The notes under the pieces: model-generated
What the model was told of the DNA's origin: nothing
Database searches by the model: none
The model's input: only the letters and a program-made list of their open reading frames with translations
In this document: positions 1-64,000 of the stretch, piece by piece
Layout: each line of letters starts with the position of its first letter
Position numbering within the stretch: position 1 is the first letter of the stretch
Made by a program: the position numbers and the translations under genes
DNA from: Anaerolinea sp.
Lineage (GTDB): Bacteria; Chloroflexota; Anaerolineae; Anaerolineales; Villigracilaceae
Length of the DNA: 64,000 bases
Assembly: GCA_020723805.1 (NCBI GenBank)
Contig: DYID01000008.1
Coordinates: 65,044-129,043 of the forward strand
Reading direction: 5' to 3'

Positions 1-878
1 GCGGCGCGCGCTCCCGATTGCGCGAGCGGATAGATGGCATCCGCCGCGTCCTGCGTGTTCTTGAAATACAGCTGCCCCGTGTACTTGTAGTTGTAATCGG
101 GCAGGGTGTGAAGCACGGCTTCGGCGATGAATCCCAGCGTCCCTTCTGAACCGATGAGCAGATGGAGGAGGATGTCGAGCGGCGAGTTGAAATCGAGGAA
201 GGCGTTGAGCAGGTAGCCGTTGGTGTTCTTCATCTGGTAACGGCGGCGGATGCGGTTTGAAAGTTGCAGGTTGCAGGTTATACGTTCTTTGAGTTCGAGC
301 AATCCCTTTGCAAGGTGCGGCTGTTCGTTCTCGAAGATTTGATGCGCGTTCGGCGTGGCGGTGTCGAGCGTGAAGCCGTTCGGCAGGACGAAGGTCATCG
401 AGTGGATGGTGCGGTAGGCGTTCTCGGTCACGCCGCAGCACATGCCGCTGGAGTTGTTGGCAAGGATGCCGCCCATCATGCAGGCGTCAATCGAGGCGGG
501 ATCGGGTCCGATGCGGCGTCGGTGAGGCTTCAGCGCGCTGTTGAGGAATCCTCCCACGATGCCGGGCTGTGCCCGGATGAGTTTCGCGTCGTCTTCGATG
601 CTGTACCTGCCCCAATGCTTGGAAATATCCACCAGAATCCCGTCCGTCACGGCTTGACCGGAGAGACTGGTCCCTGCCGCGCGGAAGGTCATGGGGATTT
701 TGTGTTGTTGGGTGAATTTGAACAGTGCCTGGATTTCCCCGATGGAGTTGGGCTGTACCACCGCCTGCGGCACGAGCCGAAAATACGAGGCGTCGTTGGC
801 GTAGGCGATGCGGTCAATCAGGCGGGTATGGATGCGGGACGGGTGGAGGATTTGGGAGAGCCGTGCGGCGAGTTCCAT
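1..878 (-). CDS. FAD-binding oxidoreductase, GlcD/D-lactate dehydrogenase type (partial, N-terminal part)
   Basis: The gene runs off the left edge, so only about 292 N-terminal residues are visible. The PCMH-type FAD-binding fold is recognisable from AGTSLSGQAVTDG near residues 69-81 and from MMGGILANNSSGM, which matches the flavin pyrophosphate-binding segment of this family. Relatives oxidise D-lactate, glycolate or similar 2-hydroxy acids and pass electrons to a quinone, cytochrome or Fe-S subunit. The substrate cannot be told from this half. Start ATG at 878 is preceded by GGGAG only 2 nt away; an in-frame ATG at 893 is the alternative. A hairpin-bearing dispersed repeat lies directly upstream. 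Confidence 0.85.
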   Translation of the reverse strand, partial: MELAARLSQILHPSRIHTRLIDRIAYANDASYFRLVPQAVVQPNSIGEIQALFKFTQQHKIPMTFRAAGTSLSGQAVTDGILVDISKHWGRYSIEDDAKLIRAQPGIVGGFLNSALKPHRRRIGPDPASIDACMMGGILANNSSGMCCGVTENAYRTIHSMTFVLPNGFTLDTATPNAHQIFENEQPHLAKGLLELKERITCNLQLSNRIRRRYQMKNTNGYLLNAFLDFNSPLDILLHLLIGSEGTLGFIAEAVLHTLPDYNYKYTGQLYFKNTQDAADAIYPLAQSGARA

Positions 879-920
879 GCTCCCATTGTACATTTGTTTG
901 AAACCGCTTACAACTTGGGT

Positions 921-1108
921 GATTAACTGATGTTACGCATCGTCCCGAAGGTTTTAGCGTTCAACAAGTTTTTCTCAGAAAACCTTCGGGACGTTCTGGG
1001 AAAGGTGAGTGATTAACTCACCTTACGCAGTTCCTTCGTAGCGCGACATTTATGTCGCCTGAAAACGCGAGATGAATCTCGCGCTACCGCGTAACATCAA
1101 TGATTAAT
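921..1108. repeat. Dispersed hairpin element, family H, copy 1
   Basis: The outer ends are inverted: GATGTTACGC near 929-938 and GCGTAACATC near 1089-1098. Inside are two hairpins: a 15-bp stem at 941-955 and 979-993 containing CCTTCGGGACG, and GCGACATTTATGTCGC followed by GCGAGATGAATCTCGC. Related copies lie at 22410-22548, 53244-53330 and 58228-58362. It contains no gene. Confidence 0.7.
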
Positions 1109-1757
1109 ATTTTCGGTTTCCAAACGACTCGTTCAAATCGGTGAAGAGGGTTTCCGCCTGGTAGGTGCGGTCGGTGACGGGACTGAGGCGCGCTGCCATG
1201 CTCTTGGTGATGAGCGGGACGGGTTTCCGCCCGTAGAAGTGTTTGTGATACAGGATGTTTGCCCCAGCCTCATCCCATGCCCAATTAAGATGGGTATAAC
1301 GCGAAGCGTCGAAGGGACGCAGATAGCCGGTCAGCACTTTGCGTTTGTGGATGCTGACGTAATGCTCGAAGTAGGTCATCACCAGTTCGCGGAAGTTTTT
1401 ATAGACCGGCTCGCGGAAGCCCAAAAAGATGTAATTGGTCTTTGCCACGGCTCCCCAGCGACCTTCGATCTGATACAGCGCCAGAACGTGATCGTCATCC
1501 ACACCGGGGTCGGGGACGATGTCGAGCAGGAGCGGCTTGAATCCGATGCGCCACAGGCAGAGCGCGGCGAGGAAGCCGCCGTCGAGGCAGTGACCCTGAT
1601 TGTCCAGCATCACATTGAGGGGGGAACGGTCACGCTCTTCGCCTTTGTAGGTCACCGTATCAAGGTAGTTTTGAATGGCGAAGGGTGTGTCGAGGCTGCG
1701 GAAGACGCGGCGCAAATGTTCGGGCAGGCGGGATTCGAATTGAGCGATGAAGTCCAT
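1104..1757 (-). CDS. Transglutaminase-like cysteine-fold protein
   Basis: 217 residues. No named family is recognised with certainty, but the arrangement GHCLDGGFLAALC (Cys57), DDDHVLALY (His90) and following acidic residues is that of transglutaminase-like/papain-fold proteins, in which Cys, His and Asp form the active site. There is no signal peptide, so it is probably cytoplasmic. The reading frame extends upstream to 1859, but ATG 1757 is preferred because TATAAT sits on the minus strand at 1776-1781, which would place the transcription start only about 10 nt before this ATG. Upstream codons would lie inside the promoter. The substrate is unknown. Monocistronic. Confidence 0.6.
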   Translation of the reverse strand: MDFIAQFESRLPEHLRRVFRSLDTPFAIQNYLDTVTYKGEERDRSPLNVMLDNQGHCLDGGFLAALCLWRIGFKPLLLDIVPDPGVDDDHVLALYQIEGRWGAVAKTNYIFLGFREPVYKNFRELVMTYFEHYVSIHKRKVLTGYLRPFDASRYTHLNWAWDEAGANILYHKHFYGRKPVPLITKSMAARLSPVTDRTYQAETLFTDLNESFGNRKY

Positions 1758-1775
1758 GGCTTTTTTTTTCGGCGC

Positions 1776-1781
1776 ATTATA
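1776..1781 (-). promoter_or_regulatory. -10 box (TATAAT) of the transglutaminase-like gene
   Basis: A perfect TATAAT on the minus strand lies 18 nt before ATG 1757. No good -35 hexamer is visible. Confidence 0.4.
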
Positions 1782-1886
1782 TCGCAATGTGTAACTCACC
1801 ATGCCGCAAGGATGGAGCGGCTCATGTTGTGGAGTTAGCCAAAGAACGGTTGAGCCCATCTTTGTTTGCCATGTTCTTCGCCGGCG

Positions 1887-2004
1887 GGAGTGTCCAATGT
1901 CGTGGGTTTAGCCACAGAGAGCGTAGAGATTTTGAGATTTTTCTCAGAGATCTCTGTGAGCTCTGTGGCAGAAAAATCTTTAGCCCATTCTTTTAGACAC
2001 TCTC
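1887..2004. mobile_element. 118-bp MITE, copy 1
   Basis: A non-coding element with terminal inverted repeats GAGTGTC and GACACTC and a largely palindromic interior (GCCACAGAG near one end, CTCTGTGGC near the other, AGAGATCTCT in the middle). It is flanked by a direct repeat of at least 9 bp, TCGCCGGCG, at 1878-1886 and 2005-2013, read as a target-site duplication. A near-identical copy in the opposite orientation lies at 44226-44343 with its own 8-bp duplication. No transposase is present, so it would be mobilised in trans. Confidence 0.8.
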
Positions 2005-2039
2005 TCGCCGGCGGGTTTCTGGTATTGTTCCTGCTCTTG

Positions 2040-2048
2040 TGCTAGAAT
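2040..2048 (+). promoter_or_regulatory. Extended -10 promoter of the RRM protein gene
   Basis: TGCTAGAAT (TGn plus TAGAAT) predicts transcription starting near 2055 and an untranslated leader of about 160 nt before the start codon at 2216. The leader contains complementary GC-rich segments around GCCGCTGGCGG and CCGCCCGGCGCC, as in leaders of cold-inducible RNA-binding protein genes. Confidence 0.45.
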
Positions 2049-2215
2049 CCATTCGCAAGTGCATGAGGTTTGGTGGTCCGGCAATCAGAAGGGGAAAGTT
2101 GTTTCACTTCCTGGCGCCTGGGTGTCTGAGATCCCGTCGTCATGCATCGTCGTTCCGTTTTTTGCCGCTGGCGGTTGCTTCACCGCCCGGCGCCACCTAG
2201 GAGAAGAGTCTTTCT

Positions 2216-2539
2216 ATGGAAGCGAAACTTTATGTCGGAAACCTGCCCTATAGCACAGAGGATGCCGACCTGCAGAATTTGTTTTCGCAGGTTGGGACGG
2301 TGAAGTCGGCGCAGGTCATCAAGGATCGCGCAAGCGGACGCTCGAAGGGCTTCGGCTTTGTCGAGATGTCCAGCGCGGAGGAAGCCCAAAACGCCATCAG
2401 CAAGTTTCACGGGCAGGATTTTGGCGGGCGCGCGCTCACTGTGAACATTGCCCGTCCGCGTGAGGAACGCCCGGGCGGCTTTCGCAGCGGCGGAGGGCGT
2501 GGACAGGGCGGTAACCGCGAACGCAGACGCGATTACTAG
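2216..2539 (+). CDS. RNA recognition motif (RRM) RNA-binding protein
   Basis: 107 residues with one RRM. RNP2 is LYVGNL (residues 5-10) and RNP1 is KGFGFVEM (44-51), both with the aromatic residues that stack on RNA bases. The C-terminal 25 residues are a flexible Gly/Arg-rich tail ending RERRRDY. The layout is that of the small cold-inducible RRM proteins of cyanobacteria and other bacteria. AGGAG at about 2200 is the ribosome-binding site. It is monocistronic: a strong terminator follows 22 nt after the stop. The long leader suggests post-transcriptional control, perhaps by temperature. The role in RNA chaperoning is inferred from the family. Confidence 0.93.
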   Translation: MEAKLYVGNLPYSTEDADLQNLFSQVGTVKSAQVIKDRASGRSKGFGFVEMSSAEEAQNAISKFHGQDFGGRALTVNIARPREERPGGFRSGGGRGQGGNRERRRDY

Positions 2540-2561
2540 ACCGTATTATTCTCCGTAACCT

Positions 2562-2605
2562 TTGAGCCAAATGGGCAGGCGCCAACCATTTGGCTCAAAA
2601 TTTTT
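2562..2605 (+). terminator. Intrinsic terminator after the RRM gene
   Basis: A 13-bp perfect stem (TTGAGCCAAATGG at 2562-2574, complement at 2586-2598) is followed by AAAATTTTT. Confidence 0.85.
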
Positions 2606-2619
2606 GCCTTGTTCTCCGT

Positions 2620-3729
2620 ATGTCTGATTTGACTCGACCCGTTTATCTGGAAGTTCATCTTTCCCAACTCAGGAAAAATCTTGAAGCCATCCGCGCACAT
2701 GTCACACCGGCAAAGGTCATGCCGATGGTCAAGGCGAATGCCTACGGTCACGGCGTGGACGGGGTGGCGCCGTTCATCGAGCCGTATGTGGATGCTTTCG
2801 GCGTTGCCCTGGTGGAGGAAGCGATTCATTTGCGGCGGCTGGGTATCACCAAGCCGATTCTCGTCGCCGGCGGGACTTTACCGGAGCAAGTGCCTCTGTT
2901 TGCAGAGTATGACCTGACCCTGACCGGTTCCTCCGTCGAATTGCTCGATATCGCCGAACAGATTGCCCGGCAAAGCGGCAAACGCATCAAGACTCACCTG
3001 AAGATTGATACCGGCATGGAACGGGTGGGCGTTCACGAATACGAAGCGGAGGGGCTCATCCTGAAGGCGGCGGCGTGCCCTCATTTGGACGTGGAGGGGA
3101 TTTACACCCATCTCGCCAACTCCGAACTGGGAGACCGTTCGTTTTCCCTGTTGCAGTTGGAGCGCTTTCAGGAAGTCCTGCATCTCTACGAACGGTTGAG
3201 CCTGCCCGTTCCCTCACTGCGGCATGTGTGCAACTCCGGCGGCATCCTCAACCTGCCGCAGGCGCATTTCGACATGGTGCGACCAGGGATTTTGTTCTAC
3301 GGCATCTATCCGGGTCCCGAAGTGGAACGGGTGGTGGAGGTACAGCCGGCGGTCACCTGGCGTGCGCGGGTCTCGTACTCGAAGCGGATTCGGCCGGGGC
3401 GTCCGGTCAGTTATGGGTCGTTGTGGCAGGCTGAGGCGGAGTCCCGAATCGTCACCATCCCGTGCGGCTATGCCGACGGCTACTTCCGCCGCATGACGAA
3501 TCGCGCGCAGGTGCTGATCCGCGGGAAGAAATATCCGCAGGTGGGGCGCATCTGCATGGATCAATTCATGGTCAACGTGGGCGATGACGAAATTGACATT
3601 GGCGAGGATGTCGTCCTGCTGGGCGGCGGCATCCGCGCCGAAGACCTGGCGGAATGGGCTGGCACGAACGAATACGAAGTGCTGACGAGCATCAGCGCCC
3701 GCGTGCCGCGCGTGTATGTGCGGGAGTGA
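2620..3729 (+). CDS. alr: Alanine racemase
   Basis: 369 residues. A PLP-dependent enzyme interconverting L- and D-alanine for peptidoglycan. The PLP lysine is in MVKANAYGHG (Lys38). The second catalytic base is the Tyr of PVSYGSLW, and the C-terminal domain has IPCGYADGYFRR and VGRICMDQFMV, all family hallmarks. ATG 2620 is preferred to the in-frame TTG at 2590, because the latter lies within the preceding terminator stem. It is followed 30 nt later by lspA, then the pseudouridine synthase and the threonine aldolase, a probable operon. Confidence 0.95.
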   Translation: MSDLTRPVYLEVHLSQLRKNLEAIRAHVTPAKVMPMVKANAYGHGVDGVAPFIEPYVDAFGVALVEEAIHLRRLGITKPILVAGGTLPEQVPLFAEYDLTLTGSSVELLDIAEQIARQSGKRIKTHLKIDTGMERVGVHEYEAEGLILKAAACPHLDVEGIYTHLANSELGDRSFSLLQLERFQEVLHLYERLSLPVPSLRHVCNSGGILNLPQAHFDMVRPGILFYGIYPGPEVERVVEVQPAVTWRARVSYSKRIRPGRPVSYGSLWQAEAESRIVTIPCGYADGYFRRMTNRAQVLIRGKKYPQVGRICMDQFMVNVGDDEIDIGEDVVLLGGGIRAEDLAEWAGTNEYEVLTSISARVPRVYVRE

Positions 3730-3759
3730 TGGTAGAATGGGGCGGCTTTGAGGTGACCC

Positions 3760-4296
3760 TTGAAAACTTTGTTTCAACGTTATTGGCAGATTCTTCTGAT
3801 TGCGATTGTGATTGTGGCGCTCGATCAATGGACGAAGAGCCTGGTGCGTGCCAGTCTTCCGCTGGGCGGCACATGGCTTCCCGAGTCGCTCGCCTGGCTC
3901 AGCCCCTACGCCCGCATTGTCCACTGGTATAACACCGGCGCGGCGTTTGGTATTTTTCAGCAGGGCGGCATGGTCTTTACCGTACTTGCCTTTCTGGTCA
4001 TTGGCTTGATCCTTTACTATTACCCTCACGTCGAACAGGCGGACTGGTCTCTGCGTCTTGCCATGTCCATGCAGTTAGGCGGCGCGGCTGGCAACCTGAT
4101 TGACCGCCTGACCATTGGGCATGTGACCGATTTCATTTCGGTTGGCACCTTTCCCGTCTTCAATCTGGCAGATGCCAGCATCACGGTCGGCGCGGCGGTA
4201 TTGTTCCTCGGCGTCTGGCTGACGGAACGCGCCGAAAAGCGGCACAAACAGGAAACCCCGCCCGCCGAGAAACCCAGCGAAACCTCCAGTGACTGA
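3760..4296 (+). CDS. lspA: Lipoprotein signal peptidase (signal peptidase II)
   Basis: 178 residues, four membrane segments. It cleaves the signal peptide of prolipoproteins after lipid modification by Lgt, encoded at 18270-19052. The catalytic aspartates are in GNLIDRL and FNLADASI; the NTGAAFGIF loop is conserved. The start is TTG at 3760, preceded by AGGTG at the right spacing. The C-terminus carries a charged tail (RAEKRHKQETPPAEKP) beyond the usual end. The last 8 nt overlap the next gene. Lipoproteins elsewhere in the window (38049, 41665, 49094) are likely substrates. Confidence 0.94.
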   Translation: MKTLFQRYWQILLIAIVIVALDQWTKSLVRASLPLGGTWLPESLAWLSPYARIVHWYNTGAAFGIFQQGGMVFTVLAFLVIGLILYYYPHVEQADWSLRLAMSMQLGGAAGNLIDRLTIGHVTDFISVGTFPVFNLADASITVGAAVLFLGVWLTERAEKRHKQETPPAEKPSETSSD

Positions 4297-5215
4297 GCGA
4301 ATCGTCACCCTCCGTTTTGAAGACGAAACCCCGCAGCGACTCGATAAATTCCTCACCGCGCAACTGCCGGAATTTTCCCGTTCGCGGATTCAAAGCCTGA
4401 TTGCCGACGGCTGTGTGGATGTGAACGGTCGCCCCGCGCGGAAGGCTGGTCAGCCTCTCGAAGCCGGCGCCACGCTGACGGTTCGGATTCCTCCCCCCGC
4501 TCCCAGCGGACTGATCCCCGAAAACATTCCCCTCGACATCGTGTTCGAAAACGACGAACTGATCGTGGTCAACAAGCCTGCGGGCATGGTTGTCCATCCC
4601 GCGGCAGGACACGCCTCCGGCACCCTGGTCAATGCCGTGCTGGGTTATGACCCTGAACTCGAAGGCATCGGCGGCGAGGAACGTCCTGGCGTCGTCCACC
4701 GCCTCGATAAAGAGACCTCCGGACTCATCCTGCTTGCCAAGAACGAACGCGCCCATCGCTGGCTGCAAGACCAGTTCCGCCTGCGAAATGTGGAAAAGAC
4801 CTACCTCGCCCTGGTGGACGGCAGACCGCCCACTCCCGCCGGGCGGGTGGAAGCGCCCATCGGGCGCGACCCCAAAAACCGCAAGCGCATGGCAATCGTC
4901 CCGCCCGGCAAAGGACGGGAGGCGGTTTCGGAGTACAAGACCCTCGAAGAGTTCGAAAAGCACACCCTGCTGGAGTTTCATCCGCTCACCGGGCGCACGC
5001 ATCAAATCCGTTTGCATTGCGCGTTTTTGAAATGTCCGATTGCCGGCGATGAAGTGTACGGGCGCAAAACGCCGAGCATTGTCATCGGGCGTCACTTCCT
5101 GCACGCCTGGCGGTTGAAGATTCTCCTGCCGAACGAGAAGACGCCGCGAACGTTCGAGGCGCCCCTGCCGGAAGAACTCGAAAACGTCCTTCGACTTTTA
5201 CGAAAAGGGAGTTGA
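4289..5215 (+). CDS. RluA-family ribosomal RNA pseudouridine synthase (RluD-like)
   Basis: 308 residues. An N-terminal S4 RNA-binding domain (about residues 15-75) is followed by a pseudouridine synthase domain with the catalytic Asp140 in HRLDKETSG, then TYLALVDG and the conserved [13 protein letters not shown]. It converts uridine to pseudouridine in large-subunit rRNA; RluD specificity is the closest guess but cannot be fixed from sequence alone. The start is GTG at 4289, overlapping the end of lspA by 8 nt, so translation is probably coupled. The lspA-rluD order is common in many bacteria. Confidence 0.93.
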
Positions 5216-5217
5216 TT

Positions 5218-6255
5218 ATGGATACCGTTGACCTTCGTTCTGATACTGTGACCAAGCCCACCCCCGAAATGCGCGAAGCGATGGCAGAGGCGGAAGTGGG
5301 CGACGATGTCTTTCGCGACGACCCCACCGTCAACAGGCTGGAGGCAATGGCGGCGGAGCGGCTCGGCAAGGAAGCCGCCCTCTTTGTCCCCTCGGGAACG
5401 ATGGGCAACCTCATCGCTCTGCTGGTTCACTGTCAGCGCGGCGATGAGGTCATTTTGGGGAGCAAATCCCACATCTATTTGAACGAAGCGGGCGGCATGG
5501 CTGCGCTGGGCGGGATTCAGCCCTGCCCGGTCCCGAATCAAAAAGATGGCACGCTGGCGCTGGACGACATTCTCGCATCCATTCGGACCGAGGACGTGCA
5601 TCATCCCATCACGCGTTTGATCTGCCTCGAAAACACCCAGAACATTTGCGGCGGCGTGCCGCTGACGGCGGAATACACCCGCCGGGTGGCGGAGATTGCC
5701 CGCACTCACAATCTTGCCCTGCACATTGACGGCGCGCGTCTCTTCAATGCGGCGGCGGCGCAAAATGTGGATGCGAAAGAACTGGCGGCGCCCGCCGATT
5801 CGGTCATGTTCTGTTTGAGCAAGGGACTGGCGGCGCCTATTGGTTCGATGCTGGTGGGAACGGCGAAATTCATTGCGCGGGCGCGGCACATCCGCAAGAT
5901 GCTGGGCGGGGGAATGCGGCAGGTGGGTGTGATTGCCGCGGCGGGCATCATTTCGCTCGAAAAAATGACCGCCCGCCTGAGCGAGGATCACCTCCGCGCC
6001 AAAAAACTGGCAGACGGTTTGCGTCAACTGCCCGGCGTCCTGCTGGATGAAGGCTCGCCCCATACCAACATGGTGTATTTCAATTTGGGAGAAGATGTTC
6101 GTTGGAATGCCTGGCAACTGACGGAGAGACTCAAGGCGCTTGGTGTTTTGGTGGACCCGGACGGTCCGCGTCGTTTTCGCCTGGTGACGCATTATTGGAT
6201 TGACGACGCGGCGGTGGACAAGGCGGTCGCGGCGTTTGCGCAGGCTTTACAGTAA
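5218..6255 (+). CDS. ltaE: Low-specificity L-threonine aldolase
   Basis: 345 residues. A PLP-dependent aldolase splitting L-threonine or L-allo-threonine to glycine and acetaldehyde. The N-terminal [14 protein letters not shown] and [11 protein letters not shown] are signatures of the family, and the PLP lysine is in [15 protein letters not shown] 5218 is chosen over the TTG at 5212 because AAAGGGAG lies at suitable distance. It begins 2 nt after the pseudouridine synthase stop, so it is probably the last gene of the alr operon. It ends 8 nt before the convergent cyclase gene. Confidence 0.94.
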
Positions 6256-6262
6256 CATTGTG

Positions 6263-7801
6263 TTATTCCACCCAAAAATCGGCGCCGGGCTCGATCTGAT
6301 TCCTGCCCCGTTCTTTGGCAACATATAAACGCTGGTCAGCGACATCTATCAGACGGTAAATTTCATCCGCCTCGTCGGGATAGACTGCGATTCCCTGGCT
6401 GACGGTGGGGATGGGAATGGTCTGGTGGTCGCGGTCTTCGACGCGCACTGTCCGCATGGTCTCGACAATCCGCATGGCGATTTGATACGCCTGTCTGCCG
6501 TTTGCCCCCGGCAGAGAGATGGCAAATTCCTCGCCGCCCCATCTGCCAACGGCATCTGTTTGTTTGATGTTATGGCGAATGGCGTTGCAGAGGGAGGTCA
6601 GAATACGGTCTCCCACCAGATGACCATAGGTATCGTTGTACTGTTTGAAATAGTCAATGTCGAGCATGATTAGACTGAGGGGGGTGTGGGATTGCGCCGC
6701 TTGTTCGGTTTGTTCCCCCAGCAGTTTGAGAAAATAGCCGTGATTGTACACGCCGGTCAGGCTGTCGAGGCGCACCTGTTCTTCCACCTGAGCGTGCCGC
6801 AGGGCGTTATCCAGCGCGAGGGTGACGTGCTGTCCCAGGCTGGTGAGCAACTCCAGGTCGGCGTGGTCGAAGGCGTTGGCGGTGTAGGAAGCGAGGACGA
6901 GGATACCGGTCACGTTTTCGGCGCTGAGTGGTACGCCAATCCATGAAAGGCTGGTTTTTTTCTTGCCAATGATTTGCAAATTGACGCCTTCCATGGTCAC
7001 ATCTTCGCGCAGGTCGGGCAGGAACAACTCTTTCTGATTTTTGATGACCCAGCCGGAAAGCGTCCCCGCCAAAGGGACGCGGGTGCCGTTGAAATATTCG
7101 CCGTCATCGTAAAAGAGTTCGAGGTTGAGTTGGTCGTTTTCGACAAATCCCAAAAAATAGGTATCGGCGTGGAGGGTATCCTGCAGGGCTGTGTTTAACA
7201 GGGAAAGGGTTTTTCCCTTGTCGAGCGTCTGCATGATTTGATGACTGATATTGTTAATGGTTTCCAGTCTGTGGATGTGCTGTTGGGTGGTTTGTTTGAG
7301 ACGGGTGATGACTTCCAAAACAATGAGCGAAATGAGATAGGGCGTAAACATTTCGAGCGCCCCCTCCAGGGTGTGAACCTGAAGGCGGCTGGTGGACAGG
7401 CTGATGAAGCCGATGAGAAGAAAAGTGATGTAAGCAGACCAGCGGTCTGTCGTTGTTGCAACGATGACCACGCCAAAGACGATCAGGGGCTGGATAATTT
7501 CCGTTCGATTGGCGGGAAGGAGAAAGGAAAAAACGCCAATACCAATGCCGGTCAAAAGTGCATTGAGCAGTTTGTAAGTTGCCGATTGAAACGCAGAACG
7601 CACGAGCAGATAGTGAGCCAGGGCGATGTAGGCAATGCCCAGACCGCCGAAAAATGCCAGCAGAAAATTGGGCGCGGGCGGAGCCGTGAGGGCGTCGGCA
7701 ACGATGCCTGCCATCAGGGCGGTGGAAGCAATTGTCAGCGGGGAAATGAAGCGTCTGACCTCGTGGGGCGCAAAAGATACGATGGATTTCGTGCTTTTCA
7801 T
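6263..7801 (-). CDS. Membrane diguanylate cyclase (TM-GAF-GGDEF)
   Basis: 512 residues. About five hydrophobic helices (residues 20-165) anchor a GAF domain (about 185-330) and a C-terminal GGDEF domain (340-505). The active-site motif is GGEEF at about residues 422-426 with the metal-binding LIMLDIDYFKQYND upstream, so it should make c-di-GMP from two GTP. The inhibitory RxxD site is KQTD here, so product inhibition may be weakened. The start overlaps the end of the HD-GYP gene by 4 nt (ATGA), giving translational coupling between c-di-GMP synthesis and breakdown. Confidence 0.9.
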   Translation of the reverse strand: MKSTKSIVSFAPHEVRRFISPLTIASTALMAGIVADALTAPPAPNFLLAFFGGLGIAYIALAHYLLVRSAFQSATYKLLNALLTGIGIGVFSFLLPANRTEIIQPLIVFGVVIVATTTDRWSAYITFLLIGFISLSTSRLQVHTLEGALEMFTPYLISLIVLEVITRLKQTTQQHIHRLETINNISHQIMQTLDKGKTLSLLNTALQDTLHADTYFLGFVENDQLNLELFYDDGEYFNGTRVPLAGTLSGWVIKNQKELFLPDLREDVTMEGVNLQIIGKKKTSLSWIGVPLSAENVTGILVLASYTANAFDHADLELLTSLGQHVTLALDNALRHAQVEEQVRLDSLTGVYNHGYFLKLLGEQTEQAAQSHTPLSLIMLDIDYFKQYNDTYGHLVGDRILTSLCNAIRHNIKQTDAVGRWGGEEFAISLPGANGRQAYQIAMRIVETMRTVRVEDRDHQTIPIPTVSQGIAVYPDEADEIYRLIDVADQRLYVAKERGRNQIEPGADFWVE

Positions 7802-10362
7802 GTGATCTTGCGCCCTTCGATAAATTCTTGATAAGGCAATTCTGCCAGCGCCTCCACGATTTCACGGTCGAACAAAACGCCTGCCTGCTCCCGCAGATAT
7901 TGCAGCGCCTCCTGCGGCGTGGATTTTTTACGGTAATTGCGGTTACTGGTCAGGGCGTCGAACACGTCTGCCACAGCGAAGATGCGGGCATGGATGGGGA
8001 TTTCGGTGCCTTTGATACCGAGCGGGTAGCCGCTCCCATTCCAGCGTTCGTGGTGATAGCGGACGACCGCCATGCTTTCCTGGAGGAAGGGGATGCGCTC
8101 GACGATGCGCGCGCCGATTTCCGGGTGCATGCGCATGATCTTCCATTCGTCATCGGTCAATTGACCGGGCTTGTGCAGGATGGCGTCGCTGATCCCGATT
8201 TTGCCGATGTCGTGAAGGAGGGCGCCTCGTTCCAACGCTTTGAGCTGCTCGCTGTTTAATCCCATTTTTTCACCCAACAGGCATGCTAGCCGGCTGACGC
8301 GCATGCTGTGCCCTTCGGTCTCGCGGTCGCGTGCATCCAGGGCAGACATCAGCGCTTTGAGGGTCTGGTCGTAAGTCTTTTCCAACTCTTCGTAAGCGGC
8401 TTCGAGTTCTTTTGCCTGGCGGCGCGACTCTGCCAGCAGGTTGACGCGCTCCAGCGTGACCGCCGCCTGATTTGCCAGCAGCTGCACGTTGGCAAAGTTT
8501 TGTCCGCGAATTTCAGAAATCAACACCCACAGCGCCCCAATGGGACGGGAACGGGTAATCATGGGATAGCAGGCAAGTTCTCCGCGCTCGGTGGTGACGA
8601 AGATGCTTTGCCGCGTTTGAATTGCCTGTTGGATGCGCTCCATCGGATGCTGGCGGCGGGGGTGCGTGCCTCGGTTGTCGAGCGCCACTTCCGTTTGAAT
8701 GTTTCCTTCAGGCGAGATGAGCACGATGCCGGTCTCGATGGCGTTTGCCGTTCTGTGCGCGGCGCGCGCGATGGTTTCTGCCGCCTTGCCCACATCCTCG
8801 GTCATCAGGACTTCCTCGCTCAACTGACGGAGCATGGAGGTGATGCTTTCCTTGTTTCGCAGTTCCTGATACAGCCACGAACTTTCCACCGATGCCGCCG
8901 CCTGCGAACCGAGCAGACCTGCGAGCGCTTCGTCCTTTTCCGTGAAGAATACGCCGCTGTGTTTTCCAAATACCAGTATGGTTCCAATGCTCAGGCGGTG
9001 CAGGCGGATGGGAATTGCCAGGGCGCTCCTTAGAGCGGGGTGATCGAGTTCGAGGGTGTTCGGGCTGACGTACTTCCGTACATCGCGGACGCGAAAAGGG
9101 GCGGCGGCATTGAGCGCGGCTTGCAGGAACGGGTCGCCGGCGGGGTTTTTGTTCAGCGAGTCGAGCAGGCGCGGCGCATCGCCGGCATGAGCGGTGCGGG
9201 AATAGCCGCCCTGATGGTCGAGCAGGGTGACGAATACAAAGCGCGCCTCGAAGGTTTTGCGGGCAAGCAGGGCGATTTCCTGCACGGCGGCTTCCGGGTC
9301 GAGCAGGGAGGCGAGCGAGACGCCGGATTGAATGAGCTCGGAAAGTCTCTGTTGATGACGGGCGCGTTCCCAGGCGCGGGTTAATTCGAGCGCCACACCT
9401 TCCACGCTGGCAATGTCCATGTTGTTGAAGGCATGCGGCTTATCCGAGCGGACTTCGAGGATGCCGCTCAATTGCCCGTGAGAAAGCATGGGAGTGATGA
9501 TTAGCGAGCGGGTGTTTTCATTGTTGAGGGGGATAAAATCGGTATCCTGTGTTGTGTCGTTGATGACGATGGTCTTTTTCTGACGGGTGACGCGCCTATG
9601 TACTCCCTCGTTTGCATGTTGGCGATGACCCGGCGGAAGGAGGCTGGTCATGGGACCGCCCGAGGCGAGGGCGACCAGTTGGTGCGTCTCTGCCTCGTAC
9701 ATCATCAGCGAAACGACCGTACATTTCACCACCCGCTCGAGGGTGTTGACGGCAATCTGCGCTGCCACCGGCGGGTCGAGTTCTTCGTTCAACTGATGAC
9801 CCAGTTCGATGAGATAGGTCAACTGGCTGGTGCGCTGCCGCTCGATGTTGAGTTTTTGGTTGGCAATGGCAAGTTGTTCACGGAGAGTTTCGGTGTTTTG
9901 TACAAGTTCCTGCAGGCGCAAGGTTTCCTGTTCCAGTTTCCTTGCACGCGCTTCCACGGCGCTGGTTAGAGATGGAGTCGCGGTGTTGGCAAGGATGCCG
10001 TACACGGTCAGGGCGGTGATCAGGCTGGTGAGCAGGAAGCCGCCTCCCCGTACGAAAGAATCGGACGAGTCCGAGAGGAGAAGAATGCCGATGACGATGA
10101 TTGCCTGGTTCAGGATGAAATGCGCGTTGCCGCGCCATCCCGCGTTGAGCAGGCGGATGACGGAGACCGTCCAAATGGTGGCAGCGGCGAAAAGAGTCGC
10201 TCCAATGGCAATCCCTCCCCACTCGGGCAGCGGCGAACGGGGCATGAGGCTGGCAGGTAAAATCAGCAGGCTTTGTGCGAGAATGGAGAGGATGCCCGCC
10301 GCAGTCAATTGGATTTGGCTGGAGCGGTCGAGGTTGGAAGATGCCATCATTTTGTAGGTCAT
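7798..10362 (-). CDS. Multi-GAF HD-GYP c-di-GMP phosphodiesterase
   Basis: 854 residues. N-terminal membrane helices (to about residue 130), a coiled coil (about 140-185), two or three GAF-like sensor domains (about 190-640), a second coiled coil and a C-terminal HD-GYP domain. The metal and catalytic motifs HSMRVSRLA, LLHDIGKIG and HHERWNGSGYPLG are intact, which predicts hydrolysis of c-di-GMP to GMP. AGGT lies 6 nt before ATG 10362. It is co-transcribed with the cyclase downstream and divergent from purine nucleoside phosphorylase. GAF ligands are unknown. Confidence 0.9.
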   Translation of the reverse strand: MTYKMMASSNLDRSSQIQLTAAGILSILAQSLLILPASLMPRSPLPEWGGIAIGATLFAAATIWTVSVIRLLNAGWRGNAHFILNQAIIVIGILLLSDSSDSFVRGGGFLLTSLITALTVYGILANTATPSLTSAVEARARKLEQETLRLQELVQNTETLREQLAIANQKLNIERQRTSQLTYLIELGHQLNEELDPPVAAQIAVNTLERVVKCTVVSLMMYEAETHQLVALASGGPMTSLLPPGHRQHANEGVHRRVTRQKKTIVINDTTQDTDFIPLNNENTRSLIITPMLSHGQLSGILEVRSDKPHAFNNMDIASVEGVALELTRAWERARHQQRLSELIQSGVSLASLLDPEAAVQEIALLARKTFEARFVFVTLLDHQGGYSRTAHAGDAPRLLDSLNKNPAGDPFLQAALNAAAPFRVRDVRKYVSPNTLELDHPALRSALAIPIRLHRLSIGTILVFGKHSGVFFTEKDEALAGLLGSQAAASVESSWLYQELRNKESITSMLRQLSEEVLMTEDVGKAAETIARAAHRTANAIETGIVLISPEGNIQTEVALDNRGTHPRRQHPMERIQQAIQTRQSIFVTTERGELACYPMITRSRPIGALWVLISEIRGQNFANVQLLANQAAVTLERVNLLAESRRQAKELEAAYEELEKTYDQTLKALMSALDARDRETEGHSMRVSRLACLLGEKMGLNSEQLKALERGALLHDIGKIGISDAILHKPGQLTDDEWKIMRMHPEIGARIVERIPFLQESMAVVRYHHERWNGSGYPLGIKGTEIPIHARIFAVADVFDALTSNRNYRKKSTPQEALQYLREQAGVLFDREIVEALAELPYQEFIEGRKIT

Positions 10363-10423
10363 ATTTTACCTGCAAGACCTCCCGCCCGGGAATCGGTTAC
10401 TTACAACGTTGCAAGTTGTTCTC

Positions 10424-10432
10424 TGATATAAT
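10424..10432 (+). promoter_or_regulatory. Extended -10 promoter (TGATATAAT) of the nucleoside phosphorylase gene
   Basis: A TGn-TATAAT box lies 45 nt before ATG 10478. No consensus -35 is seen. Confidence 0.5.
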
Positions 10433-10477
10433 TTTTCGAGGGGCGCAGTCCCACATCTTACACGAAAAGAAGCACCC

Positions 10478-11317
10478 ATGATGAATCAATTCATTACTCT
10501 ACAACAAATAGACGAAGCGGCGGATGCGGTCCGCGCGCGAACCTCCTACAAACCACGCGTGGGATTAATCCTCGGTTCGGGGCTTAACGCGCTGGCTGAT
10601 TCCGTCCGAGATGCCGACATCATCCCCTATGCCGATCTGCCCCACTGGCCCCGTTCGACGGTGCATGGTCACGCCGGGCGGCTGGTGATTGGCATGCTGG
10701 AGGGACAGCCGGTGCTGGTTATGCAGGGGCGAGCCCATTTTTACGAGGGGTACAGCATGTCGCAGGTGACTCTGCCGGTGCGCGTGATGATTCGCCTGGG
10801 CATTCCCATGCTGTTCGTGACCAACGCGGCAGGCGGTATCAACCCGTCGTTTGTGCCTGGCGACGTAATGCTCATCACCGATAATCTGAATCTGATCGGC
10901 ATGGCGGGCGCCAATCCTTTGATGGGACCGAACATTGATGAACTTGGTCCGCGCTTTCCCGATATGAGCCGTTCCTACGATCCCGAACTGATGCAGAGCG
11001 CCAGGAAGGTTGCCGCTGAAAATAACATTTCTCTGCGCGAGGGAGTGTATTGCGGTTTGAGCGGTCCGTCCTTTGAAACTCCGGCAGATTTGCGTTTTCT
11101 GCGGCTGGCGGGCGCCGATGCGGTGGGTATGTCCACTGTGCCGGAGGTCATCGTTGCCCGGCATGGCGGAATGCGGGTGTTGGGTTTTTCGGGCATCAGC
11201 AACAAAGCCAATCTGGACGGTTCCACCATCACCACGCATGAAGAGGTGATCGAGGCGGGCAAGGTCATCACTCCCAAAATCGAGACCATCATCCGCGGCG
11301 TGTTACACGCGCTGTAG
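10478..11317 (+). CDS. punA: Purine nucleoside phosphorylase (trimeric PNP-I type)
   Basis: 279 residues. It cleaves purine (deoxy)nucleosides with phosphate. Family signatures are LILGSGLNALAD (phosphate loop), VTNAAGGINPSF, GVYCGLSGPSFETPAD and AVGMSTVPEVIVARH. It fits the salvage of deoxyribonucleosides together with deoC at 60924. Two consecutive ATG codons start the frame; either could be used. The next gene begins on the base after the stop, so a small operon is likely. Confidence 0.93.
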   Translation: MMNQFITLQQIDEAADAVRARTSYKPRVGLILGSGLNALADSVRDADIIPYADLPHWPRSTVHGHAGRLVIGMLEGQPVLVMQGRAHFYEGYSMSQVTLPVRVMIRLGIPMLFVTNAAGGINPSFVPGDVMLITDNLNLIGMAGANPLMGPNIDELGPRFPDMSRSYDPELMQSARKVAAENNISLREGVYCGLSGPSFETPADLRFLRLAGADAVGMSTVPEVIVARHGGMRVLGFSGISNKANLDGSTITTHEEVIEAGKVITPKIETIIRGVLHAL

Positions 11318-11995
11318 GTGACGCCTGTGAGTTCGATTTATCGTTCGCTTGCCGCGTACAGCCCGCTCATTTACATTCTGCTGGCAATCGGGGCATTGTA
11401 TGCTTTCCGCTGGATGTGGAAGGCGTGGCGGGAATGGCGCGATGCCGTGTATTCGCTGGAGCGCGAGTTTGCGCTCAATCGGCTGAGGCGTGCGACTGCC
11501 TTTGGGTTTTTGATTCTGCTTCTCTTTTTTGCCGAGTTCTATGTTGCGGCGCTGATTGTGCCGTCCCTGCCCGCCGCCGACGCTTTTGTCACCCCCACGC
11601 TGAATCTCCTTGCCACGCCTGCAGGCACCCTGCCCCCCGGTACGGCGCTCCCGCTCGAGACGCCGGCGGTTCAAAGCGGAATGAGCGGCTGTGAAAAAGA
11701 CAAGATTATGCTGACCTCTCCCAAGCCGGGCGAGGTCATCAAAGGAACGGTGACTCTGACCGGCACGGCAAACACTCCCAATTTCGGTTTTTACAAGTAT
11801 GAGATTGCCCCGGTCGGCACCAGCTTGTGGACGACGATTGCGGCAGGCGCCAAACCGGTCAAAGACGGCGAACTGGGGAAGTGGGATACCACCGCGCTGG
11901 CAAACGGCGATTACTTTTTACAGTTGGTCATCATTGACAACGTGGGCAAGACCCTCGAGCCGTGCATCATCGCGGTGCGGGTGGCAAATCAGTAA
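11318..11995 (+). CDS. Membrane-anchored protein with Ig-like extracellular domain
   Basis: 225 residues, family not recognised. Two hydrophobic segments (about residues 15-35 and 62-85) enclose a short charged loop. A Thr/Pro/Ala-rich linker follows, then a beta-rich domain beginning with a Cys and reading LTSPKPGEVIKGTVTLTGTAN, as in Ig-like repeats of surface proteins. The last Cys (EPCIIAV) may pair with the one at the domain start. It probably displays one Ig-like domain outside the membrane. The start is GTG immediately after punA; GTG at 11327 is an alternative. Confidence 0.65.
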   Translation: MTPVSSIYRSLAAYSPLIYILLAIGALYAFRWMWKAWREWRDAVYSLEREFALNRLRRATAFGFLILLLFFAEFYVAALIVPSLPAADAFVTPTLNLLATPAGTLPPGTALPLETPAVQSGMSGCEKDKIMLTSPKPGEVIKGTVTLTGTANTPNFGFYKYEIAPVGTSLWTTIAAGAKPVKDGELGKWDTTALANGDYFLQLVIIDNVGKTLEPCIIAVRVANQ

Positions 11996-12005
11996 CGGAG
12001 GGTGT

Positions 12006-12545
12006 GTGGCTTCTTTCGATATTCGACCTGCCAGCGTGCATGACATTCCCAGCCTGATGGCGATGGATCATTCCTGTTCGAGCGAGTACGTCTGGCAGTT
12101 GGAACTGCGCAGCGAGCCGAAACGTGTGTCTGCAAATTTTCATGAGGTGCGTTTGCCGCGCGCGGTGACAGTGGCGTATCCGCGCGAACCATCCAGCCTG
12201 TTGGAGGAATGGGAGCGGCGCGATGTGTTTTTGGTGGCGGCGCAGGAAGGGCGTGCGGTGGGATATATTGCCGCGATGGAAGAACCCGCCTCGTCCCTTG
12301 CGCGGGTGACGGACCTGGTCGTGGCGGCGGCGGCGCGGCGTCAGGGTGTGGCGTCGGCTCTTTTGACGACGGTTCAGGCTTGGGCGTTGGAGCGAGGCGT
12401 CCGCCGCATCCTGCTGGAGATGCAAGCCAAGAATCACGCCTGCATCCGCCTGGCGCAGAAATTCGGCTATGAGTTCTGCGGGTATAATGACCGTTACTAT
12501 CCGACCCAGGATGTTGCCCTGTTCTTTGGGAGAGCATTAAAATAG
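12006..12545 (+). CDS. GNAT-family N-acetyltransferase
   Basis: 179 residues. The acetyl-CoA-binding motif A is visible as VTDLVVAAAARRQGVASALLTTV (shortened: RRQGVASALL), and motif B as EFCGYNDRYYP near the C-terminus, typical of RimI-like acetyltransferases. The substrate is unknown. The GTG start at 12006 has GGAGG 5-6 nt upstream. It lies 10 nt after the Ig-like gene and 15 nt before the 7TM-GAF-HTH gene, so it is probably part of the same transcript. Confidence 0.85.
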   Translation: MASFDIRPASVHDIPSLMAMDHSCSSEYVWQLELRSEPKRVSANFHEVRLPRAVTVAYPREPSSLLEEWERRDVFLVAAQEGRAVGYIAAMEEPASSLARVTDLVVAAAARRQGVASALLTTVQAWALERGVRRILLEMQAKNHACIRLAQKFGYEFCGYNDRYYPTQDVALFFGRALK

Positions 12546-12560
12546 TCGTGGAAGGAACGC

Positions 12561-14510
12561 ATGTTTAACGGTTGGTACGAAGGTTTACTGGCGGGACTGC
12601 AGATCCTCAATAACATTCTCACGGCGGGGATTGCCATCACCGCCTTTTCTTTGTTGTTATACGCCCTGTCGTTCAATCTGCGCGACCGTGTGGCGCGTTC
12701 GTTCGCCATCATTCTGCTGTGTGTGGTGGTGGTGTTTACCACCGAAGCCCTGCAAAACAAGACCGTGCCAGACTGGGGGATTGAACTTCTCTTACGGTTA
12801 CAGTGGCTGGGCATCATCTTTCTCCCTCCCGCCTATTTGCATCTTTCCGACGCTCTGCTGGTCACGGCAGGACGCCCCTCGCGCGGACGCCGGCGGATGG
12901 CGGTGCGCCTGGTATATGGTGTGGCGCTCGGCTTTCTGATTCTGCTTGTGCTGGGGCATCTGGTCGGCGGGCTGGTGCCGCACGGTCAACCTGCTCCTTA
13001 TCTCCGTCGAACCATTTGGACCGAAATTTTTACGTTGTTCTATATTGGAATCATCGGCTGGGCGGGATATAACTTCATCCGCGCCTACCGCCTGATGCTG
13101 ACGCGCTCGGGACGGCGGCGTATGTTGTACCTGATGGCAGGTGCGACGGCGCCGGCGCTCGGCTCCTACCCGTACCTGTTATATGGTTCCGGCTTTGCGG
13201 CGCAATATCCCCTTGTGTTCTGGTCTGCCGTTCTCATCAACAACCTGCTGGTCGCCGTGCTGGTGGTGACCATGGCATACGCCGTGGCGTTCTTCGGCGT
13301 TTCCTGGCCCGACCGTGTCGTCAAGAGTCGTCTTTTCAAATGGCTCCTGCGCGGACCGGTGACCGCCTCCACCGCCCTGGCGCTCATGACCATCGTCCGC
13401 CGCGCCGGGGAGTATTTTGGCGGCAACCCCTATTCGGGTTTCGTTCCCTTGGTGATGGTGGCAACGGTGCTTTTGCTGGAACATGCCATCACTCTGCTCT
13501 CGCCGCTGTGGGAGCGTGTGCTGTTCTTTGGGCGCGACCGTCAGGAGATACAACTCTTGCAGAACATCGAGGAACGCCTGCTGACGCAGAGCGACCTCCA
13601 GCAGTTTTTGGAAAACGTGCTGGCGGCGGTGCGCGATCACTTGCAATCGCCGTGCGCCTTTGTCGCGGCGCTGGATGGCGATGACCTCTCTCTGACGGTG
13701 GTGGCGGGAAACCGTTCCCTGCTGGAGCGCGAGGACTTGAACGAAGCCTTGCAGGTTGTCAGCCATAACGGCGAGAGCGGAAGACAGGAATTCGTGTGGG
13801 ATGGGTTTTGGATTCTCCCACTCCACCAGCGCAAAGTCAACGGCGACCGCGATGAAACGCCGCCTTTGTTGGGATTGCTGGGCATTGCACGCAAGTCTGA
13901 CCGCCCGCTGGAGAGCGATCAGCGTGAAGCCCTTTGGCTGCTGGCAGACCGTGTGGCGCTGGCGCTGGAAGACCGCCGCTTGCAGCAGCGCATCTTCCGC
14001 TCGCTCGAAGATCTCCAGCCGCAAATGGACATGCTCCAGCGCATCCGCGCGGCGGGGCGCTACGACACCACCCATACCCTGTTGACTGAACCAGCCTTCG
14101 AAGAAGCCGACCTTACAGAATGGGTCAAAGACGCTCTGACGCATTACTGGGGCGGTCCCAAACTGACGAACAGCCCGCTGATGCGCCTGCGCGTGGTGCG
14201 GGAGTTCATGCAGCACTATGACGGCAATGCCTCGAACGCCCTGCGCGCTCTGCTTCGTCAGGCGGTGGAGCAAATCAAGCCGGAAGGCGACCGCAAGTTC
14301 ACCAGCGAATGGATTCTTTACAACATTCTGGAGATGAAATTCATCGAAGGGCGCAAGGTGCGCGAAGTAGCGGCGCGGCTGGCTATGTCGGAAGCGGATC
14401 TTTATCGGAAACAACGCGTGGCGGTGGAAGCCGTGGCGCGTGCCATCCTCGCCATGGAAAAAGGCGAGAATTATTTATCGGGAGGGCAGAATGAACGAGC
14501 CAAAAAATAA
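12561..14510 (+). CDS. Membrane 7TM-GAF protein with a C-terminal DNA-binding-like helical domain
   Basis: 649 residues. Residues 10-310 contain about seven or eight membrane helices like the sensor halves of some histidine kinases. A GAF-like domain (about 345-480) follows. There is no kinase domain: no H-box or HATPase motifs. Instead the C-terminus (about 540-640) is helical, with KVREVAARLAMSEADLYRKQ, which reads like a helix-turn-helix. It may be a membrane-bound one-component regulator. AAGGA precedes ATG 12561. It overlaps the S1 protein gene by 20 nt. Confidence 0.6.
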   Translation: MFNGWYEGLLAGLQILNNILTAGIAITAFSLLLYALSFNLRDRVARSFAIILLCVVVVFTTEALQNKTVPDWGIELLLRLQWLGIIFLPPAYLHLSDALLVTAGRPSRGRRRMAVRLVYGVALGFLILLVLGHLVGGLVPHGQPAPYLRRTIWTEIFTLFYIGIIGWAGYNFIRAYRLMLTRSGRRRMLYLMAGATAPALGSYPYLLYGSGFAAQYPLVFWSAVLINNLLVAVLVVTMAYAVAFFGVSWPDRVVKSRLFKWLLRGPVTASTALALMTIVRRAGEYFGGNPYSGFVPLVMVATVLLLEHAITLLSPLWERVLFFGRDRQEIQLLQNIEERLLTQSDLQQFLENVLAAVRDHLQSPCAFVAALDGDDLSLTVVAGNRSLLEREDLNEALQVVSHNGESGRQEFVWDGFWILPLHQRKVNGDRDETPPLLGLLGIARKSDRPLESDQREALWLLADRVALALEDRRLQQRIFRSLEDLQPQMDMLQRIRAAGRYDTTHTLLTEPAFEEADLTEWVKDALTHYWGGPKLTNSPLMRLRVVREFMQHYDGNASNALRALLRQAVEQIKPEGDRKFTSEWILYNILEMKFIEGRKVREVAARLAMSEADLYRKQRVAVEAVARAILAMEKGENYLSGGQNERAKK

Positions 14511-15462
14511 CAAAAGGAAACATTACAACGAAATGCCGGTGGTGGATGAAGGCTGGTGGGAATCCGTGCTGGCGGATGAGCAGAAATACTCGGCAGTGTA
14601 CGCGAAGCCTGTGCTTCCCGTTGCCGCGCCTCAGGAGAAGCTGGCATCCGAAGCAAAGCCCGAACCGCTGGATTGGGACACCATCAAGCGCCTTTACAAA
14701 AATGACCATATCCTCGAGATGCAGGTGGTGGGACACAACCGCGGCGGTCTGCTCGTGGAGGGCAACGGGCTGGCTGGGTTCGTGCCGCTTTCGCACCTCA
14801 TCGAACTGACAGGCAAAGAAATGGACAAGGAGCGCCTGCAAAGCCTGGAAGGCTATATCGGCAGGACGCTCAAAGTCAAGGTGATTGAATGCGTGCCGGA
14901 AGATGAGCGCATCATCTTTTCGGAGCGCGCCGCGCTTGCCGAACCCGGCAAGCGGGTGGAGTTGTTCCACACTCTTTCGCCGGGCATGCGCATTGTGGGC
15001 AAGGTCACCAACATCACCGACTTCGGCGTGTTCGTTGACCTCGGCGGCGTGGAAGGACTGATCCACATTTCGGAACTTTCCTGGGGGCGTGTCACTCACC
15101 CCAGCCACTTGGTGAAACTCGGCGAGGAAATCGAGGTAGAAGTGCTGGACCTCTCCGCAGAGCGCTGCCGTGTGGCGCTCAGCCGCAAACGCCTGCTTCC
15201 CAACCCCTGGGAACGCGCCGCCGAAGACTTTCCGCAGGGCAAGATTGTCTCCGCCACTGTCACCAACGTCCTTTCTTACGGCGCATTTGCCAGCCTGGAT
15301 ATCGGCGTGGAGGGACTGATCCATGCCACGCAAATGCCGCTTGCCGAGGGGCAATCGCCCCGCGATTTGTTGACGGTGGGGCAGCGCCTTCAACTGCGCG
15401 TCCTGCATGTGGACCCGGCGCATCAACGTCTCGGCTTCAGCATGATGTTGGACAGCCAATGA
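14491..15462 (+). CDS. S1 RNA-binding domain protein (ribosomal protein S1-like)
   Basis: 323 residues. Three S1 (OB-fold) domains: a degenerate one at about 75-150, a canonical one at about 165-240 (GKVTNITDFGVFVDLGGVEG) and another at about 248-320 (ATVTNVLSYGAFASLDIGVEG). Bacterial S1 normally has four to six domains, so this is a short relative acting in translation initiation or RNA handling. ATG 14491 lies inside the previous frame with GGGAGGG upstream. It overlaps ftsK by 4 nt (ATGA). Confidence 0.85.
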   Translation: MNEPKNNKRKHYNEMPVVDEGWWESVLADEQKYSAVYAKPVLPVAAPQEKLASEAKPEPLDWDTIKRLYKNDHILEMQVVGHNRGGLLVEGNGLAGFVPLSHLIELTGKEMDKERLQSLEGYIGRTLKVKVIECVPEDERIIFSERAALAEPGKRVELFHTLSPGMRIVGKVTNITDFGVFVDLGGVEGLIHISELSWGRVTHPSHLVKLGEEIEVEVLDLSAERCRVALSRKRLLPNPWERAAEDFPQGKIVSATVTNVLSYGAFASLDIGVEGLIHATQMPLAEGQSPRDLLTVGQRLQLRVLHVDPAHQRLGFSMMLDSQ

Positions 15463-17645
15463 CCAACCATCCTCCGCCGGAGCCCGCCTCCGAACACGAA
15501 CCCGATTGGCTCGACCGACTGGCGGGCATCCGTCAACACTTTGGGCGTTTTGCCGGCGACATCTTCGGCGTCCTCCTGATTGCCTTTGCGCTCATGACCC
15601 TTCTCGCCCTGCCCGGTTATACCGGCGGCGTTTTGTTGACGCTTTGGGCGGGATTTCTTTCCCTCTGGTTTGGGTGGGGGGCATATCTCGTCGTGTTGTG
15701 GATGGGATATGGCGGATTTGTCCTATTGCGGCGCGAGGGGAGTCTTCTGCGCTGGCATCAACTCTTCGCGCTCGAAATCGCTTCGCTCCTGACCCTGGGA
15801 CTGCTGGCGGCAACCGGGGGCAACTCGGTCCTCGAAGCGGAATCGGGCAACTACGGCGGGCGCATCGGCTGGGGCATCACCGCGTTGTTCTGGCGCGCCG
15901 GCGAGTTGTGGGGGACGTTGTTGATGTTTGCATTGTGGCTCTTGGCTGTCATGAGCGGGTTCGATTTGTGGACGTGGATCGAGCGCTGGCTGGCAAAGGT
16001 CGCAGAGGAGACTCCGCCGCTCGAAACGGCGACCCAGCCTGAGGTCCAGCAAGAAGCGGTTGAAGAGAAGCAGGAAAAGCCGCGGGCGGAGAAGAAGAAG
16101 TCTGCGCCTCTGCCGCCCGAGTTCAGGAAATCCCTGAAAATGCCGGAGCAGAAGGAGAAGAAGGTCGAGCCGAAAAACCGCGACGAACGTCTGCCGCCGC
16201 TCAACATCCTGCTGGCGGATCAAAACGCGCGCCCCGACGAACGCACCATCAACCAGACAGCCGGCATGATCGAAAAGACGCTGGCGGAGTTTGGCATTTC
16301 GGCGGCGGTCATCGGCTTTCGGGTGGGACCGACGGTGACACAGTTTGCCGTGCAGCCCGGTTTTATGAAGCGGGCGGGCGCAAGCGAGGAAGAAGACAAG
16401 CAAATCAAGGTGCGCGTGGCGCAGATTGCGTCTTTGCAGAAGGATTTGGCGCTGGCGCTTTCGGCGGAACGTTTGCGCATCGAGGCGCCGGTGCCGGGCA
16501 AGCCCTATATCGGCATCGAGGTGCCGAATTCGCATCAGTCCAACGTGCGCCTGCGTCCTTTGTTGGAGACGGAGGCGTTTCATAAGATTGGCGCGCCGCT
16601 GGCGCTGGCGCTGGGACGCGATGTTTCGGGTCAGCCGGTGGTGGCAGACTTGGCGCGGATGCCGCATCTGCTGATTGCCGGTACCACAGGCTCCGGCAAG
16701 TCCATTTGTATTACGTCGCTGGCGACGTGCCTGGCGATGAACAACACGCCGGAAGACCTGCGCATGGTGATGATTGACGCGAAGATGGTCGAGTTGCTGC
16801 GCTTCAATGGTCTGCCGCATTTGTATGGCAAGGTGGAAACGAATGTGGAGCGCATTTTGGGGGTGCTGCGCTGGGTGGTGGTGGAGATGGAACACCGCTA
16901 CCGCCTGTTGGAAGCCGCGCATGCACGCGATTTGGAAAATTACAACCGCAAGGTTGCCCGCAAAAAAGAGGGACAGCCTCTTCCGCGCATCGTGGTGTTC
17001 ATTGACGAACTGGCAGACTTGATGATGTCGGCGCCCGACCAGACGGAGCATAACTTGGTGCGCCTGGCGCAAATGGCGCGCGCCACCGGCATTCACCTGA
17101 TTGTTGCCACGCAGCGCCCCTCCACCGATGTGGTGACGGGTCTCATCAAGGCGAACTTCCCGGCGCGGCTGGCATTTGCGGTCGCCTCCAGCGTGGACAG
17201 CCGCGTGATTCTGGATACGACCGGCGCAGAAAATCTGCTGGGGCGCGGCGACATGCTCTTCCTCAACCCGGAGGTGGGTAATCCCATCCGCGCCCAGGGT
17301 GTATTTGTCACCGATATGGAAATCGAGCGCGTGATTGCCCACTGGCAAAAGACAGCGGAAAAATCGGACGAACCGCCCCCGTGGGAAAAACTGCTGAGCG
17401 AGCCGGACGAGAACGAGGATGAAAGCCTGATCGAACAAGCGGTTTCCATTGTGCGGCAAAGCCAGCGGGCTTCGGCTTCACTGCTGCAAAGACGCCTGCG
17501 CATCGGCTATCCGCGTGCGGCGCGCCTGCTGGATCAACTGGAAGAGATGGGCGTGGTGGGTCCCTCGCAGGGCGGCGGCAAGGAGCGGGACGTGCTGCTC
17601 GGTCCGCTGGATGAGGAGGATGAAACGAATGGAGAAGACCGTTAA
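15459..17645 (+). CDS. ftsK: FtsK/SpoIIIE DNA translocase
   Basis: 728 residues. Four N-terminal membrane helices (about 35-180), a short charged linker rich in Lys/Glu, then the alpha domain and the RecA-like motor: Walker A AGTTGSGKS, Walker B VVFIDELADLMM. A C-terminal winged-helix gamma domain (SLLQRRLRIGYPRAARLLD) would read the KOPS orientation sequence. It pumps chromosomal DNA through the closing septum. The linker is shorter than in E. coli FtsK, as in SpoIIIE. It overlaps the S1 gene by 4 nt and the next gene by 17 nt. Confidence 0.95.
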   Translation: MTNHPPPEPASEHEPDWLDRLAGIRQHFGRFAGDIFGVLLIAFALMTLLALPGYTGGVLLTLWAGFLSLWFGWGAYLVVLWMGYGGFVLLRREGSLLRWHQLFALEIASLLTLGLLAATGGNSVLEAESGNYGGRIGWGITALFWRAGELWGTLLMFALWLLAVMSGFDLWTWIERWLAKVAEETPPLETATQPEVQQEAVEEKQEKPRAEKKKSAPLPPEFRKSLKMPEQKEKKVEPKNRDERLPPLNILLADQNARPDERTINQTAGMIEKTLAEFGISAAVIGFRVGPTVTQFAVQPGFMKRAGASEEEDKQIKVRVAQIASLQKDLALALSAERLRIEAPVPGKPYIGIEVPNSHQSNVRLRPLLETEAFHKIGAPLALALGRDVSGQPVVADLARMPHLLIAGTTGSGKSICITSLATCLAMNNTPEDLRMVMIDAKMVELLRFNGLPHLYGKVETNVERILGVLRWVVVEMEHRYRLLEAAHARDLENYNRKVARKKEGQPLPRIVVFIDELADLMMSAPDQTEHNLVRLAQMARATGIHLIVATQRPSTDVVTGLIKANFPARLAFAVASSVDSRVILDTTGAENLLGRGDMLFLNPEVGNPIRAQGVFVTDMEIERVIAHWQKTAEKSDEPPPWEKLLSEPDENEDESLIEQAVSIVRQSQRASASLLQRRLRIGYPRAARLLDQLEEMGVVGPSQGGGKERDVLLGPLDEEDETNGEDR

Positions 17646-18261
17646 TACCATGACATCGAGGAAAACGTTCACCGATTATCTGCGCTTGTGGTTCAAGTGG
17701 GTGCTCGACCCGCTGGGAAGGTTGTTCCTCCGCCTCGGGCTGACGCCCAATATGGTCACCATGCTTGGGCTGGCAGGGAACACTGTCGGCGCGTATTTTT
17801 TGGCGCGCGGCGATTTGCTGACCGGCGGCATCCTCGTGGCGGTGATGACTCCGATTGATGCGCTGGACGGCACGATGGCGCGTCTGCGCGGCGAGGCGAG
17901 TGATTGGGGTGCCTACGTGGACTCGGTCTCGGACCGCTATTCCGAGTTGATCATCTATGGCGGGTTGATGTATCACTTCCTTTCGGTCGGAGATGTAACG
18001 GGCGGCATGCTCACCTTTGGTGCGGCGGCGGGATCGGTGCTGGTGTCGTATGTCAAGGCGCGGGCGGAAGGTCTGGGATACGAGGCGAAGGTCGGTATGT
18101 TGACGCGGGCGGAGCGCTATCTTGTCCTTGCGCCGGCGCTAGTGTTCAATCTTATCTATGTGGGCTTGGGTATCCTGGCGGTGTTTGCCAACTTGACGGC
18201 ACTGCAGCGCATTTGGCATGTCCGCCGTCTTGTACATGAAAGAATGAAACAAAAGAATTAG
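17629..18261 (+). CDS. CDP-alcohol phosphatidyltransferase
   Basis: 210 residues, about six membrane helices. The full family active-site pattern DG-x2-AR-x8-G-x3-D-x3-D is present as DGTMAR...GAYVDSVSD. It joins a CDP-diacylglycerol (or similar) to an alcohol such as glycerol phosphate or inositol phosphate. The RYSELIIYGG stretch resembles phosphatidylinositol-phosphate synthases, but the substrate is uncertain. ATG 17629 is chosen because GGAGG lies 8 nt upstream; it overlaps the end of ftsK. It precedes lgt by 8 nt, a membrane-lipid operon context. Confidence 0.88.
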   Translation: MEKTVNTMTSRKTFTDYLRLWFKWVLDPLGRLFLRLGLTPNMVTMLGLAGNTVGAYFLARGDLLTGGILVAVMTPIDALDGTMARLRGEASDWGAYVDSVSDRYSELIIYGGLMYHFLSVGDVTGGMLTFGAAAGSVLVSYVKARAEGLGYEAKVGMLTRAERYLVLAPALVFNLIYVGLGILAVFANLTALQRIWHVRRLVHERMKQKN

Positions 18262-18269
18262 AGGTCAAT

Positions 18270-19052
18270 ATGCCCGAAGGCTTTAGCATTGGTCCTTTGT
18301 TTGTGCGGTTTTACGGCATCATTCTGATGAGCGGCGCAGTGGCGGGTGCGTTTTTGGCAAGGCGGGAAGCAAAGCGTCGCGGTTATGACCCGGAAATTGT
18401 TTGGGATATATTCGTCTATTTGCTCGTTGGGGGTATTATCGGTGCGCGGCTCTGGCATATCCTCACGCCCTCGCCTTCCACGGGTGTGACTGCCGCTTGG
18501 TACTTTTCCCATCCGCTGGATGCGCTGGCGGTTTGGAAGGGCGGGCTGGGCATTCCCGGCGCCATCATTGGCGGGCTGATTGCGTTGTGGGTTTACTCCC
18601 AGCGGACCGGCATCAACTTTGCCGAATGGACAGACATCGGCGCGCCGGGGCTTGCGCTCGGGCAGGCAATCGGGCGCTGGGGGAACTTCTTCAATCAGGA
18701 ACTCTACGGCGCGCCCACCAATCTGCCGTGGAAACTCTACATTGACCCCGCTCACCGCCTGCCGGGCTATTTCGATGTGGAGTATTACCATCCGCTCTTT
18801 CTCTACGAGTCGCTGTGGAACTTGATGAACATGTTCCTTCTGCTGTGGATTTCGCGCCGCTTTGCCTCTTCGCTGAAAACCGGCGACCTCTTCCTCACCT
18901 ACCTGATTGTGTACCCGCTCGGGCGCTTCTTGCTGGACTTTTTGCGGCTCGACGCTTCGCTCGTGGCTGGAATCAACATCAACCAGACCGTGATGGGCAT
19001 AGTGGCAATTGGTGCGGCTCTGACGCTGTACTTGCGGCATCGTAAGGTTTAA
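18270..19052 (+). CDS. lgt: Prolipoprotein diacylglyceryl transferase
   Basis: 260 residues, seven membrane segments. It transfers diacylglycerol from phosphatidylglycerol to the lipobox cysteine. The family signature GRWGNFFNQELYG is intact, as are the FYGIILMSG helix and the C-terminal GRFLLDFLR. It acts before the signal peptidase encoded at 3760. It follows the phosphatidyltransferase by 8 nt with AGAGGTCAAT as ribosome-binding region. Confidence 0.96.
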   Translation: MPEGFSIGPLFVRFYGIILMSGAVAGAFLARREAKRRGYDPEIVWDIFVYLLVGGIIGARLWHILTPSPSTGVTAAWYFSHPLDALAVWKGGLGIPGAIIGGLIALWVYSQRTGINFAEWTDIGAPGLALGQAIGRWGNFFNQELYGAPTNLPWKLYIDPAHRLPGYFDVEYYHPLFLYESLWNLMNMFLLLWISRRFASSLKTGDLFLTYLIVYPLGRFLLDFLRLDASLVAGININQTVMGIVAIGAALTLYLRHRKV

Positions 19053-19096
19053 TTCCAGCGGTTAGTGATAAGATGTTTGGGGTGACCCTTGTCTTA

Positions 19097-19124
19097 TTGA
19101 CCATAAGACTGTCTATGCTATGCT
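19097..19124 (+). promoter_or_regulatory. Promoter of the ABC exporter operon
   Basis: TTGACC and TATGCT are separated by 16 nt. The leader to ATG 19283 would be about 150 nt and contains hairpin-forming GCGCAAGAGAGCGC near 19224-19237. Confidence 0.5.
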
Positions 19125-19282
19125 CAATTTAAGAGAGCGTCTGAAACTAATGTTTTGCACATAAGGTAAGGGCGCTCTCCATCGGCACCATCCGCCAGGG
19201 CAGGCGTGACGTCGTGAACGGATGCGCAAGAGAGCGCATCCTACGCAGTTTGAGGTAAGCGCAGGAATCTTAAGAGAGAACC

Positions 19283-20221
19283 ATGATCGAGTGTGAAGAC
19301 CTGAGCAAGAAATACAATGGCGATTTTTGGGCGGTGGATGGAGTATCGCTCCATGTTCAGCCTGGGCAAATTCTGGCGCTGTTGGGTCAGAATGGCGCCG
19401 GGAAGACCACCACTGTCCGCATGTTGACGGCGCTCATCTCCCCGACGCGCGGCTGGGCGCGTGTGGCTGGGTATGATGTCGTCAAACAGCCGCAGGAAGT
19501 GCGCGCGAATGTGGGTGTGCTGACGGAACAGCACGGCTTGTACATGCGCATGACAGGAGAGGAATACCTCGAATTTTTTGGCAAAGTCTATGGCTTGGAT
19601 GCCGAAACCCGCCGCCGCCGCACGGAATATTTGCTGGAGTATTTCGGTCTGGCAGAAGCGGCGCAGAAACGTTCCGGCGAGTATTCCAAAGGCATGAAGC
19701 AGAAACTGGCGCTGGCGCGCGCCCTGATTCACGACCCTTCCGTGCTTTTGCTGGACGAGCCGACCTCCGCGATGGACCCCGAGTCGGCACAGTTGGTGCG
19801 GAACGAAATTGCCCGTCTGCGCTCCTCCAAGCGGACCATCATCATTTGCACGCACAATCTTGCCGAGGCGGAGGCGCTGGCAGATCAAATCGCCATCATC
19901 TATCGCGGGCGCATTTTGTTGAACGGGTCGCTGGAGGAGTTGAAGCGCCGGGTGTTGGGACCGGTGGAGTATGAAGCGCGGTTTGCCGAACCGTTCGAGG
20001 CGGGTGAGTTGAATCTGCCCGAGGGGGTGGAAGTGGCGTCTCGCAGCGCGACCAGTTTGCGGTTCAGGGTGGAAGCGCCGCTGGCGGTCAATCCCCAAAT
20101 TGTGCAGGAGTTGACTTCCCGCCGCGCCCCGCTGGTGTCGTTTCAGGAAGTGTCTCGCAAATTGGAACAGGTCTATTTGAAGACCATGGCAGAGGCGCAG
20201 GGAGTGACGTATGCGGCGTAG
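19283..20221 (+). CDS. ABC transporter ATP-binding protein (NatA/CcmA type)
   Basis: 312 residues. Walker A is GQNGAGKTT, the signature is YSKGMKQKLALARAL and Walker B is LLLDEPTSAMDP. A C-terminal domain of about 80 residues follows, as in ATPases that partner ABC-2 permeases. It energises the permease encoded directly downstream, whose start overlaps this gene by 11 nt. The cargo is unknown; relatives export sodium, drugs or polysaccharide. Confidence 0.93.
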   Translation: MIECEDLSKKYNGDFWAVDGVSLHVQPGQILALLGQNGAGKTTTVRMLTALISPTRGWARVAGYDVVKQPQEVRANVGVLTEQHGLYMRMTGEEYLEFFGKVYGLDAETRRRRTEYLLEYFGLAEAAQKRSGEYSKGMKQKLALARALIHDPSVLLLDEPTSAMDPESAQLVRNEIARLRSSKRTIIICTHNLAEAEALADQIAIIYRGRILLNGSLEELKRRVLGPVEYEARFAEPFEAGELNLPEGVEVASRSATSLRFRVEAPLAVNPQIVQELTSRRAPLVSFQEVSRKLEQVYLKTMAEAQGVTYAA

Positions 20222-21647
20222 TTGGGATGCGATCTGGCTGGTGGCACAGCGCGAATTCAAAGACCAGATCCGCGACTGGCGTATTGTCGTGCCGATGGCG
20301 TTTCTGGTGCTGGTGTTTCCGTTCATTGCGGATGACACCACCCGTCAGGCAATCAGTTTTATGAACCGTTACGGCGGCGGACTGATTTTGGACAATCTGA
20401 TTCCCTTCGTCATTCTCGTGATCGGGTTCTTCCCACTGTCCTTCACGCTGGTGGTGGCGCTGGAGGCGTTCGTGGGAGAAAAGGAACGCGGCACCATCGA
20501 GCCGCTCCTTTCTTCGCCGCTGGAGGATGTGCATTTGTATTTGGGGAAACTGCTGGTGGGCGTCACGACGCCTCTGTTGTTCAGTTATCTCTCCATCGGC
20601 ATTTACCTGATTCTGGTTTCGCGGCGGAATGTGGAATTCCCAAGCGCCTACATGCTGGCGTTGATTCTGCTGCTAACCTTTGCCCATGCGGTGTTGATGG
20701 TCAGCGCGGCGATTGTGATTTCAGTGCAGGCAACGACCATCCGTGCGGCGAACTTGATGGCGTCCTTTGTGGTGGTGCCGGTGGCGTTCCTCCTGCAGGG
20801 CGAAACGATGCTGATTTTCTGGGGCAATGAAGACGTACTTTGGTTCGCCATCCTTGCCGTGGTTTTGCTGGCGGGGCTGTTGGTCCGCCTGGGGCTTGCC
20901 CATTTCAAGCGCGAATACCTGCTTGGGCGCGAAATTGACACGCTCGATTTCAAGGGCATGTACCGCGTCTTCCGCGCTCAATTTGTCGGCGGCGCTAAAT
21001 CCATCTTTGAATGGTATCGCGTGGCGGTTTTCGACGCGGTGGGAAGGATGAAACAACCCATCTTCATTGTGGTGGTCCTGGGCGTTGTTGCCGTGTTGGC
21101 GGCTTATTTCTGGGTGGTGGCTGAACTTCCTCCTTATCTTTCCAACTCTCCCGAACGGATGGAAAGTTTTCAACAGATGGTGGGCGATAACCTCACCCTC
21201 CTGGAACAGTTTCAGGAACACGTTCCCGCGCCGCTTCTGTTCCTCTACAACACCCGCACGACGATTGTTTTTCTGCTCATGGGGCTCGTCTCTTTCGGGA
21301 CGCTGGGCTTGACTCTGTTCCTGATGAATTTTGCGCTCATCGGCGGGGTGCTGGGGGTGGCAAACCTCATAGGTTTTTCTCCGTTGTTGGCGTTCGCCGC
21401 CGGCGTATTGCCTCACGGTGTATTCGAACTGACAGCGGTCATCCTTGCCACGGCCGGCATGTTGAAGGTGGGTGCATTGCTCGTTTCTCCCAACACCGAG
21501 CGCAGCATCGGCGAGACCCTCCTCCTGGCGCTGGCTGACTGGTTCAAGGTCTTTATTGGCTTGGTGGTGCCTTTGCTGGCGATTGCCGCCGTCATCGAAG
21601 TCTATCTGACGCCCGTCTTGATTAAGTTGGCATTCCCGTTTCTATAG
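20211..21647 (+). CDS. ABC-2 type permease
   Basis: 478 residues with about ten hydrophobic segments. It has an N-terminal amphipathic stretch, then EAFVGEKERGTIEPLLSSPL, the cytoplasmic loop typical of NatB/ABC-2 permeases. It should form the membrane channel for the ATPase at 19283. Two stretches (about residues 250-275 and 300-360) are non-membrane and may be an extracytoplasmic loop. It is followed 12 nt later by the MBL hydrolase gene. Confidence 0.9.
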   Translation: MRRSWDAIWLVAQREFKDQIRDWRIVVPMAFLVLVFPFIADDTTRQAISFMNRYGGGLILDNLIPFVILVIGFFPLSFTLVVALEAFVGEKERGTIEPLLSSPLEDVHLYLGKLLVGVTTPLLFSYLSIGIYLILVSRRNVEFPSAYMLALILLLTFAHAVLMVSAAIVISVQATTIRAANLMASFVVVPVAFLLQGETMLIFWGNEDVLWFAILAVVLLAGLLVRLGLAHFKREYLLGREIDTLDFKGMYRVFRAQFVGGAKSIFEWYRVAVFDAVGRMKQPIFIVVVLGVVAVLAAYFWVVAELPPYLSNSPERMESFQQMVGDNLTLLEQFQEHVPAPLLFLYNTRTTIVFLLMGLVSFGTLGLTLFLMNFALIGGVLGVANLIGFSPLLAFAAGVLPHGVFELTAVILATAGMLKVGALLVSPNTERSIGETLLLALADWFKVFIGLVVPLLAIAAVIEVYLTPVLIKLAFPFL

Positions 21648-21659
21648 GAGCGTGCCATT

Positions 21660-22415
21660 TTGGCAAAAGTCATCATCCTTGGCTCGTCGAATGCGGTGCC
21701 CAGCAAGGACCACGAAAACACCCACCTGGCAATCATCGGGGAGACGCGTGCGATTCTTGTGGATTGTGTCAGCAATCCCATCATCCGCCTGGAACAGGCA
21801 GGCGTGGACTTCAACGACCTGACCGACATCATCATCACCCACTTTCACCCCGACCACGTCTCCGGTGTGCCGCTTCTTCTCATGGACATGTGGCTGATGG
21901 GGCGTACCAAGCCCATCAACATCTACGGGCTTCACTTCACCATGGACCGCCTCGAAGACCTGATGGGCTTCTACGGCTGGGCAGAGTGGCCCAATTTCTT
22001 CCCCGTCGCCTTTTACCGCCTGCCGGAGGCGGAGATGGCTTTTGTGCTGGACTGTGACGAGTTCAAAATCACCTCCTCGCCGGTGCATCACATCATTCCC
22101 ACCATCGGCATTCGCGTGGAGGCGAAACGCTCTGGAAGAGTCCTCGCCTATTCCTGCGACACTGAACCCTGCGAGCAGACCGTGCGGCTGGCAGACGGCG
22201 CGGACATCCTCATCCACGAAGCCGCCGGCGCCGTGTACGGACATTCTTCCGCCGAACAAGCAGGAGAGATTGCCGCCAGAGCCGAAGTGGATACCTTGTA
22301 CCTCATTCACTATCCCACCGGGCGGTTTGCCAAAGGCGACATTGCCCAGGACGCCCGCAAAGCCTTCCAGGGCAGTGTTATTGTCGCCAAAGACTTCATG
22401 ACCATTGACTTATAA
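21660..22415 (+). CDS. MBL-fold metallohydrolase (RNase Z-like)
   Basis: 251 residues. The metallo-beta-lactamase metal motif is THFHPDHVSG, with a further metal ligand in YSCDTEPC and a late His in LIHYPTG. It resembles RNase Z/AtsA-type phosphodiesterases but lacks their long flexible arm, so tRNA processing is not assured. The start is TTG 21660 with AGGAG 9 nt upstream. The stop codon TAA falls inside the terminus of a dispersed hairpin element. Confidence 0.85.
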   Translation: MAKVIILGSSNAVPSKDHENTHLAIIGETRAILVDCVSNPIIRLEQAGVDFNDLTDIIITHFHPDHVSGVPLLLMDMWLMGRTKPINIYGLHFTMDRLEDLMGFYGWAEWPNFFPVAFYRLPEAEMAFVLDCDEFKITSSPVHHIIPTIGIRVEAKRSGRVLAYSCDTEPCEQTVRLADGADILIHEAAGAVYGHSSAEQAGEIAARAEVDTLYLIHYPTGRFAKGDIAQDARKAFQGSVIVAKDFMTIDL

Positions 22416-22548
22416 CTCACCTTACACGGCGGCGCGAGATTCTTGCCCTGAGCCTGTCGAAGGGTATCTCGTGTTTTTGGGCGACATGAACCCCCATTCG
22501 GGGACAATGTGTCGCGCTACGAGAAAACTGCGTAACATCAGTTATAAA
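22410..22548. repeat. Dispersed hairpin element, family H, copy 2
   Basis: The ends are inverted: TTATAACTCACCTTAC at 22410-22425 and GCGTAACATCAGTTATAA at about 22530-22546. The interior has GCGCGAGAT...ATCTCGTG and GGGCGACATGAACC...GGGGACAATGTGTCGC hairpins and an embedded CCTGAGCCTGTCGAAGGG palindrome-like motif. Confidence 0.65.
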
Positions 22549-22620
22549 ACTTTTCGCAGCGGGTATTGCCAGAAGAGAACGTGCCTGTTAGGTTTCCGAC
22601 CATTGCAGTCTTATTTTTGG

Positions 22621-22629
22621 TGGTAAGAT
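22621..22629 (+). promoter_or_regulatory. Extended -10 (TGGTAAGAT) placing a leaderless start at 22637
   Basis: The box ends 7 nt before the ATG, so transcription should begin at or next to the start codon. There is no Shine-Dalgarno sequence. Confidence 0.55.
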
Positions 22630-22636
22630 TCGGGCG

Positions 22637-23488
22637 ATGAAACTCAACCTTGCCCTTGCTCAAATTTCAACCAAACTGGGGGATGTCGAAGCCAACCTCG
22701 AGAAGCACCTGCATTACATCGAAGAAGCCAAAAAGCAAAAGGCAGACCTGCTCGTCTTCCCCGAACTTTCTCTGACGGGGTACGTCCTGCAAGACCTGGT
22801 CGCCTCGGTTGCTCATAAACCGATAGAGGACGACGCGGTCTTCAAGCCTCTCCTCAAGGCGTCTCATGATTTGGACCTCGTCATCGGCTTCGTGGACGAA
22901 GACTCCCGTCACCGCTTTTACATTGCCTCCGCCTACCTTTCGGGCGGAAAAGTCCTGCATGTCCATCACAAGGTCTATCTGCCTACCTACGGGCTTTTCG
23001 ACGAGGGACGCTTCTTTGCGTGGGGCGACTCCATTCGCTCATTCGACACCCGTTTTGGACGCGCCGGCATGCTCATCTGCGAGGACTTCTGGCACGCATC
23101 GCCCCCGTACCTGCTCTGGCTCGATGGCGCTGATCTCATGCTCTTCTCCTCTGCCTCTCCCGGCCGCGGACTGAACGACCGCGAGAAACTCGAATCTGCC
23201 CGCTGGGTGGAGCGCGTCAGCAAGGCGTATGCCAGCATGTTCACGTCTTTCGTGGCGCACTGCAACCGCGTCGGCTTTGAAGACGGCTTGTTGTTCTGGG
23301 GCGGGGCGACGGTCAACGACCCGAACGGGGAACTCGTGGCTCAGGGACCCTACTTCGAGGAAGCCCTCACCGTTGCCGAACTGGACCTCAATCAACTCCG
23401 CCGCACGCGCGCCCGTCTGCCGCTCCTGCGCGACGAGCGTACCGCCCTCGTGCAAAAAGAATTGAACAGGATTTTATCCCGTGGTTGA
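22637..23488 (+). CDS. Nitrilase-fold amidase, probable glutaminase subunit of a split NAD synthetase
   Basis: 283 residues. The carbon-nitrogen hydrolase triad is visible: Glu43 in FPELSLTGY, Lys112 in HHKVYLPTYG and Cys148 in LICEDFW. These are the residues of the glutamine amidotransferase half of NadE. The gene overlaps nadE by 8 nt, so it most likely supplies ammonia from glutamine to the synthetase as a separate subunit instead of a fused domain. An independent amidase activity is the alternative. The promoter indicates a leaderless start. Confidence 0.85.
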   Translation: MKLNLALAQISTKLGDVEANLEKHLHYIEEAKKQKADLLVFPELSLTGYVLQDLVASVAHKPIEDDAVFKPLLKASHDLDLVIGFVDEDSRHRFYIASAYLSGGKVLHVHHKVYLPTYGLFDEGRFFAWGDSIRSFDTRFGRAGMLICEDFWHASPPYLLWLDGADLMLFSSASPGRGLNDREKLESARWVERVSKAYASMFTSFVAHCNRVGFEDGLLFWGGATVNDPNGELVAQGPYFEEALTVAELDLNQLRRTRARLPLLRDERTALVQKELNRILSRG

Positions 23489-24302
23489 CCTGACGATTAA
23501 CACCGATGTTGCCCGAGAAATTTTGACCTCCTTCATCCGCTCGGAGGTCACGCGCGTGGGTTATTCCCGTGCGGTTATCAATCTCTCCGGCGGGTTGGAT
23601 TCGGCGCTCTCCTGCGTGCTGGTGGTCGAGGCGCTGGGCGCGGAAAATGTCCTTGCCCTGCGCCTGCCCTACCGCACTTCCTCGCCCGATTCGCTGGAAC
23701 ACGCTCAACTGTTGATTGACCAGCTCCGCATCCCCAGCGAAACGATTGACATCACCCCCATGGCGGAGCCGCTCATCCAGCGCGACCCGAACATCTCCAA
23801 CGTCCGCAAGGGAAATATCCTGGCGCGGATGCGCATGATTGTGCTGTACGACAAAAGCGAAGTCTTCAAAGGGTTGCCCATCGGCACGAGCAACAAGACC
23901 GAGATTTTGCTCGGCTACTCCACCCTGTGGGGCGACATGGCGTCTGCCATCAACCCCATCGGCGACCTCTACAAGACTCAGGTACGGCAATTGTCCCGCG
24001 CCCTCGGCGTCCCTGCGCCCATCCTCGAAAAACCGCCCTCTGCCGACCTGTGGCAGGGACAGACCGACGAAGGCGAACTGGGCTTCACCTACGACCAGGT
24101 TGACAAACTCCTCTACCTGCTGGTGGACCAGCGTTACAGCCCGCAGGAATGCATCGAGGAAGGCTTCGACGAAAAATTTGTCCATGCCGTCATCGGGCGC
24201 GTCCGCCGCAACCAATTCAAGCGCATGATGCCGCCCATCGCCAAACTCAGCAACCGCACCATCGGCTACGACTTCCTCTATCTGCGCGATTGGGGAACTT
24301 GA
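23481..24302 (+). CDS. nadE: NAD+ synthetase, synthetase domain only
   Basis: 273 residues. It adenylates deamido-NAD and amidates it to NAD+. The N-type ATP pyrophosphatase loop is NLSGGLDSALS (residues 34-44), and GTSNKTEILLGYSTLWGD is the conserved nicotinate-site region. The length is that of ammonia-dependent NadE; the glutaminase is encoded by the overlapping upstream gene. The start is GTG at 23481. The C-terminus, YDFLYLRDWGT, ends before a CAGT-rich repeat. Confidence 0.94.
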   Translation: MVDLTINTDVAREILTSFIRSEVTRVGYSRAVINLSGGLDSALSCVLVVEALGAENVLALRLPYRTSSPDSLEHAQLLIDQLRIPSETIDITPMAEPLIQRDPNISNVRKGNILARMRMIVLYDKSEVFKGLPIGTSNKTEILLGYSTLWGDMASAINPIGDLYKTQVRQLSRALGVPAPILEKPPSADLWQGQTDEGELGFTYDQVDKLLYLLVDQRYSPQECIEEGFDEKFVHAVIGRVRRNQFKRMMPPIAKLSNRTIGYDFLYLRDWGT

Positions 24303-24303
24303 A

Positions 24304-24403
24304 ACAGTCATCAGTTATCAGTGATCAGTGAACAGTTGCTCATTGTAGCGGACCACTGATTACCGTTCACTGGTCACTGTTTACTGATTACTGCTCACTA
24401 TCT
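24304..24403. repeat. CAGT-type heptad repeat array
   Basis: Many imperfect units of CAGTGAT/CAGTTAT fill the gap between nadE and the MFS gene. The right half is roughly the reverse complement of the left half (ATCAGTGATCAGTGAACAG against CTGTTTACTGATTACTG), so the array can fold back. The same family is inserted in the coding region at 35057-35170. Confidence 0.7.
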
Positions 24404-24447
24404 TCTTACACCTGCATCAACCAACGTCAAAGAACCTGCACTGAAAC

Positions 24448-25695
24448 ATGAAACTTCGCATCCCTCCTTCCCTCAAACACCGCCGCTTTTTCTACCTCTG
24501 GCTTGGACTGCTCATCTCCATCGCCGGCACCCAAATGCAAATTTGGGCAATCTTCTGGCATATCCGCACACTGACTGACGAACCCATCGCCCTTGGCGGC
24601 GTGGGCTTGGCGCGCATCCTGCCTGTGATTGTCTTCTCGCTTATCGGCGGCGCGGTTGCTGATTCCTTCAACCGCCGCCGCGTCCTCTTCCTCACACAGA
24701 GTTCCGCCGCGCTCATCGCCCTCTCCTTGGGGTTGTTTACGCAATTGGGACACATCACCCTCTGGCACATCTACGCCCTGACTGCCCTTCAGGCGGTTGC
24801 CGTCGCCTTCGACGGACCGGCGCGTCAGGCGCTCGTCCCCAACCTGGTCCCCGCCAAAGACCTGCCCAACGCCTTCAGCATGACCTCCCTCGCCTTCCAG
24901 ACCGGCTCCATCGTTGGACCGGCGCTTTCGGGTTTTGCCATCGCTTACGGCGGGCAGGAAGCGGTGTACTACATCAACGCGGGCTCCTTTCTGGCGGTCA
25001 TCCTTGCCCTGATCCTCATCGGCGAGATTCCGCAAAAGACTGCCGCACGCGAAAAGGCGGTCAGTTGGGAGACCATCCGCGAAGGGATTGTGTTCATCCT
25101 CAACAAGCCCATTATCCTTTCCACCATGCTCCTGGATTTCATCGCCACCTTCTTCGCCTCCGCCAACACCCTCATGCCCATCATCGCAGTGGACATTCTC
25201 AAGGTGGGCGTGGTGGAATACGGCTGGCTCTCGGCGGCGCAATCGGTGGGGGCGGTGCTGGCGGCGCTGGTCGTTTCCCAGGTCCGTGAATTGAAGCGTC
25301 AGGGACCGATTTTCCTCGGGTCGGTGGTCGTTTTCGGGGCGGCAACCGTCGTCTTTGGATTGAGCAGTTCTTTTGTCGTGGCGTGGAGCGCCCTGGCGGT
25401 TACCGGCGCGGCGGATTCGGTCAGCACCATCATCCGCAACACCATCCGCCAGCTGCAGACCCCCGATCACATCCGCGGGCGCATGACCAGCATTAATCAG
25501 ATTTTCTTCCAGGGTGGACCGCAGTTGGGTGAAGTGGAAGCGGGCATTGTGGCGCAATTGTTCGGCGCGCCGTTTGCCATCGTCAGTGGGGGAGTTGCGT
25601 GTATCCTTGGCATGGCGCTCATTGTCCGCAAATGGCCCGCCCTGCTCACCTACAACGGAGACGAACCCGCCCTGGCTGGCGCAACGGCAGATTGA
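24448..25695 (+). CDS. MFS transporter (enterobactin-exporter-like, MFS_3 type)
   Basis: 415 residues with about eleven or twelve hydrophobic segments. It has NRRRVLFLTQSSAA between helices 2 and 3 and DGPARQALVPNLVP, typical of EntS/MFS_3 exporters. The substrate is not predictable. It is monocistronic by context: a repeat array precedes it and a promoter for the SWIM gene follows. No obvious Shine-Dalgarno sequence precedes ATG 24448. Confidence 0.88.
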   Translation: MKLRIPPSLKHRRFFYLWLGLLISIAGTQMQIWAIFWHIRTLTDEPIALGGVGLARILPVIVFSLIGGAVADSFNRRRVLFLTQSSAALIALSLGLFTQLGHITLWHIYALTALQAVAVAFDGPARQALVPNLVPAKDLPNAFSMTSLAFQTGSIVGPALSGFAIAYGGQEAVYYINAGSFLAVILALILIGEIPQKTAAREKAVSWETIREGIVFILNKPIILSTMLLDFIATFFASANTLMPIIAVDILKVGVVEYGWLSAAQSVGAVLAALVVSQVRELKRQGPIFLGSVVVFGAATVVFGLSSSFVVAWSALAVTGAADSVSTIIRNTIRQLQTPDHIRGRMTSINQIFFQGGPQLGEVEAGIVAQLFGAPFAIVSGGVACILGMALIVRKWPALLTYNGDEPALAGATAD

Positions 25696-25734
25696 CGATT
25701 ACCTTGCGATTCCCATACGAACTCAATTCCCCCG

Positions 25735-25763
25735 TTGACTTGCACCGGGAAACGTACTATACT
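25735..25763 (+). promoter_or_regulatory. Strong sigma-70 type promoter upstream of the SWIM gene
   Basis: TTGACT (25735-25740) and TATACT (25758-25763) are separated by exactly 17 nt. The expected start is near 25770, which is itself the A of an ATG. Confidence 0.85.
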
Positions 25764-25769
25764 GACCCC

Positions 25770-25802
25770 ATGCGAACGACGGTTCACATATTCATTCGGT
25801 GA
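25770..25802 (+). CDS. Ten-codon leader peptide (MRTTVHIFIR)
   Basis: This short frame begins at the predicted transcription start, so it would be leaderless. Its TGA stop (25800-25802) ends at the first base of the terminator hairpin. Promoter, mini-frame and terminator together look like an attenuator. Alternatively the unit is just a 65-nt RNA and the frame is accidental. Confidence 0.4.
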   Translation: MRTTVHIFIR

Positions 25803-25834
25803 AAAAGGCACGCGCCTTAATGCGTGCCTTTTTG
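25802..25834 (+). terminator. Intrinsic terminator in the leader of the SWIM gene
   Basis: A 12-bp stem, AAAAAGGCACGC against GCGTGCCTTTTT, with an 8-nt loop and a T-run. It lies between the promoter and the gene, so it either attenuates the gene or ends a small RNA. Confidence 0.85.
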
Positions 25835-25861
25835 TTTCCAACCCAATAAAAGGAGTGCCCT

Positions 25862-26107
25862 ATGGACTACGGATTGATTGGAAAACGTGAAAAGGCAAAA
25901 CGCTATGCCGAAGAGCCTAAACGCTTCCGCTTCAACACGTTCGACCTCACCTTCCATGGCGACAACAACGACCATCATGTCACCTTCGACAACGGCGTGT
26001 TCAACTGCGACTGCGAATTCTTTCTTACCCATCAACGATGCGCCCACACAATGGCATTGGAAGACTACCTGCTCAAGGGGATGATCGCTGAGCCGGCTCA
26101 ATCCTGA
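25862..26107 (+). CDS. Stand-alone SWIM zinc-finger protein
   Basis: 81 residues. The CxCxnCxH pattern of a SWIM zinc finger is formed by Cys49, Cys51, Cys60 and His62 in CDCEFFLTHQRCAH. SWIM domains bind DNA, RNA or proteins and are usually part of larger helicase or recombination proteins; a free-standing one of this size is simple. AAAGGAG lies at 25849-25855, a good ribosome-binding site. The gene has its own promoter and leader terminator, and its own terminator downstream. The function is unknown. Confidence 0.85.
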   Translation: MDYGLIGKREKAKRYAEEPKRFRFNTFDLTFHGDNNDHHVTFDNGVFNCDCEFFLTHQRCAHTMALEDYLLKGMIAEPAQS

Positions 26108-26129
26108 CCTGACAACTGAATCCATATCC

Positions 26130-26163
26130 ACTGCCCTCCCTCCCCGGAGGGCAGTTGCGTTTT
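26130..26163 (+). terminator. Intrinsic terminator after the SWIM gene
   Basis: A 10-bp stem, ACTGCCCTCC against GGAGGGCAGT, is followed by TGCGTTTT. Confidence 0.75.
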
Positions 26164-26226
26164 ACGCTGCATGTGTCTTTGCCTGCTTATTGGAAATTAA
26201 AGGATTTCGATTAGAATGTACCCGCC

Positions 26227-27267
26227 ATGAACAAACTTTCCCGGCGCGACTTTCTCAAATTGGGCGGCTTGAGCCTCGGCGCTCTTGCTTTTACCCCCTC
26301 TCTGCGCGACACATTTGACTTCGACGACAGCAATCTGGTCCGCGTGGCAACCGATTCCGTCAGTGTGCACAGCCAGCCCGACGACAAAAGCCGCATCGTC
26401 GCCACTTGGTACCGCGACGAACTGGTCCATGTCTACGGCGAAGTGGTTGCCGACACGCCGACCTACAATCCCGTCTGGTATCGCGTCTGGGGTGGGTATA
26501 TGCACCGCGCCCGGTTGCAAAAGGTCAAGGTATTATTCAACCAGCCGCTGACCTCGCTGGAGGACAACATTCCCCGCCTGGCGGAAATCACCGTTCCCTA
26601 CACCCAGCCTTGGCGCAGCACCAAAGCCTACGGCTGGCAGCAACTCGGCTTCCGTCTGTACTACGGTTCTGTTCACTGGGTGGAAGCCATCGAAGCAGGT
26701 CCCAGCGGCGAACCCTGGTATCGCATCTACGACGACCTGACCGGCTACCCCTACCACATCAATCCGCTCCACGCCCGCCCCATCCCGCTGGATGAATTGA
26801 CTCCCCTCAGCCCCGAGGTGGAGCCGCAAAAGAAACATATCGAAGTCAACCTCACCACCCAAACCCTGACCGCCTACGAATACGACAAAGCGGTTTTCCA
26901 GACCCTCATTTCATCGGGCATTCCCAACGGCTCGCGCGAAGTGAATGGCATTCCCACCAAGACCCCTGAGGGCGAATTCCGCATCCTCGATAAAATGCCC
27001 GCCAAGCACATGGGCAACGGCAACCTCTTCTCCGACTTTACCGATTACGAACTGCCCGGCGTCCCCTGGACCTGCTTCTTCACCACGCAGGGACACGCCT
27101 TTCACGGCACCTACTGGCACGAAAACTTCGGCGTCCCCATGAGCCGCGGCTGTATCAACATGCGCACCGAAGAAGCCAAATGGCTCTTCCGCTGGGCGTT
27201 GCCGCCTCATCAAATCGGGAAATCCTTCAACCGCGGACTGGGAACGCAGGTGCGGATTCATTACTAG
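26227..27267 (+). CDS. L,D-transpeptidase (YkuD) with Tat signal
   Basis: 346 residues. A twin-arginine signal (SRRDFLKLGG) with a hydrophobic stretch directs export in folded form. Residues about 35-195 hold two SH3-like repeats. The YkuD domain (about 200-345) has the catalytic motif HGTYWHENFGVPMSRGCIN with the nucleophilic Cys. It should make 3-3 cross-links in peptidoglycan or attach proteins to it. TAGAAT at 26212-26217 is the likely -10 box, 9 nt before the ATG. The methyltransferase gene begins 3 nt after the stop. Confidence 0.92.
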   Translation: MNKLSRRDFLKLGGLSLGALAFTPSLRDTFDFDDSNLVRVATDSVSVHSQPDDKSRIVATWYRDELVHVYGEVVADTPTYNPVWYRVWGGYMHRARLQKVKVLFNQPLTSLEDNIPRLAEITVPYTQPWRSTKAYGWQQLGFRLYYGSVHWVEAIEAGPSGEPWYRIYDDLTGYPYHINPLHARPIPLDELTPLSPEVEPQKKHIEVNLTTQTLTAYEYDKAVFQTLISSGIPNGSREVNGIPTKTPEGEFRILDKMPAKHMGNGNLFSDFTDYELPGVPWTCFFTTQGHAFHGTYWHENFGVPMSRGCINMRTEEAKWLFRWALPPHQIGKSFNRGLGTQVRIHY

Positions 27268-27270
27268 ACC

Positions 27271-28524
27271 ATGCCGACTCTCCACTGGACAGGAAAGCAT
27301 CTTTCCCCGCCTCAGCCTGCCACGCTGACGACCGACTCCATCCTCCACCCGAGCGGATTCGGCTACCCCAAGACCGCTCCCTCCAACCGTTTGATACTGG
27401 GGGATAACCTTACAGTCATGGCGGCGTTGCTGCCCGAATATGAAGGGAAGGTCAATCTAATTTATGCAGACCCGCCCTTCTTCACCAACCGAAAATTCAA
27501 CGCCCGCATCGGCAGGGGAGAGGACTCCCGCAAGCCCGACCAATGGCAACTTGCTGAAGGCTATGGCGACGACTGGAACGGGCTGGACGAGTACCTCGAC
27601 TTTCTCTATCAACGCCTGGCGCTGATGTATCGCCTGCTCGCGCCAAACGGCACCCTCTACCTCCACCTCGACTGGCATGCCGATTCCTATGCCCGCCTCC
27701 TGCTTGACGAGTTGTTTGGCGCTGATCACCTTTTGAACGAAATCATCTGGGTGTATCACGGACCCTCGCCCATTCGCCGCGCCTTCAACCGCAAACACGA
27801 CACGATCCTCTCCTACGTCAAAGGGAAGGAGTACACTTTCAACGCGGACGCCGTCCGCGAGCCGTATCATCAAAATACCGTGAACACTTTCAGATCCTCT
27901 CCCAAGGCTGGATTTGGAAAAGTTCCAGACCTGGAGCGAGGCAAAGTCCCTGAAGACTGGTGGTATTTTCCGGTGGTGGCGCGCCTTCACAGCGAGCGCA
28001 CAGGATACCCCACGCAAAAGCCGCAAGCCCTGCTGGAGCGCATCATTTTGGCGTCATCCAATCCCGGCGATTTGGTGGCGGATTTTTTTTGCGGCTCCGG
28101 CACCACTCCCTTCGTTGCCGCCAAACATGGACGCCGCTTCCTCGCCTGCGATGAGAACTTCCGTGCAATACACACAACCCGTTCACGTTTGTTGGATGTC
28201 CAAACCGTATTCTCGGTTGAATCCGATGGAAAATTGCACCTTCCACTTTCCACTATCCCAAAGTCAACAAAAATCACCATTTCCAACAATGTGGTATCGC
28301 TAAAGACAAATCTCGATCTCGACTATTGGGAAGTGGATCCTCATTGGGATGGGAAAACCTTCCGAAGTGCGGCGCAGGCGAAACGTCCGGTGCGAAGCGG
28401 GGATATTCCATTGGAATTAAAAATAAAAACCGGACGCAATCTCTGCATCCGGCTTGTGACCGCAAAGGGGGAACGATATCAATTACACATCCAGCCGGTA
28501 TCCGACGCCGCGGATGGTTTTTAG
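27271..28524 (+). CDS. Orphan site-specific DNA methyltransferase (beta class)
   Basis: 417 residues. The catalytic motif IV is ADPPFFTNRKF near residue 68. The AdoMet-binding motif I, FFCGSGTTPFVAAK, comes after it near residue 272, which is the beta-class order of N6-adenine or N4-cytosine methyltransferases. The target-recognition region lies between. The last 110 residues are not recognised. No restriction endonuclease lies nearby, so it is an orphan that may regulate or mark DNA. Its 3' end overlaps the convergent response-regulator gene by 42 nt. Confidence 0.88.
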   Translation: MPTLHWTGKHLSPPQPATLTTDSILHPSGFGYPKTAPSNRLILGDNLTVMAALLPEYEGKVNLIYADPPFFTNRKFNARIGRGEDSRKPDQWQLAEGYGDDWNGLDEYLDFLYQRLALMYRLLAPNGTLYLHLDWHADSYARLLLDELFGADHLLNEIIWVYHGPSPIRRAFNRKHDTILSYVKGKEYTFNADAVREPYHQNTVNTFRSSPKAGFGKVPDLERGKVPEDWWYFPVVARLHSERTGYPTQKPQALLERIILASSNPGDLVADFFCGSGTTPFVAAKHGRRFLACDENFRAIHTTRSRLLDVQTVFSVESDGKLHLPLSTIPKSTKITISNNVVSLKTNLDLDYWEVDPHWDGKTFRSAAQAKRPVRSGDIPLELKIKTGRNLCIRLVTAKGERYQLHIQPVSDAADGF

Positions 28525-29139
28525 GAATTTGGGATTATTGGGGTCGAGTTCAATGGCGCGCCTGAGCCATGAGATGTGAACATCCAGCGTGCGCGTATCG
28601 CCGGTGTAGTTGGTTTCCCACACTTTCTTGAAAAGCGATTCTCTTTCGACAACCTCTCCGTGCTTTTCCATAAGGATTTGAAGAAGCGTAATCAACCGCG
28701 GGGTAAGTTTTGCATTCTTGCTCAGGCAGCGAACCCGTTTGTGGTCGAGATCGAGTTGAATGGGACCCGCTGTGACGATGTTTTTCCCGTCACTTGGCAG
28801 CAAGGCTTTGATACGGTTGACAAGTTTTTGCACGGTGAACGGCAGGGCGAGCACGGCATCCGCAACGTCTTTGTCCACCGGCTTCTCATTGTCAAGGATG
28901 AGAATGATGGGAATCTTGGAATCTTTTTTGCGGACAGCCAGACAAATGCGAATGCCTGTGCTGCGAAGAGAAGCCGCGTTGATCACCACCAAATTGGGGT
29001 TGATCTGTTTGATTTTTGAAACCGCCTGCCCCCCGTTTTGAAAGGGACGAACATCAAATCCCTTCTTTTGCAGGTCGGCGGCAAAAGAAGGGATTTCTGC
29101 ATGTCTTCCTTCGATGACGAGTATGGTCGCGTTTTTCAT
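28483..29139 (-). CDS. OmpR-type transcriptional regulator with atypical receiver domain
   Basis: 218 residues. The N-terminal 115 residues have the receiver fold, but the phospho-acceptor strand reads NLVVINAASLRS, with Asn where the Asp should be, so normal phosphorylation is unlikely. The C-terminal winged helix (about 120-218) is complete, with LTPRLITLLQILM and TRTLDVHISWLRRAIE, and ends GVGYRLDV. No kinase gene is adjacent. A minus-strand TATAAT at 29196-29201 lies 57 nt upstream. Target genes are unknown; it diverges from the formate dehydrogenase operon, a plausible target. Confidence 0.88.
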   Translation of the reverse strand: MKNATILVIEGRHAEIPSFAADLQKKGFDVRPFQNGGQAVSKIKQINPNLVVINAASLRSTGIRICLAVRKKDSKIPIILILDNEKPVDKDVADAVLALPFTVQKLVNRIKALLPSDGKNIVTAGPIQLDLDHKRVRCLSKNAKLTPRLITLLQILMEKHGEVVERESLFKKVWETNYTGDTRTLDVHISWLRRAIELDPNNPKFLKTIRGVGYRLDV

Positions 29140-29195
29140 TGGATGAAAAAATGAGTTGAATGATTACTTGATGATTCGATTTACGAACCAAAATC

Positions 29196-29201
29196 ATTAT
29201 A
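29196..29201 (-). promoter_or_regulatory. -10 box (TATAAT) of the regulator gene
   Basis: TATAAT on the minus strand, 56 nt before the start codon; -35 not clear. Confidence 0.45.
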
Positions 29202-29351
29202 CCTTAAATCTTAACAAAAGATTTCTTGCAATGCCATTGGGATTTCTTAAGTGGCGCTGATTAAACTACACTTCCCCAATATCAGCAAGGCAGATGACAT
29301 AAGAGTTTGGTACCATGACATTTGATTTCAAAGCAGTGCTTTTCATCCGGC

Positions 29352-29380
29352 TTGTCATCTCCTTTGTTTCAGTCTATACT
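29352..29380 (+). promoter_or_regulatory. Promoter of the formate dehydrogenase operon
   Basis: TTGTCA (29352-29357) and TATACT (29375-29380) are separated by 17 nt, giving a leader of about 10 nt with GCGGAGCG before ATG 29397. Confidence 0.75.
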
Positions 29381-29396
29381 CTGAGCGGAGCGAAAC

Positions 29397-31103
29397 ATGA
29401 CAGTTGCTGAACCTTCCCCTCTTTACACTGCAATCGAACCCTATATTCCTTTGGGCCGCTCGGGGCTGCTGCCAGCCCTGCATGCGGCTCAAAAAATTTA
29501 CGGCTGGGTTCCCGAGTCTGCCGCAGCGGAAATTGCCAAAGCCCTGCGCGTACCGCTGGCGGATGTGCATGGCGTCATAGAATTCTATTCTCTCTTCTAT
29601 GATATGCCCACATCGAAGCATGTCATTCGCGTTTGTACGGACGTGGCATGTGCGCTCAAGGATGCGGATGGGATTCTGGATCGTCTTTGCGCCCGTCATG
29701 GACTGCACCCAGGTCAAACGACCGATGACCTGTCTCTGACCATTGAGCCGAGTCCCTGCCTGGGGCTTTGCGAACATGCGCCGGCGGTGTGGGAGACAGG
29801 CAGTGAACAGACAACAGTAATCGGTGAAGATGGCGCAACCTTCGTGTCAGAAAATCGCCGTCCGCCCTCGCGGGTCTATGGTTCGGTTCGCATCTTGACC
29901 GCCAACTGCGGTAACGGCACGACTTCGCTGGCAAAGTACGGCGAATATGCCGGGCTGAAGAAAGCAAAAGCGATGACGCCCGAACAGGTCATTGCGGAGG
30001 TCAAGGCTTCAGGTCTGGTGGGACGCGGCGGCGCAGCATTCCCGACCGGGGTCAAATGGGAGGGGGCGGCAAAAGCCGAAGGGTCGCCGAAATACGTCAT
30101 CTGCAACGCGGACGAATCCGAGCCCGGCACGTTCAAAGACCGCGTACTGATGCTCGACGATCCGCACCGCGTCATCGAGGGGATGTGCATCGCCGCGTAT
30201 GCCATCGGTGCGGCGAAAGGCTATATTTACATTCGCGGCGAGTATCCGTACATTGTTCCCGTTTTGGAAAATGCGTTGAATGAGGCGAGAGGGGCAGGCT
30301 ATTTGGGAAACGATTTCGACATTGAAATCCGCGTCGGCGCTGGCGCCTATATTTGCGGCGAGGAGACCGCGCTGTTCGAGTCGATTGAGGGAAAGCGCGG
30401 CTTTCCACGCATCAAGCCGCCTTTCCCCACGACTCACGGCGTCTTCGGCAAGCCGACCGTCATCAACAACGTGGAGACGCTTTGCACCGTGCCGATGATC
30501 ATCGCGCAGGGCGCGGCGGAATACCGCAAACTTGGCACCGAAAAATCGCCCGGCTCGAAGTTGTTCTGCGTCTCCGGCGATGTGGAACGGACGGGCGTGT
30601 ACGAGGTCCCGTTCGGCGTGACCTTGCGCGAACTGCTCGAGATGGCAGGCGGCGTGAAGGATGGAAAACAATTGCAGGCGGTCCTCTTCGGCGGCGCGGC
30701 GGGAGCGTTTGCCACATCCGAACATCTGGATGTGAAATTGACCTTCGAAGACCTGCGTGCGGCGGGCTTGCCTCTTGGTTCCGGCGTGGTGATGGTCTTC
30801 GATGAGACGCGCGATATGCGGCGGGTGCTGAAGAGCCTCGGTCACTTCTTTGCGCATGAATCGTGCGGCAAGTGCTATCCCTGCCAGATGGGAACCCAGC
30901 GCCAGAAGGAAATCCTTGACCGTATCGCCGAGGGGAAAGTTCTGGCGGATGACTTTGCCCGCCTGCAGGATGTCGGCTGGACGATGACGGACGCGAGTCT
31001 GTGCGGGCTGGGGCAGACGGCGGCAAGCGCGGTTTTATCTGCGATGAAGTTGTGGCCCGGACTTTTCGTTGAAGGTCAAACGTCAAAAGTCGAAAGGCAA
31101 TAG
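29397..31103 (+). CDS. NuoE-NuoF fusion: NAD(H)-binding diaphorase subunit of a formate dehydrogenase complex
   Basis: 568 residues. Residues 1-155 are NuoE-like, with the [2Fe-2S] cysteines in VCTDVAC and [10 protein letters not shown]. Residues about 175-555 are NuoF-like: [16 protein letters not shown] (FMN), [26 protein letters not shown] (NADH) and the [4Fe-4S] motif ESCGKCYPC. The fusion resembles HoxF and the diaphorase of NAD-dependent formate dehydrogenases. It should pass electrons between formate and NAD. The last residues, [11 protein letters not shown], are encoded by a dispersed hairpin repeat and are not conserved sequence. Confidence 0.93.
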
Positions 31104-31127
31104 ACCTTTGACCTTCGACTTTCGACT
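31073..31127. repeat. GTCAAAAGTCGAAAG hairpin repeat, copy 1
   Basis: Left arm GTCAAAAGTCGAAAGG and right arm ACCTTCGACTTTCGAC can pair. It overlaps the 3' end of the NuoEF gene and supplies its stop codon. Copy 2 lies at 51590-51651. Confidence 0.75.
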
Positions 31128-31141
31128 CATAAGGTGAACTC

Positions 31142-31834
31142 ATGACAGTCACATTCACAATGGACGGCAAGGAAATCACCGTGGAGGACGGGCAGACCCT
31201 GCTCGAAGCCGCGCGTGAGAACGGAATTGACATTCCCACCATCTGCTGGCACGAGGCGACCACGGCGAACGGGTTGTGCCGCATGTGCGTCGTCGAAGTG
31301 GAGGGATGGAGAACGCTTCAGCCGGCGTGCGTTGTCCAGGCGGGAGCCGGCATGAAGGTCCAGACGCGAAGCGAGAAGGTGGTGCGCGCGCGAAAAACCA
31401 TTCTGGAGATGCTGGCGTCCACGATGGATTTGTCCGATGCGCCCGACATCCTGACGATGATGGACGAGTACGGCGCGGACGCATCCCGCTTTCCGGATGC
31501 GGTGCGGCGTGTGTCGGAAGTCAAAGACGACAACCCGATGTACATCCGCGATTACTCGAAGTGCCTGTTATGCTGGCGCTGTGTGCAGGTCTGCGCCGAC
31601 GACGCGCAGTACACCTACGCCATCAACTTCGAGGGGCGCGGCTATGAGACGCAAATCGGCACGTTCTTCGACAAACCCATTCCCGAAACAACGTGCGTGC
31701 TGTGCGGTCAGTGCGTGGGCGTGTGCCCAACAGGTGCATTGAAGCCCAAGCGGCAGTATTTGCTGGAACAGGGAGTCAGCCCTGAGGAGATCAGCGTGTT
31801 GAATACGGGGAGGAAGAAACGTAAGAACGTTTGA
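31142..31834 (+). CDS. NuoG/HoxU-like Fe-S subunit of the formate dehydrogenase complex
   Basis: 230 residues. A [2Fe-2S] plant-type ferredoxin domain ([19 protein letters not shown], then ACVV), a reduced or absent His-Cys3 region, and a two-cluster ferredoxin domain with [11 protein letters not shown] and [14 protein letters not shown]. It wires the NuoF half to the molybdenum subunit. It corresponds to the Fe-S N-terminus that is fused to FdhA in other bacteria. AAGGTG precedes ATG 31142. The C-terminal GRKKRKNV is encoded within an AACGTT-rich repeat at 31817-31858. Confidence 0.9.
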
Positions 31835-31858
31835 ACGTTCCAACGTTGAAACGTTTTG
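31817..31858. repeat. AACGTT short repeat
   Basis: Repeated AACGTT/GAACGTT units form overlapping palindromes between the Fe-S gene and fdhA, including the end of the former. Confidence 0.6.
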
Positions 31859-31866
31859 GAGGCTCC

Positions 31867-33957
31867 ATGATCAAACCCGACCGAATTGTCACCACCATTT
31901 GTCCCTACTGCGGAGTAGGGTGTACGTTGAATCTGCATATCAAAAGCGATGTTGTCTATCGCGTCACATCGCCGTTCGATGCGCCAGCCAATCACGGCAA
32001 CCTGTGCGTGAAGGGACGCTTTGGCTACGACTTCATCCATGCCAAGGATCGGTTGACCCAGCCGCTGATGAGGAAGGACGGAAAACTCGTCCCTGCGGCA
32101 TGGGATGAGGCGATGGGATATGTCGCGGAACGCCTGCTCGAAATCCGCGACAAGTACGGACCCGACTCGATTGGTTTTCTTGTTTCGGCGAAATGCACAA
32201 ACGAGGAAAATTATCTCCTGCAAAAGGTGGCGCGCGGACTGATCGGCACGAACAACGTGGATCACTGCGCGCGGCTCTGACACTCCAGTTCGGTCGCCGG
32301 TCTGGCGGCAACACTGGGTTCGGGCGCGATGACCAATTCCATCGCAGATATTCACCTCGCCGATGTTCTGCTCGTCACGGGCAGTAACACCACTGAGGCG
32401 CATCCGGTCATCAGCCTCGAGATGAAGAAGGCGGTTCGCAAGCGCGGCGCGAAGTTGATTTTGATTGACCCGCGCGAGATCGAACTGGCAGATTTTGCCG
32501 CCATTCACATTCGTCCGCGTTCCGGCACAGACGTGGCGCTGCTCAACGCGATGGCGCACGTCATCCTTGCGGAGGGGCTCGAAGATCGGGAGTTTATCGC
32601 GGCGCGCACCGAAAACTTCGAGGCGTTCAAAGAGGCAGTCAAAGATTGCACGCCGCAGTGGGCGGAGGACATCACCGGCGTCCCTGCGGATATGATCGTT
32701 GAGGCGGCGCAGGTTTACGGTCGGGCGGGAAGCGCCGCGATCTTCTGGGCAATGGGCATCACGCAGTCGTCGCACGGCACAGATAACGTCCAAGCGCTGG
32801 CGAATCTCGCGTTGCTCACCGGCAACTTCGGCAGACCCGGCACGGGCGTCAATCCGCTGCGCGGACAGAACAACGTGCAGGGCGCGTGCGATATGGGCGG
32901 GTTGCCGAATGTGCTTACGGGCTATCAGCCGGTCACGGATGAGGCGGCGCGGACGAAGTTCGAGAACGCCTGGCAGACGAAAGTCAAGATTCCTCCGGCG
33001 CCCGGTCTCACGGTCACCGAGTTGATGAATGGCGTGCTGGAGGGGCGCATCAAGGCGCTCTATATCATGGGCGAGAACCCGATTCTCTCCGACCCGAACA
33101 CCAATCACGTGCGCGAGGCGCTGGAGGAAATCGAATTCCTTGCCGTGCAGGATATTTTCCTCAACGAGACCGCTCAGATGGCGCATGTGGTTTTGCCTGG
33201 CGTGAGTTTTGCCGAGAAGGAAGGTACGTTCACCAACACCGAACGGCGCGTGCAACTGGTGCGCCCGGCGCTTCCCATTCGCGGCGGCGCGCGGCGTGAC
33301 CTCGACATCATCTGCGATTTGGGTCAGCGTTTGAGCGGCGTCTCTGCGGATGACTCGACGGATGTCGTTCACCCGGTCACGAATTGGAACTACGCCGGCG
33401 CCTCCGCCGTGTGGGACGAGATCGCGGCTCTGACTCCGACGATGGCTGGAATCCGTTACGAGCGGCTTGTTCCACACGGACTGCAATGGCCCTGTCCCGC
33501 GCCCGATCATCCCGGCACGCCCATTCTGCACAAGGAAAAATTCACGCGCGGGCTTGGTCGCTTCACGCCGCTGACCTTCCGCGAGCCTGCCGAAAACCCG
33601 GACGAGGAATATCCGTTCGTGCTGAATACGGGACGCGTCCTCCAGCACTGGCATGGGGGGACGTTGAGCCGCCGTTCTGAAGGGCTCGATTGGGTTGTGC
33701 CGGAGGGCGAAATCCAAATCAACGACGCCGACGGCGTGCGTTTGGGAATTGCCACAGGCGATTTGATCCGCGTGAAATCCCGCCGCGGCGAGGTGACCGG
33801 CAAGGCACGCCTGACCAACAAACTGCCGAGGGGCATGGTCTTCATGACCTTCCACTTTGCCGAAGTGCCCGCCAACGCGTTGACGAACGATGCCGTTGAC
33901 CCGGTGGCGAAGATACCGGAATTCAAGGTCAGCGCCGTGAAAATCGAACGTGTGTAG
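31867..33957 (+). CDS. fdhA: Formate dehydrogenase catalytic subunit, selenoprotein (UGA at 32278-32280 read as Sec)
   Basis: 696 residues if UGA is read through as selenocysteine 138. The frame is open on both sides of the single TGA. The context NNVDHCARL-U-HSSSVAGLA matches the molybdenum/tungsten-ligand site of formate dehydrogenase H. The [4Fe-4S] motif CPYCGVGC...NLCVKGRFGYD is at the N-terminus, and the molybdopterin-guanine-dinucleotide-binding regions follow to the C-terminal domain ending PEFKVSAVKIERV. GGAGG precedes ATG 31867. Automatic annotation would split this into two genes or call it broken. The SECIS hairpin follows the UGA directly. Confidence 0.93.
32278..32317 (+). promoter_or_regulatory. 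Selenocysteine UGA codon and bacterial SECIS hairpin
   Basis: The hairpin has upper stem CGCC/GGCG around apical loop GGTCT (32299-32303), and lower stem CCAGT (32285-32289) with ACTGG (32312-32316). Loop sequence GGUCU and the 18-nt distance from UGA to loop are those of E. coli fdhF, where SelB binds the loop. The U before the upper stem, important in E. coli, is also present (32294). Confidence 0.88.
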
Positions 33958-33960
33958 ATT

Positions 33961-34057
33961 GCGCTCTCTGGCGCAAGAGAGCGCCAGGTACGCGCAAATG
34001 GGTATAATTGCGCACAGCGCATGAATCCGCCCCGTGCAGGCAATGCGCGGGGCGGTT
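33961..34057. repeat. Two hairpins after fdhA and a possible -10 box
   Basis: GCGCTCTC/GAGAGCGC (33961-33984) and CCGCCCCG/CGGGGCGG (34027-34056) can fold; neither has a T-run. GGGTATAAT at 34000-34008 is a possible promoter for the nuclease gene. Confidence 0.45.
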
Positions 34058-34213
34058 GACCTAACCCCCAGCCCCTTCCCTGGGAGGGAAGGGGAGTTGA
34101 CCTAGCCCCAGCCCCTTCCCTGGGAGGGAAGGGGAGTTGACCTAGCCCCAGCCCCTTCCCTCGAAGGGAAGGGGAGTTGACCTAGCCCCCGCCCCTTCCC
34201 TCGAAGGGAAGGG
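34056..34213. repeat. Tandem palindromic repeats upstream of the DUF559 gene (four units of 40-41 bp)
   Basis: Each unit reads TTGACCTA(A/G)CCCCC, then AGCCCCTTCCC, a 2-4-nt centre and GGGAAGGGGAG, so the core is a near-perfect palindrome. The centre alternates between TGGGA and TCGAA. The last unit ends in GGGGGA, which serves as the ribosome-binding site for the nuclease gene. Confidence 0.9.
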
Positions 34214-34217
34214 GGAT

Positions 34218-34613
34218 ATGGAGGAAGAGAAGACGTACCTTATGCCAATCAGGAATATCGTTCGCGGACAGAAAGTATCTGCCAGACAACTCGAGCGTGC
34301 AAAGGAATTGCGGCGGGAGATGACCCCTGCGGAGAAGATTCTTTGGAAACATCTGAAGGCGAACAGGTTGAACGGACTGCATTTTCGGCGACAGCAAATC
34401 ATTCATGGTTATTTTGCCGATTTTTTGTGTCATCAACATGATTTGATCGTAGAAGTGGACGGGGGAATTCATGATTTGCAACAGGAGTATGATGCCGAGC
34501 GCGAAGAGTATTTGAGGTCGCTTGGATTTCGGATTGTTCGATTTAGAAATGAAGAGGTGACGAAGAATTTGGAAGGTGTTTTGCAGAGGATTGTGGAGGC
34601 GTGTCGGACCTAA
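34218..34613 (+). CDS. DUF559 endonuclease-domain protein
   Basis: 131 residues. A DUF559 domain with a Vsr/restriction-type fold: MTPAEKILWKHLK is the family N-terminal signature, and Asp68, Glu79 and Asp81 in FADFLCHQHDLIVEVDG fit the nuclease metal site. It is often considered an endonuclease, with unknown target. It starts 4 nt after one palindromic repeat array and its stop codon lies in the next array. The ribosome-binding GGGGG belongs to the repeat. It sits between two fdhA genes and looks like a repeat-associated mobile cassette. Confidence 0.85.
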   Translation: MEEEKTYLMPIRNIVRGQKVSARQLERAKELRREMTPAEKILWKHLKANRLNGLHFRRQQIIHGYFADFLCHQHDLIVEVDGGIHDLQQEYDAEREEYLRSLGFRIVRFRNEEVTKNLEGVLQRIVEACRT

Positions 34614-34764
34614 CCCGACCTATCCCCTAACCCCTTCCCTAGCAGGGAAGGGGAGTTGACCTAACCCCCAGCCCCTTCCCTAGCAGGGAAGGGGAGTTGA
34701 CCTAACCCCCAGCCCCTTCCCTAACAGGGAAGGGGAGTAGGGGGATAGGTCCGATGCGACACTG
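34600..34764. repeat. Tandem palindromic repeats downstream of the DUF559 gene (three units)
   Basis: The same family as 34056-34213: CCCCTTCCC-TAGCA-GGGAAGGGG cores 41 bp apart. The array is bounded by an inverted pair: GTGTCGGACC...GACCTATCCCC at 34600-34627 and GGGGATAGGTCCG...CGACAC at 34741-34761. Confidence 0.85.
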
Positions 34765-34797
34765 CTTTTGATGATATTTGCCAGAGGAGAGAGTATT

Positions 34798-37086
34798 ATG
34801 GTTGCTGAATTAAAACTCGATTCCAAGAGGGTCATCGAAGATAAAGTCATTACCACCGTCTGCTCTTATTGCGGCGTGGGATGCAATCTCGAATTGCACG
34901 TCAAGGACGATTTCATCTTCAAGGTCACGTCGCCCTTCGATTCGCCGGTGAATAAGGGGAATCTATGCGTCAAAGGTCGCTTCGGCTACGATTACATCTA
35001 CCACCCCAAGCGTGTGACGAAGCCGATGGTGCGGAGGTATTTGCTGGAGAGGCATAAGCAGTCATCAGTAATCGGTGAACAGTTATCAGTGGGCAGTGAG
35101 CAGTGGCGGAGCCGCAAGGATGCTCCCGAACTCGGCAGCCAATCGCTAATTACTAATAACCAATCACACACTCCCTGGGACTGGGTGGAAACCGACTGGG
35201 ACACCGCCCTCGACATCGTCGCCAATAACCTCGTCCGCATTTACCGGCGCGACGGCTCGGACGCGATGGCGGTCTATTGCTGTGCCAAAGCAACGAACGA
35301 AGATAATTACCTCCTGCAAAAGATGTGGCGGGCGTTGTTCCGCACCAACAACGTGGATCACTGCACGCGCTTATGCCACGCGGGTTCGGTGGTGGCGCTC
35401 CAAAAGGCGATCGGTTCCTCGGCGATGAGCAACACTGCCTCGCAGGTCATCATGAACGATGTGTTCATTGTGACCGGCTCGAACACGGGCGAGAACCATC
35501 CCATCATTGCGTTGCAGATGAAGGAAGCGGTGCAGAAGCATGGCGCGAAGATGATCGTCGTGGACCCCCGCCGCATTGACCTGGTGGACTTTGCCGAGTT
35601 GTGGCTGCCGCTCAAGCCGGGGACGAACGTGCCGGTCTTCTCGGCGATGGCGCATGTGATTGTCAAGGAAAATCTGGTCAACTGGGATTTTGTCAACCGC
35701 CGAACCGAGGGTTTTCAGGAATTTGTCGAGTCGCTGGAAAAATTCACGCCCGAATACGCCGAGGAAATCAGCGGCGTCCCTGCGGAGGATATTCGCAAGG
35801 CGGCACGGATGTATGCCAAAGCGAAGAATGGCGCAATTTACTGGGGCATGGGCATCTCGCAACTCTCGCACGGAACCGCCTCCGCGCTGGCGCTCATCCA
35901 TCTGGCGTTCCTCACGGGGCATGTGGGGCGCGACGGCACGGGATTGAATCCCCTGCGCGGACAGAACAACGTGCAGGGCGCAAGCGACATGGGCGCGATG
36001 CCCTTCCACTATCCCGGCTACATGCGCGTGGATAACGAAGAGAACGCCCGTAAATGGGAGCAGGCATGGAACATCGAGCCCGGCGGTCTCTCGCGCAAAC
36101 TCGGTCTCACCACCACGGAAATTTTGTCTCATGCGCATCCGGGCGGCGTGCGGGCGTTGTACATCATGGGCGAGAACCCGATGATGTCCGAGCCGAATCT
36201 CAACGAGACGCGCAAACACATCGAGCAATTGGAGTTTCTGGTCACGCAGGATTTGTTCGTCAACGAGACCGGCGCGTTTGCGGATGTCTTCCTGCCTGCC
36301 GCCTCGTTCGCGGAAAAAGACGGGACGTTCACCAACACCGACCGGCGAGTCCAACGCGTGCGAGCGGCTATCGCGCCGCGCGGGCAGGCGCGTCCAGACT
36401 GGAAAATTCTCTGTGATTTGGCGACCAGGCTCGAGGTCCGATTGGGACGCGAACGGTCGGCAAAATGGGATTACGAGTCGCCGGAGGAAATCCTGCGTGA
36501 GATGGCGTCTGTCAACAGCGATTATGCGGGCATCACGTATGAGCGCATCGAAAAGGTCGGGTTGATTTATCCCGTGCCGACGCTGGATCATCCCGGCACG
36601 CCGACGCTCTTTACCGAGACCTTCCCCAGCGGGCGCGGCAAATTCATCCCGCTGGATTATGTGCCGGTGATGGAGCAAGCCGACGACGAGTATCCGTTCA
36701 TCCTGACGACGGGACGCCTGCTCGAACACTGGCACGGCGGCACGATGACGCGGCACTCGTCGCTGAATGAGGCGTATCCCGAAGCGCGCGTGGAGATGCA
36801 CCCCGCGGACGCGGAGATGCACGGCATCACGAATAACATGCCCGTGCGCGTGACGTCGCGCCGCGGCGAGATTGTCCTGCGCGCCACCGTCACCGAGAAG
36901 ACGACGGTGGGCGTGGTGTTCATCCCCTGGCATTTTGCCGAAGCCGCCGCGAATTTACTAACGAACGACGCGCTCGACCCCGAAGCGAAAATCCCTGAGT
37001 TCAAGGCATGCGCGGTGCAGGTGTTCCCTGCGAGGGAGGAGGAGTTGGCGAATCCGGAGGCGAGAGTGCAACGAGGAAGATATTGA
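34798..37086 (+). CDS. Formate dehydrogenase catalytic subunit, cysteine form
   Basis: 762 residues, a paralogue of the selenoprotein encoded upstream. It has the [4Fe-4S] motif CSYCGVGC and the metal-ligand residue Cys193 (NVDHCTRLCHAGS) where the other has Sec138. Compared with the first copy it has an N-terminal extension of about 10 residues and about 45 extra residues (KQSSVIGEQLSVGSEQ...TNNQSH, about residues 87-124) encoded by an inserted dispersed repeat. GGAGAG precedes ATG 34798; an upstream in-frame ATG at 34768 is less likely. It has a C-terminal tail (PAREEELANPEARVQRGRY) absent from the first copy. Confidence 0.92.
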   Translation: MVAELKLDSKRVIEDKVITTVCSYCGVGCNLELHVKDDFIFKVTSPFDSPVNKGNLCVKGRFGYDYIYHPKRVTKPMVRRYLLERHKQSSVIGEQLSVGSEQWRSRKDAPELGSQSLITNNQSHTPWDWVETDWDTALDIVANNLVRIYRRDGSDAMAVYCCAKATNEDNYLLQKMWRALFRTNNVDHCTRLCHAGSVVALQKAIGSSAMSNTASQVIMNDVFIVTGSNTGENHPIIALQMKEAVQKHGAKMIVVDPRRIDLVDFAELWLPLKPGTNVPVFSAMAHVIVKENLVNWDFVNRRTEGFQEFVESLEKFTPEYAEEISGVPAEDIRKAARMYAKAKNGAIYWGMGISQLSHGTASALALIHLAFLTGHVGRDGTGLNPLRGQNNVQGASDMGAMPFHYPGYMRVDNEENARKWEQAWNIEPGGLSRKLGLTTTEILSHAHPGGVRALYIMGENPMMSEPNLNETRKHIEQLEFLVTQDLFVNETGAFADVFLPAASFAEKDGTFTNTDRRVQRVRAAIAPRGQARPDWKILCDLATRLEVRLGRERSAKWDYESPEEILREMASVNSDYAGITYERIEKVGLIYPVPTLDHPGTPTLFTETFPSGRGKFIPLDYVPVMEQADDEYPFILTTGRLLEHWHGGTMTRHSSLNEAYPEARVEMHPADAEMHGITNNMPVRVTSRRGEIVLRATVTEKTTVGVVFIPWHFAEAAANLLTNDALDPEAKIPEFKACAVQVFPAREEELANPEARVQRGRY
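35057..35170. repeat. CAGT-type repeat inserted in frame in the second fdhA
   Basis: Left part: imperfect CAGTNAT units (CAGTCATCAGTAATC, CAGTTATCAGTGGGCAG). Right part: TAATTACTAATAACCAAT. The same family is intergenic at 24304-24403. It has kept the frame open for about 38 codons. Confidence 0.85.
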
Positions 37087-37110
37087 TCCGTGATTGCCCT
37101 GTGCTATACT
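37083..37110 (+). promoter_or_regulatory. Promoter of the first toxin-antitoxin pair
   Basis: TTGATC (37083-37088, overlapping the fdhA stop) and TGC-TATACT (37102-37110) with 16-nt spacing. The start would fall at ATG 37117 or just before. Confidence 0.5.
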
Positions 37111-37194
37111 TTGCTTATGAAGAAAACGAGTTCTTCCAAGTCCCCCAAGGTGCGCGAGACGAAAACGGAGTACCACGTCCGCAAGGAGTCTGGC

Positions 37195-37455
37195 ATGACT
37201 TTAATGGAACAAATTCAAAAACGATTGTCGAAACTCTCACCCGAAAAACAACGTGAGGTGCTGGATTTTGTTGATTTCCTGCGACTGCGCCCGTATCAAT
37301 TACCCGAACCGACAACGGAAGCAAAACGGAGCGGGAAAATCAAAGAGTTGTTGAATCAACTGGGGGCAATGAAAACATTCTCCGAGATTGCCGACCCTGT
37401 GACCTGGCAAAGAAATATACGCAAGGATAGGTCTCTTCCTGGGCGCGCTTCATGA
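37195..37455 (+). CDS. DUF2281-like antitoxin of a PIN toxin-antitoxin pair
   Basis: 86 residues. MTLMEQIQKRLSKLSPEKQREVLDFVDFLRLR is the helical N-terminal pattern of DUF2281 antitoxins; the C-terminal half, likely to wrap the toxin, is not conserved. ATG 37195 has AAGGAG 7 nt upstream. An in-frame leaderless ATG at 37117 would add 26 basic residues. The stop overlaps the toxin start by 4 nt, typical of such operons. It lies directly behind the fdhA stop codon. Confidence 0.8.
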   Translation: MTLMEQIQKRLSKLSPEKQREVLDFVDFLRLRPYQLPEPTTEAKRSGKIKELLNQLGAMKTFSEIADPVTWQRNIRKDRSLPGRAS

Positions 37456-37820
37456 TTCTAGCGGATAGCAACCTCATCATTTACGCCGCGTCGGGAAAAT
37501 ATCCCGATTTGGTCGAATGGTTTGCGGAGAACAGACCTGTGGTCTCTGTCATTACAGTTGTCGAGGTTTTGGGCTATCACAAGTTGAAAACAGAAGAGAA
37601 GGAAGTCCTTGAAAATCTGTTCGCCGAATTGAGTGTGGTCTATCCTTCAGTGGAGATATTTCTCAAGGCGATTGAACTGCGACAACAGCGAAATATTTCC
37701 GTGAGCGATGCGCTCATTGCGGCGACTGCGCTCTTTCATAATTTGACCCTTGCTACACATAATACTTCTGATTTTGATTGGGTTGAAGGCTTGCAGGTAG
37801 TTGATCCCTTGGAGAAATGA
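37452..37820 (+). CDS. PIN-domain toxin (VapC-like ribonuclease)
   Basis: 122 residues. The PIN fold acidic residues are seen in LADSNLIIYA (Asp5), VVEVLGY (Glu), VSDALIAATA (Asp) and NTSDFDW (Asp). It would cut RNA, often tRNA or rRNA, when free of antitoxin. It overlaps the antitoxin gene by 4 nt. It is followed at once by a decayed copy of the fdhA 3' end. Confidence 0.88.
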   Translation: MILADSNLIIYAASGKYPDLVEWFAENRPVVSVITVVEVLGYHKLKTEEKEVLENLFAELSVVYPSVEIFLKAIELRQQRNISVSDALIAATALFHNLTLATHNTSDFDWVEGLQVVDPLEK

Positions 37821-37825
37821 TTTGC

Positions 37826-38000
37826 ATCCCGTTGGCATGATGCTGCAGCGCCACCGCCGCAAACCTGTTCACGAACGACGCGCTCGACCCCGAAGCGAAG
37901 ATTCCTGAGTTCAAGGCGTGCGCGGTGTGGCACTAGGGCGCCACGAGGGAGGAGGAGTTGGCGAATCCGGATGTTAGGGTGAGAAGGGGGAGGTATTAGA
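37826..38000 (+). pseudogene. Duplicated, decayed 3' end of the cysteine-form fdhA
   Basis: Translation gives AANLFTNDALDPEAKIPEFKACAV, then a stop, then REEELANPDVRVRRGRY, matching the last 55 or so codons of the fdhA at 34798-37086 (from about 36920 on) with some substitutions and one small insertion. There is no start or upstream part. It lies on the far side of the toxin-antitoxin cassette. Confidence 0.85.
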
Positions 38001-38048
38001 GGTGTGTGATTTGGAAGCGGGATCGTTACGGAAACGAAAGTTGACCCA

Positions 38049-39419
38049 ATGAACAAAATAAAGCGCTCTCTGCTTGTTTTATGTATCCTCTTATTGTTTG
38101 TCGCTTCTTGCACGGTGAATGCCGGGAACGACATTGTCAACATTCCTGTCACTGCGACCGAAGGGACAAACACATCCAGTCCTGTAGATACTCTACCCGC
38201 TGCACCTACTCCCGAGATAATACCGACACCAACGGCAGAATTGCTGCCGCCAGTAAAGACGCAGTGTGTCAATGACATCAGCGCTTCTCAAAGGCTCAAT
38301 CTGCAAGGTGTGATTGTGTTGAAGCAGCCGGAGGCAAAAGTAGATTTTCAAGCTGCCGACGAATCCGGTCAATGGCCCGACCTTCGAGTTGGCTTCTTCT
38401 TTTTTGACATCAGCAGACGACAAATCAGCCAATCAATCAACGACGGGTGGATGGAACAGGTCTCGCCGGACGGGAAATATCTTGCTTATGTCCATGACGA
38501 TGCATCTGGCGACAAAGAATTTCTTGAGATATTGGATGCCAACGGGAAGGTAGTCAACGATTTATTATTATTCATAGATGGAAGTTGGCAAAGTTACTAT
38601 AATTGGCAAAATTCGGAGAAGATTAGATTGGTTGCCGCCTATAATACAGTTAAAGCACTCCTACTTGACCCTATTTCCAAGTTGCATTCCCCTTTAAAAA
38701 ACGATTGGGACAACGCATATAGCCCTGCAAACCCTTACCAAGATAAAGTTGCGGACTGGAAATTTGATCGGATGGCAACAAAAACTTTTGATGTGTATGG
38801 TGCCAACATTCTTTATGATCCCACGCTTACCCGCGTGATTTACCCAAAGGATGATGGCGTCGTCTCGCTGGTGGATGTCGAAACGGAGACGGAACTTGCC
38901 AGCGCCCGCTTTACAGATTGGGGGCGTATACCCAGTTGGTCGCCAAACGGGGAATACCTCACGATACTGAACCGTGAAGGAAATACAGACGAGTTCTATC
39001 TGGTCTCAAGGGATGGCGGCGAGTTCCAGCGAATCACGAACTTCGCCAAAGAATTGGGGTTTGCAACCATAACAGATTACACCTGGTCGCCCGACAACAC
39101 ACGAATTGCCTTTTGGCTAAATACAGGGCAGGACGAAGTCGCTGATGGAGAACAATCCGAACTTGCCATTGTAGATATATCCACCCGACAAGTGACAAGA
39201 CTGTGCATTCAGGGCATAAGTACAAACGCTCATGATCCCTGGGCAATGCGCCATCCCGAACCAGTCTGGTCGCCTGATGGAAAATACATCATGTTCACTC
39301 AATGGGATGATGTAAACAATCCCAGAAACTACTTTGTTCTTGTTGTTGATCCCATCACGGGCGAATGGGAAAACATCTCACAAAATACCGCCCCCATTGG
39401 CTGGATGGTTGCACCGTAA
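38049..39419 (+). CDS. Lipoprotein with TolB/WD40-like beta-propeller repeats
   Basis: 456 residues. A lipoprotein signal with lipobox FVASC (Cys21) and a Thr/Pro-rich linker (about 25-75). The rest is beta-rich with propeller-like repeats: MEQVSPDGKYLAYVHDD, IPSWSPNGEYLTIL, DYTWSPDNTRIAFWLN and PVWSPDGKYIMFTQW, typical of TolB-like propellers. It is probably displayed at the cell surface. Codon use and base composition appear more AT-rich than in neighbours, suggesting later arrival. The ligand is unknown. It lies directly after the fdhA remnant. Confidence 0.8.
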   Translation: MNKIKRSLLVLCILLLFVASCTVNAGNDIVNIPVTATEGTNTSSPVDTLPAAPTPEIIPTPTAELLPPVKTQCVNDISASQRLNLQGVIVLKQPEAKVDFQAADESGQWPDLRVGFFFFDISRRQISQSINDGWMEQVSPDGKYLAYVHDDASGDKEFLEILDANGKVVNDLLLFIDGSWQSYYNWQNSEKIRLVAAYNTVKALLLDPISKLHSPLKNDWDNAYSPANPYQDKVADWKFDRMATKTFDVYGANILYDPTLTRVIYPKDDGVVSLVDVETETELASARFTDWGRIPSWSPNGEYLTILNREGNTDEFYLVSRDGGEFQRITNFAKELGFATITDYTWSPDNTRIAFWLNTGQDEVADGEQSELAIVDISTRQVTRLCIQGISTNAHDPWAMRHPEPVWSPDGKYIMFTQWDDVNNPRNYFVLVVDPITGEWENISQNTAPIGWMVAP

Positions 39420-39523
39420 AATTGCCTTTCTACGAAGGCGATAAAAACCTAAAGCCCCGCTTCTACCCTTCCCAAACAGGGATTTGCCCGCCTTGAACTC
39501 ATCCACGATGCAAGCGTTTCCCT

Positions 39524-40354
39524 CTACCCCACCTCCTCCGCCAGTTCCTTTCCGCGCGGGTCTTCGCTGGGTTCGATTCGTCTGCCGAAGACAAGGAAGC
39601 CGGTGTGCGCCACCATGCGGTCGGTGGGACGCAGGCGGGTGGGTTCGGGTTTGTAGTAGCGCAATAGGATTTCACAGACTTCGATGAAGGCAAATTTGTT
39701 CTGCCGCAGGGCAAACAGCGTCTTTTCCACCTGATTGAAGGTGGGAATCAGGCAGCACAGAAACCCGCCGGGCTTGAGCGCGGCGCGCACCTGAGCGATG
39801 TAGTCATAGGGATTCGGCACGTCGAGGAAGAAAGAGTCGGCGTCAGTTTCGTCGAAGCCTTGTTGGATGTCGCGCAGTTTGAAGTCCACGCGCGAAGCGA
39901 GCCCAAAGCGGGTAAGATTCTTACGGGCAAGATTCTGCATATCGGGGCGGACTTCATAGGAGACGACCCGTCCTTCATTCCCAACTGCGTACGCCAGTGC
40001 GGTCGTCATGGACCCGGAGCCTGTTCCCGCTTCGAGAACCTTTTGTCCCGGTCCCACGCCCATCGTCACCAAGATGAAGCCGATGTCTTTGGGATAGAGG
40101 ATTTGGGTGGTGCGGGGAAGGTCCACCAGCAGGTCGGCGAGCGACGGCTGAAGCAGAAAAAACGGCGCGCCGAGATGACTGAAGACCTGCGAGCCCCAGG
40201 GTTTGCCAATCAGGTCGTCGTGTAGAAGAACGCCGCGATGCGTTTCGAACTTGGCGCCCGCCTGCAGGGTGATGATGAAGTGTTTGTGCCGCAAGCCCAC
40301 CAGTTCGGCAAGATCGCCTTCGCGGGCAATGGAGGAGGGAGGGGTGAATGTCAT
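39524..40354 (-). CDS. trmI: tRNA (adenine-N1)-methyltransferase, TrmI type
   Basis: 276 residues. It methylates adenine 58 (N1) in the T-loop of tRNA. An N-terminal beta domain with GDLAELVGLRHKHFI is followed by an AdoMet-binding domain with VLEAGTGSGSMTTALAY and FLDVPNPYDY, both conserved in TrmI. The start ATG 40354 is leaderless by prediction: TAAGAT on the minus strand ends 6 nt before it. It faces the lipoprotein gene tail to tail. Confidence 0.93.
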   Translation of the reverse strand: MTFTPPSSIAREGDLAELVGLRHKHFIITLQAGAKFETHRGVLLHDDLIGKPWGSQVFSHLGAPFFLLQPSLADLLVDLPRTTQILYPKDIGFILVTMGVGPGQKVLEAGTGSGSMTTALAYAVGNEGRVVSYEVRPDMQNLARKNLTRFGLASRVDFKLRDIQQGFDETDADSFFLDVPNPYDYIAQVRAALKPGGFLCCLIPTFNQVEKTLFALRQNKFAFIEVCEILLRYYKPEPTRLRPTDRMVAHTGFLVFGRRIEPSEDPRGKELAEEVG

Positions 40355-40360
40355 GCGGTT

Positions 40361-40369
40361 ATCTTACCA
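40361..40369 (-). promoter_or_regulatory. Extended -10 (TGGTAAGAT) of trmI
   Basis: Minus strand, 6 nt before ATG 40354; identical to the box before the amidase at 22637. Confidence 0.55.
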
Positions 40370-40426
40370 GAGAGTTTTTAGAACTACCGATGAAAGAGAT
40401 AAAAGGGATATGGAGGGACGATGATT

Positions 40427-41668
40427 TCATGCTTCCGCTGGAGGCGGCGCGTCAACGGTTTGCTGTGCTACCGCCGCTTGCCGTAGTTTGCGGTTCGTGA
40501 CAATCAACAGCGACAAGAGCGCCGCGGCAAGGACGACCAGCATGCCGCCCGCCAGCCATTGCAGAGACAGGTAGCCGTCTGCCTGCCTGTACATCACCGA
40601 CAGCGCCGAAAACGAGACCGTGATGGCGGCGGCGTTCCAAACGCCATGCAGAAGGACTACCAGCAGGTAGGTGCCGAGCAGACGCAGATAACGGCGTTCC
40701 CGCCAGGCAAGGTAGATTGCCATGCCCATGAACGCAGATGTAGTGATGTGCAGGAGACCGGTTCCGACGCGGCTGACGAGGATATTGCCCCACTCTGCCA
40801 TCTGCCCGCTGGTATTGAAGGTTTCCCACGTGGCGAAGCCGGCTCCGCTCAGCGCCCCAAAGGCAAACCCCTGCGCCGGCGAATCCAACCGCCTCGCAAA
40901 AAACCACACCACCAGCGGCTTGATGAGTTCCTCCACCAATGGGATGAGCAGAGAAAACATCACCAGGATGGGAATGAGTACTGCGGGCTTCATCAAAAAG
41001 GGGGTGAGCAATTTCAGGATTTCCTCCGTCCCCGCCTCCGTTTCGGGATCGAGAAACATGAATTGTGTACCGAGCCTCTCGAACTCTGCCACAAGGTCGG
41101 GCTGGGTTCCGACGTACAAAAAGACCAACGCAATGACACCGACGATCATGATAATTTCGATGACCACCAGCACAAATGGCGTGAGCGTCAGGCTGATTCC
41201 CAACGCTCCCCACGTGCGCCAGCGTGAGCCGAGCGAAATGCCTCGTATGCCCAGCCCCACCATGGTCCACAACGGAAGCATGACGGCGGGAACGGTCAAC
41301 AGCGGCAGGACCAGCCAGTTGAGCGCTTTATTGTCCTGAAGCACATAGCCAACCAGCAGGGCGATCCCTCCGCCCAGAATGCCGGCGGCGATTTGCCAGG
41401 CGGGGAACGAAGTCGAGACGGGCGCATGAGCCCATGGCTTGTTCAAAAATCTCAACAGTGCAGCCGCCGCGGCAATGCCCACCAGGACCCCCAAAAAGGC
41501 AGTGGTGAAGGAATAAATCAACGACGGCGTGGCAATTGTCCCGGTGTTCACATACGCAAACAACAATGAAACACCCAGGAAGAATGCCATAGCAAACAGG
41601 AGCAGCGCCGAAAAAGCAAACAGGAAAAACCCAAGCAGAGAACCATAGTGCGTTTGAGAGTTGTTCAT
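40427..41668 (-). CDS. PrsW-family intramembrane metalloprotease
   Basis: 413 residues, about ten membrane helices. The catalytic motifs are LVEELIKPL (paired Glu), then GFAFGALSGAGFATWE, HITTSAFMGMAIY and LLHGVWNAAA with metal-binding His. Relatives cut anti-sigma factors within the membrane. The start overlaps the preceding cyclophilin gene by 4 nt (ATGA), so the two are translationally coupled in an envelope operon. The last residues are Ala/Pro rich. Confidence 0.9.
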   Translation of the reverse strand: MNNSQTHYGSLLGFFLFAFSALLLFAMAFFLGVSLLFAYVNTGTIATPSLIYSFTTAFLGVLVGIAAAAALLRFLNKPWAHAPVSTSFPAWQIAAGILGGGIALLVGYVLQDNKALNWLVLPLLTVPAVMLPLWTMVGLGIRGISLGSRWRTWGALGISLTLTPFVLVVIEIIMIVGVIALVFLYVGTQPDLVAEFERLGTQFMFLDPETEAGTEEILKLLTPFLMKPAVLIPILVMFSLLIPLVEELIKPLVVWFFARRLDSPAQGFAFGALSGAGFATWETFNTSGQMAEWGNILVSRVGTGLLHITTSAFMGMAIYLAWRERRYLRLLGTYLLVVLLHGVWNAAAITVSFSALSVMYRQADGYLSLQWLAGGMLVVLAAALLSLLIVTNRKLRQAAVAQQTVDAPPPAEA

Positions 41669-42897
41669 TTTTCCTCGATTTCAATGCTGAGTAATTTGTC
41701 GCCCGGCGGGGTTTCGACCCCCGGCTGGACATTGCGCGGCGTGAGCGCGCGGAGAACATCCATGCCGCTCAACACTTCGCCAAAAATGGTGTACCGTCCG
41801 TCGAACTCCGGCGCTGGGGCAAGCGTAATGAAAAATTGACTCCCACTGGTATCGGGTCCCGAATTGACCATCGCCACCATGCCGGGCTTATCGAACTTCA
41901 AGCCGGGCAAAATTTCGGTCATCACGTAATAACCGGGCGTACCCTTTCCCGTTCCGCTGGGGTCGCCGCTTTGAACGTACAGGTCGGGGATGACGCGATG
42001 GAACGTAATGTTGTCATACCAGCCGTTCCGCGCCAGGAACACAAACGAATTCACCGTGTAGGGCGTCTTGTCGGCAAAGAGTTGAATCACCACATCGCCT
42101 TTTTCGGTGTGGAGCGTGGCAAGATACTGCTTTGTCTTCTCCACGAAGAACGGCGGGCATTCGCTGAACTGCCGCCTGCCCAGCAGGATCAACTCCACGA
42201 TGTCGCGCAAACTGCCATAATCCTGCGGACCCAGATAAATTTCGCCGTTGATGAGGATGAGCGGGACGGCGAACGGACCGAACTGCCGCGCCGTCTCGAA
42301 GTTGCTTTGCACCAACCCGACGACCGCCTCACTCTTAACCTCAGCCTGATACTGTGCCACATTCATCCCCAACGCCGACGCCTGCGCCGCGCTCCACTGC
42401 GCGAAGTCTTCGGGCGAAAGGTTCACCCAATTTGACTGTTGGGCGTAGAGCAGGTCGTGCATCTCCCAAAACTTGCCCTGACGGCTGGCGGCTTCGGCTG
42501 CCTGCGCGGCGAGCAGGGCTTTGTCGTTTCGCCCCACCAGCGGAAAGACCCGGCTGACCTGGCGCACATCGTTGGGATAATCGCTGATAAGTCTCTGCAT
42601 CACCCCGGCAAACAGAGCGCTCGTTCCATCCTGCAAATCGCCATAGACGAGGATGGTCACGGCGGCGTTCTCCGCTCCGCGGGCGTGGTCGGCGGCGGTG
42701 ACTGGCGGGATGAGGGAGGGAGCGTCTGCGCCGGGGGTGGGTGCGGCGGCAATGGAATCGCACGGCGGCACAGTGGCTTGCGGGATGAGAGTGACGGTGG
42801 GGTTTGCTTGTGTGGTCGGAACAGGTGAGGAAGTGCAGGAAACAAGCAAAAGAAGAAGGAGGAAAGAAGCAAAAAACAATTTTGGGAATTGGCGCAT
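41665..42897 (-). CDS. Lipoprotein: DsbA-like thioredoxin domain without CxxC fused to cyclophilin
   Basis: 410 residues. Lipobox LLVSC (Cys21), linker, then a DsbA/thioredoxin-like domain (about 60-245), where the active-site region reads VYGDLQDGTSA with no CxxC, so it is not redox active. The C-terminal cyclophilin domain (about 255-405) has FHRVIPDLYVQSGDP and GSQFFITLAPAPEFDG, with the catalytic Arg. It should catalyse proline isomerisation outside the cytoplasm, while the first domain may hold substrates. It lies 4 nt after the peptidase stop. Confidence 0.9.
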   Translation of the reverse strand: MRQFPKLFFASFLLLLLLVSCTSSPVPTTQANPTVTLIPQATVPPCDSIAAAPTPGADAPSLIPPVTAADHARGAENAAVTILVYGDLQDGTSALFAGVMQRLISDYPNDVRQVSRVFPLVGRNDKALLAAQAAEAASRQGKFWEMHDLLYAQQSNWVNLSPEDFAQWSAAQASALGMNVAQYQAEVKSEAVVGLVQSNFETARQFGPFAVPLILINGEIYLGPQDYGSLRDIVELILLGRRQFSECPPFFVEKTKQYLATLHTEKGDVVIQLFADKTPYTVNSFVFLARNGWYDNITFHRVIPDLYVQSGDPSGTGKGTPGYYVMTEILPGLKFDKPGMVAMVNSGPDTSGSQFFITLAPAPEFDGRYTIFGEVLSGMDVLRALTPRNVQPGVETPPGDKLLSIEIEEK

Positions 42898-42901
42898 GGG
42901 G

Positions 42902-44176
42902 TTATTGTTGAATGGCTTGCTGGAGCTGCTCGAAGGAGGTCATCCAGGCGATGGTGTTGAGAAAGTCTGCCAGCGAGGCGCTTTGTTCGCGCAAGGCGCG
43001 CACGGCGGGACCGACCGGGTCCTCGCCCGCCGCGCCGCCGGGCTGGTCGGCGTAGGCGCCGTGAAAGGCGAAGTATGCCTGATTGAGTTTGCGGATGAGG
43101 TAGCCGTTTTGCCAGAAGACCTGACGGCGCGCTTCCATGTACGCCTCGGCTTCCTCGATTTTTCCCTCCGCTAGGAGTTTATCTACGGTGACGCGCGTTT
43201 CGCGCATCTCGGCGCGGAAGTCGAAGGCGGGAGGGTCGTTGAGAAGGCTGGAGGGTGGAATCTGCTCATCGAGGGCGACCAGGCTGAAGTCGGGGTTGGA
43301 GGCGAGGAGTTCGGGGTAGTAGGTTTGCATGAGGAGATGTCCCACCTCGTCGCCGACGATGTTCGCGGTGGTCTCGTTCATGGTGCGGAGTTCGGGGGTG
43401 GTGCTGTAGTTGAGTCCGAGCGGGCGCAGATTGAGGTAGTTGTGCGTCCACTCGTGGGCGACGGTGTTGAGCATCCAGGACAGGTCGGTGGTTTCCATAA
43501 CCATGGTGGGATACACGCCGACGCCGCCGACAGGCACGACGAGGGTGGAGACGTTGAGGGAATGCGCCACTTGGTCTTCGAGCGCGATTTGTTCGTCGAG
43601 GGTGAGGGTGGGGAGGAGGGAGATGTTGGCGATTTGGACGATTTCTTCGCGCTTGGAGACGATGAGCGCGAGCGGCGTGGGAGAATTGTGGTAGAGCACG
43701 GGCGGAATCGGCTGACCCAGCGTGGTGAGACCGAGCCGGGCAAGCGTTTCGCTGACCTGATTTTGCAGGATGGCTTCGGCAAAGGGCGCGAGTTGTTTTT
43801 GGCGGGCAAGGAGTTGATCGCGTTGGTCGCGCAGGAAGGCGCTGGCGGTTTCCTTGTCGGTGGTTTGCGGGTCGGCATAGATTTGCTCGATGCGGCGCTC
43901 GGTCTGCATGATGTGGGCGGTGACGCGCAGGTATTCGAAGACGATTTCTTTGGCTGTGCCGCGCTCGAAGATGAAAGGGGAATGGAGGGAGGCTTGTTCG
44001 AGTTTGAGCCAGAGGGCATCCTGCACCCAGTTGGGGTAGTCGAATTCGATGTCGCGGGTGTAGAAGCGGGTGCGGTCGGCGCTGTCGGTGAAGCGCGGTG
44101 TGTCGCTTGTGCCGGCAATGAAGAGCAGGATGAACACGCTGAGGAGGTCGAGGACTCGTCCGATTTGGTATCGCAT
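42902..44176 (-). CDS. Membrane-anchored HExxH metallopeptidase (family not recognised)
   Basis: 424 residues. One N-terminal hydrophobic helix, a long helical region (about 60-170), and a zinc motif VAHEWTHNYLN near residue 245, with MNETTANIVGDEVGH about 30 residues later, giving the third ligand Glu. Zincin-type peptidase by motif. TATAAT on the minus strand at 44184-44189 ends 7 nt before ATG 44176, so the start is leaderless and the longer frame is excluded. It is the first gene of an operon with the cyclophilin and the PrsW protease, suggesting a role in envelope protein turnover. Confidence 0.8.
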   Translation of the reverse strand: MRYQIGRVLDLLSVFILLFIAGTSDTPRFTDSADRTRFYTRDIEFDYPNWVQDALWLKLEQASLHSPFIFERGTAKEIVFEYLRVTAHIMQTERRIEQIYADPQTTDKETASAFLRDQRDQLLARQKQLAPFAEAILQNQVSETLARLGLTTLGQPIPPVLYHNSPTPLALIVSKREEIVQIANISLLPTLTLDEQIALEDQVAHSLNVSTLVVPVGGVGVYPTMVMETTDLSWMLNTVAHEWTHNYLNLRPLGLNYSTTPELRTMNETTANIVGDEVGHLLMQTYYPELLASNPDFSLVALDEQIPPSSLLNDPPAFDFRAEMRETRVTVDKLLAEGKIEEAEAYMEARRQVFWQNGYLIRKLNQAYFAFHGAYADQPGGAAGEDPVGPAVRALREQSASLADFLNTIAWMTSFEQLQQAIQQ

Positions 44177-44183
44177 GGCGGGA

Positions 44184-44189
44184 ATTATA
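44184..44189 (-). promoter_or_regulatory. -10 box (TATAAT) of the envelope operon
   Basis: Minus strand, 7 nt before ATG 44176, consistent with a leaderless mRNA. Confidence 0.6.
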
Positions 44190-44225
44190 CCCGTGCGGCA
44201 GTCGCCTGTCCTTTCAGCCACTTTC

Positions 44226-44343
44226 GAGAGTGTCTAAAAGAATGGGCTAAAGATTTTTCTGCCACAGAGCTCACAGAGATCTCTGAGAAAAATCTCAAAA
44301 TCTCTGCGCTCTCTGTGGCTAAGCCCACGACATTGGACACTCC
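44226..44343. mobile_element. 118-bp MITE, copy 2
   Basis: Near-identical to 1887-2004 in reverse orientation (ends GAGAGTGTC and GACACTCC; interior GCTCACAGAGATCTCTGAG). It is flanked by the 8-bp direct repeat CCACTTTC (44218-44225 and 44344-44351). Confidence 0.85.
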
Positions 44344-44558
44344 CCACTTTCCATGAATTTCAAATGAGGAAAATTGTCACAAGTTGCCGAAGGGGGTAAA
44401 ATGAATGTCGTATGGCACGTCAACGGAACGGTTGCCCGCGGCGACCGTTTTTATGTGTGTGTTGAAAATGTCACACCTGCACTTGCACACAGGTGCAAGT
44501 TGCGAGGAGGGCGAAGCCCGACGAAGCACTCTCAGCCGCTAACGACGATAGTCTTATT

Positions 44559-45314
44559 ATGAATTCCAATCCTTCATCCCAGCCCATCATCGAACTGCGC
44601 GACGTGGTGAAAGTGTATTCCACGGCGGCGGGCGACTTTCCCGCGCTCAAAGGAATCAACCTGCAGGTGAGGGCGGGGGAATTTCTTGGCATCATCGGCA
44701 AGTCGGGGGCGGGCAAGTCCACCCTGCTCAACATGATTACCGGCGTGGATCATCTTACGGAGGGCGAAGTCCTCGTTCATGCGGACGGTTCGTCTGTTTC
44801 GGTGCATAGGATGAAAGAGGACGAAATCGCCTTCTGGCGCGGGCGGACGATGGGCGTTGTCTTCCAATCCTTTCAATTGCTCCCCATGCTCACCCTGGTC
44901 GAAAACATCACCCTGCCCATGGATTTGTGCGGCAACTTTCATCCCAAACGTTCCCGCGAGCGCGCGCTCGAACTGCTCCGCCTCATGGAAATCGAAGAAC
45001 ATGCCGATAAATTTCCATCTCTCATCTCCGGCGGACAGCAGCAGCGCGTCGCCATTGCCCGCGCGCTGGCAAACGACCCGCCCATCCTCATCGCCGACGA
45101 GCCGACGGGCAGTCTCGATTCGGTGACGGCGGATCACATCTTCGAACTCTTCCAGCGCCTCGTCGAGGAGCAGGGCAAGACCATCGTCATGGTGACGCAC
45201 GACCAGTCGCTGGCGCCGCGCTTCTCGCGCACCTTGCGGATTACGGATGGGGAGTTGGATCAGGCTGATTTGGCGGAAGCCGACCTCAGGTCCGGCGGGA
45301 GGCGAAAGAAATGA
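44559..45314 (+). CDS. ABC transporter ATP-binding protein (MacB/LolD type)
   Basis: 251 residues. Walker [10 protein letters not shown], signature [16 protein letters not shown], Walker [14 protein letters not shown]. This type works with FtsX/MacB permeases. It is followed at once by a second ATPase, a MacB-like permease and an HlyD-like adaptor, so the four genes form an efflux or lipoprotein-handling system. ATG 44559 is preferred because the frame upstream is not conserved; no clear Shine-Dalgarno sequence is seen. Confidence 0.9.
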
Positions 45315-45372
45315 GTCCGCGTCGTTCCTCGCCTCAGCCTGTTTCCGTCCAACATGCCATGACCTCCGCTGA

Positions 45373-45410
45373 CCTCACCCCCGTCCCCTCCCCTGAAAGG
45401 CGAGGGGAGT
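45373..45410. repeat. Single copy of the CCCCTNCCC palindromic repeat
   Basis: CTCACCCCCGTCCCCTCCCC, centre TGAAAGG, then CGAGGGGAG; the same type as the arrays near the DUF559 gene. It supplies the ribosome-binding GGGGAG for the ATPase gene at 45413. Confidence 0.65.
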
Positions 45411-45412
45411 CA

Positions 45413-46534
45413 ATGATTGACATGCACGGCGTCGTCAAGACGTTCAAGAGCGCGGCGGGCGAGTTCACCGTCCTCAAAGGCATTGACCTGACCATCTACC
45501 GCGGCGAGTTCGTTTCGATTGTCGGCAAGTCGGGGAGCGGCAAGTCCACGCTGTTGAACATGATCACAGGCATTGACCACCCAACGGCGGGGCGCGTGGT
45601 CATCGGCGGCACGGATATTTATACCGGCGTGACGGAAAGCCAGCGTTCGAAATGGCGCGGGCGCAACTTGGGCATTGTCTTCCAGTTCTTCCAGTTGATG
45701 CCCATGCTGACCCTGCTCGAAAACGTGATGCTCCCGATGGATTACGCCGAGATGTACGATTTCGACGAACGCCCCAAACGCGCCATGGAACTGCTCGAAC
45801 TGGTGGGGCTGGAGAAGTTTGCAAACAAACTGCCCGTGCTGGTTTCGACGGGACAGCAGCAACTGGCGGCAATCGCCCGCGCCCTTGCCTGCGACCCGCC
45901 TCTGCTTGTCGCCGACGAACCGACCGGCAACCTCGACACGAAGTCGGCGGATGTCATCATTGACCTGTTCGAGGAACTCTCGCGGCGCGGCAAGACGATT
46001 GTGATGGTGACGCACGATCCCTCACTGACCTCGCGTACCACGCGCAACATCATCATCTCGGACGGAGAGTTGATCAACGAGACGGTTGCAAAGGCGCTGC
46101 CCTGGCTCAGGCACCGCCACATGCTGGAATTTAGCAAACTGGTGCAGACGGAGATTTATCCGCCCAAAGCCACCATCATTTCGCGCGATGAGCACGTGGA
46201 AAAGTTCTTCATGATTCACAAAGGCGAAGTGGAAGTGGTGCTGTTCGACCGCAAACACGGCGAGACCATCATCTCGCGCCTCAAGCCCGGCGAGTTCTTC
46301 GGCGAAATCGAGTTGATACGCGGCGGAAAGTCCATTGCCAACGTGCGCGCTGGTGCGAATGCTCCCGTCGAGGTGTTGACCATCCGGCGTGAAGATTTTC
46401 AGCGCGTGATGGAGCAATCTCCCATCACGGCGGAAGCGCTGGCAAAAATTGTGCAGGAGCGCTTGAAGGAACACCGCGCGGCAGACAGCCGCTCCGGGCG
46501 CGGTCTGTTCTCCTTCTTCCGCCGACGACCATAA
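45413..46534 (+). CDS. ABC ATPase fused to a cyclic-nucleotide-binding-like domain
   Basis: 373 residues. Residues 1-225 are a MacB/LolD-type ATPase (Walker A GKSGSGKST, LVSTGQQQLAAIARAL with the signature as STGQQQ, Walker B LLVADEPTGNLDT). Residues about 245-355 fold as a CRP-like cNMP-binding domain: ISRDEHVEKFFMIHKGEVEVV and GEFFGEIELIRGGKSIANV. The Arg that holds the cyclic phosphate in CRP (PRAA) is replaced (KSIA). GGGAG lies before ATG 45413; upstream codons are part of a CCCCTCCCC-type repeat and are not counted. Confidence 0.88.
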   Translation: MIDMHGVVKTFKSAAGEFTVLKGIDLTIYRGEFVSIVGKSGSGKSTLLNMITGIDHPTAGRVVIGGTDIYTGVTESQRSKWRGRNLGIVFQFFQLMPMLTLLENVMLPMDYAEMYDFDERPKRAMELLELVGLEKFANKLPVLVSTGQQQLAAIARALACDPPLLVADEPTGNLDTKSADVIIDLFEELSRRGKTIVMVTHDPSLTSRTTRNIIISDGELINETVAKALPWLRHRHMLEFSKLVQTEIYPPKATIISRDEHVEKFFMIHKGEVEVVLFDRKHGETIISRLKPGEFFGEIELIRGGKSIANVRAGANAPVEVLTIRREDFQRVMEQSPITAEALAKIVQERLKEHRAADSRSGRGLFSFFRRRP

Positions 46535-46592
46535 ATCCAAAATCTATAATCGCAAATCTACAATCGCAAATCTAAAATCGTAAATCGTAAAT
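46535..46592. repeat. AAATC short repeat
   Basis: Repeats of CAAATCTA/AAATCGT units fill the 60 nt between the ATPase-CNBD gene and the permease gene. Confidence 0.6.
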
Positions 46593-46595
46593 CCC

Positions 46596-49025
46596 ATGAG
46601 ACCTCGCTGGCGAAAAGTATTGCACGACCTGCTCGACAACAAAGGGCGCACCCTGCTGGTGGTTTTTTCCATCGCGGTGGGCGTGTTTTCCATTGGCGTC
46701 ATCGCAGGCGCGTATCAAATCATCTCGAACGACATGAGCGCCTCGTTTGCGGCGAATCAGCCCGCCAACATCGAACTGCGCATGACGAATTTCGACGACG
46801 CCATTTTGTCGTCCATTCGCAATCACAGGGACGTGGCGGACGCCGAGGCGCGGCGCGTCTTCAACATGCGCGTGCGCGTGCCAGGCACCGAAAAATGGAC
46901 CGCGCTCGACATGGTTGCCTTCGAGAGTTTCGAAGACAACACCATCAATCTGCTCAATCCCCTCGAGGGGAAGACCGCTCCCGCCAAACGCGAAGTCCTG
47001 CTGGAAAAAGATGCGCTTCGTGACCTCGACGTGAGCGTGGGAGGTCTGCTCGAATTTCAACTCCCCGACGGCTCCACCAAAACCCTGACCGTCGCCGGCA
47101 TTGTGCAGGATACAGCCGCCGGCGCAGGCGACTTTCTCGCCTCGCCGTTCGGTTACATCACCACCGACACCCTGCAATACCTCGGACAGCCGAAACTCTA
47201 CAACCGCATGTTGATTCGCGTGGCAGGCGACGGCGACGACCCGCACTACATCCGTGAAGTGGGCGCGGAGTTGAAGGACAAAATCGAGAAATCGGGCGGG
47301 GTGGTCATCCGCTCGCGCTTTGCAGAAACGCACAAGCATCCGCTTGCCAGCACGGTCAACGCGATTTTGGGCATTCTGCTGGCGCTGGGCATCCTCATCG
47401 TCTTCCTCTCCAGTTCGCTGATTTCGAACACATTGAGCGCCCTGCTCAACCAGCACCTCCGTCACATCGGCGTGATGAAACTGGTCGGCGGGCAGAGGCG
47501 TCAGGTGTTCGAGATGTACATCACGCTCATCATGGCGTTTGGCGTCCTGGCTTTGCTGATTGCCGTGCCGTTCGGCGGAATTGGCGCGTATCAACTGGCA
47601 TCCTTCATTGCCAGTCAGTTGGATTTCAACCTGCTGGGATACCGCCTCCTGCCCCTGCCGTTCTTCATTCAGGTCGTGGTGGGACTGCTCGTCCCGTTGA
47701 TTGCGGGGCTTGCGCCGGTGGTCAACGGCTCGCGCATCACCGTGCTGCGCGCTCTCAGCGGAGATGCGGCTGAGGAGCAGATTCAATTCAAAGACGGAGA
47801 GATGCGTCTCTCGTGGTTCGATTGGGCGCAGGTCAAAGTGACGCGTCTGTTGGCGGCGCGCGGCATCCACATCCCGCGTCCGTTCATCATCTCGCTCAGG
47901 AACACGTTCCGCCGCAAGAGCCGCCTCGCGTTGACGCTGTTTACGCTAACGATGGGTGGAGCGATTTTCATCGCCGTCTTCAACGTGCGCGTGACCCTGC
48001 ACGACTACATCGGGCAGATTGGCAAATACTTCCGCGCCGACGTGACGCTCGATTTCGACCAGCCCTATCGCGTGCAGGAGGTCGAGCGCGTGGTGGGGAG
48101 CGTGGCTGGAGTGGTACAGGTGGAGGGCTGGCAGTTTGTCAGCGGCGAACTGCTGGATGAACAGGACCGCGTCATCGAAAACCTCACCTTGCTGGCGCCG
48201 CCCGGCGACAGCCATCTGGTTCAACCTATCCTTGTGGAGGGACGCTGGATCCGCCCCGACGATGTCCGCAAGATGGCGGTGAGCGAGGGCTTGCGTAAAA
48301 TGTTCCCTGGCTTGCAGGCGGGCGACTTCGTCACTTTGCGCATCAACGGGCGCGACGAAGCCTGGCAGGTGGTGGGTCTTTTCAAGTTCGTAGATCAGGA
48401 AGGACTCATCGGGTACGCGCCCTTCGAATACATCTCGGTGATGAACAAACAGGCGAACCGCTCCTTCTCCTACCGCGTGGTGACCGAACGCCACGACCGC
48501 GCCTATCAAGACGCCAAAGCCGAAGAGTTGGACAAGTACCTGCGCGACCAGGGCTTCAAAGTTCGTGTTGCCCAGGCAGGCAGCGCCTCGCTGGATGTGG
48601 CGGTGGAAAGCCTCGACATTCTCGTGACGTTCCTGCTCATCATGGCAATCCTGACCGCCATCGTCGGCTCGATGGGCTTGACCGGCACGATGGGCATGAA
48701 CGTGCTGGAGCGCACGCGTGAAATCGGCATCACCCGCGCCATTGGCGCCGACGACCGCGCTGTCATGCGGACGGTCATTGCCGAGGGCGTGGTCATCGGC
48801 ATGATTTCGTTTGCGCTGGCAATTGTCCTGTCCATTCCGTTCACCTACGGGCTTTCATACATCGTCAGCCTGGCGGTGTTCCAAACCCCAATCGCCGTCG
48901 TCTTCACTTACATGGGCTATGCCATCTGGCTCGGCTTAGTGCTGGTTTTGTCTGCTGTGGCAAGCGTCCTGCCTGCCCGCAATGCCGCACGATTGACAAT
49001 TCGTGAAGTGCTGGCGTATGAGTAA
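46596..49025 (+). CDS. MacB/FtsX-type ABC transporter permease
   Basis: 809 residues. Two copies of the MacB plan: an N-terminal helix with periplasmic core domain (about 20-235), three helices (about 255-385), a second core (about 430-650) and three helices (about 665-800). The ends of the helices show GxxRRQVFEMYIT and TREIGITRAIGADDR, typical of FtsX domains. It uses one or both ATPases upstream to drive export from the outer leaflet, mechanotransmission style. Confidence 0.9.
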   Translation: MRPRWRKVLHDLLDNKGRTLLVVFSIAVGVFSIGVIAGAYQIISNDMSASFAANQPANIELRMTNFDDAILSSIRNHRDVADAEARRVFNMRVRVPGTEKWTALDMVAFESFEDNTINLLNPLEGKTAPAKREVLLEKDALRDLDVSVGGLLEFQLPDGSTKTLTVAGIVQDTAAGAGDFLASPFGYITTDTLQYLGQPKLYNRMLIRVAGDGDDPHYIREVGAELKDKIEKSGGVVIRSRFAETHKHPLASTVNAILGILLALGILIVFLSSSLISNTLSALLNQHLRHIGVMKLVGGQRRQVFEMYITLIMAFGVLALLIAVPFGGIGAYQLASFIASQLDFNLLGYRLLPLPFFIQVVVGLLVPLIAGLAPVVNGSRITVLRALSGDAAEEQIQFKDGEMRLSWFDWAQVKVTRLLAARGIHIPRPFIISLRNTFRRKSRLALTLFTLTMGGAIFIAVFNVRVTLHDYIGQIGKYFRADVTLDFDQPYRVQEVERVVGSVAGVVQVEGWQFVSGELLDEQDRVIENLTLLAPPGDSHLVQPILVEGRWIRPDDVRKMAVSEGLRKMFPGLQAGDFVTLRINGRDEAWQVVGLFKFVDQEGLIGYAPFEYISVMNKQANRSFSYRVVTERHDRAYQDAKAEELDKYLRDQGFKVRVAQAGSASLDVAVESLDILVTFLLIMAILTAIVGSMGLTGTMGMNVLERTREIGITRAIGADDRAVMRTVIAEGVVIGMISFALAIVLSIPFTYGLSYIVSLAVFQTPIAVVFTYMGYAIWLGLVLVLSAVASVLPARNAARLTIREVLAYE

Positions 49026-49029
49026 ATTT

Positions 49030-49080
49030 CCCTCACCCCAACCCCTCTCCCATTTTGGGAGAGAGGCAAGGGGAGAGGGC
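49030..49080. repeat. CCCCTNTCCC palindromic repeat
   Basis: CCTCACCCCAACCCCTCTCC against GAGAGGCAAGGGGAGAGGGC around an ATTTTGG centre, in the gap before the adaptor gene. Confidence 0.65.
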
Positions 49081-49093
49081 AAAGGAACAAACT

Positions 49094-50266
49094 ATGAATA
49101 AAACAACAAACAAACTGACCCTCCTGCTCCTCGTCCTCGCGCTGGGACTGACCGCCTGCGCCAATAATCAGGCAGCCCCCGCGCAGGACAATCCCGCCTC
49201 CACCCCTGCCGCTTCGTCGAGCGCGGTAGTGGCGGAGGGACACCTCAAACCCGTCCGTGCCTCCAGCCTGTCGTTTCAGGCGCGCGGAATTGTGGAACAA
49301 GTCAACGTGAAAATCGGCGACCAGGTCCGCAAGGGCGATGTGCTGGCGCGACTTTCCAACGCGGCGCAAGCCGAAGCGGGGCTTGCCGCGGCAAAACTGG
49401 AACTGCTCAACGCCCAGCAGTCTCTCGACGCGCTCGTCCGCAACGGCGATGCCAGCCGCGCCGCCGCCTGGGACGCCTACCAGAAAGCGCAGATCGCCCG
49501 CGCCGAAGCGCAAAAGAAATGGAACGACCTCAACCCGCGCGACATCCAGAAACGCATTGACGACCAGCAGGCGACGATCAACGAGCGCAAACAAGACTTG
49601 GAAGACGCTCAAACCGAATTCGACAAGTACAAAGACCTCGACCCCGACAACGCCAAGCGCAAAACCGCCGAAGACAACCTGCGCGCCGCCCAGCGGGATT
49701 ACGACAACGCCGTTGCCGAACTCGAAAAAATCCAGCGCGAACGCGACTCCGTCCGCGCCGCGCTCGACGCCGCCCTTGCCGCCGAAGCGGAGGCAAAATA
49801 CCAGTGGGAAATCTCCGCCGAAGGCGTGAACAAGGACCAACTTGCCCTCGCTGAAGCGCGTCTCGAAGCCGCCAAAGCGCAGGTCGCCGCGGCGGAAGCG
49901 GCGCTCGCCAACTACATCCTCACCGCGCCGTTCGACGGCGTCGTCATGGATGTGGCGGTCAGTGTGGGCGAGCAGGTCGGTCCCGAGGTCCGCGCCGTGA
50001 GCGTTGCCGACGCCTCCGCCTGGCTCATCGAAACCAGCGACATCACCGAGCTCGAAGTCGTGAACGTCGCCGTCGGTCAAGCCGTCACCTTCACGCCCGA
50101 CGCCCTCCCCGACCTCACCCTCAAAGGCGTCGTCACCGAAGTCAGCGGCGCGTCCTACGTTCAAAGCGGCGACGTGATTTACACCGTCTATATTCAGGTG
50201 AACGAAACCGACCCGCGCCTCAAATGGGGCATGACCGTCGAGGTGACCTTCGAACCTCTTGAATAG
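49094..50266 (+). CDS. HlyD/MacA-type efflux adaptor lipoprotein
   Basis: 390 residues. Lipobox LGLTAC (Cys19), then a biotinyl-lipoyl-like half ([24 protein letters not shown]), a long alpha-helical hairpin (about 100-270, with heptads of Ala/Glu/Lys), the second lipoyl half ([20 protein letters not shown]) and beta-barrel/proximal domains. AAAGGAAC precedes ATG 49094. It completes the MacB-like system and a terminator follows about 125 nt later. Confidence 0.92.
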
Positions 50267-50280
50267 ATTTGCGCAGTGGT

Positions 50281-50345
50281 GCGAGATTTATCTCGTATTG
50301 ATGGGCGGGATGGAACCCCGTGATAAACAATGTGCCGCATTGCGA
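50281..50345. repeat. Degenerate family H hairpin fragment
   Basis: GCGAGATTTATCTCGTA and GGGCGGGATGG...ACAATGTGCCGC resemble the interior of the element at 22410-22548. Confidence 0.4.
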
Positions 50346-50391
50346 ATAAAGTGCATAGCGTTAGCGAAAATAATTGACTTGGATACACAAC

Positions 50392-50424
50392 GGGGACGGC
50401 TGACAGGGTCGTCCCCTTTTTTTT
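50392..50424 (+). terminator. Intrinsic terminator of the efflux operon
   Basis: GGGGACG (50392-50398) pairs with CGTCCCC (50410-50416), followed by eight T. Confidence 0.9.
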
Positions 50425-50476
50425 CTTTGGATGAAACCCCGCTTCTCCCTCACCGACGCCTGCCTCTGCCCATCTG

Positions 50477-50572
50477 CTTTTCCTCCCCTCCACTTTCTCT
50501 CCTCCACTTTCTCCCCTCCCACTTTCCTCTTTCTTTCCTCCTCCCTCCCTTATCCTTTATAATCCTCCCCAT
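50477..50572 (+). other. G-free polypyrimidine tract before ruvB
   Basis: 96 nt of the plus strand contain no G and few A, with imperfect CTCCACTTTCT repeats. The -10 box TATAAT (50558-50563) lies at its end. It holds no gene. Confidence 0.75.
50558..50563 (+). promoter_or_regulatory. -10 box (TATAAT) of ruvB, leaderless
   Basis: It ends 7 nt before ATG 50571. Confidence 0.65.
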
Positions 50573-51590
50573 GCCAACCCCTCGACCCCTCGACCCCGAA
50601 TCCAAACCCGACGACCGCGTGGACAACGCCCTGCGCCCGCAAAAACTCGCCGACCTCATCGGTCAGGATCAGGTGAAGGAGAATCTCTCCATCCTGATTT
50701 CCGCCGCGAAGAAACGCGGCGAGGCGCTCGATCACGTCCTCTTTTACGGACCGCCCGGCTTGGGCAAGACCACCCTCGCGCATGTCGTCGCCAACGAGAT
50801 GGGCGTCAACGTCAAAGTCACGGCGGGACCCGCCATCGAGCGCGCCGGCGACCTCGCCGCCATCCTCACCAACCTCCGTCAGGGCGACGTGCTGTTCATT
50901 GACGAAATTCACCGCCTCGGACGGGCTGTGGAGGAAGTGCTTTACCCCGCGATGGAGGATTTCTCGCTCGACATCGTCATCGGCAAGGGACCCTCGGCGC
51001 GATCCATCCGCCTGAAATTGCCGCGCTTCACCGTGGTCGGCGCGACGACGCGGCTGGCGCTGGTCACGGCTCCGCTACGGGCGCGCTTCGGTGCGGTCTA
51101 TCGTTTGGACTACTACGACCTCGAAGCCATGCGTCAGATCGTGAGAAGGGCGGCGGGGATGCTCAAAGTCCAAGCGGATGAATCAGGCATCGGCGAGGTG
51201 GCGAGGCGCGCGCGCGGGACTCCGCGCATTGCCCTGCGTCTCCTGCGCCGCGTCCGCGATTATGCCCAGGTCCGCGCCGATGGCGTCATCACGCAGGCGG
51301 TCGCGCGCGAAGCGTTGGATCTCCTGCAGGTGGACCCGCTCGGTCTCGACGACGTGGACCGCCGCGTCCTGCGCACCATCATCGAAAAATACAACGGCGG
51401 ACCCGTCGGCTTGAACACCATCGCCGCCTCCATCAGCGAGGAGCAGGATACCATCATGGACGTAGTCGAGCCGTATCTGCTGCAACTGGGTTTCCTCGAC
51501 CGCACCCCCCAGGGACGCGTGGCGACAAAATCCGCGTATGAGCATTTGGGGCTGGAGTGGAGGGAAGAGGGACAGGCAAGGTTGTTATAA
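50571..51590 (+). CDS. ruvB: Holliday junction branch migration helicase RuvB
   Basis: 339 residues. AAA+ motor with Walker [10 protein letters not shown], Walker [10 protein letters not shown], sensor 1 VGATTR and arginine finger region TAPLRARFG, then a C-terminal winged helix ([15 protein letters not shown]). It drives branch migration with RuvA, not encoded here. The start is leaderless by prediction. The order ruvB-DUF2905-queA is common. Confidence 0.96.
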
Positions 51591-51651
51591 GGTCAAAGGT
51601 CAAAAGTCGAAAGTCGAAAGTCGGTCTGACCTTTGACCTTCAACTTTCGAC
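51590..51651. repeat. GTCAAAAGTCGAAAG hairpin repeat, copy 2
   Basis: Arms GGTCAAAAGTCGAAAG and ACCTTCAACTTTCGAC can pair; it starts at the last base of ruvB. Copy 1 is at 31073-31127. Confidence 0.75.
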
Positions 51652-51661
51652 GGAGGTTTTC

Positions 51662-51889
51662 ATGGAATCCATTGCTCGCTACCTCATGATTGGAGGAATC
51701 ATCCTGTTTCTGGTAGGCGGCGGACTCTACCTCGCCGCGAAATTCAGCATCCCGCTGGGACGCCTGCCCGGTGACATCCGTATCGAGGGCGAGAACTTCC
51801 GCTTCTACTTTCCCCTCGCCACCAGCCTGCTCATTTCGCTGGTGTTGACGGTCATCTTGAACCTGATTGCGAGGCTGTGGAGGAAGTAG
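51662..51889 (+). CDS. DUF2905 family small membrane protein
   Basis: 75 residues, two hydrophobic helices (about 8-28 and 50-72) joined by IPLGRLPGDIRIEGENFRFYFP, the DUF2905 signature. The role is unknown; it is found next to ruvB and queA in many bacteria. ACGGAGG lies just before ATG 51662. Confidence 0.9.
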   Translation: MESIARYLMIGGIILFLVGGGLYLAAKFSIPLGRLPGDIRIEGENFRFYFPLATSLLISLVLTVILNLIARLWRK

Positions 51890-52031
51890 CTCCGGTCTTC
51901 AGACTTGCGCTGCGCGGCGGGTCATTCAACAGCATTCGCAGGGACGCCCCTTGCGCGGTTCGCGTCCATTGCGCTCCCGAATCCCTCTTCGACTTCATCG
52001 GTTTTCGTGTGTGCGTCTCTCCCATCTCGAC

Positions 52032-52075
52032 CTAACCCCCAGCCCCTTCCTTAAAAAGGGAAGGGGAACTTATCG
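52032..52075. repeat. CCCCTTCC palindromic repeat, single copy
   Basis: CCTAACCCCCAGCCCCTTCC, centre TTAAAAA, then GGGAAGGGGA: the DUF559-associated family. The rest of 51890-52124 shows no gene. Confidence 0.8.
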
Positions 52076-52124
52076 AAGAACAATCCTCCCGTGACCCGGA
52101 TGCCCCCGCCGCGGGATGTTTTTT

Positions 52125-52180
52125 GGGACGATCAGACTCCTGCCTATCCGACTATTCGACCATCAGACTATTCGACTCTC
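52125..52180. repeat. GACTATTC short repeat
   Basis: CCGACTATTCGACCATCAG and GACTATTCGACTC units, in the leader region before queA. Confidence 0.5.
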
Positions 52181-52184
52181 ATCG

Positions 52185-52193
52185 TGTTAAAAT
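52185..52193 (+). promoter_or_regulatory. Extended -10 (TGTTAAAAT) of queA, leaderless
   Basis: It ends 7 nt before GTG 52201; the spacing and CCTCCC sequence match those before ruvB. Confidence 0.55.
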
Positions 52194-52200
52194 CCTCCCT

Positions 52201-53247
52201 GTGAACATCTCCGACTTCGACTACGACCTCCCCGAATCCTCCATCGCCCAGACGCCCGTCGAGCCGCGCGATGCCTCTCGCTTGCTGGTGCTTCATCGTG
52301 ACACTGGCGCGTTGGAGCACCGCATCTTCCGTGACATTGGAGAGTACCTCCGCCCAAACGATCTCCTCGTCCTCAACCAAACCCGCGTCATCCCGGCGCG
52401 GATTTATGCCCGCAAAGAGACCGGCGGACGCGTCGAACTGCTCCTGCTGCGCCGCCGCGACCTGGTCACGTGGGAGGCGCTGGTGGGAGGAAAGGGTTTG
52501 CGTGTAGGCAAGAAAGTATTTGTGGACATCGTGGACGCTGAACCTTCAAGCGAAAACCAGTCAAAAAAGATAGCGGCGGAAATCGTTGAAATCCTCGCAG
52601 GTTCCGAGCGCCTCATCCGCTTCTCTGAGCCCATTGAGCCGTATTTCCCGAAAGTGGGGCATGTGCCGCTCCCGCCCTACATCCACGAGGAACTCAAAGA
52701 CCCCGAACGTTACCAGACCGTCTATGCCCGCGAGCCAGGTTCCGCCGCCGCGCCGACGGCTGGGCTTCACTTCACGCCGCGCCTGCTGGATGAGTTGCAA
52801 GGGAATGGCGTGAAGATTGCCTACGTTACATTACATGTCGGGCTCGACACCTTCGCCCCCGTCACAGAGGAGAATCCCGAAGAACACAAAATCCACACCG
52901 AATGGTGCCATCTGCCACAGGAAACCGCCGACGCCATCAACCAAACCCGTGCCGCCGGCGGACGCGTCATTGCGGTTGGCACAACCTCCGTCCGCACGCT
53001 CGAAACCGCCGCCAATCGCCAGTTACCAATTACCAGTTACTCCGGAACTACATCCCTTTACATCCTCCCCGGTTATCAATTCAAACTCGTTGACGCCATG
53101 ATTACCAATTTCCACTTACCAAAGTCCACCCTGCTCATGCTCGTCAGTGCATTTGCCGGGCGGGAGACCATCCTGCGAACCTACGAAACCGCCGTTCGGG
53201 AGGGATATCGCTTCTACTCCTTTGGCGACGCGATGCTGATTTTGTAA
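52201..53247 (+). CDS. queA: S-adenosylmethionine:tRNA ribosyltransferase-isomerase
   Basis: 348 residues. It adds the ribosyl part of AdoMet to preQ1 in tRNA (queuosine pathway). Conserved parts: FDYDLPESSIAQTP at the N-terminus, YARKETGGRVELLLL, GSAAAPTAGLHFTP, HVGLDTFAPV and YPGYQ-like ILPGYQFKLVDAMITNFHLPKSTL. The variable stretch ANRQLPITSYSG is encoded by CCAGTTACCAATTACCAG, a dispersed-repeat type sequence. The GTG start is leaderless by prediction. The TAA stop lies in the edge of a family H element. Confidence 0.95.
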   Translation: MNISDFDYDLPESSIAQTPVEPRDASRLLVLHRDTGALEHRIFRDIGEYLRPNDLLVLNQTRVIPARIYARKETGGRVELLLLRRRDLVTWEALVGGKGLRVGKKVFVDIVDAEPSSENQSKKIAAEIVEILAGSERLIRFSEPIEPYFPKVGHVPLPPYIHEELKDPERYQTVYAREPGSAAAPTAGLHFTPRLLDELQGNGVKIAYVTLHVGLDTFAPVTEENPEEHKIHTEWCHLPQETADAINQTRAAGGRVIAVGTTSVRTLETAANRQLPITSYSGTTSLYILPGYQFKLVDAMITNFHLPKSTLLMLVSAFAGRETILRTYETAVREGYRFYSFGDAMLIL

Positions 53248-53330
53248 CTCACCTTACGCGTGTAGAGCGACATTAATGTCGCCCTACACTAGCCGGCTTT
53301 TCTACGCCTAAAAGGATTGCGCAACATCCA
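53244..53330. repeat. Dispersed hairpin element, family H, copy 3
   Basis: GTAACTCACCTTACGC at one end, GCGCAACATCC at the other, and GTAGAGCGACATTAATGTCGC inside. Confidence 0.6.
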
Positions 53331-53363
53331 TTCACATCTGCTGGAGTTTCCGTGCTCACAAAC

Positions 53364-53403
53364 AAAAAAGACTTCCGAAGCCTTTGACCTCGGAAGTCTT
53401 TTT
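53364..53403 (-). terminator. Terminator of pnp
   Basis: A 13-14-bp stem (AAAAAGACTTCCGA against TCGGAAGTCTTTTT) immediately after the pnp stop; symmetric, so it could act for both strands. Confidence 0.8.
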
Positions 53404-53408
53404 GTTTC

Positions 53409-55661
53409 CTATCTGCGATCCCGTCCGCCGCCGCGTCGGTCACCGCCGCCTCTGCCGCCGCGATCGCCTCCGCGTCCTCCGCCGCCGGGACGTCCGCCAC
53501 CGCCACCGCCGGGCTTGCGCTGGTCTTTCTCGCGCGCTTCTTCGGCGGTCCAGCCTTCCAGCACCGCCTGCCGCGAGAGACGGATCTTGCCCTGCGGGTC
53601 AATGTCGGTCACCATCACGGTGATTTCATCGCCCAGGTTGACCACGTCTTCCACTTTGTTAACGCGCTCGCTGTCGAGCTGGGAGATGTGAACCAGTCCG
53701 TCCACACCGGGCAGAATCTCGACGAATGCGCCGAACGCTTCGATGCGCACCACCTTGCCGGTGTAGATGTTGCCGATGACGGCGTTCTCGCCCAGCGACT
53801 CGACGCGTTCCTGCGCAATTCTGGCGCCGGCGCTGTCGGTGGAGGCGATGTACACAGTGCCGTCCTCCTGCACGTCAATCTTGGTGCCGGTTTCTTCCTG
53901 CAAGGCGCGGATGTTCTTTCCGCCCGGACCGATGAGCGCACCGATCTTATCCACGGGTATCTTCACCGTGATGATGCGCGGCGCATGATCCTTGAGCTGC
54001 GGGCGCGGCGCGGGAATGACCTCGAGCATCTTCTCCATGATGTGCATGCGCGCCTCGCGTGCCTGTTCGAGCGCCTCTTTCATCATCTGTGTGCTCAAGC
54101 CGCTGATTTTGATGTCCATTTGCAGAGCGGTGATGCCTTTTGCCGTCCCCGCCACTTTGAAGTCCATGTCGCCGAGGTGGTCCTCGGTGCCTTGAATGTC
54201 GGTCAGGATTTTGTAGCGTCCGCTTTCATCGGTGATGAGACCCATCGCCACGCCCGAGACCGGGGCTTTGATCGGCACGCCGGCGTCCATCAGCGCCAGC
54301 GTCGAACCGCAGACCGAGCCCATCGAGGTCGAACCGTTGGAGGACAACGCCTCGGACACGACGCGGATGGCATACGGGAACGACTCTTCGCTCGGAATCA
54401 CCGGCTCGAGCGCCCGCTCTGCCAGCGCTCCATGCCCGACCTCGCGCCGGCTCTGCCCGCGCAGAGGCTTGACCTCGCCCGTGCTGAACGGCGGGAAGTT
54501 GTAGTGGTGCATGTAGCGTTTCGTTTCGATGGGGGAGAGGTTGTCCAGTTCCTGCGCCTCGCCCAGTGTGCCGAGCGTGACGAACGACAGAATCTGCGTT
54601 TCGCCGCGGGTGAACAGACCGGTGCCGTGCGCGCGCGGTGAGACGCCCACCTCGCACCAAATCGGGCGGATTTCGGTCGGTGTGCGCCCGTCGGGGCGTT
54701 TGCCCAGGCTCAGGATGCGCTCGCGGACGACCGCCTGTTCCGCCATTTCGAACGCCTCGCGGAACATGTTGACGGGGATGTAATCTGCCGGGTTGCCGCC
54801 TTCGGGCACGGTGCAGAGTTCGGCTTCTGCCTGCTGTTTGATGGCAGTCATGCCGGTGTAGAACTCGTTTTTGGAGAGCGGTTTTTCGAGCAGCTCGTTC
54901 ATCGGTCCGCTCACGCGCTCGTACACTTTCTTTCTGATTTCTTCGCTGGGCAGGAACAATTCCACCTGGCGTTTCGGCTTGCCCACTTCTGCCGCCATTT
55001 GCAATTGCAGGTCAATCAGCGGCTGAATGGCTTTGTGACCCAGTTCGAGTGCCTGCACCATCACGTCTTCGGGGATTTCATCCGCGCCGCACTCGACCAT
55101 GAGGATGGCGTCTTTGGTGCCGGCAATCCGCAGGTCCAGGTCCGAGGCGTCCATTTGGGCGAAGGTGGGGTTGATGACGAATTCGCCGTTCACCCGTCCC
55201 ACGCGCACCGCGCCGATGGGTCCATTCCAGGGAATGTCCGAAATCATGATGGCGGCGGAAGCGGCGTTGATGGCGAGGATGTCCAGCGGGTTCACGCCAT
55301 CGGACGAATAGGAATAGACGATGACCTGCACTTCGTTGCGCATCCCATCCTGAAACAGCGGGCGGATGGGGCGGTCGGTGAGCCGGGCGGTGAGGATGGC
55401 TTCGGTGGATGCTTTGCCCTCCCGTCGGAAGAACGAACCGGGAATTTTTCCGCCGGCGTAAAGCCTTTCTTCGTATTCCACGCTGAGCGGGAAGAAGTCA
55501 ATGCCTTCGCGCACGTCGCCCATGGTGGCGGCGGCAAAGACGATGGACTCGGCTGTGCCGAAGGTCACCGCGCCGCCTGCCTGACCGGCCAGTTTGCCGG
55601 TTTCAAACGTGAGAGTCTGACCTCCCACAACGGTTGAATATTTTTTTGATTCGGGTTTCAT
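53409..55661 (-). CDS. pnp: Polyribonucleotide nucleotidyltransferase
   Basis: 750 residues. Two RNase PH domains (about 15-230 and 315-545), a KH domain ([19 protein letters not shown]) and an S1 domain ([21 protein letters not shown]), ending in a Gly/Arg/Asp-rich tail of about 35 residues. It degrades RNA 3' to 5' using phosphate. The tail is longer and more RGG-like than in E. coli and may bind RNA. AGGAG precedes ATG 55661. rpsO lies upstream, the usual rpsO-pnp order. Confidence 0.96.
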
Positions 55662-55871
55662 TTTGTCTCCTAAATTGCCTGCACCGACCGCCTGCCGGCA
55701 AACGCGAAACGCGCAAAGCCGGTTGTCCTCTTCGCGTGTTTGCGGGTTCGACGGTGGGTTGTCTTGGTCAATGCAAGCCCTACGATTGGTTTCCGCCTCA
55801 AGTCAGGGACTGAAGAGTGTGAATGACCGGGGTCATTCGCGCTGTTCAATTCCTGACGGCGGATGAAATGC

Positions 55872-55901
55872 GTAGGGGCGGAGTAAAGGCTCCGCCCCTA
55901 C
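55872..55901. repeat. GTAGGGGCGGAG palindrome between rpsO and pnp
   Basis: A 12-bp perfect stem with a 6-nt loop, no T-run. It resembles a widespread intergenic palindrome and may stabilise the rpsO transcript end. The remaining 55662-55871 shows no gene. Confidence 0.6.
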
Positions 55902-55908
55902 AAGAACA

Positions 55909-56181
55909 CTATTTGTGGCGCAGGTTCAAACTTTCGGTCACAGCCAGGTACCGCTTGTAATCCACTTTGCGCAGATACGTCAACATGCGGCGGCGTTGTC
56001 CAACCAGTTTGAGAAGCCCGCGGCGGCAGGACTCGTCTTTTTTGTTGGCGCGCAGGTGATCGGTCAACTGCTGGATGCGCCCCGTCAGGATGGCGATCTG
56101 AACTTCGGGAGAGCCGGTATCGCTGTCATGACGGTGGTACTTCGAGATGAGTTCCGCCTTTACATCTTTCTGTAAGGGCAT
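55909..56181 (-). CDS. rpsO: Ribosomal protein S15
   Basis: 90 residues, the usual length. Signature [22 protein letters not shown] and the C-terminal [18 protein letters not shown]. It binds 16S rRNA early in 30S assembly. AAAGGAAAG precedes ATG 56181; the frame extends to 56262 but the added residues are not part of S15. Confidence 0.97.
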
Positions 56182-56271
56182 GACGTTTGCTTTCCTTTCT
56201 ACAAGATTATGCAGGTCTCCGTGCTTGCAGTCTCTTGAGAAACCGCTTGCAGGACCAGTCACGAGCCGAGA

Positions 56272-57435
56272 TTATACCAGAAATTCACCACCCAACACCG
56301 CCTGGATGATGCCCCTGTAACCTTCCGCCGCCCCTTCGAGCGCCTCCAAACTGAGACGTTCATCCACCACATGAGCATCCGCCTCCGTTCCCGGACCGAA
56401 ACCGATTGTCGGCACCCCAGCCTGCCCCATGCTGTACGCCGCATTCGTACAAAAACGGTACGCCGAAAGTTGAGGGGTCAGCCCTGCGTTGTGCAGTCCC
56501 TTCAACGCCGCCTGGACAAAGGGATGCCCAGCCTCCAACTCCCAGGCGGGGAAGAACTTGCTGCAGGTGAGAGTCGCGCCCGTATAAGCAAGATGTTCTC
56601 CCTGTGCAATAACCACCTTGAAGGGAACATCCTTGAGCGCAGGCAGGGATTGAATAACTCCCAGCACCTCCTCCGCCGTTTCGCCCGGCAGGAGACGGCG
56701 GTCATACGTCACTTTGCAGCGCGAAGGGATGACGGAGTAGCCGGGGTACGGTTCAGAGATGATGTCGGTCAGTGCCAGGATGGCGGGACCCAGCAAAGGA
56801 TGTTCGCCCAGTTGGATTTTTTCCACCGCCTCGATGACCTTCATCATCAAATGCACCGCGTTGACGCCCAGATGCGGGGAGGACGAATGCGACGGCTTGC
56901 CGATGGTTTCGATGTGAATCTCTGCCCGCCCGCGCCCGCCGTGAACGAGGTTCAAGTTGCTCGCTTCGCCGATGACGACGAAATCGGGGCGGACGGCATC
57001 CATCACGGTCTTGAGCGCGCCGCCCTCGTACACCTCCTCCAGCACCGAAGCGGAGACAACGACTCTGCCCGCCAGCCTGCTTCTGTCCACGCTTGCGGCG
57101 GCGTGGATCATGGCGGCAAGCGCGCCTTTCATATCCGCCGCGCCGCGCCCATACAGATAGCCGTCAATAATCTCACCGCCGAACGGCTCCTTCGTCCAGA
57201 CCGAACCGGGGGCGATGCCCACCGTATCGGTATGTGCGTCGAGCAGAATCGTTTTGCCGGGTTTTGCGCCTTCGATGACGCCAACGGCGGAGCCGTTTTC
57301 GTCCACCCAAACCTTATCGAAGCCGAGCGCTTTCATCTCCTCCACGACGATTTGCGTGACCGCCCCCTCCTCGCCCGACAAACTTTGCTGGCGGACGAGC
57401 CTTTGGGCTAATTCAACGAGCGCCTGTTTGTTCAT
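56272..57435 (-). CDS. M20 family metallo-hydrolase resembling YgeY
   Basis: 387 residues. Di-zinc M20 motifs: LLDAHTDTVG, GRGAADMKGALA, EEVYEGGA. Parts of the C-terminal half (SRCKVTYDRRLLPGET, LTCSKFFPAWELEAGHPF, FCTNAAYSMGQAGVPTIGFGPG) are like YgeY, which in other bacteria is grouped with selenium metabolism genes. The substrate is unknown. The gene abuts the ABC-2 permease gene without spacing, so the two are probably co-transcribed. Confidence 0.85.
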   Translation of the reverse strand: MNKQALVELAQRLVRQQSLSGEEGAVTQIVVEEMKALGFDKVWVDENGSAVGVIEGAKPGKTILLDAHTDTVGIAPGSVWTKEPFGGEIIDGYLYGRGAADMKGALAAMIHAAASVDRSRLAGRVVVSASVLEEVYEGGALKTVMDAVRPDFVVIGEASNLNLVHGGRGRAEIHIETIGKPSHSSSPHLGVNAVHLMMKVIEAVEKIQLGEHPLLGPAILALTDIISEPYPGYSVIPSRCKVTYDRRLLPGETAEEVLGVIQSLPALKDVPFKVVIAQGEHLAYTGATLTCSKFFPAWELEAGHPFVQAALKGLHNAGLTPQLSAYRFCTNAAYSMGQAGVPTIGFGPGTEADAHVVDERLSLEALEGAAEGYRGIIQAVLGGEFLV

Positions 57436-58218
57436 TCACACCTCGATTTGGATGGCGCTTCCCGATTCATACCGCTTCAACCCCGACCTGAAAACGGTCA
57501 CCGCCAGCCCAAGCAGAATCGCCGCTCCGAGCAGGAGTTCACCGAGCGTCTGCCAACTTGCGGCGCGGATGTATTCCGCCGGCACGGCGCCCATCAGCGC
57601 CGCGGGGATGACCGTGAAAAGGATGAGTTTGGCGTAGTTATCGAAAAGCGTGATGGGATAGATGCCAAAGGTGACCATGGCGTTGATCATCAGGTTGGTG
57701 AAACTCGAAACGACCCCCGCCCAAAACGCCAGGCTGTTGACCAGGATGAGGAACGCGGCGAACACCACCGCCGCGAGCAGGATGGCAAGGATGAACCGCA
57801 GAAGCCCATCCCAGGTGAACTGCCCCGAAAGCGCATAACTGATGAAACCGTAAGTAAAGTCACCCATGCCGCTGGTGATCATGCGGCTGGCAACCGCATG
57901 GAGCAGGACGGGGCGGGGCAGCGAGAGGTAGTAGTCGAGCCGCCCGTTATTGACGATGTCGCCGAGAACGAAGGCGTTACCAAAGAACAGGGAAACCAGC
58001 CCGAACGCACTGGCAAGCACTCCAAAGGTGACGTACATGTCACTGGCGCCCCAGCCGCGCACATCCTTGAAGCGGTCGAAGAAGATAAGCCAAATAGCAA
58101 AATAGATGAAGTTATTGAGCATCATCCCAACGACCTGCGTCAGGAACGAGACGCGATACTCCATGACGGATTGCAGATTTGCCTGCCAGATGGCGAGAAG
58201 GAATTTGAGATGACGCAT
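57436..58218 (-). CDS. ABC-2 family permease (first of a pair)
   Basis: 260 residues, six hydrophobic segments. ANLQSVMEYRVSFLTQVVG at the N-terminus and NNGRLDYYLSLPRPVLLH are typical of ABC-2 permeases of the kind paired with a second permease (ABC6/DUF990-like). It should form a heterodimer with the product of 58455-59249. No ABC ATPase is adjacent, so it must be encoded elsewhere. Confidence 0.82.
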   Translation of the reverse strand: MRHLKFLLAIWQANLQSVMEYRVSFLTQVVGMMLNNFIYFAIWLIFFDRFKDVRGWGASDMYVTFGVLASAFGLVSLFFGNAFVLGDIVNNGRLDYYLSLPRPVLLHAVASRMITSGMGDFTYGFISYALSGQFTWDGLLRFILAILLAAVVFAAFLILVNSLAFWAGVVSSFTNLMINAMVTFGIYPITLFDNYAKLILFTVIPAALMGAVPAEYIRAASWQTLGELLLGAAILLGLAVTVFRSGLKRYESGSAIQIEV

Positions 58219-58227
58219 AATTTTGTC

Positions 58228-58362
58228 TTAATCACTGATATTACACAGTTTTCTCGTAGCGCGACATTTATGTCGCCCAAAAACGCGAGATGCCCTTGGT
58301 TTGGCTGGAAAATAGGCAAAATTTGCGAGAACCTTCGGGACGTTTCGCGTAATCAGTGAAAT
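58228..58362. repeat. Dispersed hairpin element, family H, copy 4
   Basis: AATCACTGATATTACAC and GCGTAATCAGTGA are inverted ends. The interior has GTAGCGCGACATTTATGTCG as in copy 1, and ACCTTCGGGACGTTT. It separates the two permease genes. Confidence 0.65.
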
Positions 58363-58454
58363 CGGTGGTTAAAGATTGTGAGCCTGCCAATCATTCCGCC
58401 AGAAATGGGAAAGCCGAAATGCTTTGCAGATTTCGCGTCTTCGCGGCGAAAAAA

Positions 58455-59249
58455 TCAACCTCCGTTTACTGTAAGATATGCCACTCCGCGCCGATAGGAC
58501 AGCGTGAGGATCGCACCAAGCACCAGAATCCAAACCGCCTGCATGGAAAGCACGTTGACAAGCAGTTCCACCGAAGGCGCGACGAACAACTTCGACGGTC
58601 CGTAAATCATATAGGCGAACGGCAGGGATTTGGCAATCGCCTGAAGCCAGTTTGGATAAAAATCGAGCGGAATGAGGAACCCGCCGAGGATAAAAACCAG
58701 TTTCTGATAAATCCACATGAACGGCGAGACCTCCTCCACAAGGAATGCCGAGAGTCCAATCAGGCAGGCGATACAGAAGTTCATAATCCATGTGCCAAAC
58801 AGGGCAAGGATGGCGAACCCCCAGCCCAGCGGCGCAGGCGGCGCTCCCGCCAGCCACCAGACCATCAATCCGCCGAAGACAGCGTTCATCACGGCGCGGA
58901 AGACCGTTTCACCCATCGAATTGCTGAACTGATAGAGCAAAAAGTTATAGGGTTTGTTGAGGATGTAGGCGATGGAGCCGTCTTTCACATTCTCGGAAAT
59001 CGTCCGTGCGAGTTGCGGGCGGCTGAGTTCGATGGTCTCTGCCATCATCAGGTACCACATCGTGCCGTGGAGGGTCATGCCGTTGATGGTGTCCGTTCCT
59101 GCGGCAGCGAAGGTGACCTTCCACAACTGGTAGAAGATCCACATGAACGGTACGATCATCAGGCTGCGCCCCACGAGTTCGCCGGGATAGGCAAGCGAGT
59201 TGATGAGTGTGATTTGAAAAATTGCCCAGTATTTACGCAGGGTGTTCAT
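58455..59249 (-). CDS. ABC-2 family permease (second of a pair)
   Basis: 264 residues, about six helices. LGAILTLSYRRGVAYLTVNGG is the family C-terminus. Its start overlaps the P-loop ATPase gene by 4 nt (ATGA), suggesting co-expression with a protein that is not an ABC ATPase. Confidence 0.82.
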   Translation of the reverse strand: MNTLRKYWAIFQITLINSLAYPGELVGRSLMIVPFMWIFYQLWKVTFAAAGTDTINGMTLHGTMWYLMMAETIELSRPQLARTISENVKDGSIAYILNKPYNFLLYQFSNSMGETVFRAVMNAVFGGLMVWWLAGAPPAPLGWGFAILALFGTWIMNFCIACLIGLSAFLVEEVSPFMWIYQKLVFILGGFLIPLDFYPNWLQAIAKSLPFAYMIYGPSKLFVAPSVELLVNVLSMQAVWILVLGAILTLSYRRGVAYLTVNGG

Positions 59250-60796
59250 CGGCTGTTTGAGTCCAATAAGGGTTGATAATCTTCGTGGTCAGGGAAGGGA
59301 TAGACGATCCAGCCGTTCTTCTTTACCTGGAGTTTGGAATAGAACATCGGATGGATGACGCACTCGTCGTCGCTGGTCAGGGTGAGGCGGTCTTGCATCG
59401 CGTATTCGAAATCGGCGCCGACGATCATGCTTGCCTCATCCTTGCTGCGCACCTTGCCGACGATTCCTAATTCCGCCACCACGCGGCGGAAGGCGGCTGT
59501 GGAATATGTCCCCGGCGCCCATGCACTGGAAGTCCGCTTGGCGACTTGATCGAGGTAGTTTCCTTTGAAAATCATCGGCGCATTGGTCAGTGCGGTGATG
59601 ATGTCTGCCACGTGCGGGTAAATCAAATCGTAGGAATTTAGAACTTCGTCTGCCAGATCGTATTCGCACTCGGAGATTATTTGGGGGATGGGCACTTCCT
59701 TGAAATGGGGAAACTTTCCGCTTCGCTCTGCCTGACGGGCAATTTGATTGCAGATGACCACCAGTTGGCGGGGTCTCATTTGGGTGTGGCGCAAAATGTA
59801 GGGGAAACTGCGCTCCCATCCGCCGCGCAGGTTTTGCACCTTTTCGCCAAAGAACGGATTCCAAAGTTTTGCCAGAATGTCGTTGAAATTATCCCAGGCG
59901 GGTTCGTGAAGCGAAAGGCGGTGCCCCCGTTCCTCCATGTAGCGGTAGAAGCGCCACATGATCAGGCGAATCAAATCCTTCGGCTTCCAGCGCAGATAGA
60001 CCGGGTTGCGGATGAATTTGGTGGTGTTGGTGATGATGCTTTCCTTGATGTGGGGAAAAATTTCCGCCGAAACAAACGCCTTGACGTGAACGCCCCGATG
60101 GGCATAAGAGATGTTGAATTCATTGGCGCGCTGGATGAGGGCGGCGGTGACGATCATCATTGCCATGTCTTCGCGGTTATACCGCTCGAACGTGTCAATC
60201 GCCACGATGACCGGCTCCCTGCGCGTGATTTCCAGCACTTTGGCTTTGGCGTTTTCGAAGACGGGTGAAGAGGTGGTGGCAGAAAGGTCGCTGGCGACCC
60301 GTCCGCTTTCATCCACATATTTGTTCAACAAACCGGTCAGAAGGTCATAAACAAAATGGGATGCGGTTCCCTTGCGAACCATCAGGCTGGCGGCTTTGAT
60401 GGCAGGATCCTTTTCGCGAAATTCGTCAAAGATCAGCGACCAGATCAGATAATCCCAAATTTTTCCCACTTCAATAACCGTCAGGTCTGCAGAGAGATAT
60501 GGCTTTTCTGCCATCCCCTGCAGGATGCCGCTGTAGATATTCGGTTCATCCACGTCAATGCTGTGGGCGTTTTTGATGTGTTCTTGAAACCCGAAATATT
60601 TGGTGAGCGATGTCTTGCCCGACCCCCGTCTCCCGACGATCAAATACACATCCTCCTCAAGAGCCTCGGTATTGAAGCGGCTCTGGTTATAGTAGAATTT
60701 CTTGTATTCATCCTGAAGAACCTTGAACTCGTGTTCACAGGATTCTTCCCCGAACGGAAACCGAAAGCCGGTTTGTTGTATAGACGTTGGTTCCAT
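59246..60796 (-). CDS. P-loop ATPase of uncertain family
   Basis: 516 residues. Walker A is VGRRGSGKTSLTKYF near residue 53, and PVIVAIDTFERY may be Walker B. A long C-terminal part follows, with RPRQLVVICNQIAR, reminiscent of STAND/KAP-like NTPases. There is no ABC signature. It may be a conflict or signalling ATPase; its coupling to an ABC-2 permease pair is odd. A minus-strand TATACT at 60826-60831 could be its -10 box. Confidence 0.7.
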   Translation of the reverse strand: MEPTSIQQTGFRFPFGEESCEHEFKVLQDEYKKFYYNQSRFNTEALEEDVYLIVGRRGSGKTSLTKYFGFQEHIKNAHSIDVDEPNIYSGILQGMAEKPYLSADLTVIEVGKIWDYLIWSLIFDEFREKDPAIKAASLMVRKGTASHFVYDLLTGLLNKYVDESGRVASDLSATTSSPVFENAKAKVLEITRREPVIVAIDTFERYNREDMAMMIVTAALIQRANEFNISYAHRGVHVKAFVSAEIFPHIKESIITNTTKFIRNPVYLRWKPKDLIRLIMWRFYRYMEERGHRLSLHEPAWDNFNDILAKLWNPFFGEKVQNLRGGWERSFPYILRHTQMRPRQLVVICNQIARQAERSGKFPHFKEVPIPQIISECEYDLADEVLNSYDLIYPHVADIITALTNAPMIFKGNYLDQVAKRTSSAWAPGTYSTAAFRRVVAELGIVGKVRSKDEASMIVGADFEYAMQDRLTLTSDDECVIHPMFYSKLQVKKNGWIVYPFPDHEDYQPLLDSNSR

Positions 60797-60888
60797 CGCC
60801 GCCTCATGTGATGTGATCTATTGCAAGTATATATGAAAACAGGATGAAATACTACCGGCAAATTGCTGCGCTTTCCTCCGCCGGTGGC

Positions 60889-60896
60889 TGTATAAT
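60889..60896 (+). promoter_or_regulatory. -10 box (TATAAT) of deoC
   Basis: TATAAT at 60891-60896, 27 nt before ATG 60924 with TTGGAG as ribosome-binding site; -35 unclear. Confidence 0.5.
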
Positions 60897-60923
60897 CATG
60901 CCAGAACTTGAATTGGAGTTTCC

Positions 60924-61880
60924 ATGGATTTGAACACCCGTAACCCCGGCACGCCCCTCGACTTGGACTGGGTGATGGGCGCGCACGTCAACAAGAGCGC
61001 GGTGGAGAGGCGCGTTGCCAGCCTGCCCGCTCGCCGCACCGTCAAAAAGGACTGGCAGGCTGCGTGGCTGCTGCGCGCCGTCACCTGCATTGACCTGACC
61101 ACCCTCTCCGGCGACGATACCCCCGGACGAGTCCGCCGCCTGTGCGCCAAAGCCAGACAGCCGATTCGCCCCGATATGCTGGAACGCCTCGGACTTAACG
61201 GAGAGCGGATTCACGTCGCCGCGGTCTGCGTCTACCCGAATCGCGTCCGCGACGCGGTGGAGGCGCTGCAAGGCACAGACATCCCCGTCGCTTCCGTTGC
61301 CACCGGCTTCCCCGCCGGGCAAACCCCGCTCCCGCAGCGCATCGCCGAAATCAAGCAGGCGGTGGAAGCGGGCGCGCGCGAGATTGATGTGGTCATTGCC
61401 CGCAACCATGTGCTGACGGGAAACTGGCGCGCCCTTTACGATGAACTGGTTCAATTCCGCAAAGCCTGCGGCGACGCGCACATGAAGACCATCCTTGCCA
61501 CCGGCGACCTCGGCACGCTCAAGCAGGTCTATCAAGCCAGCCTGGTGGCGATGATGGCTGGCTCGGACTTTATCAAGACCTCGACGGGCAAGGAAACGGT
61601 CAATGCGACGCTGGAGGTGAGTCTCGTGATGGTACGCGCCATCCGCGAGTATCTCGAACGCTTCGGCTACAAGGTCGGGTTCAAGCCTGCAGGCGGAATC
61701 GGTTCCGCAAAGCAGGCGATGAACTGGCAATTCTTGATGAAGGAAGAACTCGGCGACGAGTGGATGATGCCCCACCTCTTCCGCTTCGGCGCCTCCAGCC
61801 TGCTGACGGATTTGGAGCGGCAGTTGTATCACTACCTCACGGGCCGCTACGCCGCGAAACATCACATGCCGATGGGATAG
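60924..61880 (+). CDS. deoC: Deoxyribose-phosphate aldolase
   Basis: 318 residues. It splits 2-deoxyribose 5-phosphate to glyceraldehyde 3-phosphate and acetaldehyde. The Schiff-base Lys is in FIKTSTGKE, and other sites are EIDVVIARNHVL, KTILATGDLG and KPAGGI. It works downstream of purine nucleoside phosphorylase. An aldehyde dehydrogenase, which could oxidise the acetaldehyde, lies at 63380 and was probably next to deoC before the insertion. The last 25 nt are duplicated at 62631-62655. Confidence 0.95.
   Translation: MDLNTRNPGTPLDLDWVMGAHVNKSAVERRVASLPARRTVKKDWQAAWLLRAVTCIDLTTLSGDDTPGRVRRLCAKARQPIRPDMLERLGLNGERIHVAAVCVYPNRVRDAVEALQGTDIPVASVATGFPAGQTPLPQRIAEIKQAVEAGAREIDVVIARNHVLTGNWRALYDELVQFRKACGDAHMKTILATGDLGTLKQVYQASLVAMMAGSDFIKTSTGKETVNATLEVSLVMVRAIREYLERFGYKVGFKPAGGIGSAKQAMNWQFLMKEELGDEWMMPHLFRFGASSLLTDLERQLYHYLTGRYAAKHHMPMG
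61854..61878 (+). repeat. 25-bp direct repeat, copy 1 (inside deoC 3' end)
   Basis: Begins GCGAAACATC and ends GCCGATGGGAT; identical to 62631-62655. The pair brackets the toxin-antitoxin cassette. Confidence 0.9.
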
Positions 61881-61909
61881 TTTTTCAAATCGAAGAAAGT
61901 GAGAAGAGA

Positions 61910-62152
61910 ATGGCTCTTGATACCTTTGAAAAGTTGCTGAAACAAGCCGATCGCCTCACGCCTGACGAACAGTTATTACTTGCCACGCGCCTGATCGAAA
62001 AAGCGAGACAAGCCTCCAAACCTATGACGGGCAAGGATTTGCTTAAGTCGGGAGTGGTGGGCATGTGGGCAAAGCGAACCGACATCGGGAATAGCGTGAC
62101 CTATGCGCGGAAACTGCGAACACAGGCGCAAACACGGAATCGGACATCATGA
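61910..62152 (+). CDS. Antitoxin of a PIN toxin-antitoxin pair
   Basis: 80 residues. MALDTFEKLLKQADRLTPDEQLLLATRLIEKAR is helical like DUF2281/RelB-type N-termini; the C-terminal half is basic. AAGTGAGAAGAG is upstream of ATG 61910. It overlaps the toxin gene by 4 nt. It begins 30 nt after the deoC stop. Confidence 0.75.
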   Translation: MALDTFEKLLKQADRLTPDEQLLLATRLIEKARQASKPMTGKDLLKSGVVGMWAKRTDIGNSVTYARKLRTQAQTRNRTS

Positions 62153-62526
62153 TTTTGCTCGACACTGATGTCATGGTGGATATCCTGCGCGGTTATGAAC
62201 CTGCCAGGGAATGGCTAAAAATCGCGCAAGAAATTGGCGTCCCTGGGCTTGTGGCGATGGAATTGATACAGGGTTGCCAAAACGCGAAAGAACAAAAGCA
62301 ACTGGAAAAGGCTTTGTCGGCGTACCAACTCTTCTGGCCCGACGAAAACGACTGTAATCGGGCGCTGGCTAATTTTGCTTCTCATCATTTGAGCGATAAT
62401 ATTGGGCTGCTTGATGCTCTGATTGCCGAAACTGCGATTGGTGTCAACGCGGATCTCGCAACCTTCAATGTCAAGCATTATCGTGTGTTGAAGGGTCTGC
62501 GAACAGTACAACCTTATGGAAAATAG
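62149..62526 (+). CDS. PIN-domain toxin (VapC-like ribonuclease)
   Basis: 125 residues. Acidic residues of the PIN site in LLDTDVMVDIL (Asp5, Asp7), VAMELIQG (Glu), IGLLDALIAETA (Asp) and VNADLATFN (Asp). A different lineage from the toxin at 37452 but with the same layout and setting. Confidence 0.88.
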   Translation: MILLDTDVMVDILRGYEPAREWLKIAQEIGVPGLVAMELIQGCQNAKEQKQLEKALSAYQLFWPDENDCNRALANFASHHLSDNIGLLDALIAETAIGVNADLATFNVKHYRVLKGLRTVQPYGK

Positions 62527-62630
62527 TTCAACCTGGCAGGTTTCCTCCGATGCCCACCCCTCTCTCCCAGCCTCCCGCGCACAGATTCCCATCCGCCGCG
62601 GCGCGCACACCGCCTGTCGGGTCTATGACA

Positions 62631-62655
62631 GCGAAACATCACATGCCGATGGGAT
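62631..62655 (+). repeat. 25-bp direct repeat, copy 2
   Basis: A perfect copy of 61854-61878, with a stop (TGA) just after it in the deoC frame instead of TAG. Confidence 0.9.
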
Positions 62656-62664
62656 GAGCGCTTC

Positions 62665-62794
62665 GATGGTCGAGTAGGGCTGGCGCTTTTCCAGCCCATA
62701 CCGAGACCATCGGTTGGATGTAAACAAATGGTTTCTTAGCACTGGTGGTCTCGATATGTTCCTCGCAAAGAATGCTCGTCGTTACTCGACCACC
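62665..62794. repeat. GGTCGAGTAG palindromic repeats A and B upstream of the GIY-YIG gene
   Basis: A, 62665-62711: GATGGTCGAGTAG ... CCGAGACCATC with an inner hairpin GGGCTGG/CCAGCCC. B, 62744-62794, in opposite orientation: GGTGGTCTCGATATG ... TACTCGACCACC. Confidence 0.9.
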
Positions 62795-62819
62795 GAATAT
62801 GAATGGAGCAAGAGTTTAC

Positions 62820-63158
62820 ATGGCATGGATGTATATTCTCAAGTGCGCTGACGGCTCGTATTATGTCGGCTCGACCAAAAATCTTGAGAGGCGCATGGAA
62901 CAGCATCAATCTGGTAAAGGTGCAAGATATACATCGAGGCGGCTTCCAGTGGAGTTGGTATATAGCGAAGAATATGATCGCGTTGCCGATGCTTATTATC
63001 GTGAAAAGCAAGTTCAGAATTGGAGCAGGGCAAAGCGGGAAGCATTGATCAACGGTGAATATGAAAAACTTCCCGCGCTTGCAAAGAAGAAATTTCAAAC
63101 GCAACCTGTTGGTCGAGTAGCCCCGTGTTCGTCGGGGCGTACCGAGACCAATGAGTGA
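62820..63158 (+). CDS. GIY-YIG endonuclease
   Basis: 112 residues. The GIY-YIG core MYILKCADGSYYVGSTKNLERRMEQH has the Tyr, Arg and Glu-type residues of the URI-like single-domain family. YSEEYDRVADAYYREKQVQNWSRAKREALI is the usual helical end. The last 15 residues (GRVAPCSSGRTETNE) are encoded by repeat C. Four GGTCGAGTAG-type repeats follow and two precede it. ATG 62820 is uncertain; ATG 62799 or 62829 are alternatives. Confidence 0.88.
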   Translation: MAWMYILKCADGSYYVGSTKNLERRMEQHQSGKGARYTSRRLPVELVYSEEYDRVADAYYREKQVQNWSRAKREALINGEYEKLPALAKKKFQTQPVGRVAPCSSGRTETNE

Positions 63159-63359
63159 CCAGAGAACGAAAGATTGCAAGAAGCCGCTGGTCTCGATACG
63201 GGCAAGAAGAACGCTTGCCCTACTCGCCCAGCGGGAATATCGTTGGTCGAGTAGGACGAAGTCCGTACCGAGACCAACAGTAACTTGAAAACAGACAATT
63301 ACATGAAATGCGCTGGTCTCGATACGTTCCTCGCTGTCGCTCGGAACTACTCGACCAGC
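63109..63359. repeat. GGTCGAGTAG palindromic repeats C-F downstream of the GIY-YIG gene
   Basis: C, 63109-63151 (+): TTGGTCGAGTAG ... ACCGAGACCAA. D, 63186-63232 (-): GCTGGTCTCGATACG ... TACTCGCCCAGC. E, 63242-63278 (+): GTTGGTCGAGTAG ... ACCGAGACCAAC. F, 63312-63359 (-): GCTGGTCTCGATACG ... CTACTCGACCAGC. Orientations alternate strictly over all six copies. Confidence 0.9.
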
Positions 63360-63379
63360 AGTGCAAATTGGAGTTTATT

Positions 63380-64000
63380 ATGAGCACAGTACTTGACCTC
63401 TTCAAAACCATGGAATACGGACCCGCGCCCGAGTCGCCCGCCGCGGCAAACGCCTGGTTGGATGATCACGGACGGAAGTTTGGTCTGTTCATCAACAATG
63501 AATGGGTGACGCCCAAAGGGGCGAAGTATTACCCTTCCTACAACCCCGCTACGGGCGAATTGCTCGCTGAGACCGTGCAGGCAGGCAAAAAGGAAGTGGA
63601 CGCCGCCGTTGCCGCCGCCCGCGCCGCTTTCGAGTCATGGAGCAAAACCCCGGGCGTTGTCCGCGCCCGCTACATGTACGCCATTGCCCGCAACATCCAG
63701 AAACATCATCGCCTGCTGGCGGTGTTGGAGAGTATGGACAACGGCAAGCCGATCCGCGAGTCGCGCGATATTGACGTGCCGCTGCTGGCGCGTCACTTTT
63801 ACTACTACGCGGGTTGGGCGCAACTGATGGAAACCGAACTGCGCGATTACCAGCCCGTCGGCGTGGTGGGACAAATCATCCCCTGGAACTTCCCGCTGCT
63901 GATGCTGGCGTGGAAGATCGCACCCGCCATTGCGATGGGCAACACGGTGGTGCTCAAGCCCGCCTCGTACACGCGGCTCTCGGCGCTGCTGTTTGCCGAA
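63380..64000 (+). CDS. Aldehyde dehydrogenase (partial, N-terminal part)
   Basis: The gene runs off the right edge; 207 residues are visible. Signatures: YPSYNPATGELLAETV, AAFESWSKTPGVVRARYM, SMDNGKPIRESRDID and VGVVGQIIPWNFPLLMLAWKIAPAIAMGNTVVLKPA, the NAD-binding core start. The catalytic Cys lies beyond the window. It may oxidise acetaldehyde from DeoC. TTGGAG lies 8-9 nt before ATG 63380. Confidence 0.93.
   Translation, partial: MSTVLDLFKTMEYGPAPESPAAANAWLDDHGRKFGLFINNEWVTPKGAKYYPSYNPATGELLAETVQAGKKEVDAAVAAARAAFESWSKTPGVVRARYMYAIARNIQKHHRLLAVLESMDNGKPIRESRDIDVPLLARHFYYYAGWAQLMETELRDYQPVGVVGQIIPWNFPLLMLAWKIAPAIAMGNTVVLKPASYTRLSALLFAE

Follow-up and report, generated by a model that had tools for sequence, protein, structure and literature searches.

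Introduction

Why does a small nuclease gene stand amid six copies of a palindromic repeat? The question is raised by one locus of the window, that is, of the whole 64-kb stretch of DNA analysed here (C31:65044-129043 of a 3.69-Mb draft genome, G000, referred to below as the own genome). The best reading, and a likely one, is an independent kind of nuclease-driven interspersed repeat; neither cleavage nor movement has been shown. The gene and its six hairpins would probably constitute one REPtron-like copy, in which a dedicated GIY-YIG nuclease is flanked by inverted doublets of the hairpin that it recognises, with recognition, cleavage and mobilisation all inferred. What is shown is the linkage of hairpin and nuclease, its spread across phyla, a partial matching of hairpin subtype to nuclease, the tandem G.A core, purifying selection on the nuclease, and presence/absence.

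The Locus and Its Six Elements

An earlier note, made from the sequence alone, had described a GIY-YIG gene inside six palindromic repeats in the order + - + - + -. All six copies have been located, and the claim held. Element A (62667-62709, + strand) carries the outer arm TGGTC, the core GAG...CGA and a variable inner stem, and its predicted single-stranded DNA hairpin has a fold z of -3.8. Element B (62746-62792, - strand) forms an inverted doublet with A, and its predicted fold is weak (z -0.6). The nuclease gene (62820-63158, + strand) encodes a UPF0213/COG2827-like protein of 112 aa of the repeat-associated type (Pfam PF01541, E 3.3e-20). Element C (63110-63150, + strand; z -3.0) forms an inverted doublet with element D (63188-63230, - strand; z -2.1), whose outer arm has one mismatch. 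The last doublet consists of element E (63244-63276, + strand; z -1.4) and element F (63314-63357, - strand; z -1.9), and the inner stem of F contains a second GAG/CGA core (63326-63347). Single-stranded folding supports hairpins for A, C and D, gives weak support for F and E, and gives none for B. The spacing is 36 nt between A and B, 37 nt between C and D, 13 nt between D and E, and 37 nt between E and F, with the nuclease gene lying between B and C. Based on these spacings, the six elements are read as three inverted doublets, and the gene separates the first of these from the second.

The statement that repeat C supplies C-terminal codons also held. Element C lies wholly within the last codons of the nuclease gene, at its 3' end, and codes for most of the C-terminal tail. 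In the same-genus copy of the nuclease (L083, in the sister species G213), the reading frame ends immediately before its element. Elements are also translated at four other loci (L105, L110, L117 and L195), where they yield the recurring peptides PELVEGN, PEPVEG and SLSEVEGN in protein tails or linkers.

The clustering of six copies at this locus exceeds chance, as shown with a two-end pattern and its reversed control. Across the 3.69 Mb of the genome the pattern matches 20 times, at the nuclease locus in 5 cases and elsewhere in 15, and the reversed control has no match in the same genome. The stricter rule of arm-GAG...CGA-arm' gives seven matches in the 64-kb window, of which six are at the nuclease locus (one of these nested in F); this rule misses element D. 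An RNA family was considered and rejected, as no Rfam family matched at the gathering threshold in positions 62000-64000 of the window.

What Defines an Element

Outermost in an element is a perfectly paired arm (here TGGTC/GACCA). Next inward come GAG on the left side and CGA on the right side, followed by a short loop or a further stem-loop. The GAG/CGA core forms two G.A mismatches in a row, a tandem G.A step, with a G-C pair closing it. Four core types were distinguished among the elements, namely TA (the long type), C, CG and GG. Copies are alike at their ends and different inside. The 102 distinct long-type elements have 60 different left inner halves, and their inner halves pair at 4.80 of 6 positions on average, compared with 2.54 for shuffled partners (maximum 2.85 in 500 shuffles).

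The GAG/CGA core was not picked blindly, and all 2x2 internal-loop combinations were therefore compared in hairpins with a 6-bp arm, a 2x2 internal loop and a closing pair lying within 300 bp of 80 nuclease genes. The internal loop was GA/GA or its complement TC/TC in 162 of 293 such hairpins, while the next most frequent combination occurred 8 times. Far from nuclease genes, GA/GA and TC/TC together accounted for 66 of 1650 hairpins. A tandem G.A core shared by the elements is among the things shown.

That the inner stem is itself an element was considered as a general rule and rejected; this is true of a minority only (15 of 140 distinct long-type elements; controls 0-2).

The Nuclease

The gene meets the features of the GIY-YIG superfamily, with the GIY/YIG tyrosines, the catalytic Arg and Glu, and the fold. 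Its structure model has a mean pLDDT of 88, and fold and profile searches place UPF0213 and Slx1 proteins as the nearest folds and solved relatives. Residues Y5, Y15, R25, H29 and E62, which we take to be those of the active site, are conserved in 105 or more of the 105-106 aligned rows. Comparison of the window nuclease with the copy in G213 gave a Ka of 0.023 and a Ks of 0.627, and the nuclease is therefore under strong purifying selection. It appears to be maintained as an active enzyme; cleavage is inferred, without protein data. No transposase domain was found in the nuclease gene with Pfam.

Linkage of the Hairpins With the Nuclease

Are the hairpins tied to this nuclease in other genomes? 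The earlier note had proposed that its reading would fail without enrichment of GIY-YIG genes near the repeat elsewhere. Enrichment was found, in support of that interpretation, and the linkage reaches 11 phyla. Within the class of the own genome, the strict repeat is present in 24 of 298 genomes; its reversed control gave one match each in two other genomes of the class. Among the loci found first in the class, the six repeat-type GIY-YIG loci closest to the window gene (L007, L062, L083, L064, L060 and L088) have repeats on both sides, which in L064 are a variant, GGTTGAGTAG...TATCGAAACC, instead of the standard repeat. In other families, remoter repeat-type nuclease genes have sister palindromes around them whose ends differ, for example GCATCCTGAGTAG...CGTATCGAAGGGTGC.

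A cross-phylum set was obtained by protein alignment search with one genome per species, keeping the best 80 of 551 relatives. These 80 loci come from 12 named phyla and one unplaced record. An element lies outside the gene and within 500 bp of it in 62 loci from 11 phyla, leaving 18 without one; 34 of the 80 have an element on each side within 400 bp. When the gene's own tail and one G.T arm pair were allowed, a classifiable element was present in 73 loci, and 7 still had none. Elements occurred at 4.25/kb up to 300 bp from the gene; in distant DNA of the same contigs, the figure was 0.36/kb for non-coding and 0.12/kb for coding sequence. By distance, the density fell from 4.64/kb within 250 bp to 0.88/kb at 250-500 bp and 0.11-0.13/kb beyond 2 kb. 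Seven substituted or permuted cores reached 0-0.13/kb near the gene. The inverted core CGA...GAG showed a smaller excess there (0.65/kb), which is not explained.

The genomes of the class also carry a sister GIY-YIG type, whose proteins match the window protein at about 38-49% identity. It looks vertically inherited, as judged by eye from its like neighbouring sequence in relatives. Elements were found beside none of its 16 loci; these controls come from the window's class only, with flanks of up to 1.5 kb.

Strict alternation, claimed by the earlier note, held at the present locus and is only a tendency across the 80 related loci. There, neighbouring elements have opposite orientation 105 times and the same orientation 38 times, and the outer arms differ in 95 of the 105 opposite-facing pairs. 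An actinobacterial metagenome-assembled genome (G330) contains 84 copies, and some of its arrays were seen by eye to alternate strictly, with gaps of 47-49 and 16 nt.

The strongest result against the main reading comes from the class itself. A detected nuclease flanked by the strict repeat is present in 5 of the 24 repeat-bearing genomes (G000, G213, G223, G056 and G280) and was not detected in the other 19. Two genomes (G089 and G164) have a repeat-type nuclease, but with another core. No nuclease was found in the single-contig genomes G027 and G202, which contain 7 and 14 repeat copies. It is possible that nuclease genes were lost or left unassembled in these 19 genomes; this has not been shown. 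Fourteen further GIY-YIG loci of the class were read, and none is flanked by the strict TGGTC repeat; GAG/CGA elements of other kinds lie near two of them (L287 and L289). This reading left out frames of UvrC length and PF01541 matches that were weak or partial.

Core Subtype and Nuclease Phylogeny

Does the type of hairpin follow the type of nuclease? A nuclease tree was built on 93 columns from 106 loci, comprising all 80 protein-selected loci and 26 class loci; 59 of its 103 inner branches are unresolved. The tree omits L117 (domain within a 947-aa frame), L125, L127, L128 and L129, and L100-L104 duplicate earlier loci. A core type was assigned in 97 of the 106 loci, 7 of these being mixed, and 9 remained without a label. 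Core subtype requires 22 changes on the tree, compared with a shuffled mean of 51, and none of 300 shuffles was as low. A match was also found within Bacteroidota (14 changes against 22.7) and, with class loci included, within Chloroflexota (3 against 10.9), and it survived dereplication at 70% identity (13 against 19.8). The match was weak among 11 Actinomycetota (2 against 2.8; 59 of 300 shuffles as low) and among the five named Chloroflexota alone (1 against 1.8; 56 of 300). For Bacteroidota alone, dereplicated below 70% identity, the match was gone (7 against 7.1).

By subtype, TA, CG and C are each clustered on the tree (0 of 500 shuffles as low), and GG is unclustered (11 changes against 11.5 shuffled). 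Because subtype GG does not follow the tree, confidence in the main reading is slightly reduced. The same TGGTCGAGTAG...CGTATCGAGACCA ends occur beside related nucleases in Chloroflexota and in Actinomycetota. Hairpin core subtype is thus shown to match the nuclease clade in part.

Presence, Absence and Inferred Mobility

On one side of the cassette stands deoC and on the other an aldehyde dehydrogenase gene, and empty sites between these two genes had been suggested as a test. Such sites were found in five relatives. Of 18 deoC loci, 17 were read (L214-L230, own included), and the aldehyde dehydrogenase gene is visible in 7; in the other ten, the locus is too short or the gene is not there. 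In L217, L220, L225, L227 and L229, the dehydrogenase gene follows deoC after 21-132 bp, without element or nuclease between. L221 and L222 have other sequence in this gap (678 and 986 bp). In G213, deoC is followed at once by the cassette, and the PIN-domain gene that stands before the cassette in the window is missing.

This PIN-domain gene and a small upstream partner occupy 61910-62526, and the pair is absent from G213. A 25-bp piece of the deoC 3' end (61854-61878) is repeated exactly at 62631-62655, beyond the pair. Given the exact repeat and the absence from G213, the pair seems to have been inserted and the gene end duplicated in the process.

A doublet on contig C5 of the own genome is missing from the orthologous gap in 7 of 7 aligned relatives. 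In L237 and L238 only a short gap is present, and L236 and L241 contain other sequence. By coordinates, the gap is 42 bp in G302, 67 bp in G320 and 285 bp in G313, where the sequence was not read. Presence/absence at orthologous sites is shown for both cassette and doublet. Alignment of doublets with relatives established no target-site duplication, which along with terminal inverted repeats and a transposase would mark an insertion sequence or a MITE. In L233-L235, the C5 gap holds an unrelated C-rich palindrome, and the same gap therefore attracts different repeat families.

Elements have also been found inside the loops of other elements, with an uninterrupted copy of the host in the same locus (L195 and L196). 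In L195, the host TGGGTGAGCGG|AGTCGAACCCA holds at the bar a 24-nt insert with a GAG/CGA core of its own; this insert has a 4-bp arm and was found by eye. The nested cases comprise 14 lines for 8 loci and include partial tandem duplications (L143, L149 and L154); they count as evidence only with an intact copy nearby.

Carriage of the nuclease by plasmids or phages was considered and rejected on the records available. The best match among 47 plasmid records has 51.6% identity, and none of 23 phage records covers 80% of the nuclease protein. The two best plasmid matches are Methylobacterium megaplasmids (L274 and L275, the latter with a broken frame), which have no element by the 5-bp-arm rule. 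By eye, both flanks of each show CATCCTGAGG...CTCGAAGGAGG-like palindromes, whose arm is 4 bp long and whose core is again GAG/CGA. These two loci were read after the rule had been fixed and are excluded from the counts.

Proposed Mechanism and Relation to Known Systems

How might the repeats spread? In single-stranded or extruded DNA, each element would fold with the tandem G.A step between its outer arm and inner stem-loop. The nuclease, as a relative of the structure-specific Slx1/UPF0213 enzymes, would bind the G.A hairpin and cut it in the loop or close by. With another copy serving as template, repair of this break would then copy doublets to new sites, and the cut loop would become an entry point for further elements. 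The usual moving unit would be the doublet and not the nuclease gene. A loop that serves as cut site and entry point would explain nested loops, variable but paired inner stems and alternating arrays; this is a proposal.

The closest parallel is the REPtron, in which REP, BIME or REPIN repeats accompany RAYT, a Y1 HUH transposase. Both systems have short dispersed hairpins and inverted doublets that cluster around one dedicated endonuclease gene. The E. coli REPtron consists of three inverted REP pairs of two subtypes (PMC6006769), and the opposite neighbours with different outer arms seen here resemble its Y and Z REPs (PMC6006769). In REPINs, the doublet is the moving unit (PMC3116915). In both systems the repeat type varies with the enzyme, as in the low number of changes on the tree described above (22 against 51 shuffled; GG and dereplicated Bacteroidota excepted). 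Two differences stand against these likenesses. The flanked gene here encodes a GIY-YIG nuclease and not a Y1 transposase, and the defining feature is the GAG/CGA tandem G.A step and not a GTAG tag at the hairpin foot.

On the enzyme side, UPF0213/COG2827 proteins (E. coli YhbQ and B. subtilis YazA) and Slx1 share the fold and provide the nearest solved structures. YhbQ and YazA have been placed in the Slx1 family (PMC7017083). The sister chromosomal type in these genomes differs in having no such repeats. GIY-YIG homing endonucleases such as I-TevI share the catalytic domain, and selfish spread is a possible outcome common to both; the phage Seg enzymes are also GIY-YIG homing endonucleases. 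The difference is that many short dispersed hairpins are found here and not one long unique target. Finally, the CGTC-tagged palindromes of prokaryotes make up a large superfamily of repeats that, according to PMC3733652, has no transposase of its own. Their tag is unlike the GAG/CGA elements, and the text of PMC3733652 has no occurrence of GIY.

The system is regarded as categorically new because enzyme family and DNA signature both differ from those of every repeat system that could be named. Ranked by architecture alone, it could count as a variant of the REPtron kind. No paper linking GIY-YIG genes to bacterial palindromes was found in the full-text literature searched, which held no preprints and few subscription papers, so that absence from print is not shown.

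Alternative Explanations

The main rival holds that a homing-type selfish GIY-YIG gene targets a pre-existing hairpin repeat and inserts among repeats spread by other machinery. In its favour, the GIY-YIG fold is one used by homing endonucleases (the fold search returned I-TevI as a weak hit, E 0.56), and the 19 of 24 class genomes with the repeat and no detected repeat-flanked nuclease would be expected. The Nocardioides gene of L139 has identical doublets to its left and right, as insertion with duplication could leave. Against this rival, core subtype follows nuclease clade overall, so the repeats do not look independent of the nuclease. No Y1 transposase, the only enzyme searched for besides the nuclease, lies within 1.5 kb of the listed repeat sites. 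The hallmarks of a homing gene point neither way: the nuclease gene is free-standing between doublets, with no intron or intein seen, and empty junctions exist, but no split recognition site has been shown. This rival is judged unlikely.

A second alternative, for which there is very little room, is that the hairpins are ordinary REPs moved by a Y1 (RAYT/TnpA-REP) transposase, with the GIY-YIG gene a bystander. Y1_Tnp genes are indeed present in 17 of 18 repeat-bearing genomes tested, and TA elements, together with some of the CG copies, contain GTAG, the tetranucleotide that tags RAYT repeats (PMC3733652). Against this, the listed repeat sites all lie more than 1.5 kb from any Y1 gene, some genomes' sites being listed only in part. 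The nearest is about 18 kb away in the own genome, and the closest anywhere is about 1.9 kb away (G289). GTAG lies inside the hairpin and not at its foot, and subtypes C and GG are without it. As the engine, the Y1 transposase was rejected, since it is not adjacent to the listed repeat sites in 18 repeat-bearing genomes.

About as improbable is passive co-location, whereby intergenic repeats gather beside small genes that move horizontally, the two being transferred together with no functional tie. Gene and repeats do share insertion-prone gaps, as the deoC gap holds a PIN-domain gene here and other genes in L221 and L222. Against this stand the twelve-fold excess over distant non-coding DNA, the lack of elements beside the 16 sister-type GIY-YIG genes, and the subtype matching with the nuclease tree.

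A purely cis-regulatory role of immobile hairpins, in mRNA end protection or attenuation of the nuclease message, would suit hairpins beside and inside the gene's 3' end, but is all but excluded by the 15 of 20 genome copies away from the gene, the 84 copies in G330, the presence/absence at an orthologous site and the lack of any Rfam match at the gathering threshold.

Wider Classes of Palindromes

How far does the preferred reading, a dedicated GIY-YIG nuclease driving its own hairpin repeat, extend? A bolder version is that a large share of the anonymous short palindromes in bacterial genomes (the GGTCGAGTAG/TATCGAGACC, TGAGCTTGTCGA, TGAGCGNAGYCGA and TGAGGCTCTCGA families and their kin) form one tandem-G.A superfamily spread by cognate loop-cutting GIY-YIG nucleases. 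The balance tips modestly in its favour. Palindromes of such kinds occur in Chloroflexota, Bacteroidota, Actinomycetota, Cyanobacteriota and others; the literature searched gave no source for them. A link to a cognate nuclease would provide a candidate engine and a testable recognition rule, the tandem G.A between two stems. If the bolder reading is true, these repeats would be a transposase-free, break-and-copy class of interspersed repeats, parallel to and independent of REP/RAYT, and possibly a second evolutionary origin of the REPIN way of life. A further gain could be a compact nuclease that recognises DNA by its shape and a short core.

The earlier note had further drawn a parallel to a DUF559 locus and suggested a general class of repeat-nuclease cassettes, a claim that is partly supported. 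The DUF559 gene of the window (34146-34613, + strand; flanks 34060-34750) has four upstream and three downstream direct copies of a C-rich palindrome, CCCCTTCCCT...AGGGAAGGGG. Among relatives, 27 of 30 DUF559 loci were read, and hairpins were denser near the gene than far from it (1.64/kb vs 0.29/kb). They occur near the gene in 16 of the 27 loci, often of the same C-rich kind, and on both sides in only 5.

Two other GIY-YIG types also stand out by their surroundings. A subtype with an MTNK-like N-terminus (L070, L073, L075, L076, L077, L276, L277, L281, L283 and L287) sits amid other palindromes, namely GTCATTGCGAG...GCAATCTC, GTCATTTCGA...GAAATC and TCATGCCCGCG...CGGGCATCC. Several MTNK-type loci among the 14 further loci mentioned above sit amid CATTGCGAG-like palindromes, and L287 has seven GAG/CGA elements. 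A further GIY-YIG type (L279 in G213:C12 and L286 in G061:C39) adjoins a tRNA-like gene, with tRNA-like fragments seen by eye on both sides.
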